From a virus: a DNA stretch of 44,801 bases. Position 1 is the stretch's first letter; each line of letters starts with the position of its first letter. The stretch is taken from the IMG/VR virus record IMGVR_UViG_3300037231_000039, positions 1 to 44,801 of that record; one strand, given 5' to 3'. Below are positions 1-44,801 of this stretch, piece by piece. The notes beneath the pieces were generated by a model. That model was not told where the DNA came from, made no database searches, and worked only from the letters and a program-made list of their open reading frames with translations. Position numbers and translations under genes: made by a program.

Positions 1-127
1 GCTATGCACCACGACATCGGGCCGGGCGTAGCGGAGGAAATCCAGGTGGGGGCGCAGGGCCGCCAGAACAGCCGGCCGCTTCAGGGCCAGCTTCGGCTTC
101 GTCCGGTTTGGATTGAGGTCGACGTGC
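1..127. repeat. Terminal redundancy, left copy (contig circularises)
   Basis: Bases 1-127 are identical to bases 44675-44801. An exact 127-base end overlap is what a de Bruijn assembler leaves on a circular contig when the k-mer is 127. One open reading frame reads cleanly through the join. I infer a circular or circularly permuted genome of 44,674 bp, not a biological direct terminal repeat. Confidence 0.93.
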
Positions 128-210
128 CAGGCTCCCGTAGCCGGTGGCTGATCGAACCAATTATGGGCGACGGCCCAGGTCGTGCCCAGGTCGAAGGCGG
201 CGATCTTCAT
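1..210 (-). CDS. RuvC-like Holliday junction resolvase, N-terminal part (continues at 44674)
   Basis: This encodes residues 1-70 of a 158-residue protein that is completed at 44674-44408 once the circle is closed. The protein opens with MKIAAFDLGTTWA, the first RuvC strand, with the metal-binding aspartate at D7. The family cleaves branched recombination and replication intermediates before packaging. The ATG (210-208) overlaps the stop of the upstream gene as ATGA, so translation is probably coupled. The position where RuvC normally has its second acidic residue (E66 in E. coli, before the x-x-F motif) reads Ser70 here, in the sequence HSQPF. Family assignment is good; activity is uncertain because of that substitution. 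Confidence 0.8.
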   Translation of the reverse strand, partial: MKIAAFDLGTTWAVAHNWFDQPPATGAWHVDLNPNRTKPKLALKRPAVLAALRPHLDFLRYARPDVVVHS

Positions 211-476
211 TTGTCGTAGCCGCAGGCGGCCAGGGCCTTCGTCACCAGCTTCCAAACATGCTGGGAAAGGCGCGGATGGTTAAAGACTTCCGCCTCATGG
301 GTGTAGGTTTTGTTGAGCATCGACAGGTGCAGGGCGGCTTCATCCCGGCCCCGCATGGTGGCAACATGATAGTCACCACGGGTCTGTGTGCCTCCGATGT
401 TGTCTATTTGCATCCTCGCAAGCTCGGTGTGCTTGCCAGTGATCGCTGACCACAACTCTACCTTGACAATTATCAT
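207..476 (-). CDS. Small conserved phage protein, unknown function
   Basis: This 89-residue protein begins MIIVKVELWSAITGK and continues ELARMQI and TRGDYHVATMRG. I recognise this N-terminal pattern from small hypothetical proteins in many phages of GC-rich bacteria, always next to replication genes. No catalytic motif, Cys cluster or membrane segment is visible. The ATG at 476 has GAGG about 8 nt upstream and overlaps the polymerase stop (ATGA). The stop overlaps the start of the RuvC-like gene in the same way. It therefore sits in a coupled chain polymerase - this gene - RuvC, which suggests a replication or recombination accessory role. That role is inference from context only. Confidence 0.8.
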   Translation of the reverse strand: MIIVKVELWSAITGKHTELARMQIDNIGGTQTRGDYHVATMRGRDEAALHLSMLNKTYTHEAEVFNHPRLSQHVWKLVTKALAACGYDK

Positions 477-2482
477 TTGCGATACCTCGGTCCTTTCCAG
501 GTCTCAAACGCGATAGGGATCTCAATGTCCTTGACCCACTGTTCCACGTCTTCACCGATCTCGCGGAAGGCGGCCTCGTCGGCGTCAGCCAGCAAGGGCT
601 CAACCACGATCTCGTCGTGGACATCCAAGACCACGGGGAAGCCGTTGGCGTCAAGTATTTTCTTCGCGCGCTCGACAATCTCCCGTTCGATCTTCATCAC
701 GACATTCTCAGCCAGGCTGCCGCCGAAGGCGTGCTTCGTGACCCAAGCCCCATTCTTCTCGACCTGGTAGGTGAACCCGCGGCGGTAGTCTGGCTTGTCA
801 TCCGTCGACCAGGGCGCGAGGGTCGTCACCTTCTCCGGGTAGGTATACCAGATCTTCGAACCGTTGGGGATCTCAGCCGTCAGCCATATGTCTTCCAGCC
901 GGTAGGTGATGCCGTGGCTCTCGTGGGGATAGCCGTCCCAGACCGTGTCGACAGCGGCGTCCTGCAGCCCATACCATAGGGGAGGGACCAGAGGTGCCCA
1001 CTCCTTACGATAGACCCGGACGACCTCCTCGCAAAACACCAGGGTCTGCCCGTTCCCATACTTAAGATAGAAGGTTTTGCCTGCCATCTGAAAGCCGAGC
1101 CCGAGCACACTGTTCTTTCCGGTCTGCCGCTCCTTGGGGTTCTCTTTCTTATTGAGCGGACGCTTGTAGATGCTCTCGGCCATGTCCAGGTAAACGTCCG
1201 CGCCAGCGGCCATGAGCGCGGTTTTGTCGCGCTGACCAGCGAGCGCCAGAACAGTGCGCGCTTGGATACCGGCATAGTCGCCAGCCAGGAAGATACGCTT
1301 TGGGTCCGCACAGATGATATGTCGCAGCCCCGAAACCACAGCCTCCACGGGAGGTCCATACATGGCTTCGACATAGTCGGCGTCTCCCGTCATCATCGCG
1401 TCGACCAGGGGCTGTGGATCAGTCGGGGTTTCGCCGTCCACCTTGAGGGTGCCGCGGGGAAAGTTGTGGGCCTGGAAGAGGTGGGAGGTCTGCCGGCCAG
1501 GGCCAGTGCCGTGGTAGCGTAGGACCCCCTTGGCCCTGCCATCTAGGCCGACGCACGCCTCCATGGACTTGAGTTTCTTGATCGACGTAGAGCCGACAAG
1601 CTGGCGGATCTCCAGGGCGCGGCGGACGGCCGGCGTGAGGTAGTGGTTGCTCTCCCTGGCGGGCTCGGACAGCGGATCTTCATCGGCGTCGATGTCTTTC
1701 CCGAGAGCCTTGGCCGTATGTTCCTTGTCCAAGCTTTCGAGGCCGGCCCCCTGTTCATTGGCCCAGTTCTTGATCTTCGCAATCTGAGTGAAGTTCAGGC
1801 CACCTGTGAGGAGCTTGAACTCGGCGGCCAAGGGCGCGGTGGCGGTGTCAACAATCTTCTGCATCGCCCGCACCAGGGGCATGTCGAGCCGCAGTCCGCG
1901 CTCGTTGACCTTCGTGGCAAGCTCCCAGATCGGACGCTCATGCGGGGGAAGCCAGCCAATACGCTTGTGCAGGGCCACCTGGCCGTCGATGTCACTCTCG
2001 CAATAGATCCCAACACGTTCCCGAATGGCGGGCGTGATCAGAGGCCACTGGCCGTCCTTCCCAACCTTCGACAGACCAATCGTGAGCTTCGAGCCCTCCT
2101 TGTCCTTCTCCTGGGTCAGCTTGAGGGCGCGTAGGATCTTATCCAGCTTCGCAGGAAGGGCAAGTTGGTTCCCCCGAGCCATCGTATCATGCCACTGGGC
2201 AATGGGGATGGGCGGCCAGCCCAGCGGCTCCATGTGGTTCTTCCAGATCGGCCGTTCGAACGCACAGTTATGGCAGACGAAGAACCAGCCTTCTCGGATG
2301 GCCTTCAGGAGGTAGGGGTCAACCGGGTCGCCTGGCCACCAGGTCCCGCGGCGTCCGTCGTGGCCACCATAGGACAGGCATAGGACCTCGGTCGTTGGAT
2401 CTTCCGCATAGCGGTAGGAGCCAGCCGAAGTCAAGTCGACGAAGGAGCGAGTTTCGAAGTCGATAACAACCCAGTTGGGCAT
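473..2482 (-). CDS. Family A DNA polymerase with 3'-5' exonuclease
   Basis: This 669-residue replicative polymerase has an N-terminal DnaQ-like exonuclease: Exo I has D8 and E10 (VIDFETR), Exo II is HNCAFE near residues 71-76, and Exo III is Y160-x3-D164. Polymerase motif A is D402-YAGIQ, motif B is R452-x3-K456-x3-L460-x3-F464, and motif C is VHDE near the C-terminus. Compared with E. coli Pol I, the E710, F762 and Y766 positions are Q407, L460 and F464. The ATG at 2482 is preceded by GGAG with 6-nt spacing; an upstream TTG at 2596 lacks comparable support and would add an atypical tail. The gene lies downstream of the DUF2815 gene, as in many siphophage replication modules, and no separate processivity factor is recognised. 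Confidence 0.96.
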   Translation of the reverse strand: MPNWVVIDFETRSFVDLTSAGSYRYAEDPTTEVLCLSYGGHDGRRGTWWPGDPVDPYLLKAIREGWFFVCHNCAFERPIWKNHMEPLGWPPIPIAQWHDTMARGNQLALPAKLDKILRALKLTQEKDKEGSKLTIGLSKVGKDGQWPLITPAIRERVGIYCESDIDGQVALHKRIGWLPPHERPIWELATKVNERGLRLDMPLVRAMQKIVDTATAPLAAEFKLLTGGLNFTQIAKIKNWANEQGAGLESLDKEHTAKALGKDIDADEDPLSEPARESNHYLTPAVRRALEIRQLVGSTSIKKLKSMEACVGLDGRAKGVLRYHGTGPGRQTSHLFQAHNFPRGTLKVDGETPTDPQPLVDAMMTGDADYVEAMYGPPVEAVVSGLRHIICADPKRIFLAGDYAGIQARTVLALAGQRDKTALMAAGADVYLDMAESIYKRPLNKKENPKERQTGKNSVLGLGFQMAGKTFYLKYGNGQTLVFCEEVVRVYRKEWAPLVPPLWYGLQDAAVDTVWDGYPHESHGITYRLEDIWLTAEIPNGSKIWYTYPEKVTTLAPWSTDDKPDYRRGFTYQVEKNGAWVTKHAFGGSLAENVVMKIEREIVERAKKILDANGFPVVLDVHDEIVVEPLLADADEAAFREIGEDVEQWVKDIEIPIAFETWKGPRYRK

Positions 2483-2499
2483 GGCGGCTCCTGAAATGG

Positions 2500-2554
2500 G
2501 TGCAGAGCACTTCCCTCCGCTCGGGGCTCGTGGCCCGTTCCCCGCCCTCTGCAC
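2500..2554. promoter_or_regulatory. Stem-loop in the polymerase gene leader
   Basis: The arms GTGCAGAG (2500-2507) and CTCTGCAC (2547-2554) are perfect inverted repeats. The enclosed sequence contains a further CGGGG/CCCCG pairing. On the minus strand the structure ends only a few bases before the GGAG ribosome binding site of the polymerase gene. It fills most of the 138-bp gap between the polymerase and DUF2815 genes. It could modulate translation or mark an RNA-processing site. There is no U-tract, so it is not a typical terminator. Confidence 0.4.
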
Positions 2555-2620
2555 TTCCACCAGGCGGTGTCCTGTACGAGGGGCGGGGCCTGGCAAGCCA
2601 ACACCTTTATCAGTGGTGGG

Positions 2621-3346
2621 CTACCAGTTCTCGTCGGAGGCCGAGGATTTATTCTCGAACTCGCCCTGAGTGGGGTCTTCCTCGCTCTCGATCCCCTGAT
2701 AGGAGGAGAACCGGGAGGTCGGGTCAGCGCGGTTGCCAATCAGTCTCTCGCCGCCGCCGACACTCTCGACGGCTTCGAGATAGGCGTTGACGCCCGGGAG
2801 GCCCGTCGCACCGACGCCGTCGTAAGCCTTCAGCCGGACGCCGAACATGACGTTCTGCCCGGTGTAGAAATGCTTGCGGCCAGCGGCCTTGATGGCGTCG
2901 GGATGTTCCAGGGACACCGGCCGGCCGTTCTCGCGGACGGTCAGTTCCGGGGGGTATTCGTCCTTGGACCGGGCGATGAAGATCTGCCGGCCGCGGGACC
3001 ATTCCCGTTCCTGGATCACCTTGCCGGCCTTGTTCTTCTTGCCGGCGGCGTGATCCGCCTTGTTCCGGTCGGCCAGGTCGGTGCCGTCCTGCAGGGGGAC
3101 CTGCAGTTGCTTGGCCCGGATCGCCGCACCGACATCCAGGGACGGCCACTTGGCGCGGGTGACCTGGATGATAAGACCGCGAAGACGCTTGAGGTCGGCG
3201 CTGTCGTTCAGGAATTCGAAGTTCCCGGAGAACCGGGCGACCTCGTTGGCGGACTGGGTGATGCGTTTGGCCTCCGTCAGGTTGAGGAAGCTGCCCAGCA
3301 CGGGCTCGGTGGTATCGAACGTAACTCGGTCTTCAGTATCGGCCAT
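2621..3346 (-). CDS. DUF2815 family single-stranded DNA-binding protein
   Basis: This 241-residue protein matches the DUF2815 pattern of phage replication modules, which is placed functionally among OB-fold ssDNA-binding proteins (established for the family; not testable here). It would coat single strands for the adjacent polymerase and DUF2800 nuclease. The N-terminus has MADTEDRVTFDTTEP, the middle is rich in Lys/Arg (AAGKKNKAGK), and the last about 25 residues form an acidic tail rich in E/D with a terminal ENW, typical of SSB-like partner-binding tails. The ATG at 3346 has GGAG 7 nt upstream. An upstream in-frame start at 3415 would run through the structured leader and is rejected. Confidence 0.85.
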   Translation of the reverse strand: MADTEDRVTFDTTEPVLGSFLNLTEAKRITQSANEVARFSGNFEFLNDSADLKRLRGLIIQVTRAKWPSLDVGAAIRAKQLQVPLQDGTDLADRNKADHAAGKKNKAGKVIQEREWSRGRQIFIARSKDEYPPELTVRENGRPVSLEHPDAIKAAGRKHFYTGQNVMFGVRLKAYDGVGATGLPGVNAYLEAVESVGGGERLIGNRADPTSRFSSYQGIESEEDPTQGEFENKSSASDENW

Positions 3347-3374
3347 GTGGTGGCTCCTATAGGATGCCGGCTTT

Positions 3375-3431
3375 CCCCGGGGGATGGAGCAACCCCGGGG
3401 TCCGCCAGTTGACAAGGCCCCTTGTGGGGCT
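3375..3431. promoter_or_regulatory. GC-rich hairpins between DUF2815 and DUF2800 genes
   Basis: CCCCGGGG occurs at 3375-3382 and again at 3393-3400, able to form an 8-bp stem. A second small hairpin has GCCCC and GGGGC arms around TTGT (3417-3430). Both fall in the 95-bp gap between the DUF2800 stop and the DUF2815 start. No U-tract follows on either strand. They may attenuate or stabilise the operon mRNA; the role is unknown. Confidence 0.35.
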
Positions 3432-3441
3432 CGAAAGAACC

Positions 3442-4641
3442 CTAGCTGGCGTCTTCCTGGGTGTCAACCCCTATATGGGTGGCAAACCTCTCAGTGGGTT
3501 TCGAGACCGGGACAGCCTTGCGTGGGTCGTCCATGAGGGCAACGGTCAGGCCGGTGTCCGGGCTGTAGCTGAATTGATGGACCCATTCCTTGGCCCCGGG
3601 GATCTTCTCCATCTGGGCGGGGGACTTCACCTCGCGCGGGGTCCAGGCGTCATCACCGAAGCGCGCCGTGGCCAAGCCTATAGCACCGTCCTTGAATACC
3701 CGGTTGGATTTCTTGTTCACCAGCTTGGCCTTGCCGCCGAGGTCGCGGGCCTTCATCAGCCGACGCATGACCTCTTCCTCTTGGGCCTTGAGGTAGAACT
3801 TGATCGCTGCCCCCAGGCGGTAGCTCTCGCCTAGCTGCTCGTCCGACAGGTTCGGAATATGCTTGGGGTTCGCCTTGGCCGCGGCCCCTACGATGGCGGT
3901 CATCAGGGGACAGACTAGCTTGGCGGGGCAGAAGCGGCAATGCTCACCCGCATCCAGACTGTCGTCGAACTCGGTGGCCAGCATGGCGGGGACCAGGACG
4001 CCATGGATCCACGCCTTGATCTCCGACACAGTGGTAGACCAGGAGCGCACGGGTCCGTCCAGGTGGAAGCCGCGGGGCTGGCAGATGGTCAACCACACGA
4101 CGGCGTCGTCGGCGAAGGTGAAACCTCCCGCGTGCTCAATCCCGTCAATCAGGCCGAAGGCGTAATACTGAAGCTGGACGTTGCCTTTGACCTCGACCAT
4201 GATCCCCTCGCCACCCTTCAGGTCGACAACGTGGATCACCTGGCGGTCGCCGGCCAAGGTCGGTTGATAGATACCGGCGAAGTCGCACGTCCCATAGAAC
4301 AGGGGGTGGACAGGGCTGCTGATGCCATACTCGACGTAGCTTTCGGTCACAGTCAGCGACCGGACGTAGTCGAGGTAAATCTGGACTGGGTTCGCCAACT
4401 CGGGCGTCATGACCGTGTTGTTGAAGGTTTCTCCCACGATCTCCCAGGCGTCCAGCTTCTCAGTCAGGCAATGGGCGGCAGCCTCGTGCATAGCCACGCC
4501 CTCGCGGCGGTAGTCCGGCTCGTCGCTTTCGTCCAGGCCCAGGTACTGCAGGAGCGTGACCGAGCCCGGGCATTTCATCCAGCGTTCAGCCCCACTCGCT
4601 CCTAAGCGACTGTGTGTCGGGCGTATCGTCAAATCGGTCAT
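3442..4641 (-). CDS. DUF2800 Cas4-like PD-(D/E)xK nuclease
   Basis: This 399-residue protein matches the DUF2800 family of phage exonuclease-like proteins related to Cas4, AddB and RecB nucleases. Visible motifs are a histidine region near H52 (AMHEAA), D120 in GTCDFAG, the D140-LK142 core of PD-(D/E)xK, and a Q/Y motif around VQLQYY (155-160). Four cysteines, C24 (MKCPGS), C235, C238 and C244 (CRFCPAKLVC), fit a Cas4/AddB-type iron-sulfur cluster. It probably resects DNA ends for recombination-dependent replication alongside DUF2815. The ATG at 4641 has GAGGA about 9 nt upstream. Its first 56 bp overlap the 3' end of the next upstream small gene in another frame. Confidence 0.87.
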   Translation of the reverse strand: MTDLTIRPTHSRLGASGAERWMKCPGSVTLLQYLGLDESDEPDYRREGVAMHEAAAHCLTEKLDAWEIVGETFNNTVMTPELANPVQIYLDYVRSLTVTESYVEYGISSPVHPLFYGTCDFAGIYQPTLAGDRQVIHVVDLKGGEGIMVEVKGNVQLQYYAFGLIDGIEHAGGFTFADDAVVWLTICQPRGFHLDGPVRSWSTTVSEIKAWIHGVLVPAMLATEFDDSLDAGEHCRFCPAKLVCPLMTAIVGAAAKANPKHIPNLSDEQLGESYRLGAAIKFYLKAQEEEVMRRLMKARDLGGKAKLVNKKSNRVFKDGAIGLATARFGDDAWTPREVKSPAQMEKIPGAKEWVHQFSYSPDTGLTVALMDDPRKAVPVSKPTERFATHIGVDTQEDAS

Positions 4642-4831
4642 CGAATTTTTCCTCGGAAGAAACGTCGTTAACCATATTCCGTTCCCGGGCTCTCGCCTCG
4701 CAGTAGGCGATCTGGTCCCGAGCCTGGCGGGCTACCTGTTCGTCTTGGGACTGCCTAGACATTGCTGGGTGGTTTCCCATCGCCGAGAGAGCGGCTACAT
4801 TAAGGGGACTGCACACTGCCCCCACCAGCAT
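4586..4831 (-). CDS. Small hydrophilic protein, unknown function
   Basis: This is an open frame of up to 81 residues between two real genes. The ATG at 4831 lies one base after the TGA of the upstream gene, so translation could be coupled. Internal starts at 4780 (MGNHPAMS) and 4762 (MSRQSQDEQ) are also possible and none has a strong ribosome binding site. The C-terminal half is acidic and charged (SSEEKFDDRFDDTPD). It overlaps the DUF2800 gene start by 56 bp and contains that gene's ribosome binding site. I do not recognise a family. Its position makes it plausible, but overlap and weak initiation signals keep confidence moderate. Confidence 0.5.
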   Translation of the reverse strand: MLVGAVCSPLNVAALSAMGNHPAMSRQSQDEQVARQARDQIAYCEARARERNMVNDVSSEEKFDDRFDDTPDTQSLRSEWG

Positions 4832-4832
4832 A

Positions 4833-5546
4833 TCAGGCCGTCAGCTTCGCCAGCTTGTCCAGATAGTCTTGGCGATGGGCCTGGGGAATGTCGGTGATCC
4901 CGAACTTCTGATCCGCGGGGAACAGGTCCAGGTTCCGATAGGTTTCCTTCAGATCCAGGATGGGCTCGCGCTTACCGAGCTTGCCGGCGGCGGCTGAAGT
5001 CGCTGACAGGATGGCCTCGTCAGTGATCGTCGCGACCGAAGCCGGCGTGTCCCATTCATCTGAGGCCGTAGCGTCGCCAGTAGCCGTGGAGCCAGCTTCC
5101 GTGGCCGTTCCAGGCTCGGAGGCAGGCGGGGCAGCTTCGGCCGGCTGGTCGGGTGCAGGGCCACCCTTTGCCGCGGCAGCAGCGTTGTCCGCCTCGATCT
5201 CGGCGTTCGTCCGGCGACGGCGGCGTGTCGGGGCCGTCGCCTCGGGCTCCCCCGTATCGCCGGCCGGTGGCAAGAGTTGGCCTCGACCTTGATCTGGCTG
5301 GGGTTCGCCGAACTTCTCAGCGAGGTCGACCGTGGGCTGCCGGGATTGCGGCGCGCCGAGGCCGAGGAGTTCGCCGATCTTATCCCGGGCGACCTTGGAA
5401 ATATAGTCCAGGGCGATCACGCCGTCGTGGTCTTCCGGCACAGACGCACTGATCGTGACCTCCGCTTTCTTCACGGGGCCGAACTCCTCCCGCTTCACGC
5501 CGAAGCCGAAGCTGACGGAGACGCTATTGATATCGGCTGCGGGCAA
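4833..5546 (-). CDS. Phage protein with disordered Ala/Pro-rich centre, TTG start
   Basis: This 237-residue protein has three parts. Residues 1-65 are folded in appearance (SVSFGFGVKREEF, later KVARDKIGELLGLG). Residues about 80-175 are a low-complexity Ala/Pro/Thr/Glu linker containing an arginine run in TRRRRRTNAEIEADN. The C-terminal about 60 residues are ordered again (LDLKETYRNLDLFP). The start is TTG at 5546, and the choice is well supported by a near-perfect AGGAGG-type site (GGAGG, 6-nt spacing) with no ATG nearby. It sits in the replication operon upstream of DUF2800. I do not recognise the family; the basic patch suggests nucleic-acid contact, which is inference. Confidence 0.85.
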   Translation of the reverse strand: MPAADINSVSVSFGFGVKREEFGPVKKAEVTISASVPEDHDGVIALDYISKVARDKIGELLGLGAPQSRQPTVDLAEKFGEPQPDQGRGQLLPPAGDTGEPEATAPTRRRRRTNAEIEADNAAAAAKGGPAPDQPAEAAPPASEPGTATEAGSTATGDATASDEWDTPASVATITDEAILSATSAAAGKLGKREPILDLKETYRNLDLFPADQKFGITDIPQAHRQDYLDKLAKLTA

Positions 5547-5581
5547 GGTTGCCTCCTATGGCTGCCGGGTTGAAGTCTGGC

Positions 5582-5851
5582 CTACTTACCGATAGCGGTG
5601 GCCAAAAGCAAGGACTTTTCTTCGATCAGGGCCGCCGCCTTTACCACCGCAGCTTCCAGGGCTTGGATGGCCTGGTCGTAGGGCAGTCCAACCCGCCACA
5701 GGCCGGGGCTGGCTGCCTTGGCAATCCTGGCGTTGCGATCCGCATTCTCAATCATGAAGGCAGCATCGTGCAGAACCCGCATGGCCGAGTTAAGTTCGAA
5801 CATTCTGGTCCGGGCCGCCTCATGGCGCTCATCCAGATCGTCGTTCACCAT
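5582..5851 (-). CDS. Small helical protein, unknown function
   Basis: This 89-residue protein is almost entirely predicted helix, with repeated Ala-rich segments (AIQALEAAVVKAAALIEEK) and heptad-like spacing, so a small helical bundle or coiled coil is likely. The ATG at 5851 overlaps the stop codon of the upstream PPC-motif gene by 7 bp, indicating coupled translation. No catalytic or metal motif is seen. It has the normal GC-rich codon use of its neighbours. I do not recognise a family. The operon position suggests a role with the replication genes, without direct evidence. Confidence 0.75.
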   Translation of the reverse strand: MVNDDLDERHEAARTRMFELNSAMRVLHDAAFMIENADRNARIAKAASPGLWRVGLPYDQAIQALEAAVVKAAALIEEKSLLLATAIGK

Positions 5852-6468
5852 TTCACGTCCCTCGCCATAGCCAGCAACACGTCCCGGAACTCGGGAGGTG
5901 TAGCGTCTCGGATCTCCGTCTTTCTCTTCCCACCGACCATTGCCATGTGGCCGATCCGGCGAGCCTTCTCATAGCCATAGCGTTCAATCATCCATTCTGG
6001 CAAGGGCTTTTCGCACGGACCCCAACGAAGCTCCGGGAGATTGATCCCATTTGCATACAGCCAAGTCCCCTTGCGGGAAAAATGCCCGTAGTGGCCTTGC
6101 TCGACATAGCAGGCATAGCCGCCATAGTCATCGACTGGAACCCAGCCACCACTTCGGGGTGGCGTCTTCAGGCCATAGTAGGCATAGGCCCGGGTCTCGG
6201 CTGGATGCTCGACCACCCCACCCCACGTCCTGGCCGCCCACAAGGCATGGGCGAACCGGCCGCCATCGTCCCCAAGCTTATATTGATGGGGTTTGCGGGG
6301 TGAGCCACCGAAATAGCGCCCCCAGCGTTGGCAGGGGGGGTGAGCCACAACCGGGTGCGGACCATGATAGTCCTGGCTTCGTTGGGGCAGCGCCCAAGGC
6401 TCAACACCATCCAGGCCAAAGTAGGTCCCGTCCGCTTCCACATAAAGGGCTGCGACTGTCATTACCAT
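5845..6468 (-). CDS. PPC-motif protein resembling a C5-methyltransferase fold
   Basis: This 207-residue protein resembles phage proteins with the pattern HPPC...W, GDDGG, W-GGV-EHPA and EQGHYGH. Here these appear as AHPPCQRWGRYFGG, LGDDGGRFAHAL, GGVVEHPAET and YVEQGHYGHFSRKGTW. The PPC and EHP segments look like counterparts of the PC (motif IV) and ENV (motif VI) segments of C5-cytosine methyltransferases, but the usual SAM-binding motif I (FxGxG) is not evident. A DNA-modifying or base-binding role is possible and unproven. Two starts fit: ATG at 6468 or at 6462, the latter forming TAATG with the helicase stop. It is coupled to genes on both sides. Confidence 0.75.
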   Translation of the reverse strand: MVMTVAALYVEADGTYFGLDGVEPWALPQRSQDYHGPHPVVAHPPCQRWGRYFGGSPRKPHQYKLGDDGGRFAHALWAARTWGGVVEHPAETRAYAYYGLKTPPRSGGWVPVDDYGGYACYVEQGHYGHFSRKGTWLYANGINLPELRWGPCEKPLPEWMIERYGYEKARRIGHMAMVGGKRKTEIRDATPPEFRDVLLAMARDVKW

Positions 6469-8096
6469 CCGTCGAGATCCGTCGTAAGCCTTTGATCGAG
6501 GGCACGGTGGGTGTTGGCCCGCTTGCGGATCGAGGAACCCAGGACGTGCTCGCTGAAGCTGCCCTTGGCGCACAGGAACTCGAACTCAACGCCCTGGACT
6601 TGGCCCCAGCGGTCCAGCCGGTCGATGGCCTGTTCGTTATCGCCTGGCACCCAACTGCACTCGGCCGCGATGCCATGGCGACACGCTTCCTGTAGCCCGT
6701 CCGTCCCCGTACCAAGGGATAGGATGTTGCCCAGAAGGAGTCGTCGCCCCGGCCTGGCGAACTCGGCTACAATAGCCGGTTTGCGCGAAGGCAGGGTACT
6801 CCCGTCGATCCGCAGAGGTTGGAACCGGGCGAGCTTTTTCTGCAGGATGTCGAGAACCTGGGTGTGCCACCCAAAGACCACGACTTTCTCCTCACCGCCA
6901 TCCAGAACCATCTGGACATACTCTGCCGCCTGGGGCGCTAGGGCCAAGCCCATCATACGCCGGACGGTGGATACAGACCCAAAGGTCTTCATGTCCAGGC
7001 CCTCCAGGTTCTCGGGGTCAATGTCGAGAAGCTTCTCAGCGTTTAGGGCTGCTTTGATGGCTCCGGTCTCCTCCACATGGACAATGTCCAAGGTGGGTAG
7101 TTTGAGTTGGGGGAGCACGGATCGTTTGAGGCGGCGAACCATGAAGTTCGCACGCATCCGCGCTTGAAGTTCTCCGTGCCGGCCCGACCGTTCGTCAATA
7201 TAGAGCTTCCCCTCTTCGGTCTCCCGCGTTTCGCTCGGGTTGAACCGCTCACTGAATTTCTCCTCCGACAGCCAGTCGATGCTCTCCCAGCACAAATTCC
7301 GGGCTAGGGTGTAAGCCTCTCGGGGACGGTTGGGGAGGGGGGTGCCAGACAGAGCGACAACGTGTGCCGATCTTGAGAAGAGTGAAGCTGCAAGCGGGTT
7401 CGCACCGCCTCCAAATACGGTTCGAGACCGGGCAGCGTCAATGGTCTTGAGGTAGTGAGCTTCGTCGAGAATGCATAGATCGTAGCGTCCCTCGGCGAGG
7501 GCTTTCCAGATTGGTGTCGTGCGCGCCAGGTCATAGGAGACAACCGTCCATTCTGCTGTTGGATGCACGCCATGTCGGCCGTGCATGATGGGATAGATCG
7601 TATAGGGCCAAGTCAGCGTCGTCCAGGTCTTTATGCGTTCAACCCACTGAAGCCGGATGTTCGCCGGGCAGATGACGAGGGTTCGCTTCGACCGCATTTC
7701 GTTGGCAATGCAGATCGCCTGCATCGTCTTACCAAGCCCCGGCTGATCCCCGATAAGGGTGTGGGGACGCTTCAGGGCATACTCCACCCCGGCGATCTGG
7801 AACCCGGACAGGGACTGGTCGGCCGGGCAGTCGATATGGCCCTGGCTCTCCTGGCACCACGACGCCGTGATGTCGGTCTGCAGGCTGAGAAGCTGAGCCT
7901 GGGCCGCCGGGGTCGCCCATTCATGGAAGGCGACCGCCGCGTAAGGCTCCCGCGTAAATAGGACCGCGGTCTCGGGCGTCGAAAGGGCCAGCGACAGATC
8001 AAGCCCATGGTCCGCCATCATCACATGGGGGTCCGCTTCACGCCGGCTCACGGCCAGCGTGAACGCCTGAGTGTTGGGATACCAGTCGAGGATCAT
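6462..8096 (-). CDS. SNF2-family DNA helicase/translocase
   Basis: This 544-residue superfamily 2 ATPase of SNF2 type has a complete motor. Walker A is GDQPGLGKT (116-124), DEAH is at 211-214, motif III is SGT at 250-252, and motif VI is QAIDRLDRWGQ (489-499). The first about 95 residues are a phage-specific N-terminal region. Proteins of this kind regularly accompany DUF2815, DUF2800 and PolA in phages and probably remodel or unwind replication and recombination intermediates. The ATG at 8096 follows GGATC closely and lies 5 bp after the TAA of the preceding small gene. A longer frame starting at 8258 would overlap that gene fully and is rejected. Confidence 0.95.
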   Translation of the reverse strand: MILDWYPNTQAFTLAVSRREADPHVMMADHGLDLSLALSTPETAVLFTREPYAAVAFHEWATPAAQAQLLSLQTDITASWCQESQGHIDCPADQSLSGFQIAGVEYALKRPHTLIGDQPGLGKTMQAICIANEMRSKRTLVICPANIRLQWVERIKTWTTLTWPYTIYPIMHGRHGVHPTAEWTVVSYDLARTTPIWKALAEGRYDLCILDEAHYLKTIDAARSRTVFGGGANPLAASLFSRSAHVVALSGTPLPNRPREAYTLARNLCWESIDWLSEEKFSERFNPSETRETEEGKLYIDERSGRHGELQARMRANFMVRRLKRSVLPQLKLPTLDIVHVEETGAIKAALNAEKLLDIDPENLEGLDMKTFGSVSTVRRMMGLALAPQAAEYVQMVLDGGEEKVVVFGWHTQVLDILQKKLARFQPLRIDGSTLPSRKPAIVAEFARPGRRLLLGNILSLGTGTDGLQEACRHGIAAECSWVPGDNEQAIDRLDRWGQVQGVEFEFLCAKGSFSEHVLGSSIRKRANTHRALDQRLTTDLDGW

Positions 8097-8101
8097 GATC
8101 C

Positions 8102-8335
8102 TTAGACGTACTTGATCTTGTTGTAGGGGACACCCGCCGCCAGTTGATGACGAAGACAGGCGGCCTGCCACCGGGCGGCAAGCTTTCGCTGCCGGCGGTC
8201 GGTGATCCGATGTTTCCGCACAGGTGTCCCAGGAGTGAACTGCACCGGCGCTCGCCACACCCAGACAAAGCCGCCTAGGCTGATGCGCCCACTCGGGGCA
8301 TAGGTCTGAAGGATTTGTTGGGCTGCGTTTAACAT
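8102..8335 (-). CDS. Small basic protein, first gene of the replication operon
   Basis: This 77-residue protein is rich in Arg/Lys in its centre (VRKHRITDRRQRKLAARW), with a predicted hydrophobic strand before it (GGFVWVWRAP). Nucleic-acid binding is plausible but no known domain is recognised. The start decision is between TTG at 8341 and ATG at 8335. The AGGA site lies 8 nt before the ATG but only 2 nt before the TTG, so ATG is preferred. It is the most upstream gene of the leftward operon and is divergent from the primase-helicase gene, so it would be expressed early. Confidence 0.75.
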   Translation of the reverse strand: MLNAAQQILQTYAPSGRISLGGFVWVWRAPVQFTPGTPVRKHRITDRRQRKLAARWQAACLRHQLAAGVPYNKIKYV

Positions 8336-8364
8336 TGACAAGTTCCTGTTGATGGACCTACATA
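8335..8364 (+). promoter_or_regulatory. Candidate sigma70-type promoter for the primase-helicase gene
   Basis: A perfect TTGACA at 8335-8340 is followed after 18 bp by TACATA (8359-8364), a modest -10 match. Transcription would begin near 8372, giving a short leader before the GTG at 8389. The whole divergent gap is only 53 bp, so the leftward operon must have its promoter here too or inside the flanking coding sequence. No convincing leftward -10 was found. Confidence 0.45.
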
Positions 8365-8388
8365 GCGCGGCACCTGGCGAGGAAGCAA

Positions 8389-10185
8389 GTGAAAAAGTGG
8401 AAGCTGTTTCCGGTCACTCCCGGCCAGAAAACCCCAGCACTAGAAGGTGATTGGCGTCTCCACGCGACGGATGACGACGCCCAAATTGACGCCTGGCTCG
8501 ACGCCGGCTACGACCTTGGGCTCGACTGCGAAGCGTCGGGCCTGGCAATCGTCGACCTCGACGGGGCGGTTGGCGAAGAGACCTGGGCGGCCCTCCCGGG
8601 GGCTCCCGAAACCTATACCGTCGAGACCCCGCGTGGCGGGCGGCACCTTTACTTCAGTGGCACAGCCCCATCCAGCGTCCAGAAGCTTGGCCCCAAGATT
8701 GATACGCGGGGTGTGGGCGGCTATGTCGTGTTCCAGGGGCCAGGGTACAGACTGATCCGGGACGTGGCCGTGGCTCCGCTGCCCGCTTGGATTGTCCCCG
8801 CACTGAACGTCTCCAAGAGTGAGCACAAGGCCGCGGTTGAAACCCTGGACCTTCCCGTCAACCTTCGGCGGGCAGAACGGTTCCTGGCGGCCCGCGCCCC
8901 GGCTATCGAGGGACAGGGCGGTGACGACTGGACCTTCAAGACAGCGTGCGCCGTGCTGGACCTGGCCGTGTCGCCAGAAATGGCCCTGGGTCTTATGCTG
9001 GACTGGAACGAGCGGTGTATCCCGCCGTGGTCCGAAGACGAACTCGACATCAAGCTCTCAAACGCCGCCTCGTATCAACAGAACGAGCCCGGCGCGTGGG
9101 GCGTCTCCTCCGGGACCGAAAGGTTCGCGTCCTACACCTCGCCAGTGATGGATGCTGAGCCGGTCCCGGAGGAGAATAGCCGCTTCCGTCTATGGTCGGT
9201 CGATGAGGCGTTGGAACGTCCAGAGCCGGCCTTCCTGTTGCCGGGGATCCTGCCGGCCATCGGTCTGTGTCCGATTGTGGGACCACCTGACAATGGCAAG
9301 ACCTTCATCGCCCTGGACATGGCCCTACACGTCGCCAGCGGCCTAGCTGGCTGGGGCCGGCCGGAAAGTCGTCCCCGTGACGTGGTCTTCTATAGCGGTG
9401 AAGGCTTCGATGACGTGGTTCACAATCGCGTGATGGCCTGGTGCAAGGCTCACGACTTTGACAAGTCAGCCCTCAAGCTGCACTTCCTGGAGAATTTTGC
9501 GAACGTCCTGGACGATGGTGATCTGGACGCCATGGTGGCCGCTATCATCGCTAAGGGGCTCAAGCCCGCCATGATCGTGATCGACACCTATTCCCGCGCC
9601 CTAACCGAGGCCATGCTGGACGAGAACAGCGCCAAGGAGGTCAACCAGTGGGTTAAGGCGGCGGAAGGGATCAAGCGTGGCTTCCGTTGCGCCGTCGTGC
9701 CAATCCATCACACCGGGAAGGACCCGGCCAATGGAGGCCGTGGTTCCAATGCCCTGTATGCGTCGAGCGATGCTCACTTCATTGTCGAGGCAAACTGGGA
9801 GCATCGGGTCTTCGCCCTGACCTGCGATAAGCTCAAGGGATGGGCGAAGCCAGCACCGATGCACTTCGAGGCGTCTGTTATAGAGCGGTCCTTGGTCTTG
9901 CGTGGGATCACGCCCGAGACCTACAGGAGCGCCACGGCTCAGACAGGCGGCATCAGTGGGCGGGCCATCGGCGCGGCCCTCCTGACCTTCCCTGGGCCGG
10001 TCTCGACCCACGTCCTGGCGACGGCACTCTACGTGGCCGCCGATGGCGAAAGCGTCGAGGAGACGCAAGACGCCTTGGAACGCTTGGAACGCAAGCTCCG
10101 CACTGGGGCCAAAGAAAAGTGGGCTGTCTATTGTGAGGGCGTGGGGCGCGACTTGACCTGGGCGCTCCCGAGCCGTCCCGAATAG
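8389..10185 (+). CDS. Bifunctional primase-polymerase / RepA-like AAA helicase
   Basis: This 598-residue protein combines an N-terminal PrimPol domain with a C-terminal RecA-fold ATPase. In the PrimPol part the catalytic D56-L-D58 (AIVDLDG), the GGRH motif ending at H86 and the D105-TRGVGGYV segment are all present. The ATPase has Walker A GPPDNGKT (298-305), Walker B IVID (396-399) and a sensor segment HHTGKD (440-445). It should prime and unwind the fork for the PolA enzyme encoded leftward. The start is GTG at 8389, supported by GAGGA with suitable spacing. It is the only rightward gene in the left 15 kb and is followed by a hairpin terminator. Confidence 0.94.
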   Translation: MKKWKLFPVTPGQKTPALEGDWRLHATDDDAQIDAWLDAGYDLGLDCEASGLAIVDLDGAVGEETWAALPGAPETYTVETPRGGRHLYFSGTAPSSVQKLGPKIDTRGVGGYVVFQGPGYRLIRDVAVAPLPAWIVPALNVSKSEHKAAVETLDLPVNLRRAERFLAARAPAIEGQGGDDWTFKTACAVLDLAVSPEMALGLMLDWNERCIPPWSEDELDIKLSNAASYQQNEPGAWGVSSGTERFASYTSPVMDAEPVPEENSRFRLWSVDEALERPEPAFLLPGILPAIGLCPIVGPPDNGKTFIALDMALHVASGLAGWGRPESRPRDVVFYSGEGFDDVVHNRVMAWCKAHDFDKSALKLHFLENFANVLDDGDLDAMVAAIIAKGLKPAMIVIDTYSRALTEAMLDENSAKEVNQWVKAAEGIKRGFRCAVVPIHHTGKDPANGGRGSNALYASSDAHFIVEANWEHRVFALTCDKLKGWAKPAPMHFEASVIERSLVLRGITPETYRSATAQTGGISGRAIGAALLTFPGPVSTHVLATALYVAADGESVEETQDALERLERKLRTGAKEKWAVYCEGVGRDLTWALPSRPE

Positions 10186-10189
10186 CAAA

Positions 10190-10220
10190 AGGCCCCGCGC
10201 GGGGAGGACCGGCGGGGCCT
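10190..10220. terminator. Hairpin terminator between convergent genes
   Basis: A 9-bp perfect stem pairs AGGCCCCGC (10190-10198) with GCGGGGCCT (10212-10220). On the minus strand it is followed by TTTTGCT, so it best fits termination of the leftward accessory operon that ends at 10289. It also lies 5 bp after the primase-helicase stop and may slow rightward transcription. It separates two convergent units. Confidence 0.6.
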
Positions 10221-10288
10221 AGGGCAGGTTCAGGAATTGCGGGTAATTTCCACCGGGGCTTGATCTCCTACGCTGCTACCCCGGAGAC

Positions 10289-10747
10289 TTAGCAGTCCGG
10301 GATACGGTCGTCAAGCCCCATGACATCCAGCCCCTTGCGATAATCGTGCCGGATGAATTGTTTGCAGCTATCAACCAGGGCGAAGGCTTCTTCTTCATTG
10401 AGGTCCAGGGTATCCACCAGACGTTGGATATTGCCCGCCCACTCTCGAACGGTAAATACCGGCTCCGTGGTTCCCTTCAGAGCACCGGGGCGGCCGACAT
10501 TGCACCAGACAACACCAGAGCCATCCTTGGGATAGCCGATGTTCTCCGAGGCGGTGTCATCCAGGATCGTAGCCCGGGACAGGTAGGCGTCCAGGACCTG
10601 GGGATGCTTGGCGTCGCCCTGTTGCTTGTTCATGACGAAGCGGAGGACGCAGCCGAGCTTGTCCTGTTCGGTTGCCAACAAAGCCCGGATCCACCAGATA
10701 GACCGGGCGATCTCGGCGCGGTCGGATTTCTTTTGGGTTTCATCCAT
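10289..10747 (-). CDS. Hypothetical protein, unknown function
   Basis: This 152-residue soluble protein is mixed alpha/beta in appearance, with a helical N-terminus (AEIARSIWWIRALLATEQDK) and an acidic segment LDLNEEEAFALVD. No catalytic motif is visible. The ATG at 10747 has GGAG about 9 nt upstream. An upstream extension to 10822 would overlap the small membrane gene entirely and is rejected. It overlaps the end of that gene by 8 bp and is the last gene before the terminator at 10190-10220. I do not recognise a family. Confidence 0.75.
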   Translation of the reverse strand: MDETQKKSDRAEIARSIWWIRALLATEQDKLGCVLRFVMNKQQGDAKHPQVLDAYLSRATILDDTASENIGYPKDGSGVVWCNVGRPGALKGTTEPVFTVREWAGNIQRLVDTLDLNEEEAFALVDSCKQFIRHDYRKGLDVMGLDDRIPDC

Positions 10748-10871
10748 GATACCAGGCTCCAAACAAATGCCCGTTGCTGAATAGCTGACAGGCTGCCACC
10801 AGAAGCCCGAGGCCCCCGGCAAACCATAGGCCCAGACCGATCACGATCTCAGGCCAGGCTGTCCGCTTCAT
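10740..10871 (-). CDS. 43-residue single-pass membrane protein
   Basis: The short protein starts MKRTAWPEIVIGLGLWF and has one clear transmembrane segment across about residues 8-30 (IVIGLGLWFAGGLGLLVAAC), positive charge at the N-terminus and a short polar tail. The ATG at 10871 has GGGAG with 6-nt spacing, a strong site that argues the gene is real in spite of its size. The stop overlaps the next gene by 8 bp. Possible roles include superinfection exclusion or membrane modification of the host. No family is recognised. Confidence 0.65.
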   Translation of the reverse strand: MKRTAWPEIVIGLGLWFAGGLGLLVAACQLFSNGHLFGAWYHG

Positions 10872-11287
10872 CGGTTTCTCCCTACATCCACAGGCCCGTT
10901 GTCTTCGGGCGGGGCGACGTTCGTATAGCCGCACGCGGCACAAACCCGCCAGCCCGTGATCGGAGCCGGCGGGAGCCAGTCATGGACGCCCCGAAGACAG
11001 GATGCAGTCGCCCCAGTCGGGACGAAAGCTGGGGCCGGTGGTGTGGTCGAGGGCTGGGTCGGCAGATCATCAAAGTTGTCGGGGGGGAGGGTCAAGGCGC
11101 GAACACGCTCCCTTATGATTGCATCCCGTGAGTCCTTTGGGCCGTCGCCAATGATGGACAGGAGGTGGGGGGCGGCCAGGGCCTTCAACTCATTCAGGAC
11201 CCCATCAAAGCGTGTCCAGTGGCCTTGGCGGTAAGCATCCAGAGCTTCGGCGATCTCAATGTCAATTGCCGGGCGTTCGTCAGTCAT
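10868..11287 (-). CDS. Small protein with C-terminal zinc-ribbon-like motif
   Basis: This 139-residue protein has a helical N-terminal part (MTDERPAIDIEIAEALDAYR), a Pro/Thr-rich linker (TQPSTTPPAPAF) and a C-terminal segment with C-x5-H, then WRVCAACGY. The single Cys and His plus the CxxC pair could bind one zinc ion. Similar H-x-W ... CxxCG tails occur in small phage proteins. The ATG at 11287 has AGGA about 8 nt upstream and overlaps the stop of the preceding gene by 8 bp. The stop overlaps the start of the 43-residue membrane gene. A nucleic-acid or protein-binding role is inference. Confidence 0.72.
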   Translation of the reverse strand: MTDERPAIDIEIAEALDAYRQGHWTRFDGVLNELKALAAPHLLSIIGDGPKDSRDAIIRERVRALTLPPDNFDDLPTQPSTTPPAPAFVPTGATASCLRGVHDWLPPAPITGWRVCAACGYTNVAPPEDNGPVDVGRNR

Positions 11288-11660
11288 CGAAATTGTCCTG
11301 TGTAGGGATGACACGATAGTATACGTCATCAACGATCACGAATTCAGGATCTCCTGTATCAGGATCCCGGGGCGCGGGCAAGGGATCCTGGGGATACCAG
11401 CGCCAGCCCGTCATCGTCCGCCCATAGCGTTTGAACTTCGCCCCATCCTGGCGCGCCGCCGAATGATCGCGGGCGAGTTTCAGAACGGTCCCGCCGACTT
11501 CATCCGGCTTACAGCCAAGCTCCCGCGCCACCAGCCCCGACACAACTACTGTCGGGGCTGGACCGGGCAAGGCGGCCAAGACAACGGGAAGGGCGACCTC
11601 AACCCAGTAGCGTTTCTCGGCCGGCTTGAGATCGGCGAAGTGGGGAAGATCCGCGATCAC
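11280..11660 (-). CDS. Possible winged-helix protein, unknown function
   Basis: This 126-residue protein has a helix-turn-helix-like stretch (LVARELGCKPDEVGGTVLKLAR) followed by a basic, aromatic strand-like segment (FKRYGRTMTGWRW), which could be a wing. The C-terminus is acidic and strand-rich. It starts with GTG at 11660, 2 nt after the upstream stop, with AAGGA further upstream; coupling is likely. If the fold is right it could regulate transcription of this operon, but this is inference from pattern only. It lies between the Ala-repeat gene and the zinc-motif gene. Confidence 0.68.
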   Translation of the reverse strand: MIADLPHFADLKPAEKRYWVEVALPVVLAALPGPAPTVVVSGLVARELGCKPDEVGGTVLKLARDHSAARQDGAKFKRYGRTMTGWRWYPQDPLPAPRDPDTGDPEFVIVDDVYYRVIPTQDNFDD

Positions 11661-11662
11661 TC

Positions 11663-12241
11663 CTAAGCATCCTTGAAAATGGTTAAGAACAATTTGCGTT
11701 GCTCCTCTTCTTCCGTCGTTCTGGCGTCGGCGTAGGTGGCGGCGTAGGTGGCGGCGTCGGCGGCGTAGGTGGCGGCGTAGGCGGCGTCGGCGGCGTCGGC
11801 GGACCTGGCGGCGGACCTGGCGGCGTAGGTGGCGGCGTCGGCGGCGTAGGTGGCGGCGTAGGCGGCGGCGGACCTGGCGGTGTAGGCGGTGTAGGCGGCG
11901 TCGGTGGCGGCGGCGTCGGCGGCAGCGGTGTAGGCGGTGTAGGCGGTGTAGGCGGCATTGGAGGGATTATCCAGCCAGGCTTGTGTCGCGTCCAGAGCCG
12001 CCTGAACCCGAGGGTCCGGGTTGAGGTGCGCAACCCGTTTCGCAACGGCCAAGGCATAGCGGACACAAAGATCCTTCCGGTCCAACTTCCCAGCCACCCA
12101 TAAAATATTGGAAATTGAAAACCCGGCTTTAAGGGCCTGGATCGCCGTCAGGCTTTTGTGTTTCCCAAACAATGCCAGCCGTTTGTCCGCGTCACACGGA
12201 TTAAGGGCCAAGAGTTTTGTGGGAGTGAGTTTCGTAGTCAT
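11663..12241 (-). CDS. Ala/Tyr-rich tandem-repeat protein
   Basis: This 192-residue protein has an ordered N-terminal domain of about 90 residues (LTPTKLLALNPCDADKR, ALKAGFSISNILWVAGK) and then about 80 residues of degenerate Ala-rich repeats such as AAYTAYTA, AAYAATYAAD and ARSAARSA. It ends in a charged helix (TTEEEEQRKLF). Similar Ala-repeat tails occur in phage and prophage proteins, some annotated as putative immunity proteins; the function is not established. The ATG at 12241 has a perfect AGGAGG with 5-nt spacing, and a strong promoter lies upstream. It is probably the best-expressed gene of its sub-operon. Confidence 0.85.
   Translation of the reverse strand: MTTKLTPTKLLALNPCDADKRLALFGKHKSLTAIQALKAGFSISNILWVAGKLDRKDLCVRYALAVAKRVAHLNPDPRVQAALDATQAWLDNPSNAAYTAYTAYTAAADAAATDAAYTAYTARSAAAYAATYAADAATYAARSAARSADAADAAYAATYAADAATYAATYADARTTEEEEQRKLFLTIFKDA
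11719..11956. repeat. Coding minisatellite of GGC/GTC triplet units
   Basis: The plus strand of this stretch is built from reiterated 6- to 15-base units such as GGCGGCGTAGGT and GGCGGCGTC. It encodes the Ala/Tyr repeats of the overlapping minus-strand gene. The unit order is irregular, so repeat number is probably variable between relatives. All units keep the reading frame. Confidence 0.85.
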
Positions 12242-12295
12242 ATAAGCCTCCTATAAGTGTGCTATAGCGTGTGTATAGCGTGTGTATAGCGGGGT
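12241..12295. repeat. Five 11-bp-phased TATA units in the leader
   Basis: Units begin at 12241, 12252, 12263, 12274 and 12285, each starting TATAA or TATAG. The central two are identical (TATAGCGTGTG) and the outer ones diverge. The spacing is exactly 11 bp, about one helical turn, so all units face the same side of the helix. The array covers the leader and ribosome binding site of the Ala-repeat gene. A cooperative protein-binding site is possible. Confidence 0.6.
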
Positions 12296-12372
12296 TCTAT
12301 TCTGTAGGATCGTACCAGTGGAGACCGCCTCCCCGGAGAGGGACGGTCGTCCAAGGTGACGTCTTGGACAGA

Positions 12373-12402
12373 ATTATTATCATGGATGAAATGGGATGTC
12401 AA
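12373..12402 (-). promoter_or_regulatory. Strong sigma70-type promoter for the 12241-10289 operon
   Basis: On the minus strand TTGACA (12402-12397) is followed after 18 bp by AATAAT (12378-12373), a 6/6 and 5/6 match to consensus. Transcription would begin near 12366, giving a leader of about 125 nt that contains the 11-bp-phased repeat array. It stands just downstream of a terminator, so it separates two leftward transcription units. It is one of the best promoters in the genome. Confidence 0.75.
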
Positions 12403-12409
12403 TAGGGGA

Positions 12410-12447
12410 GACAAAGAAAATCCCCCTGTAGCTTGGCCACAGAGGGA
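12410..12447 (-). terminator. Rho-independent terminator after the 215-residue gene
   Basis: On the minus strand TCCCTCTGT (12447-12439) pairs with ACAGGGGGA (12429-12421), with one internal mismatch, and is followed by the T-rich TTTTCTTTGTC (12420-12410). It is 42 bp after the stop of the gene ending at 12489. A strong leftward promoter follows at once. Confidence 0.75.
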
Positions 12448-12488
12448 CTAAAGTGTTCAGTCGAAATCAGGGCCTATCGCCCCAAGGG

Positions 12489-13136
12489 TTAGAACCCGAT
12501 GGTCTCCAGACGGGAAACCAGGCCCTCGGCCCGCGCGATCCGCCCCACCAGTTCGATGGACGAAATACCCTCGAACTCGACCTGGCGGCCCGTTTCAGGG
12601 TCCGGGTTGCGATAGCCGGCCTCGGCCTTGCGGACGGCGCTCAGCCCCTCGTCGAGGGACCACAGGGTGTCATCGACGACGCGCCGCGCCGCCTCCAGAT
12701 GGTCCCGCAGGACCTTGGCGCGGTCGATAGTGAGACCCGCGGTCTTTTCCGCCAACGTCGAGGCCCGTCCGAGCAGACGTTTGGCGTCGGCGTGGGCTTG
12801 GGCGGCGGCTTCAGGACCATAGATCACGGCCATGAGCTTTTCCACCTCGGCTCCGTTCTTCTTGACGGCGGCGCGGAGAACCGCCTTGTCGCCCAGATCG
12901 TCGATCATCCGATTGGCGACAAAGTCGAAGGACCGTTCGTCCTGTTCGGCGTAGGTCGAGGGAGGGATCACGATATTGCCGTCGAATTCAAGCTGGAACT
13001 TGGCCCAAGGCGTATCGGGATAGGACAGTTCCGACTGGGTATAGGTGACGGCTTCGGCGATACCGGCGTCGGTGTCAGCGAACGTCCGAACCGTAGTCCG
13101 AACGCCGTTGTCACTGAACAAGGTGATTTTCGACAT
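12489..13136 (-). CDS. Hypothetical protein with helical C-terminal half
   Basis: This 215-residue protein has a strand-rich N-terminal part (MSKITLFSDNGVRTTVRTF, FQLEFDGNIVIPP) and a long helical C-terminal part containing AAAQAHADAKRLLGRAS and DHLEAARRVVDDTLWSLDEG. It may form a coiled coil. The ATG at 13136 has GGAG with 7-nt spacing. It is bounded by a hairpin upstream and a terminator downstream, so it looks monocistronic or weakly linked. No family is recognised, and nothing ties it to a known phage process. Confidence 0.8.
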   Translation of the reverse strand: MSKITLFSDNGVRTTVRTFADTDAGIAEAVTYTQSELSYPDTPWAKFQLEFDGNIVIPPSTYAEQDERSFDFVANRMIDDLGDKAVLRAAVKKNGAEVEKLMAVIYGPEAAAQAHADAKRLLGRASTLAEKTAGLTIDRAKVLRDHLEAARRVVDDTLWSLDEGLSAVRKAEAGYRNPDPETGRQVEFEGISSIELVGRIARAEGLVSRLETIGF

Positions 13137-13206
13137 TTATAGTCTCCAATTTTCCGCCGTCGCAGGATTGCTAGGGCGGACTTCGCAGGGACAATCCCTG
13201 GCTAAT

Positions 13207-13233
13207 CCCCGCCGAGTAGCACACTCGACGGGG
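13207..13233. terminator. Stem-loop after the two-TM protein gene
   Basis: CCCCG-C-CGAGT and ACTCG-A-CGGGG form an 11-position stem with one mismatch around AGCAC. It lies 12 bp after the stop of the gene at 13246 on the minus strand. No clear U-tract follows, so efficiency is doubtful. The rest of the gap 13137-13245 holds only the ribosome binding site of the next gene. Confidence 0.45.
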
Positions 13234-13245
13234 ATAGGTCAAAGA

Positions 13246-13524
13246 TTATAATGCCGGCTCCTTTCCTAGATCGTTGAGAGTGTCGGCTGGCTCCGCGTCC
13301 AAGGTTCCTTGTTGCAAACCCCATGCCTTGCGCCGATTGTAGCGTTTGAGGAGCACGGTCTCTTTATGCTCCTCAAGATATTCGACAATCGACGCGGACA
13401 GGGACGCGAGACCGATCACTATCTTGGCGTGTCCGGTCCAGACCGCATCAAAGGCCGGGCAGAAGGCTGCAACCAGATCGGCCGCGAACAGGATCAGGGC
13501 CGCATGGATAAAGGCCCATTTCAT
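13246..13524 (-). CDS. Small membrane protein with two predicted TM helices
   Basis: This 92-residue protein has hydrophobic segments at about residues 3-22 (WAFIHAALILFAADLVAAF) and 33-48 (AKIVIGLASLSASIVEY), separated by a short loop, then a charged cytoplasmic-like tail (EEHKETVLLKRYNRRKAW). Size and topology resemble class II holins, but the lysis cassette lies far away, so a host-membrane or exclusion role is as likely. The ATG at 13524 has no good ribosome binding site and sits 36 bp after the upstream gene. I do not assign a function. Confidence 0.65.
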   Translation of the reverse strand: MKWAFIHAALILFAADLVAAFCPAFDAVWTGHAKIVIGLASLSASIVEYLEEHKETVLLKRYNRRKAWGLQQGTLDAEPADTLNDLGKEPAL

Positions 13525-13560
13525 ATGTCTGGCCGGATTGTAAACTAGGATCTGGACGGT

Positions 13561-13767
13561 TCATCGCGCACGATCTCCTTTTTCTGTCGCCGGATCGAAA
13601 CCCAAGGCGATTGCAGCGGTGTCCCAGTCCCCTTGGAATTGGTCGGGGGTATAGAACTCCATCACTTCGCTTTCGCAAAGCTCTCGCCGCCAGCAATAGC
13701 CGCCAGCCGGACACGCGCCCTCGCCATGCTTGACCGGGCAAGGCGTGGTCATACGTTTCTGTCCCAT
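13561..13767 (-). CDS. Small Cys-rich protein, possible zinc binder
   Basis: This 68-residue protein carries four cysteines in its first half, C-x8-C-x5-C-x5-C (PCPVKHGEGACPAGGYC, then RRELC), with a nearby histidine. The arrangement could bind one zinc ion. The acidic second half (VMEFYTPDQFQGDWD) is unrelated to known domains. The ATG at 13767 has GGAGG with 7-nt spacing; a longer frame to 13827 has no such signal. A candidate promoter lies upstream at 13814-13841. No family is recognised. Confidence 0.7.
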   Translation of the reverse strand: MGQKRMTTPCPVKHGEGACPAGGYCWRRELCESEVMEFYTPDQFQGDWDTAAIALGFDPATEKGDRAR

Positions 13768-13805
13768 GGTTATTCCTCCTTCCTCAGCCTCAAACGGCTG
13801 ACTAT

Positions 13806-13841
13806 AGGGCCACGCTATAGCCTGCATGGCCCTAGGGTCAA
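13806..13841 (-). promoter_or_regulatory. Candidate promoter with overlapping inverted repeat
   Basis: On the minus strand TTGACC (13841-13836) is followed after 16 bp by TATAGC (13819-13814), 5/6 and 4/6 matches. The perfect arms AGGGCCA (13806-13812) and TGGCCCT (13827-13833) bracket the -10 region. This arrangement suits either a promoter with an operator or a hairpin ending the upstream gene. It would drive the Cys-rich gene at 13767. Confidence 0.45.
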
Positions 13842-13845
13842 GCGT

Positions 13846-14163
13846 CTAGACGGCGATTATATCAGCCTCGCCCACGCGCCCGACAAAGAACGCCTTTTGA
13901 TCAGGGAAGAATGGCTTAGCGATTGTCGCCAGGTCAGGCGCGTCGGACGATGCTACCTGATAGACGCGCACGGGCTCATATTGGATATTATCCCCCCCAC
14001 GGCTCACATAGTCGCCGCTCGCATCGGCCCAAGCTCCGTTCGCTTCCCATGAGGTGAAGCCGCCAAAGCGTGCGGCAAGCTCCGCGCTGAATTGCCGATG
14101 CGCCCAAGGGTTAGGACAAGCGTCGTTGTCCTGCATGGGAATAGTGATTTGCCAAAGTTGCAT
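13846..14163 (-). CDS. Conserved small phage protein, unknown function
   Basis: This 105-residue protein begins MQLWQITIPMQDNDA and contains FGGFTSWEANGAWADASGDY, then AKPFFPDQKAFFVGRVGEA. I recognise this pattern (TIP..DN, GGFT...G.W.D..G, FPDQ.A.F....G.A) from a widespread family of small hypothetical proteins in phages of many hosts. The function is unknown. The ATG at 14163 has AAGGA with 7-nt spacing. The stop of the preceding short gene falls inside this ribosome binding site, so the two are probably co-translated. Confidence 0.82.
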   Translation of the reverse strand: MQLWQITIPMQDNDACPNPWAHRQFSAELAARFGGFTSWEANGAWADASGDYVSRGGDNIQYEPVRVYQVASSDAPDLATIAKPFFPDQKAFFVGRVGEADIIAV

Positions 14164-14167
14164 GGTT

Positions 14168-14311
14168 CTATCCTTCGTTGATTATGGCTTGGGCTCTTGC
14201 TCGCCACATGGCTCGCACGCTCCAAACCGTTGCACGTTCGGCGCACTCAAGACAATGAGCGGCCAGTCTCAGACGCTCAGCGGTCAATGTGCGCCCCATA
14301 GGATCGCGCAT
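14168..14311 (-). CDS. 47-residue basic protein
   Basis: This short frame encodes MRDPMGRTLTAERLRLAAHC followed by LECAERATVW and an Arg/Ala-rich helix, ending INEG. Its ATG at 14311 directly follows the TAA of the upstream gene (TAAATG), with GGATCG just upstream, and its TAG is embedded in the ribosome binding site of the next gene. That head-to-tail fit, GC-rich third positions and an otherwise empty 148-bp gap support it as a real gene. Two cysteines (C16, C19) form a CxxC. Function is unknown. Confidence 0.6.
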   Translation of the reverse strand: MRDPMGRTLTAERLRLAAHCLECAERATVWSVRAMWRARAQAIINEG

Positions 14312-14518
14312 TTACGATCCGATGCGTGAAATGCACATGACGGCCAGGGCGGTTTCGGCGAGCGCCCGGACTTCCGGCGTGTGCGGCTGATAGTCGGTCA
14401 GGGCCAAGCGGCCAGCGTTGTTGGCGAAACGCGACCGCGCGTAAACCCACGAGCCTTCGTCAGTGTCAATCTGAAAGTCGCCTTCGTCGTTGACGAAGTA
14501 GGTGTTCGGATAGATCAT
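14312..14518 (-). CDS. Small protein, unknown function
   Basis: This 68-residue protein starts MIYPNTYFVNDEGDFQIDTD and is followed by GSWVYARSRFANNAGRLALT and a helical C-terminus. The ATG at 14518 has GGGAG with 8-nt spacing. An alternative ATG at 14548 (adding MQLSAKGDPD) has GAGG at about 10 nt and cannot be excluded. Stop and start codons link it to the short gene downstream. No motif or family is recognised. It belongs to a leftward cluster of small accessory genes that starts at 14751. Confidence 0.7.
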   Translation of the reverse strand: MIYPNTYFVNDEGDFQIDTDEGSWVYARSRFANNAGRLALTDYQPHTPEVRALAETALAVMCISRIGS

Positions 14519-14562
14519 ATCAGGGTCTCCCTTTGCTGATAGCTGCATGGTCGTTAGTCCTC

Positions 14563-14751
14563 TCAAAGCCCGTAATGGGCGCTATAGAAGACCAGGCTGG
14601 CGATCAGGGCAACCACGATCACATAGCTTATCGCAATTGCCCGGCCGCGCCAGTTGAGCTTGCCTGATGGCGTGCGGATGGGTTGCACGTATTCCACGCC
14701 AACGTCGCGGGCGTAGTCCGTTAGGTCTAAATCAGTCGCTTTGGTTCGCAT
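14563..14751 (-). CDS. Small single-pass membrane protein
   Basis: This 62-residue protein has a hydrophilic N-terminal half (MRTKATDLDLTDYARDVGVE) and a C-terminal transmembrane segment at about residues 37-57 (AIAISYVIVVALIASLVFYS). A tail-anchored topology is likely. The ATG at 14751 has GGAG at a short distance and a good -10 box (TATAAT) about 27 bp upstream. As the first gene of the accessory cluster next to the control region it may act early in infection. No family is recognised. Confidence 0.72.
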   Translation of the reverse strand: MRTKATDLDLTDYARDVGVEYVQPIRTPSGKLNWRGRAIAISYVIVVALIASLVFYSAHYGL

Positions 14752-14777
14752 ATCGCTATCTCCCTTTGTTTCGCCAC

Positions 14778-14808
14778 ATTATAAGGTCGCGGGTTAATCG
14801 CAAGTTAA
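14778..14808 (-). promoter_or_regulatory. Candidate promoter for the 14751 accessory operon
   Basis: The minus strand has a perfect TATAAT (14783-14778). The best -35 candidate is TTAACT (14808-14803) with a 19-bp spacer, so the -35 match is weak. Transcription would begin near 14771, leaving about 20 nt before the ATG at 14751. An activator could compensate for the poor -35. Confidence 0.5.
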
Positions 14809-14951
14809 TTTGCAGCCTCTCACGCTTTTTAAGCCGCACTATCATGCGCCAGCCGATGCGCTGAGCGCCACAGAGCCAATCGATTTATCGCTTATCAATG
14901 CCAACCATCCTGCTACCTGGTTGAGAGTGGGCAATTTAACACGCTCGCGTA

Positions 14952-14963
14952 TTACAATTGTAA
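14952..14963. promoter_or_regulatory. Perfect 12-bp palindrome
   Basis: TTACAATTGTAA is a perfect inverted repeat in the control region. This size and symmetry is typical of binding sites for small dimeric regulators. No regulator is identified in the genome. Confidence 0.4.
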
Positions 14964-14992
14964 ACCACAATTATCATCCGCACACGGATATA

Positions 14993-15005
14993 AGACACAG
15001 TGTCT
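14993..15005. promoter_or_regulatory. 13-bp palindrome AGACAC-A-GTGTCT
   Basis: Six-base arms surround a single central base. It lies 10 bp before the larger TGTTA/TAACA palindrome. Operator-like by symmetry only. Confidence 0.35.
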
Positions 15006-15014
15006 CATAGCAGG

Positions 15015-15034
15015 TGTTACGTTATAACATAACA
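15015..15034. promoter_or_regulatory. 20-bp palindrome with TGTTA/TAACA ends
   Basis: The ends TGTTA and TAACA flank a perfect GTTATAAC core (15021-15028); 18 of 20 positions are symmetric. This is the most operator-like element in the control region. It could bind a phage or host dimeric repressor. Confidence 0.45.
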
Positions 15035-15066
15035 GTCGTGTTCCATGGTATACAGTATGCAAAGAC

Positions 15067-15092
15067 CGGGGGTGTACGGCACCCGACCCCCG
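15067..15092. promoter_or_regulatory. GC-rich hairpin in the control region
   Basis: CGGGGGT (15067-15073) and ACCCCCG (15086-15092) form a 7-bp stem; an inner GGGTG/CACCC pairing is an alternative. It stands between the palindromes and the 44-bp repeats. There is no good U-tract on either side, so it may insulate the two halves only weakly. Confidence 0.4.
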
Positions 15093-15140
15093 AGATCGCA
15101 ATCGCATTGTATTCTATTCCCAATTTCATTCGTTCGCGTC

Positions 15141-15252
15141 GGTCGCCGACTTTAGAAACTTTGGTAAAAATTCCGGATCACGTTGGTCGCCGACTTTAGA
15201 AACTTTGGTAAAAATTCCGGATCGCATCAGTCGACGGCTTTGGAAATTTTAG
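15141..15252 (+). repeat. Three tandem elements phased at 44 bp upstream of the late operon
   Basis: A 39-bp sequence at 15141-15179 is repeated without change at 15185-15223. A third, degenerate copy starts at 15229 and matches about 18 of its first 24 bases. The period is exactly 44 bp, about four helical turns. The conserved part begins GGTCGCCGACTTTAGAAACT. The third copy runs into the -35-like TTGACT of the late operon. It looks like an activator or repressor array. Confidence 0.8.
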
Positions 15253-15253
15253 G

Positions 15254-15282
15254 TTGACTCCAGAAGAACCTTCTGCTAGGTT
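15254..15282 (+). promoter_or_regulatory. Candidate late-operon promoter
   Basis: TTGACT (15254-15259) is followed after 17 bp by TAGGTT (15277-15282), a good -35 with a poor -10. The start point would fall near 15289, at the GTG of the small terminase gene. If this promoter is used, translation is either leaderless or starts at the internal ATG 15357. A weak -10 fits dependence on an activator bound at the upstream repeats. Confidence 0.35.
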
Positions 15283-15287
15283 TTAGC

Positions 15288-15821
15288 GTGCCCAGCCCCT
15301 CAGCCACAGAAGTCACCATCCATATCCCGATTGACCGGGAAAGCGACGGCCCCGCCATGTCCGCCCTGACGGATCTGCAGAGGTCCTTTGTGGCGGCGAT
15401 GATGATGCTGGGACCATCCCTAGGGAGGGCAAAATCCGCGGCGGCGGCTGCAGGCTTCACCCATCCCGACCAAGCCGCCTACCAGATGATGAAAAACCCG
15501 AGGGTCTTGGCCGCCCTGAAGGAAGAAGCCGGCAAACGCCTGGTGGGGGCGGCCCTGGTGGGCGTGGACGTGATGCTGAAGATCGCGGACGACGACAGCC
15601 ACAAGGATCAGTTCAAGGCCGCGAAGTACCTGGCCGAGATCAATGGGTTCACCGTCGAACAGAAAATCACCGTAGAGCATGTCAACACCGACCAACGCGA
15701 GGTCGTGCAGAGGATCATTGACAACGCCCGGATAGCCGGCCAGGATCCGGCTCCTCTCCTGGCGCTGATTGGCGTCGTGGATGCAGAGTTCACCCCCATC
15801 GTGGATAACTTCGATGACTGA
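15288..15821 (+). CDS. Terminase small subunit
   Basis: This 177-residue protein has the typical small-terminase N-terminal helix-turn-helix: LTDLQRSFVAAM, then SAAAAAGFTHPDQAAYQMM and NPRVLAALKEEAGKRL. A helical oligomerisation region follows (ADDDSHKDQFKAAKYLAEI), with a C-terminal tail that would contact the large subunit. It recognises the packaging site and feeds DNA to TerL. The GTG at 15288 has AGG about 8 nt upstream and the sequence from it onward has coding-type third positions; an ATG at 15357 (MSALTD) is the alternative. Its stop overlaps the next start in GATGACTGA. It is the first late gene. Confidence 0.88.
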   Translation: MPSPSATEVTIHIPIDRESDGPAMSALTDLQRSFVAAMMMLGPSLGRAKSAAAAAGFTHPDQAAYQMMKNPRVLAALKEEAGKRLVGAALVGVDVMLKIADDDSHKDQFKAAKYLAEINGFTVEQKITVEHVNTDQREVVQRIIDNARIAGQDPAPLLALIGVVDAEFTPIVDNFDD

Positions 15822-16035
15822 TCTGAACGCGAAGACAACCGACCCGCGGCACCTTGCCGAGAAGATGCTCGCCTTGGCCGACCTTGGCCACCCATACGCC
15901 GAGGAGTTGCGCGACACGGCGCGGCGGTTCCTGGCAATGATGGATGACTGCCTGGATCCCGATAAGCCAGAAGACTTCCGGCACGTCCTGGGGGCCTGGG
16001 CACGCTGCCGCAAACTCTACAACGACTGCTTCTGA
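15814..16035 (+). CDS. Small helical protein between TerS and TerL
   Basis: This 73-residue protein begins MTDLNAKTTDPRHLAEKM and is helical throughout, with an acidic middle (MMDDCLDPDKPED) and a C-terminus WARCRKLYNDCF. Its ATG overlaps the end of the small terminase gene and its TGA overlaps the TerL ATG as TGATG, so all three are translationally coupled. Position suggests a packaging accessory protein. No family is recognised and the sequence has no catalytic motif. Confidence 0.78.
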   Translation: MTDLNAKTTDPRHLAEKMLALADLGHPYAEELRDTARRFLAMMDDCLDPDKPEDFRHVLGAWARCRKLYNDCF

Positions 16036-17558
16036 TGGAACCGACCGCGGACCAGAAGGCCAAGCTGGCGGCCCTCGACCAGATGATGGCGGACCTCGCC
16101 CTCCTGGCGAAGATGAAGGCTGACCATGAACTGAACAACGCCTGGCTTCTGTTCAAGCCCTACCCGAAGCAGGCTGCGTTCATCAAGGCAGGCGCGACAT
16201 TCCGGGAACGGCTCTTGAATGCCGGGAACCAACTCGGCAAGACCATGTGTGGTGCGTTCGAAATGGCGTGCCACTTGACCGGCAAATACCCCGACTGGTG
16301 GGAGGGCCGGCGTTTCCTGAAGGCCCCCAAGTGTTGGGCGGTCGGAAAGAACGCCACCGTCGTCCGCGACGTTCAGCAATTCCTCCTCTGCGGGGAGCCG
16401 GCCGTCGAGAACAGTCTAGGGACGGGGATGATCCCGAAGGACCTCTTCGTCGATAAGCCGACCCGGTCTCGCGGCGTGAGCGATGCGTTCGACACGATCC
16501 AGGTCCAGCACGTCAGCGGTGGGATCAGCACCTGCACCTTCAAGTCCTATGAGAGCGGCCGGGAGGCGTTCCAGGGGGCAACCCTGGATGTCATCTGGTG
16601 CGACGAAGAGCCCCCGGAAGATGTGTATATCGAAATCCTGACCCGAACCGCGGCGTCGAAAGGCATGGTCTACATCACATTCACCCCCATGAACGGGCGG
16701 ACGGCCATGTGGGACCGCTTCGATACGAAGATCACGCCCGACCGTTGCAGGGTCACGATGACCCTGATGGAGGTCGCCGAGATCCCCTGGAGCCACAAGA
16801 CGGTCGCCGAGGCCGAACGGGACATCGCCAACTGGCCCGAGTGGCAGCGAGAGGCCCGCGCCAACGGAACCCCAACCCACGAAGGCGGCCGGCTGTTCCC
16901 CTTCACCGACGAGAGTATCAGCGAACCCCAGCTTCCGGTGTCGGCTATCCCGCACCACTGGCGGGCGATCTGGGCCTGTGACTTCGGGATCCGGCACCCC
17001 TTCGCCGCCGTCTTGATGCTGGTCGACCCGGACACCGACACCTACCACATCCATGAAGCCTTCCGCCTGTCTGACGCCCTTCCCCTGATCCACTCCGAGA
17101 AGATCAGGACGATTGCTGGGGCTGTCCCCGTGGCTTGGCCCCATGACGGCAACAGGCGCGAGAATGGGTCTGGGGAGCCGGTGGCGGCCCTCTATCGCAA
17201 TCAGGGTCTGATGATGCTCCCCCAGCACGCCACCTGGCCTGAAGGTGGCTATTCGACTGACCGCGGCATTGTCGAAATGTACGGGCGCTTCCGCACCGGC
17301 CGACTGAAGGTGGCGTCCCACCTCGTCGATTGGTTCGGCGAGTTCCGGGAGTATCACCGCGACGAGAAAGGCAATATCGTCAAGACCAACGACGACCTCA
17401 TGTCCGCCACCCGGATCGCTGTCATGTCGGCTCGGTACGCCAGGATCGAACCTATCGGCTCCGTCGTCAAGAACTACCGCCAACTGAAGAACCGAAACCA
17501 GGAAAGTGAGGGCCTGGCTCGGGGGCTCGATTATGACTTGTGGAACCCAACGGGATAG
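16035..17558 (+). CDS. Terminase large subunit (ATPase-nuclease)
   Basis: This 507-residue packaging motor has an N-terminal ATPase with Walker A NAGNQLGKT (62-70), Walker B LDVIWCDE (184-191) and a coupling motif ITFTPMNG (214-221). The RNase H-like nuclease follows, with D316 (WACDFG), D371 (WPHDG) and D453/D454 (NDDLM) as candidate metal ligands. The form of the Walker A region (YPKQ...ERLLNAGNQLGKT) is like that of P22-type podovirus terminases, many of which package by headful. That would fit a circularly permuted genome and the circular assembly. The ATG overlaps the previous stop (TGATG). Confidence 0.95.
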   Translation: MEPTADQKAKLAALDQMMADLALLAKMKADHELNNAWLLFKPYPKQAAFIKAGATFRERLLNAGNQLGKTMCGAFEMACHLTGKYPDWWEGRRFLKAPKCWAVGKNATVVRDVQQFLLCGEPAVENSLGTGMIPKDLFVDKPTRSRGVSDAFDTIQVQHVSGGISTCTFKSYESGREAFQGATLDVIWCDEEPPEDVYIEILTRTAASKGMVYITFTPMNGRTAMWDRFDTKITPDRCRVTMTLMEVAEIPWSHKTVAEAERDIANWPEWQREARANGTPTHEGGRLFPFTDESISEPQLPVSAIPHHWRAIWACDFGIRHPFAAVLMLVDPDTDTYHIHEAFRLSDALPLIHSEKIRTIAGAVPVAWPHDGNRRENGSGEPVAALYRNQGLMMLPQHATWPEGGYSTDRGIVEMYGRFRTGRLKVASHLVDWFGEFREYHRDEKGNIVKTNDDLMSATRIAVMSARYARIEPIGSVVKNYRQLKNRNQESEGLARGLDYDLWNPTG

Positions 17559-17590
17559 TCTAGCCTGCAGTCCCAATTCAGGAGTTCTCC

Positions 17591-17785
17591 ATGCCCCCTA
17601 TCGTTGTTGTCGTCGTTGTCTGGTTCTTCGCCGCGGGCTCTGTTCCGCAAATCGGGAAGGCGGAAGCCACTGTTAGCCTGTCCGAGTGCCAAGCCTTCGT
17701 CGCCGCGGAGGTCGCGAAGCAGGAGGCCAACCCGACCGTTCGGTATGCTGAGGGGCACTGTTACGTTCAGGGTGAAAAGGCGTGA
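17591..17785 (+). CDS. Small secreted or membrane-anchored protein
   Basis: This 64-residue protein starts with a run of valines and aromatic residues (MPPIVVVVVVWFFAAGSV), a short signal-anchor or signal peptide, followed by a polar domain with two cysteines (SECQAF and GHCYVQ) that could form a disulfide in the periplasm. The ATG at 17591 has AGGAG with 6-nt spacing. Its end overlaps the next gene (GTGA). It is unusual between TerL and portal and could be a host-envelope factor. No family is recognised. Confidence 0.68.
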   Translation: MPPIVVVVVVWFFAAGSVPQIGKAEATVSLSECQAFVAAEVAKQEANPTVRYAEGHCYVQGEKA

Positions 17786-17970
17786 TCCTCAGTTCGCCTG
17801 ACCTCTCTGAAGCCTACGAGGTGACGGTCAAACTGGCGGACTGGCTAGACCGGGTCGGCCATCACGGCTTGATCGACCCGGTCACGGGCGAGGTAATGGT
17901 TGCGGACGCAACGCAAATGGGATATCTTCTACGGTTGATGATCCCGTCGAATGTCTTGGGCAGTGCATGA
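17782..17970 (+). CDS. Small protein, GTG start, unknown function
   Basis: This 62-residue protein (ILSSPDLSEAYEVTVKLADW, then LIDPVTGEVMVADATQ) starts with GTG at 17782 overlapping the previous stop as GTGA, with AAAAGG just upstream. It ends in ATGA overlapping the next gene. The chain of tight overlaps supports it as real. It appears soluble. No family is recognised; it sits in the packaging/portal segment. Confidence 0.65.
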   Translation: MILSSPDLSEAYEVTVKLADWLDRVGHHGLIDPVTGEVMVADATQMGYLLRLMIPSNVLGSA

Positions 17971-18212
17971 CCTCTGCAAAAAACCTGTCGCTGACACCCG
18001 CCGGCCAGGATCTTGGGCTCGGCGACGACCTGGCGAACCAGGTGAATGAGGAAATCCTCGCCCGCCGGAAAGCCAGCCTGCTCGCCAGCCAGGCCCAGCC
18101 TGCCGCCTTCGGCGCACTCGGCCTCGGCCCCAGCAAGACCCCCGGGACTGGCAACACGGGCGGCTACGCCTATGGCTCGCTGATGCAAAGCCAGGGCGGA
18201 CTAGGGGCCTAA
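17967..18212 (+). CDS. Small protein preceding the portal gene
   Basis: This 81-residue protein has a helical, charged N-terminal half (LANQVNEEILARRKASLLAS) and a Gly/Pro/Ala-rich C-terminal half (GLGPSKTPGTGNTGGYAYG). Similar short proteins directly precede the portal in podoviruses of the T7/phiKMV type. The ATG overlaps the previous stop and the portal ATG follows one base after its TAA. A head-assembly role is inferred from position only. Confidence 0.72.
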   Translation: MTSAKNLSLTPAGQDLGLGDDLANQVNEEILARRKASLLASQAQPAAFGALGLGPSKTPGTGNTGGYAYGSLMQSQGGLGA

Positions 18213-18213
18213 G

Positions 18214-19998
18214 ATGGCGGATATGATATTCGCGCCCGCGGACGCCGTAATGAGCGAACGCGAAGAGAAGATCGTCATCGAGACGATGCAGGAGTTCTCC
18301 GAGGCGCAACTCTGGCGAAACACCACGGCCATGCAGTGGGAGGAGATCGCGCAACTGATCTTGCCCGCGTCCCGTAATACTTTCATGTACGGCTCCTGGA
18401 ATTGGCCGGGTCAGAAGAAAACCGACCGGCAGGTCGACGCCACGGGCATGATGGCCCTCAATCGCTTCGGTGCGATCATGGACAGCCTTCTGACGCCGCG
18501 GAACCAGAACTGGCACCAACTCAAGTCCGACAACCCGCTCCTGCAGGCCGACCGGGACACGCGGCTCTGGTATGAGAACGCCTCGCGCATCCTGTTTTCC
18601 ATGCGCTATGATCCGGTCGCCAACTTCTCTTCGCAGAACCAGCAGAACTACCAGTCGCTGGGAGCGTTTGGGACGTGTGGCATGTTCATAGATCAGGCCG
18701 TCAATGAGTGGAACAACCCAATCCCGAAGCTCCGTTACCGGGCGATCCCGATTGGCGAACTGTTCATCCATGAGAACCACCAAGGACAGGTTGACAGCGT
18801 CATCCGGTGGTTCCGCCTTACGGCGCGGCAGGCCCTCCAGAAGTTCGGGGATAAGGCCCCGGCGATCCTGCGGACGGCGTTTGAGAAGCACTCAGATCAG
18901 CCGTTCAACTTCCTCCACCGCATCGTTCCTCGATATGATTTCGAGCCCGGCCGCCTCGACGAAAAGGGAAAACCCTACGCTTCCTATTACGTCTCTATCG
19001 AGGGCCGCTGTCTCCTCCAGGAGGGCGGCTACCGCTCCTTCCCAATCTCGGTTGGCCGGTACGATCAGACCCCCGGGGAAGTCTACGGGCGCTCGCCAGC
19101 CATGTCGGTTCTTCCGGCCCTGAAGACCCTGAACGCCGAGAAGACGACCTTCCTCAAAGTCGGCCACCGCGCGGCGGACCCGGTACTTCTGACCTTCGAC
19201 GACGGTCTCATAGACCCCGCATTGCGTCCAGGGTCCGTCAACAAGGGGGGTATGAACGCCGATGGCAGGCCCCTCGTCGGGGTGCTGCCGACAGGCGAAA
19301 TTCAGATCACCGAGAAGATGATGGAAATGGAGATTTCCCTCGTAAACGACGCCTTCCTGGTGTCGCTGTTCCAGATCCTCACTGAGACGCCGACGATGAC
19401 GGCTACCGAAGTCATCGAACGCACGAACGAAAAAGGGATACTGCTCGCCCCAACGGTGGGCCGTCAACAGTCCGAATATCTTGGGCCGATGATCCATCGC
19501 GAACTTGACCTCCTCATGAGCTTCGGCGCATTGCCGCCGATGCCAGCCCTCCTGCGTAGAGCACGGGGGAACTACGGGGTCAAGTATACGTCGCCCTTGG
19601 CTCGGGCGCAACGGGCACAGGAAGTAGCCGGCCTGCAGCGCACGATCCAGTCGACCCTGGAAATTGTGAACGCGACTGGCGACGCCTCTATCCTGGATAA
19701 CTTCAATTTCGACAGATCAACCCGCGACACCGCGGAGATCCAAGCCGTACCGGAAACTTGGATGGCCACCGATGCCGAGATCCAGCAAAAGCGCAAGAAC
19801 CGCTCCGACGCCGCGGTCCAACAACAGAAAATTGCAGCCCTGCCGGCGCAAGCCGCGATGATCAAGGCTCAGGCTGTCGTCCAGAAGGGAAATCCCGAAG
19901 GCGGCGGCGGAAATGGGGGTCCAGGTCAAGTTATGCCTGGACAACCGACGCAACCAGGTCCACAAAGCAGGCCCCAACCAGGTCCAGGAGGCCAATAG
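18214..19998 (+). CDS. Head-tail connector (portal) protein, T7 gp8-like
   Basis: This 594-residue protein has the hallmarks of the podovirus head-to-tail connecting family: an N-terminal helical region (WEEIAQLILPASRNTF), DRQVDATGMMALNRFGAIMDSLLTPRNQNWHQL, the YQSLGAFGTCGMFID segment, and the GEVYGRSPAMSVLPALKTLN motif in the centre. It forms the dodecameric ring through which DNA is packaged and ejected. T7 gp8 is about 536 residues; this one is longer mainly by a C-terminal tail rich in Gly, Pro and Gln that looks disordered. The ATG follows the previous stop with GGGG 6-9 nt upstream. Confidence 0.95.
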   Translation: MADMIFAPADAVMSEREEKIVIETMQEFSEAQLWRNTTAMQWEEIAQLILPASRNTFMYGSWNWPGQKKTDRQVDATGMMALNRFGAIMDSLLTPRNQNWHQLKSDNPLLQADRDTRLWYENASRILFSMRYDPVANFSSQNQQNYQSLGAFGTCGMFIDQAVNEWNNPIPKLRYRAIPIGELFIHENHQGQVDSVIRWFRLTARQALQKFGDKAPAILRTAFEKHSDQPFNFLHRIVPRYDFEPGRLDEKGKPYASYYVSIEGRCLLQEGGYRSFPISVGRYDQTPGEVYGRSPAMSVLPALKTLNAEKTTFLKVGHRAADPVLLTFDDGLIDPALRPGSVNKGGMNADGRPLVGVLPTGEIQITEKMMEMEISLVNDAFLVSLFQILTETPTMTATEVIERTNEKGILLAPTVGRQQSEYLGPMIHRELDLLMSFGALPPMPALLRRARGNYGVKYTSPLARAQRAQEVAGLQRTIQSTLEIVNATGDASILDNFNFDRSTRDTAEIQAVPETWMATDAEIQQKRKNRSDAAVQQQKIAALPAQAAMIKAQAVVQKGNPEGGGGNGGPGQVMPGQPTQPGPQSRPQPGPGGQ

Positions 19999-20005
19999 AT
20001 GACCA
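19985..20005 (+). repeat. Duplicated 21-bp initiation segment, copy 1
   Basis: This 21-bp sequence, which includes AGGAGGCCAATAG and the ATG after it, is repeated exactly at 20192-20212. Each copy holds the stop of one gene and the ribosome binding site and start of the next. It points to a local duplication or repair event. Confidence 0.9.
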
Positions 20006-20205
20006 TGACTAGGAAGACGGACAAACAAGACGCTCTCGCGTACCTATGGGAGCGAGCCGCGTATCACTGGGACTACGTTCGGCACCTGGCCGAGAACCCG
20101 CTCTATTACAATCACCCGGATATCGTGCCGGATAGTATAGTCCATCACCTAGATGCCCTTCGTCTGATAAAGACGACTGCGCGGGCCGTCACAGGAGGCC
20201 AATAG
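19999..20205 (+). CDS. Small helical protein after the portal gene
   Basis: This 68-residue protein (DKQDALAYLWERAAYHWDYV, then NHPDIVPDSIVHHLDALRLI) is helical and rich in aromatic and histidine residues. It starts with a strong GGAGG site 7 nt before the ATG, in the 21-bp segment that is repeated before the next gene. It ends with GGQ, like the portal. No family is recognised. Its place between portal and scaffold genes suggests a minor head component or assembly factor. Confidence 0.72.
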   Translation: MTMTRKTDKQDALAYLWERAAYHWDYVRHLAENPLYYNHPDIVPDSIVHHLDALRLIKTTARAVTGGQ

Positions 20206-20212
20206 ATGACCA
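20192..20212 (+). repeat. Duplicated 21-bp initiation segment, copy 2
   Basis: Exact second copy of 19985-20005. It provides the ribosome binding site and start of the 136-residue gene. Confidence 0.9.
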
Positions 20213-20616
20213 GCCACGTCAAAATCGGGCAGTCGCTGCACTACTTCAACCCGGCGATCCAACAGAAGATCGGCTGGACTGACGGCTATGGCGGCCGGGG
20301 CGCTGGCCCCTACCATTGCGTCTGCATCAACAATCTCGGCAGCGGCCTGACACTTCTGGTCTATTTCCCGGGCATGACCCCGATGCAACTCGACGCCATC
20401 CCGTTCGAAGACGACCCCCAACTGAAGGACAAGGGCTACTGGGTTTGGGCGGACCCCTTGGCCAAGGGCCGGTTCCTGAAGGCGCGCGAGCGCGACGCCG
20501 AGGAAGAGAAAGCCTTGGCGGGAATTCCAGCCCCGGCCCAGGCCCCAGTGAACTCCGAGAGCGGTCTCGATCCGCGAAAGGTTGATCCTGTCGCGTCGGG
20601 AGCGGCCCTGACGTGA
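20206..20616 (+). CDS. Hypothetical virion-region protein
   Basis: This 136-residue protein has a strand-rich N-terminal part (GQSLHYFNPAIQQKIGWTDG, YHCVCINNLGSGLTLLVYFPG) and a charged, probably disordered C-terminal region (KARERDAEEEKALAG, Pro/Ala-rich). GGAGG precedes the ATG at 7 nt. Its stop overlaps the next start (GTGA). The N-terminus could be a small SH3-like or OB barrel, but that is inference. It lies between portal and scaffold. Confidence 0.78.
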   Translation: MTSHVKIGQSLHYFNPAIQQKIGWTDGYGGRGAGPYHCVCINNLGSGLTLLVYFPGMTPMQLDAIPFEDDPQLKDKGYWVWADPLAKGRFLKARERDAEEEKALAGIPAPAQAPVNSESGLDPRKVDPVASGAALT

Positions 20617-20828
20617 ATGTTTTCCCCGTAGGGTATTGGCCTGTCGTCAGCCTCAACGGGTCGACCTTGCGCCGCTATGTCAAGGGACATGACGGCAAAC
20701 CCCACGTCACCCACCTGGCCGAGATCATGGAGCCGCTGGAGTATACGATGGAAGAGGTCATGGAAACCTTCCTGAACTCCCCGCCGTATGCGTTCAAGGC
20801 CGATGGGCACTGGAAGCCCACCCCATGA
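20613..20828 (+). CDS. Small protein, GTG start, unknown function
   Basis: This 71-residue protein (NVFPVGYWPVVSLNGSTLRR, then HLAEIMEPLEYTMEEVMETF) starts with GTG overlapping the upstream stop as GTGA. GGAG is about 11 nt upstream. The end overlaps the next gene as ATGA. It looks soluble, with a helical acidic centre. No family is recognised. Confidence 0.7.
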   Translation: MNVFPVGYWPVVSLNGSTLRRYVKGHDGKPHVTHLAEIMEPLEYTMEEVMETFLNSPPYAFKADGHWKPTP

Positions 20829-21139
20829 CGAAAACCGTCACGAAAGCGGATTACGACCGCACCTTGGCCGAGCTTGCCGAACTTCAGCAAGCCTACAACA
20901 TTTGCCTCGGGGCGGGCGTAGCGACATCCATGGTCTTAGAAGACCTGGCGAAATTCTGCAGGGCCGATCAGTCCTGTTTCGACGCCGATCCGCGTATCCA
21001 CGCGGTACTTGAGGGCCGCCGAGAGGTCTGGCTCCGCATCCAGGAATATAGGACCCAAAAGCCCGAAGACATCCTGGTTAAACTGAATGGGCCGATCACT
21101 GTGACCGTGCCTGCAACAGAGGAAGATAACGATGCCTGA
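20825..21139 (+). CDS. Bbp19-like phage protein
   Basis: This 104-residue protein contains LEDLAKFCRADQSCFDADPR followed by HAVLEGRREVWLRIQEY. That pattern (DL..FC......F..DP......EGRR.V...I) is the signature of the Bbp19-like family named after Bordetella phage BPP-1. The biochemical role is unknown, but members sit beside head genes in podoviruses. The ATG overlaps the previous stop and its own end overlaps the scaffold start by 8 bp. Confidence 0.82.
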   Translation: MTKTVTKADYDRTLAELAELQQAYNICLGAGVATSMVLEDLAKFCRADQSCFDADPRIHAVLEGRREVWLRIQEYRTQKPEDILVKLNGPITVTVPATEEDNDA

Positions 21140-21968
21140 TCCAGTGGATCCGAACTCGCCTGCCCCCGCGCCGGCTCCTGCCCCCGCACCGGCCTGGTAT
21201 GCCGGCTATGATGACGCCACTAAGGCGTATGTCGAAAGCAAAGGGCTGGCCACCAAGACCCCGACCGAAGCCTTCGCTGCGGCGGCCAAGAGCCACCGTG
21301 AGGCCGAGGCCCACATTGGCACCCCCGCCAACCGCCTCCTCCGTCTCCCGGAAGATGGGGCTGCCCCGGAAGCTTGGAAGCCGATCTGGGAGCGTCTCGG
21401 TGCCCCGGACGACCCGGCCAAATACGACTTCTCCAGCGTCAAGTTCACCGACCAGTCCGATCTGGACCCGGCCGCGGTGGATGCCTTCCGCCGTATCGCC
21501 ACGGACCTGAACTTGCCCGCCGCCGCCGCTCCGCGCTTGGCCGCCGAGTTCGTCAAGTTCCTGGAGAGCGGCGACGCGGCGGAAGCCGCTGATAAGACGG
21601 CCCAGCTTGTCACCGCCAAGGCCGCGCTGCAGGCAAACTGGGGGGCGAATATGGACAGCAACCTGGTCATCGCCAGGAATGCCGCCGCGGCCCTTGGGGT
21701 TACTCCCGAGGCTGTCGCCGCCCTCGAACAGACCATCGGCTATGAAAAGGTCATGGAATTGTTCCGTGTCGTCGGGACAAAGATCGGTGAAGACAAGTTC
21801 ATTACCGGCGGTCCCCAGGGCTCCAATACGGCGGTCACGAAGGAAATGGCGGTGCAGGAGCTTGCCCAACTCAAGAATGACCCGGACTTCGCCAAACGCT
21901 ATTTGGCCGGTGGTCTTGAAGAGCGCAAGCGGATGGACAACCTCCATAAGGTGGCCTACGGCCAATAA
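21132..21968 (+). CDS. Capsid scaffolding protein
   Basis: This 278-residue protein precedes the major capsid gene and has the expected composition: a Pro/Ala-rich disordered N-terminus (SPAPAPAPAPAPAW), a segment PEAWKPIWERLGAPDDPAKY, and extended Ala-rich helices (AAEFVKFLESGDAAEAADK). The C-terminus is short, charged and helical (GGLEERKRMDNLHKVAYG), as needed to dock onto coat protein. Scaffolds direct procapsid assembly and then leave. The ATG has AGGAAG at good spacing. The 251-bp gap after it holds the capsid promoter. Confidence 0.88.
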   Translation: MPDPVDPNSPAPAPAPAPAPAWYAGYDDATKAYVESKGLATKTPTEAFAAAAKSHREAEAHIGTPANRLLRLPEDGAAPEAWKPIWERLGAPDDPAKYDFSSVKFTDQSDLDPAAVDAFRRIATDLNLPAAAAPRLAAEFVKFLESGDAAEAADKTAQLVTAKAALQANWGANMDSNLVIARNAAAALGVTPEAVAALEQTIGYEKVMELFRVVGTKIGEDKFITGGPQGSNTAVTKEMAVQELAQLKNDPDFAKRYLAGGLEERKRMDNLHKVAYGQ

Positions 21969-22001
21969 CACCTGACTTTGATGGGAATGAAAAAGAAGTA
22001 G

Positions 22002-22030
22002 TTGACAGGCCCGTGGGCTTGTACTATCTT
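22002..22030 (+). promoter_or_regulatory. Strong promoter for the major capsid gene
   Basis: TTGACA (22002-22007) is followed after exactly 17 bp by TATCTT (22025-22030), 6/6 and 4/6 matches to sigma70 consensus. Transcription would begin near 22037. This is in the middle of the late operon, in the only large gap there, so it probably gives extra transcripts of the capsid gene. Confidence 0.75.
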
Positions 22031-22047
22031 CACATTGCCTGGCCGGG

Positions 22048-22110
22048 CCGCGGGACGCAAACCCGCGGCGCGGGAGGGCCGGCCCCCGGGCGGCTGCGCG
22101 CCGCGGGGGC
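22048..22110 (+). promoter_or_regulatory. Highly structured capsid mRNA leader
   Basis: Two strong hairpins follow the promoter. CCGCGGG (22048-22054) pairs with CCCGCGG (22062-22068). GCCCCC (22082-22087) plus GGCGGC pairs with GCCGC plus GGGGGC (to 22110), about 11 bp with a small bulge. They begin about 10 nt after the predicted transcript 5' end and could protect the mRNA from decay. They may also terminate incoming transcripts partly. Confidence 0.55.
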
Positions 22111-22219
22111 ACCCCCTTCGCCTAACCTCCTCTGGAGAGGGCACCGCCTACTCGGCCCCCGGTTTCGGATACGGCCTCATAACTACTGAGCCCGTTAACC
22201 CGAAACAAGGACTTTCCCC

Positions 22220-23161
22220 GTGGCCGAGAACGCTGGTCTTCTGGACCTCTACACCACTCAATTCACGACCCTGATCGAACTGAAGCTGCAGCAAATGGGC
22301 TCGCTTCTGCGCGGCAAGGTCCGTGAGGGCTTCCACGTCGGCAAGATGGCGTCGCCCGTCAACCAAATCGGTGCGATCAGCCTGAAGGCCCCCGCCGGCC
22401 GTTTCGCTCCCCTGCAGCGCACTGACCCCGACTTCACTCGTCGGTGGGTCTTCCCGCAAGATGGCGAACTCGCCCAGTTGATCGACAGCTACGATGAACT
22501 GAAGACCATCGTTGACCCGAAGTCGGAATACTCCGACAACGCCGCGATGGCCGTAGGCCGGGCCTGGGACGACTGCATCATCGCCAACGCCTTCGCGACG
22601 AGCCAGATTGGCTCCGACGCCAACGGCCTGTCCGGCGAACAGTTCAATGCCTCGACCACGGTCGGCAACGTCGGCTTCTCGGTCCCCATCGCGTTCGGGG
22701 CTTCGGGCAGCGTCGGCCTCACGGTCGCCAAGCTGATCGAAACCCGCCGGACCTTCCGCCACTACCATGTGGACATCGAACGGGATCCGGTCACGCTGAT
22801 CATCGGGTCGACCCAAGAGGCCGACCTTCTGAAGCAAGTCCAGGTCGTGTCGACCGAGTTCAACGACAAGCCGGTCCTGGTGGACGGGCGCGTCGCCCGC
22901 TTCCTCGGCTTCGACATCGTCGTGTCCGAACGTCTGCAGTTCACTTCCGGCACCTCGCGCAACATCATCGCGTTCGCGAAGACCGGTATGTATCTGGGCG
23001 TGTGGCGCGACATGACGAACATCGCCTCGCAACGGAATGACCTGTCGGGCCACCCGTATCAGATCTACACGGCCACGTCATTCGGCGCGACCCGCACCCA
23101 GCCCGGTAAGGTCGTGCAGATCGTCTGCGCCGACACGACCGGCGCGGACATCACGCCGTAA
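22220..23161 (+). CDS. Major capsid protein
   Basis: This 313-residue protein follows the scaffold and matches the podovirus coat family of HK97 fold (Phage_capsid_2 type): an N-terminal helix (LDLYTTQFTTLIELKLQQMG), VGKMASPVNQIG, then SEYSDNAAMAVGRAWDDCII in the spine-helix region and a strand-rich C-terminus with ATSFGATRTQPGKVVQI. It should form the icosahedral shell. The start is GTG at 22220 with AAGGA 8 nt upstream; no ATG is nearby. Codon use is strongly biased to C/G third bases, as expected for the most expressed gene. It has its own promoter and structured leader. Confidence 0.93.
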   Translation: MAENAGLLDLYTTQFTTLIELKLQQMGSLLRGKVREGFHVGKMASPVNQIGAISLKAPAGRFAPLQRTDPDFTRRWVFPQDGELAQLIDSYDELKTIVDPKSEYSDNAAMAVGRAWDDCIIANAFATSQIGSDANGLSGEQFNASTTVGNVGFSVPIAFGASGSVGLTVAKLIETRRTFRHYHVDIERDPVTLIIGSTQEADLLKQVQVVSTEFNDKPVLVDGRVARFLGFDIVVSERLQFTSGTSRNIIAFAKTGMYLGVWRDMTNIASQRNDLSGHPYQIYTATSFGATRTQPGKVVQIVCADTTGADITP

Positions 23162-23189
23162 GCGCGGCTTAGGAAAGGGATAATCTCCG

Positions 23190-23750
23190 ATGGTCGATAC
23201 CGTCAAGTCCGCCTCCATCACTACGCTGGACGGCACCACCTCGCAACCGCCCGCCTCGACCCAGCTTACCACGGGTAAGGGCGCGGCCGGCGTCGCGCGG
23301 ATCATCAACGACTACGTCTCGGCCACCGCCGCGGGCCTGGCCTCCACGTCGTCCACCTACAAGGCCGTCCGGCTCCCCAGCCAGGCCATGTTGAAGACCC
23401 TGGAGATCTCGTCCATCGTCGGTCTGGACAGTTCCACCGGCCTGCAGATCGACGTGGGCGCGTACTACAGCGACAGCACCGTGGACAACACGCAGCCGTC
23501 GCTGCAGGGCGTCCTGATTTCGGCCAACTGCTTCGCCGCGGCTGTCAACTTCGCCAACTCCAGTGTCGGCCAAAAGTTGGACGGCCTGCAGTCGCTCGAC
23601 CCGAACCTTCGGACCTCGGCCCTCTGGCAGCAAGTCGGCCTGTCGGCGGATCCCGGCGGCTACATCGACATCGTTCTCGCCGTCCATACGGCGAAGTCGG
23701 GGACCGCGAGCCCGGGCAACATCAACGTCTCGGCGATCTTCGTCGACTAA
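23190..23750 (+). CDS. Putative head decoration or minor structural protein
   Basis: This 186-residue protein, directly after the capsid gene, is rich in Ser, Thr and Ala with alternating hydrophobic positions typical of a beta-rich virion protein (LKTLEISSIVGLDSSTGLQI, SPGNINVSAIFVD). It has no cysteine cluster, membrane segment or enzymatic motif. The ATG is about 28 bp after the capsid stop with an AGGAAAGGG-containing leader. Two very stable hairpins follow. Decoration or head-fibre function is inferred from position and composition. Confidence 0.8.
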   Translation: MVDTVKSASITTLDGTTSQPPASTQLTTGKGAAGVARIINDYVSATAAGLASTSSTYKAVRLPSQAMLKTLEISSIVGLDSSTGLQIDVGAYYSDSTVDNTQPSLQGVLISANCFAAAVNFANSSVGQKLDGLQSLDPNLRTSALWQQVGLSADPGGYIDIVLAVHTAKSGTASPGNINVSAIFVD

Positions 23751-23757
23751 ACCCCTT

Positions 23758-23825
23758 GGGGCGGCTTCGGCCGCTCCGGGCCGCCGGCCAGGGACGGTGC
23801 CTCCCCTCCCCCTGGCCCGGCGGCC
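23758..23825 (+). terminator. Two stable hairpins after the capsid segment
   Basis: The first (23758-23777) is an 8-bp stem closed by a C(TTCG)G tetraloop. The second (23779-23825) pairs GGCCGCCGG-CCAGGG with CCCTGG-c-CCGGCGGCC, about 15 bp with one bulged base. No U-tract follows, so they more likely protect 3' ends of capsid transcripts or attenuate transcription than stop it fully. They match the strong upstream capsid promoter. Confidence 0.55.
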
Positions 23826-23843
23826 GAAGATTGGAGACCCTGA

Positions 23844-24341
23844 GTGGCACGTTCAGCCCATGGTGGCAATCTAGGCGCGGTCGTCAATAAGGACGCCTAC
23901 CCACAAACGAAGAACGTCTATCACAAGCCCCTTGGGGCGGCGCTGGACGCCACCACCCTGAACGCGGATATCGTCACCCTGACGACCAATCTGGCAACCA
24001 CCAAGACCGCCGCTGCGGCCTATGTCACCGCGTCGGCCCTGGTCGTCTCCACCCTGGCGACCCTCGTCGCCGATGGTGCGACCCCAACCCAGGCGCACGT
24101 CACCGCCGTCAACAACGCCTACACCGCCTTGGCAGCCGCCTACACGACCCTAGCCGCCGCCATCGCCGCCGAGACCACAACCTCGGTCGCCGCAGACGGC
24201 ACGGCCTTGGCCACCGCCCTGAACCAGGACATTGTCATTTCTTATTCGTCGAACATCACCACCTACAGCCAACTGAAGGCTGCCGTTGACGCAGTCTTGA
24301 CGGCGATGCGTGGTGATGGTACGCTGACGACCAATTCGTAA
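23844..24341 (+). CDS. Thr/Ala-rich structural protein
   Basis: This 165-residue protein starts with GTG at 23844, supported by GGAG with 7-nt spacing. The N-terminus (ARSAHGGNLGAVVNKDAYPQ) is followed by about 110 residues of Ala/Thr-rich helix-like or coiled sequence (TLTTNLATTKTAAAAYVT, AVNNAYTALAAAYTTLAAAI). The C-terminus is polar. It is probably a virion component between head and tail genes. No family is recognised. Confidence 0.78.
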   Translation: MARSAHGGNLGAVVNKDAYPQTKNVYHKPLGAALDATTLNADIVTLTTNLATTKTAAAAYVTASALVVSTLATLVADGATPTQAHVTAVNNAYTALAAAYTTLAAAIAAETTTSVAADGTALATALNQDIVISYSSNITTYSQLKAAVDAVLTAMRGDGTLTTNS

Positions 24342-24350
24342 GGAACTCGC

Positions 24351-24569
24351 ATGGCCTCCGTCTCCCTCTCCCTAACCGTCGACCAAGCGACCGTCCGCAA
24401 CCCGGACAATGTCGTGACCGGCACCAATGCACCCGGCACCGGCGACATTGAGCTTCGCGTCAACATGGCGAAGTTCACTCAGATTGAACAGATCTGGCTC
24501 GCCCTGGAACAGTTCGACGACTATCTGAACGACAGTGGCAAGGGGCCGCTCGCTTTCGGCGTGCTGTAA
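24351..24569 (+). CDS. Small structural protein
   Basis: This 72-residue protein (MASVSLSLTVDQATVRNPDN, then MAKFTQIEQIWLALEQFDDY) has a strand-rich N-terminus and a helical C-terminal half. AAGGA lies 6 nt before its ATG. Its TAA overlaps the next ATG (TAATG). It is in the head-to-tail segment of the late operon. No family is recognised. Confidence 0.78.
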   Translation: MASVSLSLTVDQATVRNPDNVVTGTNAPGTGDIELRVNMAKFTQIEQIWLALEQFDDYLNDSGKGPLAFGVL

Positions 24570-24853
24570 TGCGCGCTGGCGAACAAGCAATTTTCTTCAA
24601 CAACGCTGCCGCGGGCAGCACGACCGCCTATATCCTGGGTGGCAAGTACCTGCTGGTCTTCGCCGGCACGGGCACGGGGACTGTCGACCTCTTCGCGACC
24701 GCCCTGGACGGGTCGCAAACCGCCAAGGTGGCCACCCAGATCACGGCGACCGCCGGCTCCCAGGTTCTGGACCTCCCGCCCGGGACCTACAAGGCGACCA
24801 TCGCGACCTTCACCGCCAACTATCTGACGCTGACGCGCATCCCCGAGGAATAA
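24569..24853 (+). CDS. Small beta-rich structural protein
   Basis: This 94-residue protein (AIFFNNAAAGSTTAYILGGK, LLVFAGTGTGTVDLFATALDG, VLDLPPGTYKATIATF) is made of short alternating strands typical of an immunoglobulin-like or jelly-roll virion domain. The ATG overlaps the previous stop, so translation is coupled. The last strand reads ANYLTLTRIPEE. It is placed just before the tail tubular protein. A role as adaptor or decoration protein is inference. Confidence 0.78.
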   Translation: MRAGEQAIFFNNAAAGSTTAYILGGKYLLVFAGTGTGTVDLFATALDGSQTAKVATQITATAGSQVLDLPPGTYKATIATFTANYLTLTRIPEE

Positions 24854-24856
24854 CCG

Positions 24857-26305
24857 ATGGGTATTTTCCTGACGCCCGTCGATGTTGCAAACTCAGCCCT
24901 CGACGAAGTCGGGGCGGACCCGATTGTCGCCCTGACGGACAACACGAAGCGTGCTGCCGTCGTCGCTCGGAACCTCGATAAGTTGCGTCAGGCCGAGCTT
25001 CGGCGCAACGTGTGGCGCTTCTCCATCCGCAAGGCCCCGCTGCGTGCTGTAGACGTGACGACGATGTTCCCGGTCTGGGCGAACTACAACGCCGCCAAGA
25101 TCTATATCGCCGGCAGCATCGTCACCGCGGTCGATACGCGCCCCTACATCGCCCGCGGCCCAGTGCCGCTCGCTACGCCCCCGGGCTCGCCCAACGAGGC
25201 GTACTGGGACCTGTACTTCGGCCCTGTCACCGCCAGCCCCTGGATCCCGGGCGCGGCGACCTCGGGTCCGAACCTCTGGAATAGCATTGTCGTCTACAAC
25301 GTCGGCGACCAGGTCGTCGGCGTGGACGACAAGATCTACACCTCCCAGACCGCCGACAATGTCGGCAACAACCCTGTCACCGACGAGGGCATACACTGGG
25401 CCGCTACTGGTGTCCTTGGGAACACGGGTGGCTACTTTGCCGGGGAGTTGGTCTACGTCCTGAATGGCCTGACCCCGAGCGTTTATATTTCCCTGACAAA
25501 CGACAATGCCGATAACCCATCCACCATATCGGTGTGGGATGCGACGACCACCTATTCCATCGACCAGACCGTGATGTCGAACAGTGTCACCTATCAGTCG
25601 TCCATCGACCTCAACTTCAACCAGACCCCGGTTGCGGCCTGGGTGTCTGGTACGACCTACGCCATGGGTGCCGAGATCTTGGCCTCCGACAACAACCTGT
25701 ACACCTCGGTTGCCGGCAGCAATACCGGCCACAACCCGGTCGGCGATGCTGGGGTTCACTGGACCCTGGTCGGGCCGGCTCCGTGGGTCGCCACGCCCGG
25801 CACCCAGGCTGATGTCATGCAGGGCCTGAACTGGCTCCTCCTGGACGCCGGCATACGGTCCCTACAGATTGTCTATCCTCTGGGCTGCGGCCCTAGCTCA
25901 CAGGCGTCTACGCGCAATATCTACCGCCTGCCGGCCGGCTACTTGAGGAAGGCCCCCCAGGACCCCAAGGCCGGCTCCCAGAGTTGGCTCGGGGCACCCA
26001 GCAATCTCAACTACGACGACTGGGAGTTCGAAGGCCAGTGGATCGTGTCCCGGGATGTCCGCGTCATTGTGTTGCGCTTCGCGGCTGACGTGGCTGACGT
26101 GTCGCAGATGGATCCACTATTCCAGGAAGGCTGGGCTCTCCGGGTCGCCGAGAAGGTCTGTGAACCACTGACCCAGTCAACGACCAAGATCAGCATTATC
26201 CTACAGAAGTACAAGGTGTTTATGGGCGAGGCTCGCGCGGTAAACGGGATTGAGGAAGGGTCGGACGAACCGCCCCTGGACGATTATCTAGCCTGTAGGT
26301 GGTAG
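24857..26305 (+). CDS. Tail tubular protein A-like adaptor with inserted carbohydrate-binding-like modules
   Basis: This 482-residue protein forms the first ring under the portal. N-terminal residues 1-65 (VDVANSALDEVGADPIVAL, LRQAELRRNVWRFSIRKAPL) and the region after residue 325 (IYRLPAGYLRKAPQDP, DVRVIVLRFAADVADVSQMD, SQSTTKISIILQKYKVFMGEA-like end) match the gp11/gp4-type gatekeeper family, usually 160-200 residues. Between them about 240 extra residues contain repeated modules with the pattern W-x5-Y-x2-G-x2-V ... Y-x-S ... N-x2-P ... W. Clear copies are at about 141-183, 227-262 and 262-304, with a weaker one at 74-118. These resemble CBM5/12-like modules. The last part is tightly coupled to the nozzle gene. 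Confidence 0.88.
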   Translation: MGIFLTPVDVANSALDEVGADPIVALTDNTKRAAVVARNLDKLRQAELRRNVWRFSIRKAPLRAVDVTTMFPVWANYNAAKIYIAGSIVTAVDTRPYIARGPVPLATPPGSPNEAYWDLYFGPVTASPWIPGAATSGPNLWNSIVVYNVGDQVVGVDDKIYTSQTADNVGNNPVTDEGIHWAATGVLGNTGGYFAGELVYVLNGLTPSVYISLTNDNADNPSTISVWDATTTYSIDQTVMSNSVTYQSSIDLNFNQTPVAAWVSGTTYAMGAEILASDNNLYTSVAGSNTGHNPVGDAGVHWTLVGPAPWVATPGTQADVMQGLNWLLLDAGIRSLQIVYPLGCGPSSQASTRNIYRLPAGYLRKAPQDPKAGSQSWLGAPSNLNYDDWEFEGQWIVSRDVRVIVLRFAADVADVSQMDPLFQEGWALRVAEKVCEPLTQSTTKISIILQKYKVFMGEARAVNGIEEGSDEPPLDDYLACRW

Positions 26306-26308
26306 GTC

Positions 26309-29300
26309 ATGCCAGCGGCCTCTTACGTCCAAGACAGTTTCCTCGGTGGCCAATGGTCGCCGTACTACCAGGGTCGGTTCAAAGACGAACTCTACTCCTC
26401 GGCTATGGCGATATGCCAGAACACCATTCCGCTTGAGGAGGGTGCCGCCGCCCGCCGGCCGGGCCTGAACTACGCCGCCCACACCCGGGGCGGTGTGTTC
26501 GGCGTGCTCCGGGAGTTCCAGTTCAGCCAGAACCTACCCTACAACATCGAGTTCACTCCCGGGCATATTCGCTTCGTCTTCGGCAACAACCTGGTCTTGG
26601 AGCCCACCACCCAGCAAGTCACCGCGATCTCAACGGCCACGCCCGCGGTGATCTCGACGGCGCTTGACCATGGGTGGTCGACCGGCGACGAGGTGCAGTT
26701 CAACCTGCCGGCCGCGGCTACCGATGTTGGGACACACCTGCTCTACAATCGTCAGTTCCTGATCACCGTCATCGACGCGACCCACTTCTCCATCGCTGAC
26801 AGTGTAACGACCATCTCCGTCCCGGGAACCTCTCTCGTCCTTGGCCCCTTGGGGACGATGGTGTCGCGGGTTCTGGACTTTGCTACCCCTTATGTTGCGG
26901 CCGACCTGCCGGGTTTGCGAGTGATCCAGGTTAATCAGGAGGGCGAGGAGAGTGTTGTCATTCTGTCGCAGGGCAATGCCCCCATGCAACTGAAGGCAAT
27001 CTCGAACCCTGACCAAGCCTTCAATACCTTCGCAACCTTCCTCCTCACAACCCTCAACTTCATCGACGGACCCTATCTCGATCCGGTAGCCGATGGTGGT
27101 GTCGTGACCCCGAGCGCCAAGACGGGGGTCATTACGCTTACGGCCTCCTATCAATCCTGGTCGAGCATCGTCACTTACGCCCTGGCGGACACCGTCGTCT
27201 ATTCGGGTGTCGGCTATATCAGCCTGATTGACAGCAACCTGAATAACGAGCCGGACGTGTCATCCGGCCAGTGGCAAGCGCAATCGCCTGGTAGCAGCGT
27301 CAGCCCAAGCGGCTTCGTGGCAACGGACGTGGGCCGCTCCATCCGCCTCTTCAGCGCGCCCGCGGCCTGGAGTAAGGCGACGGCCTATGCACTAGGGGCA
27401 ACCGTTGAGTTCGACGGATCCTATTGGACGGCCCTGGTCGCCAATACCGGCAACCAGCCGGGCCTGGATGTCGTCAACTGGGGTATCGACACGGCGGCGG
27501 CAGTCTGGACCTGGGGTCGCATCCAATCGGTCGTGAGCACGACCCAGGTGACGCTACAGCTTCTCGGCGGCCCGCTCCTCTACACGACCGCTATCAATGT
27601 GTGGCAGGTCGGTCGTTACAGCGTGACGACTGGGTTCCCGTGCGTGGGGGTCTTCATGGAAGGCCGCCTCTGGCTCGCTGGCTATCAGTACCCGAACCAC
27701 TATGACGCTTCCATGAGCAACCTGCCGTTCCAGTACAGCCCGAGTGGACCGGACGGCACCGTCGCCGACGACAACGGGATCAGCGAGACCCTGAACGACG
27801 ACAGCACGAACCCGATCTTCTGGATGATCCCGGATGCCAATGGTATCGTGATGGGAACGCAGGAAGGCGAATGGCTAACGCAAGCCAGCGCCCTGAACGA
27901 CCCCTTGACGCCTACCAGCATCCAGTCGAAGAAGGTCACGAAATATGGTATGGAGAACGTCGAGCCGCGGCGCTCGGGTATCACCTTCATGGTCGTGCAG
28001 CGATATGCCCGCAAGCTGCTGGAGTTCATGCTGAACGTCTATAGCGGCAAATACGAGGCTATGAACGTCAGCCTCAAGGCTCGCGACATCGCCACCAGCG
28101 GCATTGCGGAGATCGCCTACCAGCGCGAGCGCACCCCCATAGTCTGGGCGCGGATGAACGACGGCACCTTCGCCGGCATGACCTACAAGCGCGAACGGTC
28201 GTTCCAATCCAACGGCCCGACCTTCTTTGGCTGGCACGAACATCCACTCGGAACCGGCCGCACGGTGACGGCCCTCCAGGAAGGGGCGAGCCCCGGGGGC
28301 GAACTTGACGTGATCACAATCATCACCAGTGATGGCACCCCAACCGGCTATTGGATTGAGGTGTTGACGGACATTGCGGACGAGGAAGATACCGCCCTCG
28401 ACGCCTTCAACCTGGATGGTGCGTGCCGACCCTTTGGGTCCCAGACCGCCACGGTCGACGGGGTCGACGGGATCTATCTGTACGGCTACTATTACCTGGC
28501 GGGCAAGACAATCCAGGTGTGGGGCGGCGGCCTGGATCTTGGCGACTTCACAGTCGCCGCGGACGGGTCGGTCTTTGTGCCCTTCGGAGCGGACGGGGCC
28601 TATACGGCTGGGTTCTATGGCGGCTACAGCCCGGCCCTGTTCACGCCGACCTACCTGGAACAACTGGCCACCGAAGGCAATGACTTCAACAACCTGGGGA
28701 TCTTCGTGTCCAACGGAGAGCCGGCCGCTGTCACCGCTCCGAACACCGCCGGCATAAGTCAGTTCACCGGCAACACCTATCAGGTCGTGGTGTCAGGTGT
28801 GGCCTCCTCCTTCGTCGACTGGAAGAACAAGCTGTTCTATGTCCCGGGCGAAAGTTCGGGGTCCGTATTCGGCCTATCTCAGTATAGCATACCCGCACTC
28901 CTTCCGACCGGAGCCGTCAGCAACACCGCCCTTGGTATTGGTGTGGGACCAGGTGTCTGTGGCCAAGACGGCAACCTTTACTTCCGCTCGGATAGCGCCA
29001 ACACGGGACCGTTTGCCAAGATCACTAATGGCTTGTCCTTCGTGTCGAGTTTCGGGGCTGACAGCAGCAATGAGACCTCCAGCCAGGCAGGCATGGCGCT
29101 ACCGTACAGCATGTGTGCGATCTCCTGCTTTGATCAGTATGTGGTTCAGACGGGTCTCCTGACCGGCAATGCTGTCAGTGGGGGCGGCGGGGTGGAATTC
29201 GCGGTAGTCAACGGTACAACTATGGAGTTTCAATCATCCTACGGTGGGGATCAAGCCCATGGTGGGATTTGTGCTGGCAAGCAGACCAACGACGGGCGCG

Positions 29301-30508
29301 GGCACTATTACGGCGAAGCCTATTCCCTTCTCAATAACACCGCCTATTATGCTTCAAACGGCCCCTATAGTTCTTTGGGTGTGTCCTCCTTGAGCTTCTG
29401 GAGGGTGGCGTTGAACGTTACCGCGCCGAGCCATATCCCCACCATTGGTCACACGAATATCGCCACCATTACCCCTGTGGACATTGATCCGACCTGGTAC
29501 GGCATTTCCCAAAGTCAGGGGATCTGTTTCGATCAGACAGACGGCAACGTCTTGGCCGTCGCTCAGACCAGCAATACGATTACGACCTGGAGCTATAACG
29601 GTAACGGCTGGACCCCGGGCTATCTCGTCGTAGGTTCGAACGGGCATGTCTACAAGTGTATAGAAGTAGTGGGCAATGTTGACCCTACTGGGGATGCTGG
29701 TGTTCACTGGACTGATCTGGGGGCCAAGGCCACAATTACGAATACGATCTACCTCTACAAGGTCAACAGTTCCACCGGGTCTGTTATGTGGGTCATCCCG
29801 CTCTCGGGGAACCCCGCGGACGATCAGAACTGGAACCAATCTCTGGTGCAGAATGGGCGGATTGCGCTGCTTTGTGAGGTCAGTGCTGACAATCAGAACG
29901 TCTACTGGATCGACACCATCGGGGGCACGATCATAACAACTACGGCTATTGAGGGATGCCTGCCCGAAGGTCAGCAAATGTGGGGTGCGAATGTCGGTCT
30001 GATCTTTGCGGTCAACTATGAAGACAGCGGCAGCCATCCGCCGGTTCCGCTGCCGGTGTTGCCAGCGACCGGCTCGTTCGAGAACTGCTGGGGATTCTTC
30101 GAGGCCGAGCCGATTACGCCAACGCAAATGTACGGCCCGTTCGTCGTCGGCTACACTTACACCAGCGAGGGCATGATCCTTCGACCCATCGCCCCGGAAG
30201 TGTCTGGCGCGCGAAATGGGCCGGCCCTTGGGAAGACGCGGCGCACGACCGACGCGGCTTGGCTCTTGCACAACACCAACGGGCTCAGCTTCGGGGTCGA
30301 CTTTGACACGATGCGGCCTATGGAGTTTAAGGCCGGTGGTCCGCAGACCGTTACACCGATGACGCCTTTGCAATTGTATTCCGACGTGTACTGGGATAAG
30401 GTCGATAGCGACTACACCTTCAACTCCATGCCGTGCTGGCGTGTGACGCGACCTTATCCCGTGACCGTGCTCGCGGTCGAGGCTTTCTTGGAGACACAGG
30501 ACCGCTGA
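26309..30508 (+). CDS. Tail tubular protein B-like nozzle protein with large insertions
   Basis: This 1399-residue protein is nearly twice the length of T7 gp12 (794). The N-terminus is typical of the nozzle family: SFLGGQWSPYYQGRFKDELY, CQNTIPLEEGAAARRPGL, FTPGHIRFVFGNNLVL. The end (GPFVVGYTYTSEGMILRPIA, TRRTTDAAWLLHNTNGLSFG, RPYPVTVLAVEAFLETQDR-type tail) also matches. Two carbohydrate-binding-like W-Y-G-W modules are at about 284-321 and 351-394. Residues about 780-1260 form a strand-rich insertion with repeated N-x-YY and WxI segments that resembles a beta-propeller and carries a further module at about 1099-1140. The insertion DNA is less GC-rich than its flanks. It probably adapts the tail to a host surface. 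Confidence 0.9.
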   Translation: MPAASYVQDSFLGGQWSPYYQGRFKDELYSSAMAICQNTIPLEEGAAARRPGLNYAAHTRGGVFGVLREFQFSQNLPYNIEFTPGHIRFVFGNNLVLEPTTQQVTAISTATPAVISTALDHGWSTGDEVQFNLPAAATDVGTHLLYNRQFLITVIDATHFSIADSVTTISVPGTSLVLGPLGTMVSRVLDFATPYVAADLPGLRVIQVNQEGEESVVILSQGNAPMQLKAISNPDQAFNTFATFLLTTLNFIDGPYLDPVADGGVVTPSAKTGVITLTASYQSWSSIVTYALADTVVYSGVGYISLIDSNLNNEPDVSSGQWQAQSPGSSVSPSGFVATDVGRSIRLFSAPAAWSKATAYALGATVEFDGSYWTALVANTGNQPGLDVVNWGIDTAAAVWTWGRIQSVVSTTQVTLQLLGGPLLYTTAINVWQVGRYSVTTGFPCVGVFMEGRLWLAGYQYPNHYDASMSNLPFQYSPSGPDGTVADDNGISETLNDDSTNPIFWMIPDANGIVMGTQEGEWLTQASALNDPLTPTSIQSKKVTKYGMENVEPRRSGITFMVVQRYARKLLEFMLNVYSGKYEAMNVSLKARDIATSGIAEIAYQRERTPIVWARMNDGTFAGMTYKRERSFQSNGPTFFGWHEHPLGTGRTVTALQEGASPGGELDVITIITSDGTPTGYWIEVLTDIADEEDTALDAFNLDGACRPFGSQTATVDGVDGIYLYGYYYLAGKTIQVWGGGLDLGDFTVAADGSVFVPFGADGAYTAGFYGGYSPALFTPTYLEQLATEGNDFNNLGIFVSNGEPAAVTAPNTAGISQFTGNTYQVVVSGVASSFVDWKNKLFYVPGESSGSVFGLSQYSIPALLPTGAVSNTALGIGVGPGVCGQDGNLYFRSDSANTGPFAKITNGLSFVSSFGADSSNETSSQAGMALPYSMCAISCFDQYVVQTGLLTGNAVSGGGGVEFAVVNGTTMEFQSSYGGDQAHGGICAGKQTNDGRGHYYGEAYSLLNNTAYYASNGPYSSLGVSSLSFWRVALNVTAPSHIPTIGHTNIATITPVDIDPTWYGISQSQGICFDQTDGNVLAVAQTSNTITTWSYNGNGWTPGYLVVGSNGHVYKCIEVVGNVDPTGDAGVHWTDLGAKATITNTIYLYKVNSSTGSVMWVIPLSGNPADDQNWNQSLVQNGRIALLCEVSADNQNVYWIDTIGGTIITTTAIEGCLPEGQQMWGANVGLIFAVNYEDSGSHPPVPLPVLPATGSFENCWGFFEAEPITPTQMYGPFVVGYTYTSEGMILRPIAPEVSGARNGPALGKTRRTTDAAWLLHNTNGLSFGVDFDTMRPMEFKAGGPQTVTPMTPLQLYSDVYWDKVDSDYTFNSMPCWRVTRPYPVTVLAVEAFLETQDR

Positions 30509-31080
30509 TGCCCGATCTGAATTTTGGACCTGCCGGCGTCGATATTGGCAATGAAGGTCAACTCGCCCAGGTCAACTCCGGTAGCTTGATGCAGTCCATC
30601 GCCACCTTCGGCGCGGGAACGCCGCTCGGGGGCGGCCTGGGGGTAGGGGGCATGAATGCCGGGGCTATCGGGTCCGGGGTGTCTGACCTCTTCCAGGCGG
30701 CCGGGGACGCGGCTGAAGCGAAGAACTACGCCTCCGCGGCGACCCTCGCCACCCAGAACGACGAGTTCACCATCCAATCGACCAAAGTCCAACAAAGCCA
30801 GGCCGCCCGGTCCATCTTCTCGACCATAGGCGCACAGAAGACAGGGGTCGCCGGCTCGGGGTTCACGGAAAGCGGGAGTGCCTTGTCTCTCCTGCAGAAC
30901 TCTGCTAGTCAGGGGGCACTGACCCACCAGATGATTGGACAACAAGGGCTGATCACCGAGGCGGGCTACGCTGAACAAGCGAAGGCGTACACCACCATGA
31001 AGGAAGCCGCCAACACGGCCGAGACCGGCTCGGTCATCGGCGGCGTCTTTAATATCGCCGCTGGGATCTTGGGTCTCTGA
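30508..31080 (+). CDS. Internal virion (ejection) protein, gp14-like
   Basis: This 190-residue protein follows the nozzle gene, as gp14-like proteins do in T7/phiKMV-type phages. It has a Gly-rich N-terminus (GTPLGGGLGVGGMNAGAIGS), long Ala/Gln helices (DAAEAKNYASAATLATQNDE, QQSQAARSIFSTIG) with an A-G-S-G-F motif, and a hydrophobic C-terminus (VIGGVFNIAAGILGL) able to enter a membrane. Such proteins are ejected to form the outer-membrane pore of the ejectosome. The ATG at 30508 overlaps the nozzle stop (TGATG). Confidence 0.83.
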   Translation: MPDLNFGPAGVDIGNEGQLAQVNSGSLMQSIATFGAGTPLGGGLGVGGMNAGAIGSGVSDLFQAAGDAAEAKNYASAATLATQNDEFTIQSTKVQQSQAARSIFSTIGAQKTGVAGSGFTESGSALSLLQNSASQGALTHQMIGQQGLITEAGYAEQAKAYTTMKEAANTAETGSVIGGVFNIAAGILGL

Positions 31081-32765
31081 TGCCCGAGCTTCCCCAGTAT
31101 AACGATACCCGAGATACCGAACTTCGCCCCTCTGAAGCTGGGATCGAAGCCAATGTCCAAGCCGGCCGCCGGATAGGTCAGTTCTATGACCAGGCCGGGG
31201 CGGACGTGGGTCGGGACATCAGCGGCATTGGCGAAGCCTGGGAAAAACATATCACCGTCAGTCAGATCAGCGCCCAAGCGTTGACCTATGCCAGCGGCCT
31301 GAACAGCCTCCAGGACCAGTGGCGGCAGATCACCAGCGCCCCGGACTTCGACCCAAACGATCCGACCGTTCGCCAGAAGTTTATGACGGAGCGGGTGGCT
31401 CCCTTCGTTCAGACTTTCCAGAAGGGCTACTCGACGCAGGAAGGTCAGCTTCACGGCGCGGAGCAATCGGCTGCCCTGATCCAGCACTTCAACGAACAGA
31501 CCATCGGCGATATGTCGACCATCGCCGGGATCGCCGCCAAGCAGAACCGAATGAAGGAGAGCTTGTTTAATCAGGACACGGTCTACAACAACTTCACCGC
31601 GGTCGACACCGCCATCGGCTCCCGTCGCGCCAGCACCGAAGCCCTGATCCAGGGTCACAACTTCACGGGCGAGCAGGCCGCCCTCATGCGCTCTGAAGAC
31701 GATGTCGAAGCCGGCAAGTATTTGATCGCCGCCTACAAAGGGGCGGCCGACCGCGCCATCGCCGATCCGGTAAACGGGGCCTCTACCCTCACCGCCCTCA
31801 AGGCGCAACTGGATAACGACAAGAGGTTCGGGCTCTACGGCGGCGGACGTGAAGGAGATACGGATAGCCAAGGGTCAATCAATGACTATATTGATCACGC
31901 CACTGAGGTCCAGGGCCGGGTGAACAAGGCCGCCCAGGAAACCCAGAAGGCCACTGCCGTCGCCTCCGCGGATCAAGACTATGTCAACCTGGCTGGTCAG
32001 ATCCGCCCCTATATCAACGCGGGTAAGCCGGTGCCGCCGGACCTCCTCGTGCAGATCGACAAGTACGGACAGGCCCACGGCTCCGTCACCGAGGGTGCAT
32101 CACACTTTGAAACATTGAGTAACATGACGACGTCCTCCATCGAAAAGGCGAACGACCTGACGATGCAGCAATCGGATCCCCGCGTGGTGTCCAGCCTTTA
32201 TGCCAACATGCGCTTGGCCCCTGGCACTCCCGGCCGGCCGACCCAGGCTACCTTGGACGACGCCTATCATACCCAGCACACGATGTCGAAGACCGACTAT
32301 GAACAGGCGTCGTCGGACCTGGAGCGCGGAGAACGCGACCCTGCCTATGAGGCCGGCCTGAAGTCGCTCGACGCCTGGATTTCCACGAACCTGAAGCCGA
32401 AATTCGGGTTCAAGCCATCAAGCGATTTGACTGCCGACGACCCGACGAAGGTTGACATCAACGGTACGGGCGTGCCACCTAACGCCTATACCGTCTATGC
32501 GGATGCGATCCGCTACGCCCACGAGGTCTTCATGTCGAATGTCAACGCCGGGCTGAACCCGAACCAGGCCCTCGACCGCATGACCAACGAGGCCGGTGGC
32601 CATAGTCTGACGGCCCACATGCCGTATTGGCAGGCCGCCTTGCGCTCCCCGAATGCTTCCCAATATCTGGGCGGCCATCCACAGACCGAGGTCGAAGGCG
32701 GTGGCACCACCCCGAAGAACCCGGGTGAAAGTCAGGCTGCCTACCTCAAGCGCATGGGGCTGTAA
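31080..32765 (+). CDS. Internal virion (ejection) protein, gp15-like
   Basis: This 561-residue protein is mainly helical with long charged stretches (QAGRRIGQFYDQAGADVGRD, TYASGLNSLQDQWRQI, DLERGERDPAYEAGLKSLDAW). Its size, order and composition correspond to the middle ejection protein (gp15-like), which forms the periplasmic tunnel with the gp16-like protein. No enzymatic motif is seen. The C-terminus ends KNPGESQAAYLKRMGL. Start and stop codons overlap both neighbours (TGATG and TAATG), so the three ejection proteins are co-translated. Confidence 0.83.
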   Translation: MPELPQYNDTRDTELRPSEAGIEANVQAGRRIGQFYDQAGADVGRDISGIGEAWEKHITVSQISAQALTYASGLNSLQDQWRQITSAPDFDPNDPTVRQKFMTERVAPFVQTFQKGYSTQEGQLHGAEQSAALIQHFNEQTIGDMSTIAGIAAKQNRMKESLFNQDTVYNNFTAVDTAIGSRRASTEALIQGHNFTGEQAALMRSEDDVEAGKYLIAAYKGAADRAIADPVNGASTLTALKAQLDNDKRFGLYGGGREGDTDSQGSINDYIDHATEVQGRVNKAAQETQKATAVASADQDYVNLAGQIRPYINAGKPVPPDLLVQIDKYGQAHGSVTEGASHFETLSNMTTSSIEKANDLTMQQSDPRVVSSLYANMRLAPGTPGRPTQATLDDAYHTQHTMSKTDYEQASSDLERGERDPAYEAGLKSLDAWISTNLKPKFGFKPSSDLTADDPTKVDINGTGVPPNAYTVYADAIRYAHEVFMSNVNAGLNPNQALDRMTNEAGGHSLTAHMPYWQAALRSPNASQYLGGHPQTEVEGGGTTPKNPGESQAAYLKRMGL

Positions 32766-35700
32766 TGCCTGACATCGGAGAAGCTCCAGACCCGACGCCG
32801 TTGTCAGACGGCGAGAAGTGGGAACAATCCCAGATGGCGGCCGGTGTTCCGGCTCCCGAGGTCCAGTCTGGCAAGGATGAACGCACGGCGGCCCTCCGCA
32901 CGGGTGGTTTTACCAAGGATCAGATCGACGCCTACTGGGGGGTCAACAAGCCGACCCCGAAAGCGAATGCGGCCGGCAATTCAAATGTCGCCGCGGCTAC
33001 CCAGGCGAAGCCGGACACGACGCCCTCTCTTCTGTCTGACCCGCTGCAGTACCTTGGCGCTGCCCTCGGGACGGCGACTGATGGCCTGAAGGCCCTTTCC
33101 CAGGGCTACGGCAACACGGCCTATGCAGCAGCCGTGGGGGCGCGTCAGACGCAGGCCGTTGGTTCCGCGGGTGCGGGGCTGGGAGAACTGAATGCCGCGT
33201 ACGCATCGCCGGACCCGAGTGACCCCGAGGCGGCTCGCGACGCTTTCACGACAATAGGCCATCTGGGTATGGCGGCTTGGGATTTTTCATCGGCCGCCTT
33301 CCAGGAAGTTCTGGCAGCCCCCATGGCGGCGCTCGATGCCGGCGGTCCGGGCGCTGCCGTCTCCAAGATCCCCATTCCCGCTACGCCGGGCTTCCAGATC
33401 AAGGCCGGACCACTGGGGCAAGTCACAGTTCCCGCTGCCCCAGCCACCCACCTCCCACAGACCTGGACTGGCGATACGGTCGGTTTGGTGGCTGGCTTCG
33501 CCCTCGGCGGTGATCACTCCCTGCCGCCCGCCGCGATCCCCGAGGCCACCCGCTATACGGCGATGGAGGCTACGCACAGTGGGGAGTTCAAGACTGGCCC
33601 CGCGGACATCGTCCCCCACCATGTGGACGCCCCGGCATCACCTGTCGTATCCGCGGTTAAGGACGCCATCCCGACCCATGACGATTTCAGGATCCAAGCG
33701 ACCCGTCTCATCGGCCATGGCCTGGATGTTGGGACGACGAAGCGGGTCCAGCACAATCTCGAACAGGTCTGGGTGAATGCGGGTATCCACCCGGCCGATG
33801 CCGTAGACATGGCTGAGCGTGACCCGGTCTATCGCGAGGAACTGTTCCACCAGGACATCGCGGGCAATCCCGTGACGCCGCATTTCCAGTCCTTCCGACC
33901 GACCGCCCCCAAACCCTTCGCCACCCCCAAGCCCGAGGAAGGTACAGCCCCCCTCGCCGGCTCCGTCGACGATGGCCTGACCCTGATGAAGTCGCTCGAA
34001 GCCTCGGGTGTGAACGCGGTTTCTAAGACCGGAGCCGAGGGCACCTATCAGATCGAACCCTATACGGCCAGGCAGTACATGGGCGCGGACTTCGACATGA
34101 GCACGCTGAAGGATCCGGCTGTCAATGCCCGCGTCGCTCGCGTCATCATGTCAGACCTCTACCATCGCTACCAGGGCAATCAGGAGGCCATGGCAATCGC
34201 CTACAACGCCGGTCCCGGCCGTGCGGACAAGTGGGTCGCCAACACCGAGGGCGCGGGTGTCCGCCTTGAAGCTGTCCGGGACAACAGCCTGCGTAGCGGC
34301 TGGCGCTACACCACCGTCGCCACCGCTCGTGACGAGGCGTGGATGCCGCTGGAGACCCAGCAATATGTCGCTCGGGCTCGCTATAAGCTGGGCGGCCATA
34401 CGGAACCCGAGGGCGTTGTCCACGATGGCGGGCCGCACGTCACCACCCCTGACGGCACCACGCCCGTCCAGGGTGGCCTCCCGGGCGAGCGCGAGCCCTA
34501 TGAGTTCAAAACGGCGGAGAATGGGGCCGAAGTCGATAGCCTAGGCATAGAGAACTCTATAGGTCAGCACCAGAAAGAGGAGCAGGACGAGCCAGTCATC
34601 GACCACGTCGACGTCCACACCGGCAAGTCCGTCTTCGAAGGCGAAGCCAGCGGCGGCGCGGCGTCAGCCTGGGGTCTGGACCGACCCTATGAAGATGCCG
34701 AGAACGAGGTTCTCTCCAACATTGGAGAACAAAGCGATCTCCCCGCGCCCAAGGGGCTGAGTGCCTACGACCGCTTCATCACCGCGGTCATGTCTCGGGT
34801 CCAACCGGCCAAGGTCCTGTCCGACTACCTACGCAACAACGATGAACTAGATGAAGCGGACTATGACCTCCGGGATGCCTTCTCCCAGGCGACGAAGTCC
34901 CCACAGCGCGCCCAGATCGCAGCCGGGGCTACCGAACATGGTGGCGGCGCGGTCGACTGGGATCCCGAGAAGCTGGAGTGGACGGTCAACCCGGAGATCC
35001 CCACGGCCCGCACCGCGGTCGCCAGCGCAATCAAGAACGGCGGCACGGCTCAGGGCCTGATGGCGTGGCTCCTGGCCCGCCGCACGATGGTCTTGGAAGT
35101 CAACCGCAAGATCAACACCGGCTTCAATGTCGGGGCTGCCTCCCGCATGATGGCGGATGACGGGGCTCGGGCCGTGTACCAGGATGCCGCGGATCAGTGG
35201 GATGCCTACAACCATAACGTCCTGAAGTACGCCGTCAAGTCTGGCTGGAAATCTCAGGCCGAGGCGGATGCCATCGAGAGCGCCGGGGCCTGGGTGTCCA
35301 TGCGCGCCCTTCGCGGCGACGAACAGGGCTTCCGGCTGCCTGACAAGGGCTTCCTGATTGGCAACCCCTTGAAGCGGATGCGCGGGAAGAACGGCCAGAT
35401 TGTCGACTCTCTGGTGGCGTCGCTGGATAACAACGCCCAGATCTTCCGCTCGGGGGACATCAACCTGGCCACCCACCAGTTGATCACCCATGCTGAGGCC
35501 GACCCCGAATTCGCCGCGACCTATGGACTGCGCAAGGTTGGAACGCCCAAGCTGCCAGACCGCGACGTCATAGACAACGCCCTGAAGGCATATGGCTTCG
35601 ACGAGAATGACGAAGCGGCCATGAACAAGGCCCGCGAAGCGTTTGGCTCTATCATTGGCGAACGCGACGACGCGAAGCTTGGCCCCATGCAGTTTGCCTA

Positions 35701-37483
35701 CTACCGCAACGGGGTCAAGGAGATCTGGGAAACCTCCGCTCCCGAAGTCGCCAACATGATCAAGGGGGCGTCGCCGATCCAGGCCAACATGATCATCCGG
35801 GTCGCACGGGATATATCCGCTGTCGTCCGTATCGGGATTGAGGCCCCAGTCGACTTCGCCATCCGGGCCTTCGGCGGGCACCAGATGATCCAGTGGATGA
35901 ACAATCGGAACCATCCGCCGCCGTTTATCACCGGGTTCACTGGCCTCCTGAAGACCATGAACATGCATGACCTCGCGCTAGAAGCCATGGCCAACGGGTC
36001 GATGGGGACATCGCTTGTCGATATGGACAAGGACACCCTCTACGACACGATGTCGAAGGTCTTGACCGACAACGGAACCCTCAACCATGTCACGAACGAT
36101 GTCGGTCAATACAACGCCAAGGTCCTGAAGTTCAGCGAAGACAAGCCCTCCATCATCGAACGCGCCGAAGGCGTCGGGAACGCGATTAAGAACAGTCACC
36201 TGTCCCCTATCTGGCTCAGCCGGGCTGTACAGGAACGCCTCGACCAGGGCAACCGGGTAGGGCTGTACGCCCAAGGCCGGGCCAAGGGGATGACAGGGGC
36301 CAAGGCTGGATCGAACGCCGCGGAGGCCGGGATCGACTACACGAACGGAGGGGCGAACGCTATCATTTCCATGTGGTCATCCATGGTCCCCTTCATGCGT
36401 CCGAGCCTCCTGTATACCGAGAACGCCCTGGCTTCGATTGAGCGCAACCCCGCGGCCTACGCGACCTACGCCACTATGGCCGTAACCCTGCCGAAAATCG
36501 CCCTGTTCGCCATGAATATGTACGCCGACAGCATCCCTAAAGGTCAGCCCGGCTACATCCCGGAGGCGGACAAGTACCGCAACCTTCCCAACTGGGAAAA
36601 GCTGTACTACTACATCACCCCGCCCATTTTCGGGCAGCGCCTCAAGCTGCGGATGCCAGCGTTCGCCTCCTTCCCTTTCGGGGCAGTCCCGGAGGCAATG
36701 ATGCAGACCATGTGGGAACACGACCCGGTCAAGTTCATGGATAGCTTCCAGGCGTGGATGCGCGACACAGTGCCGCCCCTGGTGCCGCCGCTCCTCCAGG
36801 AGCCGCTGACGGCGATCAGTGGGTTCAACATGGATACCTTCCAGCCCCTGGTTCCCTCGTCGTCAGCCAATGCCTTCGCGGAGCTTGAGCAAACGCCTTC
36901 GTCGTCGGTCGCCGCCAAGGCACTCAGCCGGATCGTCAGCCCTCCGCTCCGCGCCATGGGGGTTCCCCTGAAGCTGTCCCCCATTGTCATCGACCACCTG
37001 ACCAATGGGTGGCTCGGGGAGAGCGGCCGGGCTATTGACCAAGCCGTCAATGCCGCGGCGCACCGCCCCGGGCCGCCAACCGACATCGCTGACATCCCCT
37101 TCGTCCACGGGTTCTTCCTCTCCCACCCCGGCCTGAACGGTCAGGTCCTGGACGACTACTACACCGAGAAGGCCAAGTTCGATGCTCAGCTTGCGAACAA
37201 GCAGGCAATCAAGAAAGAACGGACGGTGGACGCCAACCCCACCGAAGATCAATCCATGGTCCCGGACGCCGAACGCTACTCCAACGCGGAGAGTACGCTG
37301 AACAAAATCTCCAAGGTACTCGCCCGCCAACGGCTGGAACTCTGGGCCATCAACGACAGCCCTACCATGTCAGCCGATGAGAAGCTGACACAGGGGACGA
37401 ACATCACGAACTACACGATCCAGTTGGCGTACAATGCGACTCAGCAAATGCGCGCCTTTGAAGTCAGGCACCCGGCCCACTGA
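32765..37483 (+). CDS. Internal virion protein with lytic transglycosylase domain, gp16-like
   Basis: This 1572-residue protein (T7 gp16 is 1318) carries an SLT-type peptidoglycan lytic transglycosylase at about residues 400-520. The catalytic glutamate is probably E412 (MKSLEASG), followed by VSKTGAEGTYQIEPYTARQY and AIAYNAGPG near 477-485. In T7 gp16 the enzyme lies at the extreme N-terminus, whereas here about 400 Pro/Ala-rich residues precede it. The rest is long helical sequence, with hydrophobic parts near 1180-1260 (ATYATMAVTLPKIALFAMN). The protein opens the cell wall and helps translocate DNA. It is the largest gene in the genome. Confidence 0.92.
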   Translation: MPDIGEAPDPTPLSDGEKWEQSQMAAGVPAPEVQSGKDERTAALRTGGFTKDQIDAYWGVNKPTPKANAAGNSNVAAATQAKPDTTPSLLSDPLQYLGAALGTATDGLKALSQGYGNTAYAAAVGARQTQAVGSAGAGLGELNAAYASPDPSDPEAARDAFTTIGHLGMAAWDFSSAAFQEVLAAPMAALDAGGPGAAVSKIPIPATPGFQIKAGPLGQVTVPAAPATHLPQTWTGDTVGLVAGFALGGDHSLPPAAIPEATRYTAMEATHSGEFKTGPADIVPHHVDAPASPVVSAVKDAIPTHDDFRIQATRLIGHGLDVGTTKRVQHNLEQVWVNAGIHPADAVDMAERDPVYREELFHQDIAGNPVTPHFQSFRPTAPKPFATPKPEEGTAPLAGSVDDGLTLMKSLEASGVNAVSKTGAEGTYQIEPYTARQYMGADFDMSTLKDPAVNARVARVIMSDLYHRYQGNQEAMAIAYNAGPGRADKWVANTEGAGVRLEAVRDNSLRSGWRYTTVATARDEAWMPLETQQYVARARYKLGGHTEPEGVVHDGGPHVTTPDGTTPVQGGLPGEREPYEFKTAENGAEVDSLGIENSIGQHQKEEQDEPVIDHVDVHTGKSVFEGEASGGAASAWGLDRPYEDAENEVLSNIGEQSDLPAPKGLSAYDRFITAVMSRVQPAKVLSDYLRNNDELDEADYDLRDAFSQATKSPQRAQIAAGATEHGGGAVDWDPEKLEWTVNPEIPTARTAVASAIKNGGTAQGLMAWLLARRTMVLEVNRKINTGFNVGAASRMMADDGARAVYQDAADQWDAYNHNVLKYAVKSGWKSQAEADAIESAGAWVSMRALRGDEQGFRLPDKGFLIGNPLKRMRGKNGQIVDSLVASLDNNAQIFRSGDINLATHQLITHAEADPEFAATYGLRKVGTPKLPDRDVIDNALKAYGFDENDEAAMNKAREAFGSIIGERDDAKLGPMQFAYYRNGVKEIWETSAPEVANMIKGASPIQANMIIRVARDISAVVRIGIEAPVDFAIRAFGGHQMIQWMNNRNHPPPFITGFTGLLKTMNMHDLALEAMANGSMGTSLVDMDKDTLYDTMSKVLTDNGTLNHVTNDVGQYNAKVLKFSEDKPSIIERAEGVGNAIKNSHLSPIWLSRAVQERLDQGNRVGLYAQGRAKGMTGAKAGSNAAEAGIDYTNGGANAIISMWSSMVPFMRPSLLYTENALASIERNPAAYATYATMAVTLPKIALFAMNMYADSIPKGQPGYIPEADKYRNLPNWEKLYYYITPPIFGQRLKLRMPAFASFPFGAVPEAMMQTMWEHDPVKFMDSFQAWMRDTVPPLVPPLLQEPLTAISGFNMDTFQPLVPSSSANAFAELEQTPSSSVAAKALSRIVSPPLRAMGVPLKLSPIVIDHLTNGWLGESGRAIDQAVNAAAHRPGPPTDIADIPFVHGFFLSHPGLNGQVLDDYYTEKAKFDAQLANKQAIKKERTVDANPTEDQSMVPDAERYSNAESTLNKISKVLARQRLELWAINDSPTMSADEKLTQGTNITNYTIQLAYNATQQMRAFEVRHPAH

Positions 37484-37998
37484 TGTCCAAGAACATTGTC
37501 CCGCGCCGCTCGACCCAGCAAGTCCCCGCGGGCTATATCTGGGGTCGGCTCCCCGGCACCGGGACGGGTCCCGTCCAGCTTTTGAACCTCCAGGATCTCG
37601 ACAAGTTCGGGATCGCTTCTAAGGCTGTCGCCGCCAAGGCGGCTGTCGTCCATGGCTTCGGCTTTTCGATCAGTGGTCGACCTGGCGCGGGCCAGATCAT
37701 CGGGATTGCCAGCTTCCCCTACCAAATGACCTTCACCAGTGGCGATCCGGGCGACGTGGTGATCGCGACGGTGGCCGCTACCAGCACGGCTGAATTCGAT
37801 GTCCAGACCCAGGTTGGCGGGGTGTGGACAACGATGGGTACACTGATCTTTGCCGCGGCGGGAACCACTGCCCCAGTCGCCTTCACGGGCGGGGCTTTCG
37901 TCTTACCCGCCGGTCAGCAATTCCGTCTCGTGGCCCCGGCCAGCCAGGACGCCACGCTGGCCGATATAAGTGGTCGGGTCGTAGGGGTGGCAGGATGA
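37483..37998 (+). CDS. Putative tail fibre-associated structural protein
   Basis: This 171-residue protein starts SKNIVPRRSTQQVPAGYIWG, with a segment RLPGTGTGPVQLLNLQDLDK resembling the N-terminal adaptor part of phage fibre proteins. The rest is strand-rich with Ala, Thr and Gly (DVVIATVAATSTAEFDVQTQ, TAPVAFTGGAFVLPAGQQFR), as in a small carbohydrate-binding or jelly-roll domain. It starts at TGATG and ends by overlapping the next gene (ATGA). The exact role is inferred from its position after the ejection proteins. Confidence 0.72.
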   Translation: MSKNIVPRRSTQQVPAGYIWGRLPGTGTGPVQLLNLQDLDKFGIASKAVAAKAAVVHGFGFSISGRPGAGQIIGIASFPYQMTFTSGDPGDVVIATVAATSTAEFDVQTQVGGVWTTMGTLIFAAAGTTAPVAFTGGAFVLPAGQQFRLVAPASQDATLADISGRVVGVAG

Positions 37999-38906
37999 GT
38001 GGCCCTACTGTTGTTCAATTTGCCGCCGGCTCCAATTCGGGGGCGGGTACAATGGCGGCGGCATTTGGGTCTGGTTTCGCCGCCAATGTGATACCCGGCA
38101 ACGTCTTGGTTTGTGTCGCGGGGACTAGTAATACAGCATCGGTCTCTACTCCAACCGCAGGCCAAAATGGGTGGACAAATGTTGCCTCTAATAATCAAGG
38201 TGGGTCTGGCCCAGCCATCCAAGTTTGGGTTCGAGAGGCCGTATCCGGGGATAATAAGACCCCGACTATGCCCTATACTTCTGGCCCTAACAGTGCCCAG
38301 TACGGTTCCTTCAATTATTTTGTGGCTATGTGGGAAATTACAGGATGCGATGTTGCGTCCATAGTAGATAAAGCAGAAGGTGGTGTATTATCGGCTTCAG
38401 GAGGTACAACTACAAACCAGACTTCTAGTAATGCAAATGACTTGGCTCTCTTCGCAGCCATGGTTTACACGGGTGCTATAACCCCATCAGGTGGAAGTCC
38501 GGGGTCTTGGACAACCGATGATAATACAACCCGTGTTAGTTGGGCTTTGAGTTTTGATCATCAGGCCGTAGCCTCCAGTGGGGCCACCGTCAATTTGACT
38601 ATTGGGGCTACAGGCTCCTACACTCCAAGCTATATTCAGGTTCTCCTTAATCCCTCGGCTGGAGCGCCGAGTACGGAGACCGGCACCGTTGCCATGGCCC
38701 TTGGCAAAGCCACCTTCGCCGCCGGGGTCGCCCGTACCGAGGATGCTGCCACCTCCTTGGCCCTGAAGGGGGTAAGTTTTGTCGCCGACGCCGTGAACGT
38801 CAACGAATATGGAGCGGTCAGTTTAGCTCTCGGCAAAGCTACCTTGCGGGTCAACACCGTAGACGTAACTGCCGAACCAGTGCTTGTGAACTTTTACACC
38901 TTCTGA
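37995..38906 (+). CDS. Putative receptor-binding/fibre protein, compositionally mosaic
   Basis: This 303-residue protein starts at the ATG overlapping the previous stop. Residues 1-220 are Ser/Thr/Asn/Gly-rich and strand-forming (FAAGSNSGAGTMAAAFGSGF, FVAMWEITGCDVASIVDKAE, SFDHQAVASSGATVNLTIGA). The DNA for this part (about 38010-38650) is distinctly AT-richer, with A/T third bases, unlike the flanking genes. The C-terminal part (38670-38880) returns to GC-rich codons and has three short repeats around TVAMALGKATF, SLALKGVSFVA and SLALGKATLRV. The structure suggests a swapped receptor-binding domain. The family is not certain. Confidence 0.75.
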   Translation: MSGPTVVQFAAGSNSGAGTMAAAFGSGFAANVIPGNVLVCVAGTSNTASVSTPTAGQNGWTNVASNNQGGSGPAIQVWVREAVSGDNKTPTMPYTSGPNSAQYGSFNYFVAMWEITGCDVASIVDKAEGGVLSASGGTTTNQTSSNANDLALFAAMVYTGAITPSGGSPGSWTTDDNTTRVSWALSFDHQAVASSGATVNLTIGATGSYTPSYIQVLLNPSAGAPSTETGTVAMALGKATFAAGVARTEDAATSLALKGVSFVADAVNVNEYGAVSLALGKATLRVNTVDVTAEPVLVNFYTF

Positions 38907-38918
38907 TAGGATACGCCA

Positions 38919-39356
38919 ATGACTGCCACCCCCATGATCTCCGTCGCTGCCGCCAAGGCTGGCCTGAACGCGATCACGGCGCTATTCAACAGCTATTACA
39001 TCAACATTTATACCGGAGCCCTTCCGGCCAACTGTGCCGCCAGCGAGGCCGGAACCCAACTTGCGGCCCCGCAGTTCGGCGCTACCGCGTTCGGGACGGC
39101 AGTCGATGGGACCACCACGGGGATTATGACCTCGACGGCAAACGCCATTACATCGGACACGAACGCCGACAACAGTGGAACCGCCGGCCACTTCCGCTGC
39201 TCCTCGACGGATGGTGGCGGGACGGTTGCTGCACAGGGAACCTGCGGCACGGCGACCGCGGACATGATCTTGAACACTACGTCGATCACCGCGGGCGATA
39301 CCGTGGCGATCACCTCTTTCACAATCAGCCTCCCCGATGGGTCAGGAGACGACTAA
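38919..39356 (+). CDS. Conserved phage structural protein, tail-associated
   Basis: This 145-residue protein has the pattern NAITALFNSYYINIYTGALP, AGHFRCSSTDGGGTVAAQGT, then TSITAGDTVAITSFTISLP. I recognise this from a widespread small virion-protein family of phages of GC-rich bacteria, with LNA...G...IYTG..P and a final D..I..G..V.I..F. AGGA lies 7 nt before the ATG. It is likely part of the fibre or baseplate-like complex, without known biochemical activity. Confidence 0.8.
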   Translation: MTATPMISVAAAKAGLNAITALFNSYYINIYTGALPANCAASEAGTQLAAPQFGATAFGTAVDGTTTGIMTSTANAITSDTNADNSGTAGHFRCSSTDGGGTVAAQGTCGTATADMILNTTSITAGDTVAITSFTISLPDGSGDD

Positions 39357-39357
39357 G

Positions 39358-39534
39358 ATGGACGCCAAGGTAGCTCTCGTCATCCGTCCCAACGGTGACA
39401 TCCCGTTCGATGACGGACATCCGCACAAGGCGGTCATCCTCGGCGAACTCGTGGCCAACGGTCACACCCTTAATATTAACCCGGAGACGGGCAACCACCG
39501 CATCGTCAGCGGCCCGTTGCTGGAACATGCCTAG
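39358..39534 (+). CDS. Small protein, unknown function
   Basis: This 58-residue protein (MDAKVALVIRPNGDIPFDDG, then HKAVILGELVANGHTLNI) is strand-rich and soluble. AGGAG lies about 9 nt before the ATG at 39358; the longer in-frame start at 39337 overlaps the previous gene and lacks a site. It overlaps the holin start by 8 bp and is thus coupled to the lysis cassette. No family is recognised. Confidence 0.7.
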   Translation: MDAKVALVIRPNGDIPFDDGHPHKAVILGELVANGHTLNINPETGNHRIVSGPLLEHA

Positions 39535-39904
39535 AGTGACGGCCCCCGCGTTTACCATTCCGGGTCATGCCTTCTCCGTTGGGGCCGTGCTTGGGACCTT
39601 CCTAGGGTTCCTGCCGCCGACCCTCGCGGTTGTGGCCACCGCGCTCGCCATCCTGTTTTACTTGGTGCAGATCTGGGAGAGCCCGACCGTCCAGACGTGG
39701 GTCAAGGGGCGCGAGTTCGTCCGATTGCGACAGCGCCAGATCGCAGCGGCCAAGAGGCTTGCTATCAGCCAGGCGGCCCAGGCGAAGGCCCTTAAGGTCT
39801 GGCAAGACGCGGAGGCCGCTGCCCTAAAAGTGTCAGAGAAAACCGCTATACAGGATGCCGCGCCTGTGTTACCGTCCTCCCCTCTGACACCCCCTCTTTC
39901 ATAG
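39527..39904 (+). CDS. Putative holin
   Basis: This 125-residue protein has one or two transmembrane segments at about residues 15-47 (VGAVLGTFLGFLPPTLAVVA, then LAILFYLVQIWESPTV). The combination of a PP-containing TM hairpin and a W/Y-x-L-x-Q-I-x-E-S junction is familiar from small phage holins. The C-terminus is basic and helical (KGREFVRLRQRQIAAAKRL). It is two genes upstream of the lysozyme. It would time lysis by making lesions in the inner membrane. The start at 39527 overlaps the previous stop; longer starts run inside other genes. Confidence 0.75.
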   Translation: MPRVTAPAFTIPGHAFSVGAVLGTFLGFLPPTLAVVATALAILFYLVQIWESPTVQTWVKGREFVRLRQRQIAAAKRLAISQAAQAKALKVWQDAEAAALKVSEKTAIQDAAPVLPSSPLTPPLS

Positions 39905-39915
39905 GTTGCTCCCTC

Positions 39916-40077
39916 ATGTCCGTCACCCCCACCCCAACTAAGACCCCTTTCTCAACCACGGCGGCCGATGATGCCAAGGTTGTCGAGAACGACCTGTCTC
40001 GCTTCCATATCAACGGTTGGCTCGCCCTGGCCCTGGTCATCGGCGCAAACGTCGTGGGCGTCCTGCTGCACGTCTAA
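39916..40077 (+). CDS. 53-residue single-TM protein in the lysis cassette
   Basis: The short protein (MSVTPTPTKTPFSTTAADDA, then VVENDLSRFHINGW) ends in a transmembrane segment LALALVIGANVVGVLLHV. The topology is a soluble N-terminus with a C-terminal membrane anchor. It lies between holin and lysozyme genes, so a holin partner, antiholin or second holin is plausible. The ribosome binding site is weak (AGG at about 11 nt). It is supported by GC-biased third positions and by its location. Confidence 0.6.
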   Translation: MSVTPTPTKTPFSTTAADDAKVVENDLSRFHINGWLALALVIGANVVGVLLHV

Positions 40078-40145
40078 AGCGCGCTCCAGGACACGTTAAG
40101 TCGCTTAAGGCGCACGATAGCGCACATTCCAGGAAGCACACGATA

Positions 40146-40946
40146 ATGCCCTCGACCCGCGAAGCCGCCCTCGCCCTCTGTCAGACCCTCACGCCCCGGC
40201 TTGAGGGCTGTACGCTGACCGCCATCGCTGATCCGGTGCGTGGTTGGGCCGTTCCGACCATCGGCTACGGTCATACGCGAGGTGTGGTCAAGGGGCAGAC
40301 GATCACCCAGGATACGGCGAACTTCCTCTTGGGCCAAGATCTCGGTGATGCTGCCGACGAACTGGAGAAGGTCTGCAACCTAGCGGCCCTCGCCGGGATT
40401 GACAGTCACCAACGCGCCGCCCTGATCGACTTCGTCTTCAATCTCGGGGCTGGTCCCTCCTGGCAGATTTGGAAAGACATCAACTCCGGGGACGACGGCG
40501 ACGTTACCAAGCAGATCATGCGCTTCGTCAATGGCGAGATCGACGGTAAGGAACAGGTTGTCGAGGGTCTGGAACATCGTCGACAGGCCGAAGTTGTCTT
40601 CTGGAACACCGCCGACGAGAACGCCGCGGTCGCCGTCACACAGGTCGCCAACGCCGTTCCGGCCCCAGCCAGCGGCTACACCCGCACCATCACCACTAAC
40701 CCCACCCCTGTCGCCCCGCCGCCCCTGGCGAACGTAAGCTTGGCCGCCAAGAGCCTGACTGTCGTCGGGGGGATTGCGGCTGCAGTTGGCTCCAACGCCC
40801 AGCAAGTTCACGACATCATCGCCCCGGCTGCTGACAGCGCCCCGATCTTCCAGACCCTCGCCACCGTCGCCATCGGCGCTGTTGTGGTCGCCGGAATTGT
40901 GGGGCTGTTCATCCATGAAGCTCAAGCCCAAGCAAGGAAGACTTAA
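40146..40946 (+). CDS. T4-type lysozyme (GH24 endolysin) with C-terminal membrane segments
   Basis: This 266-residue muramidase has the GH24 core in its first 165 residues: E20 (RLEGCTL), D29 (AIADP) and T38 (WAVPTIGYGHT), with the QRAALIDFVFNLGAG helix. E-x8-D spacing is canonical; the D-to-T distance is 3 longer than in T4 lysozyme. After a Pro-rich linker (NPTPVAPPPLANV) are two hydrophobic segments at about 199-221 and 234-258 (TLATVAIGAVVVAGIVGLF). Most GH24 endolysins are about 150-170 residues without such a tail. The enzyme cuts the peptidoglycan sugar chain. The ATG at 40146 has AGGAAG at about 9 nt. Confidence 0.9.
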   Translation: MPSTREAALALCQTLTPRLEGCTLTAIADPVRGWAVPTIGYGHTRGVVKGQTITQDTANFLLGQDLGDAADELEKVCNLAALAGIDSHQRAALIDFVFNLGAGPSWQIWKDINSGDDGDVTKQIMRFVNGEIDGKEQVVEGLEHRRQAEVVFWNTADENAAVAVTQVANAVPAPASGYTRTITTNPTPVAPPPLANVSLAAKSLTVVGGIAAAVGSNAQQVHDIIAPAADSAPIFQTLATVAIGAVVVAGIVGLFIHEAQAQARKT

Positions 40947-41090
40947 ATGTCCTTCGAAGCCCGTCATCCCCGGCTCCTGATCATTCTCTCGATCCCCCTT
41001 ACGGTCGCAGCCTACATGCTCGTCGCGCCGACCGGGGCCGCCACCGTGATCTTGGGTGGGCTGGGGCTGCAGCACCTCCTGGGTCACTGA
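40947..41090 (+). CDS. 47-residue membrane protein in the lysis cassette
   Basis: This short frame encodes MSFEARHPRLLIILSIPLTV and AAYMLVAPTGAATVILGGL, giving one long or two short transmembrane segments. Its ATG follows the lysozyme TAA directly, with AAGGA 8 nt upstream, and the spanin ATG follows its TGA with no gap. These signals strongly suggest a real gene. It may be a second holin or pinholin-like regulator. No family is recognised. Confidence 0.65.
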   Translation: MSFEARHPRLLIILSIPLTVAAYMLVAPTGAATVILGGLGLQHLLGH

Positions 41091-41666
41091 ATGTTTGGGC
41101 TCCCAACATGGGCCTGGCAGGTCATCGGCTACGCCGTCATCATTCTGACGATCCTCGGGTGTGGCATGAAGCTCATGTCAATCTGGGACGCTGGCAAGAT
41201 CGCCGGCTATCAGAAAACTATCGCGACGGGTAAGGCCCAGGTCGCGCAAATTGCCGCCGTGACCAAGACCATCACCGTCGCCGATCAGGCGAAGGAGGCA
41301 ACCGCCCAGACGGTCATTGTCCAGCGGACCAACACGATCACAAAGGAGATCCCCGTCTATGTCTCGACCAGTCCTAGCCCTCCTGTTGGCTGTATCACTT
41401 GGGGTATGCTACGGCTGCACGACGCCGCAATCCTCGGCGTTGATCCAGGCAGCCTCGGCGACCCCACCACCCAACCTTCTAGCGCCTGCTCGACCGTTGC
41501 GCCCAGCGTTTTCCTGGACACAATCACCGAAAACTACGGTGCCGCCAACCAGAACTCCGAGCAACTTAACGCCCTCATTGCCGACCTCCAAGCCCGCACC
41601 GCCGCCATCGCTGCTGCAGCGGGTCAAAGCAGCCCTCCACCTCTAGTCTCCCTACCGCACTTGTAG
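41091..41666 (+). CDS. Inner-membrane spanin (Rz-like)
   Basis: This 191-residue protein has an N-terminal transmembrane segment at about residues 8-30 (AWQVIGYAVIILTILGCGMK), then a periplasmic helical coiled-coil (KTIATGKAQVAQIAAVTKTI). A familiar i-spanin segment follows: EIPVYVSTSPSPPVGCITWG, then LRLHDAAILG, and at the end ITENYGAANQNSEQLNALIA. It connects to the outer-membrane partner encoded in the +1 frame inside this gene and fuses or disrupts the outer membrane at lysis. It starts immediately after the previous stop. Confidence 0.87.
   Translation: MFGLPTWAWQVIGYAVIILTILGCGMKLMSIWDAGKIAGYQKTIATGKAQVAQIAAVTKTITVADQAKEATAQTVIVQRTNTITKEIPVYVSTSPSPPVGCITWGMLRLHDAAILGVDPGSLGDPTTQPSSACSTVAPSVFLDTITENYGAANQNSEQLNALIADLQARTAAIAAAAGQSSPPPLVSLPHL
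41359..41646 (+). CDS. Outer-membrane lipoprotein spanin (Rz1-like), nested in the i-spanin gene
   Basis: This frame lies entirely inside the i-spanin gene in another frame. The 95-residue product has a signal peptide (MSRPVLALLLAVSLGVCYGC) ending in a lipobox-like region; lipidation could be at C16 (SLGVC) or C20 (CYGC). The mature part is rich in Pro, Ser and Thr (SATPPPNLLAPARPLRPA), as in Rz1. AAAGGAG lies 10 nt before its ATG. Embedded Rz1 genes are well known. It probably complexes with the i-spanin to disrupt the outer membrane. A Gram-negative host is implied. Confidence 0.82.
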   Translation: MSRPVLALLLAVSLGVCYGCTTPQSSALIQAASATPPPNLLAPARPLRPAFSWTQSPKTTVPPTRTPSNLTPSLPTSKPAPPPSLLQRVKAALHL

Positions 41667-41690
41667 GGTCAGCCTGAAAGGAGTATCTTC

Positions 41691-42059
41691 GTGCGTATCG
41701 ACATCAACCTGAACCACAACCTCAAAGGAGAATTTCTCTTGTCCATCAGTTCAGCTTTCCAAGCCCAACTCGACCGCCTGACCGCCTTCATCGCGAGCCA
41801 GGACAGCACCATCGCCACCCTTAACGCCCAGGTCGCTTCTCTCGAAGCCGCCGCCAGCGGCGAGAGTGGCCCGGCCCAGGACGCCGAAGACACCGCCGCC
41901 CTCTCGTCGGCCCTGGACAGCGAAAGCGTCCCGGCCGCCGGTTCCGCGGGTGTCTCGACCTCCCTGGCCGGTGTCTCGACCTCCCCGGCCGGTGTCAGCA
42001 CCAGCGTTGCGGGCGTGTCCTCCTCGGTTGCCGCCGTCAACGGTGCGACCGAAGGCTAA
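41691..42059 (+). CDS. Coiled-coil protein with C-terminal heptad Ser/Thr repeats
   Basis: This protein of 122 residues starts with GTG at 41691 (AGGAG, 7-nt spacing). A second start, TTG at 41739, has an equally good AAAGGAG at 8 nt and would give 106 residues beginning SISSAFQAQLDRLTAFIASQ. A helical coiled coil covers the first half (STIATLNAQVASLEAAA). The C-terminus has four seven-residue repeats of AGVSTS(L/P/V). It is the last gene before the late terminator. No family is recognised; a trimeric or fibrous virion accessory is possible. Confidence 0.75.
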   Translation: MRIDINLNHNLKGEFLLSISSAFQAQLDRLTAFIASQDSTIATLNAQVASLEAAASGESGPAQDAEDTAALSSALDSESVPAAGSAGVSTSLAGVSTSPAGVSTSVAGVSSSVAAVNGATEG

Positions 42060-42084
42060 GTCCTTCGCCAGCTAGGCATAAAAG

Positions 42085-42120
42085 AACCCCCGCCGGATCA
42101 CTCTGGCGGGGGTTTTCGTT
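42085..42120. terminator. Strong bidirectional terminator closing the late and replication operons
   Basis: A perfect 10-bp stem pairs AACCCCCGCC (42085-42094) with GGCGGGGGTT (42105-42114) around a 10-base loop. It is followed rightward by TTTTCGTT, and leftward the minus strand continues TTCTTTTATGCC. It lies between the convergent ends of the late operon (42059) and the leftward replication operon (42146), so it can stop both. Confidence 0.92.
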
Positions 42121-42145
42121 GTCCGAAATAATAGGTACGTTTCGG

Positions 42146-42625
42146 TCAGCCGCGTTCGGCCTCGATCTCCTTCTGGAGGTTCGCCAGCGCCCGCCAAGCG
42201 ACCTTGGCCGAGTGGCGAACACCATCAGTGTCGAGGGTGCCGGCGTCCACCAGGTGACGCGCGAGGGCGTCCTTCTCGTCGCCGGACTTCGACCGATCCC
42301 AGTGCAGGGGCGAGCCCGGATTATGCTGATCGTTGCCGATCTTCGATAGTTCCGCAACGGCCAGCAGGGCGTCGGGGAAGTAGTCGATGCAGCCCGAGAA
42401 CAGAGGGGCGTTCTTCCGCGCCGCGGCGTCACCGATGCGATCCAGGGCAGCCCGGGCGATCTTCCGCTCGTTCTCGGAGATCTGACTGACCGGGCCGTTC
42501 TCACCGCTCGGGATAGGCCGGACCACGGGATGGTCTATGATCTGGTTAACCACCGCATAGTCGTTGCACTGGCGCTGGCACGCGATGCAGTTGCAGTCCG
42601 CCTTCAAGAACCAGTGACTATCCAT
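42146..42625 (-). CDS. dATP/dGTP diphosphohydrolase N-terminal domain family protein (DUF5664-like)
   Basis: This 159-residue protein has the family pattern in full: LFSGCIDYFPDALLAVAELS, GNDQHNPGSPLHWDRSKSGD, ALARHLVDAGTLDTDGVRHS and AKVAWRALANLQKEIEAE. The family includes MazZ-type enzymes, which remove diphosphate from dATP or dGTP in 2-aminoadenine (Z) genome phages, but many phages carry it without the other Z genes. No PurZ or DatZ is found here. An N-terminal extension has four cysteines (CNCIACQRQC). The ATG at 42625 has GGAGG at 9 nt. It is the last gene of the replication operon and may adjust nucleotide pools. Confidence 0.82.
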   Translation of the reverse strand: MDSHWFLKADCNCIACQRQCNDYAVVNQIIDHPVVRPIPSGENGPVSQISENERKIARAALDRIGDAAARKNAPLFSGCIDYFPDALLAVAELSKIGNDQHNPGSPLHWDRSKSGDEKDALARHLVDAGTLDTDGVRHSAKVAWRALANLQKEIEAERG

Positions 42626-43154
42626 GGACTAGTTCCTCCTTGAATGTGGACACTCCATCGGCGTCCGTTGTGATCAGGTCCGTCTGGTTGACCCAATGCA
42701 GAACCTTGAACTTGTCGAGACACCAGAAGCCCCAGTCTCGGCGCTTGGGGCCGGTCGTGAACTGGGTCATCGTGTAGCCGTCCACAGACCGCAGGAGAAG
42801 CCTGTGGGCCTCTTCCGCGGCTCGGTGGATGACCTGCCCCTCTGAGCGGCGCACGGTCTCCACACGGTCGTATGGAGGCCGGCGCTGGAGGATCTCGTCA
42901 TAACCGCCAGACAGGATGACGGAGGTGTTGTCCCACGGATGATCATGCAGGGGCCGCTCCGGGTCGTCGGAGACCTGGATATGGAAGTAGACATTGGCCT
43001 CCGAGTTCCGCGGGATGACGTGCCAACGGTAGAGGTACGGCGCACCATCCGGGGCGATGACCAGATCCGGCTCACACAGGCGGTCGTAAGTGCCTGTATA
43101 TTTCAGGGCCAGCCGCATGTGTTCCGGCCGCAATACGAACGGGTCAAACGTCAT
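42618..43154 (-). CDS. Cupin-fold protein
   Basis: This 178-residue protein has the double-stranded beta-helix pattern HDHPWDNTSVILSGGYDE, then GQVIHRAAEEAHRLLL and YTMTQFTTGPKRRDWGFWCL. The H-x-H, E and downstream H residues are typical metal ligands of cupins. Similar small cupin proteins are common in phages; substrate and reaction are unknown. The ATG at 43154 has GGAG at 7 nt; a longer frame to 43229 overlaps the phosphoesterase gene. It overlaps the next gene by 8 bp. Confidence 0.82.
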   Translation of the reverse strand: MTFDPFVLRPEHMRLALKYTGTYDRLCEPDLVIAPDGAPYLYRWHVIPRNSEANVYFHIQVSDDPERPLHDHPWDNTSVILSGGYDEILQRRPPYDRVETVRRSEGQVIHRAAEEAHRLLLRSVDGYTMTQFTTGPKRRDWGFWCLDKFKVLHWVNQTDLITTDADGVSTFKEELVHG

Positions 43155-43164
43155 ATGCTTCTCC

Positions 43165-44403
43165 TTAATCGGGGGCCAGGCTCCACTCGACCCAGTTGTT
43201 GCACTCCTTAGCAGAATGGGGCTCGTCAAGCAAGACCTCCCAGCGTGCCGTTATGCCATGTTCTGGGTGAACAAAGAAGAGGGCCTGGCTGGGGACGCTG
43301 TAGGGGGCGCGCATCGCCAGCCGGGCGTACTCGTCGTAGCCCTTCAGCGCGCCGTTGACGATGCCGCCGGGCAGCCAGAGCATCTGGTGCCAGTGGCCCA
43401 TGACTATCGTGTCGAAGTCGCGGCCGATCTGAGCTTCAGAGCGAGCGACCTTAAGTGAGCCGCGCGTAATTGGGCCGATAGCGCCAATAATGCCGTCTCC
43501 ACCCTTGACCCCAAGGCTGTCCCCGTGGGTAAGAAGGAAGCGGTGATTGTAGACTTTGAAGTAAGCATCGGTCTCTCCAGGGATCAGAAATTGGATGCGC
43601 TTGTCCTTGCGGAAGTGGCGCTCCAGGCTGCAGTAGATATTCCACTCGTGAGAGGTGTAGACCCGCCCCTTCATCCGCGGCTTGCGGCTGGCCCGGCCGT
43701 GGTTGCCGACGACGCACGGGACGAACACGCGACCAAAAGTATCGGCCATGCGTTCAAGTGCTGAAGCCAAAAGGTCGGTGAGGTCGTTGATGCATTGCTG
43801 GGTGGTGCGATCATTGGTCGCGAAGAGTTCTTCATGGATGTCTCCAGAGAGCATGTCCCCACCCAGCATGATCACGATGCCGGGATAGTTTTTCTCAGCG
43901 ACGCCCATGTGGTTGAAACACAGGTCAATGGTCGTGTCCACCAGACGTGTGATCCGAGCCGCGGCGATCTCGGCGTTGAACTCGTTGACCCCGCCGACCT
44001 CTTCCGGCCGGACAGTCTCGCCGTAGTGCCAGTCGGACCAGATGGTGCAGGGGATCCCGCGACTACCCTTGGATTTTGCCTGCGGAATGATCCAGGCCGG
44101 CGGTTCGGGCGAACGGCTGGCGAGGTTGTAGATCTCGGTCCTGATCTTCTCGGCGGTGTCGTTCTGTTTCTGGATGGCCTTCAGGTCGCGCTGGGCCTGG
44201 GACAGGGCAATGCGGAGCTTGGCCTCCTTGTCGAGGACCGGGCTCGCCGCAGTAAGGCCGCGCAGCGTAGCGAGGTCAACCCTCTTGTTAACCGTCGAGG
44301 CATTGATCCCGAGAACAACGGCCGCCCGGCGGTTGGAGCCCAACTCGGCCACGGCCTTTAGGGTTTCGACGATCTCAGCGTCGGTGGTGAATTGTTGAGC
44401 CAT
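43165..44403 (-). CDS. HTH-containing calcineurin-like phosphoesterase
   Basis: This 412-residue protein has an N-terminal helix-turn-helix (ETLKAVAELGSNRRAAVVLG, INASTVNKRV) and a coiled-coil linker, then a complete metallophosphoesterase core. Metal ligands are D124 and H126 (WSDWHYGE), D183 (GGDMLSGD), N234-H235 (VGNHGR), H293 (THGD) and H337/H339 (GHWH). The fold covers Mre11/SbcD-type nucleases and phosphatases; here a DNA-processing role is likely because of the HTH and the neighbours. The ATG at 44403 is 4 bp after the RuvC stop, with AGGA about 11 nt upstream. Such HTH-phosphoesterase fusions are found in many phages. Confidence 0.9.
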   Translation of the reverse strand: MAQQFTTDAEIVETLKAVAELGSNRRAAVVLGINASTVNKRVDLATLRGLTAASPVLDKEAKLRIALSQAQRDLKAIQKQNDTAEKIRTEIYNLASRSPEPPAWIIPQAKSKGSRGIPCTIWSDWHYGETVRPEEVGGVNEFNAEIAAARITRLVDTTIDLCFNHMGVAEKNYPGIVIMLGGDMLSGDIHEELFATNDRTTQQCINDLTDLLASALERMADTFGRVFVPCVVGNHGRASRKPRMKGRVYTSHEWNIYCSLERHFRKDKRIQFLIPGETDAYFKVYNHRFLLTHGDSLGVKGGDGIIGAIGPITRGSLKVARSEAQIGRDFDTIVMGHWHQMLWLPGGIVNGALKGYDEYARLAMRAPYSVPSQALFFVHPEHGITARWEVLLDEPHSAKECNNWVEWSLAPD

Positions 44404-44407
44404 GGTG

Positions 44408-44801
44408 TCAGGGTTCCTTTGTCAACTGGCGCTCGGCCATCTTGAGTAGGCAAAAGGCGTCGGCCTCGTGCTCGTTATCGCCATTGTAGCCGAGGAAGCT
44501 CGCGGCTGCAATCATGTCATCCTTGGATGCGCGACCGTTTCCCGTCGCCCACTTCTTGATCTCGCTATCAGTCCAGTCCATGACGGCTGCACCAGCGTCA
44601 TGTGCCGCGGCCTCCAGGATGCCCGCCATGCCCCACAGGAGGCGCGTAGCAGCTTGGCCCCGGGCAAAGGGCTGGCTATGCACCACGACATCGGGCCGGG
44701 CGTAGCGGAGGAAATCCAGGTGGGGGCGCAGGGCCGCCAGAACAGCCGGCCGCTTCAGGGCCAGCTTCGGCTTCGTCCGGTTTGGATTGAGGTCGACGTG
44801 C
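44408..44801 (-). CDS. RuvC-like Holliday junction resolvase, C-terminal part (start lies at position 210)
   Basis: This is the remainder of the gene that begins at 210 on the minus strand; within the window it is open at the right edge. Joined across the circle it gives 158 residues. This part shows FARGQAATRLLWGMAGILEA, EIKKWATGNGRASKDDMIAA (the TGxG-A-K motif of phage RuvC proteins) and HEADAFCLL, where H139 and D142 match the H/D pair of Thermus-type RuvC. The expected Glu before this region is Ser70. The protein lies between the 89-residue gene and the phosphoesterase gene in the replication operon. Confidence 0.8.
   Translation of the reverse strand, partial: HVDLNPNRTKPKLALKRPAVLAALRPHLDFLRYARPDVVVHSQPFARGQAATRLLWGMAGILEAAAHDAGAAVMDWTDSEIKKWATGNGRASKDDMIAAASFLGYNGDNEHEADAFCLLKMAERQLTKEP
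44675..44801. repeat. Terminal redundancy, right copy (contig circularises)
   Basis: Exact copy of bases 1-127. See the left copy: it indicates a circular assembly of 44,674 bp, with the RuvC-like gene crossing the join. Confidence 0.93.

Follow-up and report, generated by a model that had tools for sequence, protein, structure and literature searches.

Two tail proteins encoded by a short-tailed phage (podophage) carry lineage-specific insertions that contain eight CBM5/12-like stretches, five in the adaptor and three in the nozzle, each with the pattern W..Y..G..V...Y...P...W. Judging from their sequences, the label of add-on parts for contact or docking suits these modules better than that of proven sugar binders, and we regard it as somewhat more probable than the contrary that they form accessory arms pointing outward, with a role in docking or in contact with a surface. 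The window, i.e., the whole stretch of DNA that was analysed, is a single virus record of 44,801 bases.

The two tail proteins and their modules

The adaptor gene (tail tubular protein A, T7 gp11 family) occupies positions 24857 to 26305 on the plus strand and encodes 482 amino acids (phrog_394, E = 9e-28), with the best stretch of the PHROGs match at residues 352 to 480. The core of its model matched T7 gp11 (6r21_M; Z = 14.3 over 175 residues) and 8ck1_E (Z = 18.6 over 186 residues); as in T7 gp11-type adaptors, a helix bundle is combined with a fibre-dock beta domain, and the gene lies directly 5′ of the nozzle gene. The nozzle (tail tubular protein B, T7 gp12 family) is encoded at 26309 to 30508 on the plus strand (1,399 amino acids; phrog_376, E = 2e-78), and its model matched 8ck1_A and T7-type nozzle entries in Foldseek (E = 1e-24 to 1e-7). 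An FCCH-type domain is also present near the nozzle N terminus (residues 103 to 190; positions 26615 to 26878), and several relatives (e.g., L030 and L081) show further profile matches to this part at later positions of their nozzles.

To grade the modules, each was scored with a profile of the others against 2,000 shuffles (leave-one-out test). No shuffle equalled the scores of A2 (adaptor residues 138 to 185, positions 25268 to 25411; 37.4 bits), A5 (260 to 306, 25634 to 25774; 32.5 bits), N1 (nozzle residues 282 to 326, 27152 to 27286; 29.0 bits), or N2 (352 to 395, 27362 to 27493; 23.0 bits), all on the plus strand like the remaining four. The short module A4 (adaptor residues 225 to 262, 25529 to 25642) reached 14.5 bits, with 1 of 2,000 shuffles as good. 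Scores were lower for A1 (residues 72 to 123, 25070 to 25225; 7.8 bits, 12 of 2,000), the short A3 (residues 189 to 227, 25421 to 25537; 7.3 bits, 17 of 2,000), and N3 (nozzle residues 1092 to 1138, 29582 to 29722; 7.3 bits, 9 of 2,000). Circularity was avoided in a cross-protein test, in which a profile built from one protein was applied to the other. The nozzle-only profile detected A5 (24.7 bits), A4 (12.4 bits), and A2 (11.0 bits) in the adaptor, the best of 4,000 shuffled proteins scoring 9.7 bits; the adaptor-only profile detected N1 (18.4 bits) and N2 (11.3 bits) in the nozzle, N2 falling just above the best shuffle (11.1 bits). On the basis of these profile and leave-one-out scores, we class A2, A5, N1, and N2 as strong, A4 as borderline, and A1, A3, and N3 as weak and possibly degenerate. 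Modules A3, A4, and A5 are short and abut one another, with the boundary tryptophans W227 and W262 common to neighbours.

The family assignment agrees with these patterns: a profile of all eight modules matched the chitinase A1 module (PDB 1ED7) at E = 6.4e-5, and Pfam CBM_5_12 matched four of the eight (best E = 6e-5), with the whole proteins falling under the Pfam cut-off. An earlier note on this DNA had proposed CBM5/12-like repeats in both proteins, and much of that description holds. Its open frames and coordinates for the two genes are right, and its repeats are real, although its count of at least three to four copies in protein A and three in the nozzle becomes five and three here; its nozzle stretch at 29602 to 29730 matches N3, and its family assignment is borne out by the 1ED7 and Pfam matches. 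The protein that it called tail tube, in contrast, is the adaptor ring.

Insertion sites and relatives

The adaptor insertion spans residues ~64 to 348 (positions 25046 to 25900, plus strand), with ends uncertain by ~20 residues or more; the core profile matches only residues 7 to 78 and 350 to 481. Among 116 distinct adaptors of more than 150 amino acids in the loci examined, the median length was 191 amino acids (95th percentile, 209), against 482 in the window, which makes the insertion ~290 residues long. The earlier note was thus correct that protein A contains an insertion but too low in its estimate of ~240 residues, and its claim that the modules are spliced into proteins A and B is upheld; relatives lack them. 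Internal inserts occurred only in the window lineage (482 amino acids in the window and 424 in its closest relative, L002) and in Podoviridae sp. ct3Et533 (276 amino acids); none of the 116 had CBM5/12-like modules outside the window lineage. Because most of these adaptors were collected by similarity to the nozzle and to the ordinary adaptor, rare variants may have escaped the comparison. Two other adaptors, those of ctQRb9 and ctCJ8213, are longer than usual, and no module was seen in them by eye.

The adaptor insert with modules is present in two records only, the window and L002. A viral scan for further members of the lineage returned L002 alone, and scanning of a genome collection revealed no prophage relatives. 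Apart from a gap of 58 residues, which corresponds to module A2 plus its linker, L002 aligns to the window adaptor along its full length; one whole module has thus been gained or lost between the two. The modules are 63 to 84% identical between the window and L002 (N3, 52%).

Within the adaptor, the insert breaks the fold after the first strand past the helix pair. The hhalign comparison puts it at T7 gp11 residues 69 to 73, a weak match by sequence (E = 0.008). By alignment to T7, with the structural match carrying the claim, the insert is placed within the predicted fibre dock. In T7, the tail fibres are held by the fibre dock, an outward domain, and the tip of the nozzle is turned towards the cell (PMC6702177); in SU10, the fibre dock is likewise an outward domain that holds fibres (PMC9509320). 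The alignment to T7 thereby also supports a placement of the modules in domains facing outward, in line with the decorations suggested in the earlier note.

The nozzle carries lineage-specific insertions of ~110 and ~520 residues: most relatives' nozzles lack residues ~286 to 397, which include N1 and N2, and ~760 to 1280, which include N3. N1 and N2 flank a DVG motif. Nozzle residues 439 to 563 align with T7 gp12 residues 336 to 461 in hhalign (weak by sequence, E = 6e-4), and, with the residues named in PMC6702177 as a guide, the tip domain of the T7 nozzle branches off blade 3 at around residues 146 to 297. By position relative to T7, N1 and N2 would therefore lie in the nozzle-tip region. 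The longer insertion follows the propeller (28586 to 30148, plus strand), at a site where most relatives have a short gap. It had no match in Pfam, PHROGs, or the PDB and no convincing match in phages; a database match to a fucose lectin (E = 0.27) was not convincing either. The insertion appeared propeller-like by eye only, and self-comparison found no repeat (E = 0.24). It is 52% identical between the window and L002, against 73 to 82% for the core, and thus diverges faster.

AlphaFold models were built for the adaptor (46-row alignment) and for nozzle residues 201 to 1399 (40 rows). The cores were usable, and each insert had pLDDT <50 over almost its whole length. For this reason we claim no fold for the modules, and their probable exposure rests on homologous positions.

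Decorated tails in other phages

Additional domains were found in other podophage adaptors and nozzles. The ct3Et533 adaptor (UOF78036.1; MW202510.1; L084 6980 to 7810) contains an insert at the same point as that of the window; there, however, the extra beta domain is a single FCCH-like one of ~75 residues and is not CBM5/12-like. The ctRVW222 adaptor (652 amino acids; MW202478.1 26500 to 28458; L192 11501 to 13459, minus strand) has an N-terminal extension of ~415 residues with TLTGTAKTTTFTK-like repeats. The nozzles of Escherichia phage APEC, L110, and ctQRb9 each contain one CBM5/12-like module (nozzle genes at L110 3552 to 5729, MT664721.1 33651 to 35828, and MW202722.1 24503 to 26905). 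The APEC module occupies the N1/N2 site, directly before the DVG motif, and those of L110 and ctQRb9 lie at another nozzle site. Similar modules are also found in phage tail fibres, such as the annotated Aaphi23 tail fibre protein, and a Campylobacter phage protein annotated as a putative adaptor carries one. The ct3Et533, ctRVW222, APEC, L110, and ctQRb9 cases indicate that decorated adaptors and nozzles recur, with differing domains. Taken together, these results suggest that the conserved adaptor ring also serves as a decoration platform, with CBM5/12-like modules in the fibre dock here and unrelated domains elsewhere.

The window proteins resemble T7 gp11 and gp12 (6r21; PMC6702177) in fold family and gene order and in having a fibre dock and nozzle domains; in contrast, both T7 proteins (196 and 794 amino acids) are without the inserts, and T7 has the gp17 fibre. 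Among long-tailed phages, tail tip proteins with inserted carbohydrate-module-like domains are already known; in the open-access literature, we came across no report of podophage adaptors with CBM5/12-like inserts. In evolved Dit proteins (Lactobacillus phage J-1 and others; PMC6115969), as here, a conserved tail ring protein bears carbohydrate-module-like inserts able to project outward. Compared with Dit, the window modules belong to another family and are set in another ring and fold family, those of the podophage adaptor and nozzle; cell binding has been shown for J-1 CBM2 (PMC6115969). The cores of the window tail proteins are adaptor and nozzle rather than Dit folds, so only the working mode is compared. 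In that sense, the window modules are probably best read as the equivalent, in a short-tailed phage, of the evolved Dit found in long-tailed ones.

Ligand residues and candidate roles

The window modules share their size, the W...Y..G..V...Y...P...W pattern, and the core Tyr/Tyr/Trp with the chitinase A1 CBM12 (1ED7) and CjCBM5, but they are tandem inserts within virion proteins, some of them short and sharing a boundary Trp. In CBM12, the 'GWEP' tryptophan is the exposed ligand aromatic. In CBM5, chitin is bound by an exposed, almost fully conserved Y-W or W-W pair, and the core is built with a Tyr and a Trp (PMC8449059). When the window modules were aligned to 1ED7, the core aromatics were kept in all eight (aromatic residues in the columns of Y8 and Y21, and Trp in that of W42), whereas the positions of the CBM5 pair and of the CBM12 'GWEP' Trp held an aromatic in none of them. 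The same ligand aromatics were missing from 10 of 10 modules from other phages, including those of three podophage nozzles. Their absence argues against chitin-type binding and leaves room for another ligand. Phage CBM5/12 annotations should accordingly be checked for ligand residues before sugar binding is concluded, as all 18 modules examined (8 in the window and 10 elsewhere) were without them.

The earlier note had proposed that the modules bind polysaccharide, and the ligand positions leave that proposal unsupported. True CBM5/12 modules attaching the tail to host or environmental glycans would explain the likeness to the chitinase A1 CBM12 and Pfam CBM_5_12, and there are precedents: siphophage Dit proteins contain inserted CBMs, one of which binds host cells and is inhibited by cell-wall polysaccharide (PMC6115969), and KP32 tail tubular protein A is reported to be active on capsule polysaccharide (PMC5440376). 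Given that the ligand aromatics are absent from the window modules and from the 10 others, we consider this quite unlikely. A structural role, in which the modules dock or space another tail protein (a fibre or the proteins encoded at 37483 to 39356) with no contact to the host, is possible although on the unlikely side. It fits the position of the adaptor insert inside the fibre dock (PMC6702177), the weak matches near the N termini of phage tail spike or fibre structures (8fqc and 9rkv, residues ~28 to 118), the similar stretches in annotated tail fibre proteins such as that of Aaphi23, and the one-module putative adaptor of the Campylobacter phage; the partner protein is so far hypothetical, however, and host contact is the better fit for the modules at the nozzle tip and for the 520-residue insertion with its fast evolution. 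That the loops are merely permissive, accepting mobile beta domains of little function, would be consistent with the filling of the same adaptor site by different domains in different phages and with the gain or loss of one module between relatives. This near-neutral decoration is highly improbable in view of the module identity between the window and L002 and the retention of the core aromatics in eight of eight modules.

We favour outward accessory arms because no fibre was recognised downstream and because, in Vibrio phage OWB, tail tubular proteins A and B bind a host receptor directly (PMC7241545). The profile statistics of the modules, their likeness to CBM5/12, the scarcity of insertions among the 116 adaptors, the A2 gap in L002, the adaptor fold with its insert position, the faster divergence of the nozzle insertion, the similar modules in other nozzles and fibres, and the ct3Et533 insert also count for these arms; the restriction of the insert to two records, the weak sequence mapping to T7, the absence of the chitin-binding aromatics, the low pLDDT, and the unstated completeness of the contig, which makes the fibre's absence provisional, count against them. 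As we picture it, the insertions in the adaptor ring and nozzle would be built of small CBM5/12-like beta modules, and the string in the fibre dock, together with N1 and N2 at the nozzle tip, would project outward round the tail. With T7 stoichiometry (12 adaptors and 6 nozzles), there could be up to 78 module copies. Such arms may touch the host surface with low affinity but in many copies, or they may provide an integral mount that stands in for a separate fibre or adds to it. A bolder version, which we put forward tentatively and think unlikely, is that this podophage has no classical fibre and makes receptor contact through the adaptor ring, whose fibre dock would have grown a string of beta modules; with the string built into the dock, fibre and mount would be one protein.

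In T7 and in the relative MW202898, fibre genes follow that of the large internal virion protein (gp17 being the T7 fibre). Within the window, a contig of unstated completeness, no fibre was recognised downstream of the 1,572-amino-acid internal virion protein; three small proteins encoded at 37483 to 39356 occupy the usual fibre position. Two of these (171 and 303 amino acids; 37483 to 38906) had no named relatives in database searches, and the missing fibre gene is for that reason a lead rather than a result. Elsewhere in the window, the minus-strand gene at 42618 to 43229 matches a PHROGs family called cysteine dioxygenase (E = 1e-35); it adjoins an exonuclease gene and is an unusual auxiliary gene for a phage.
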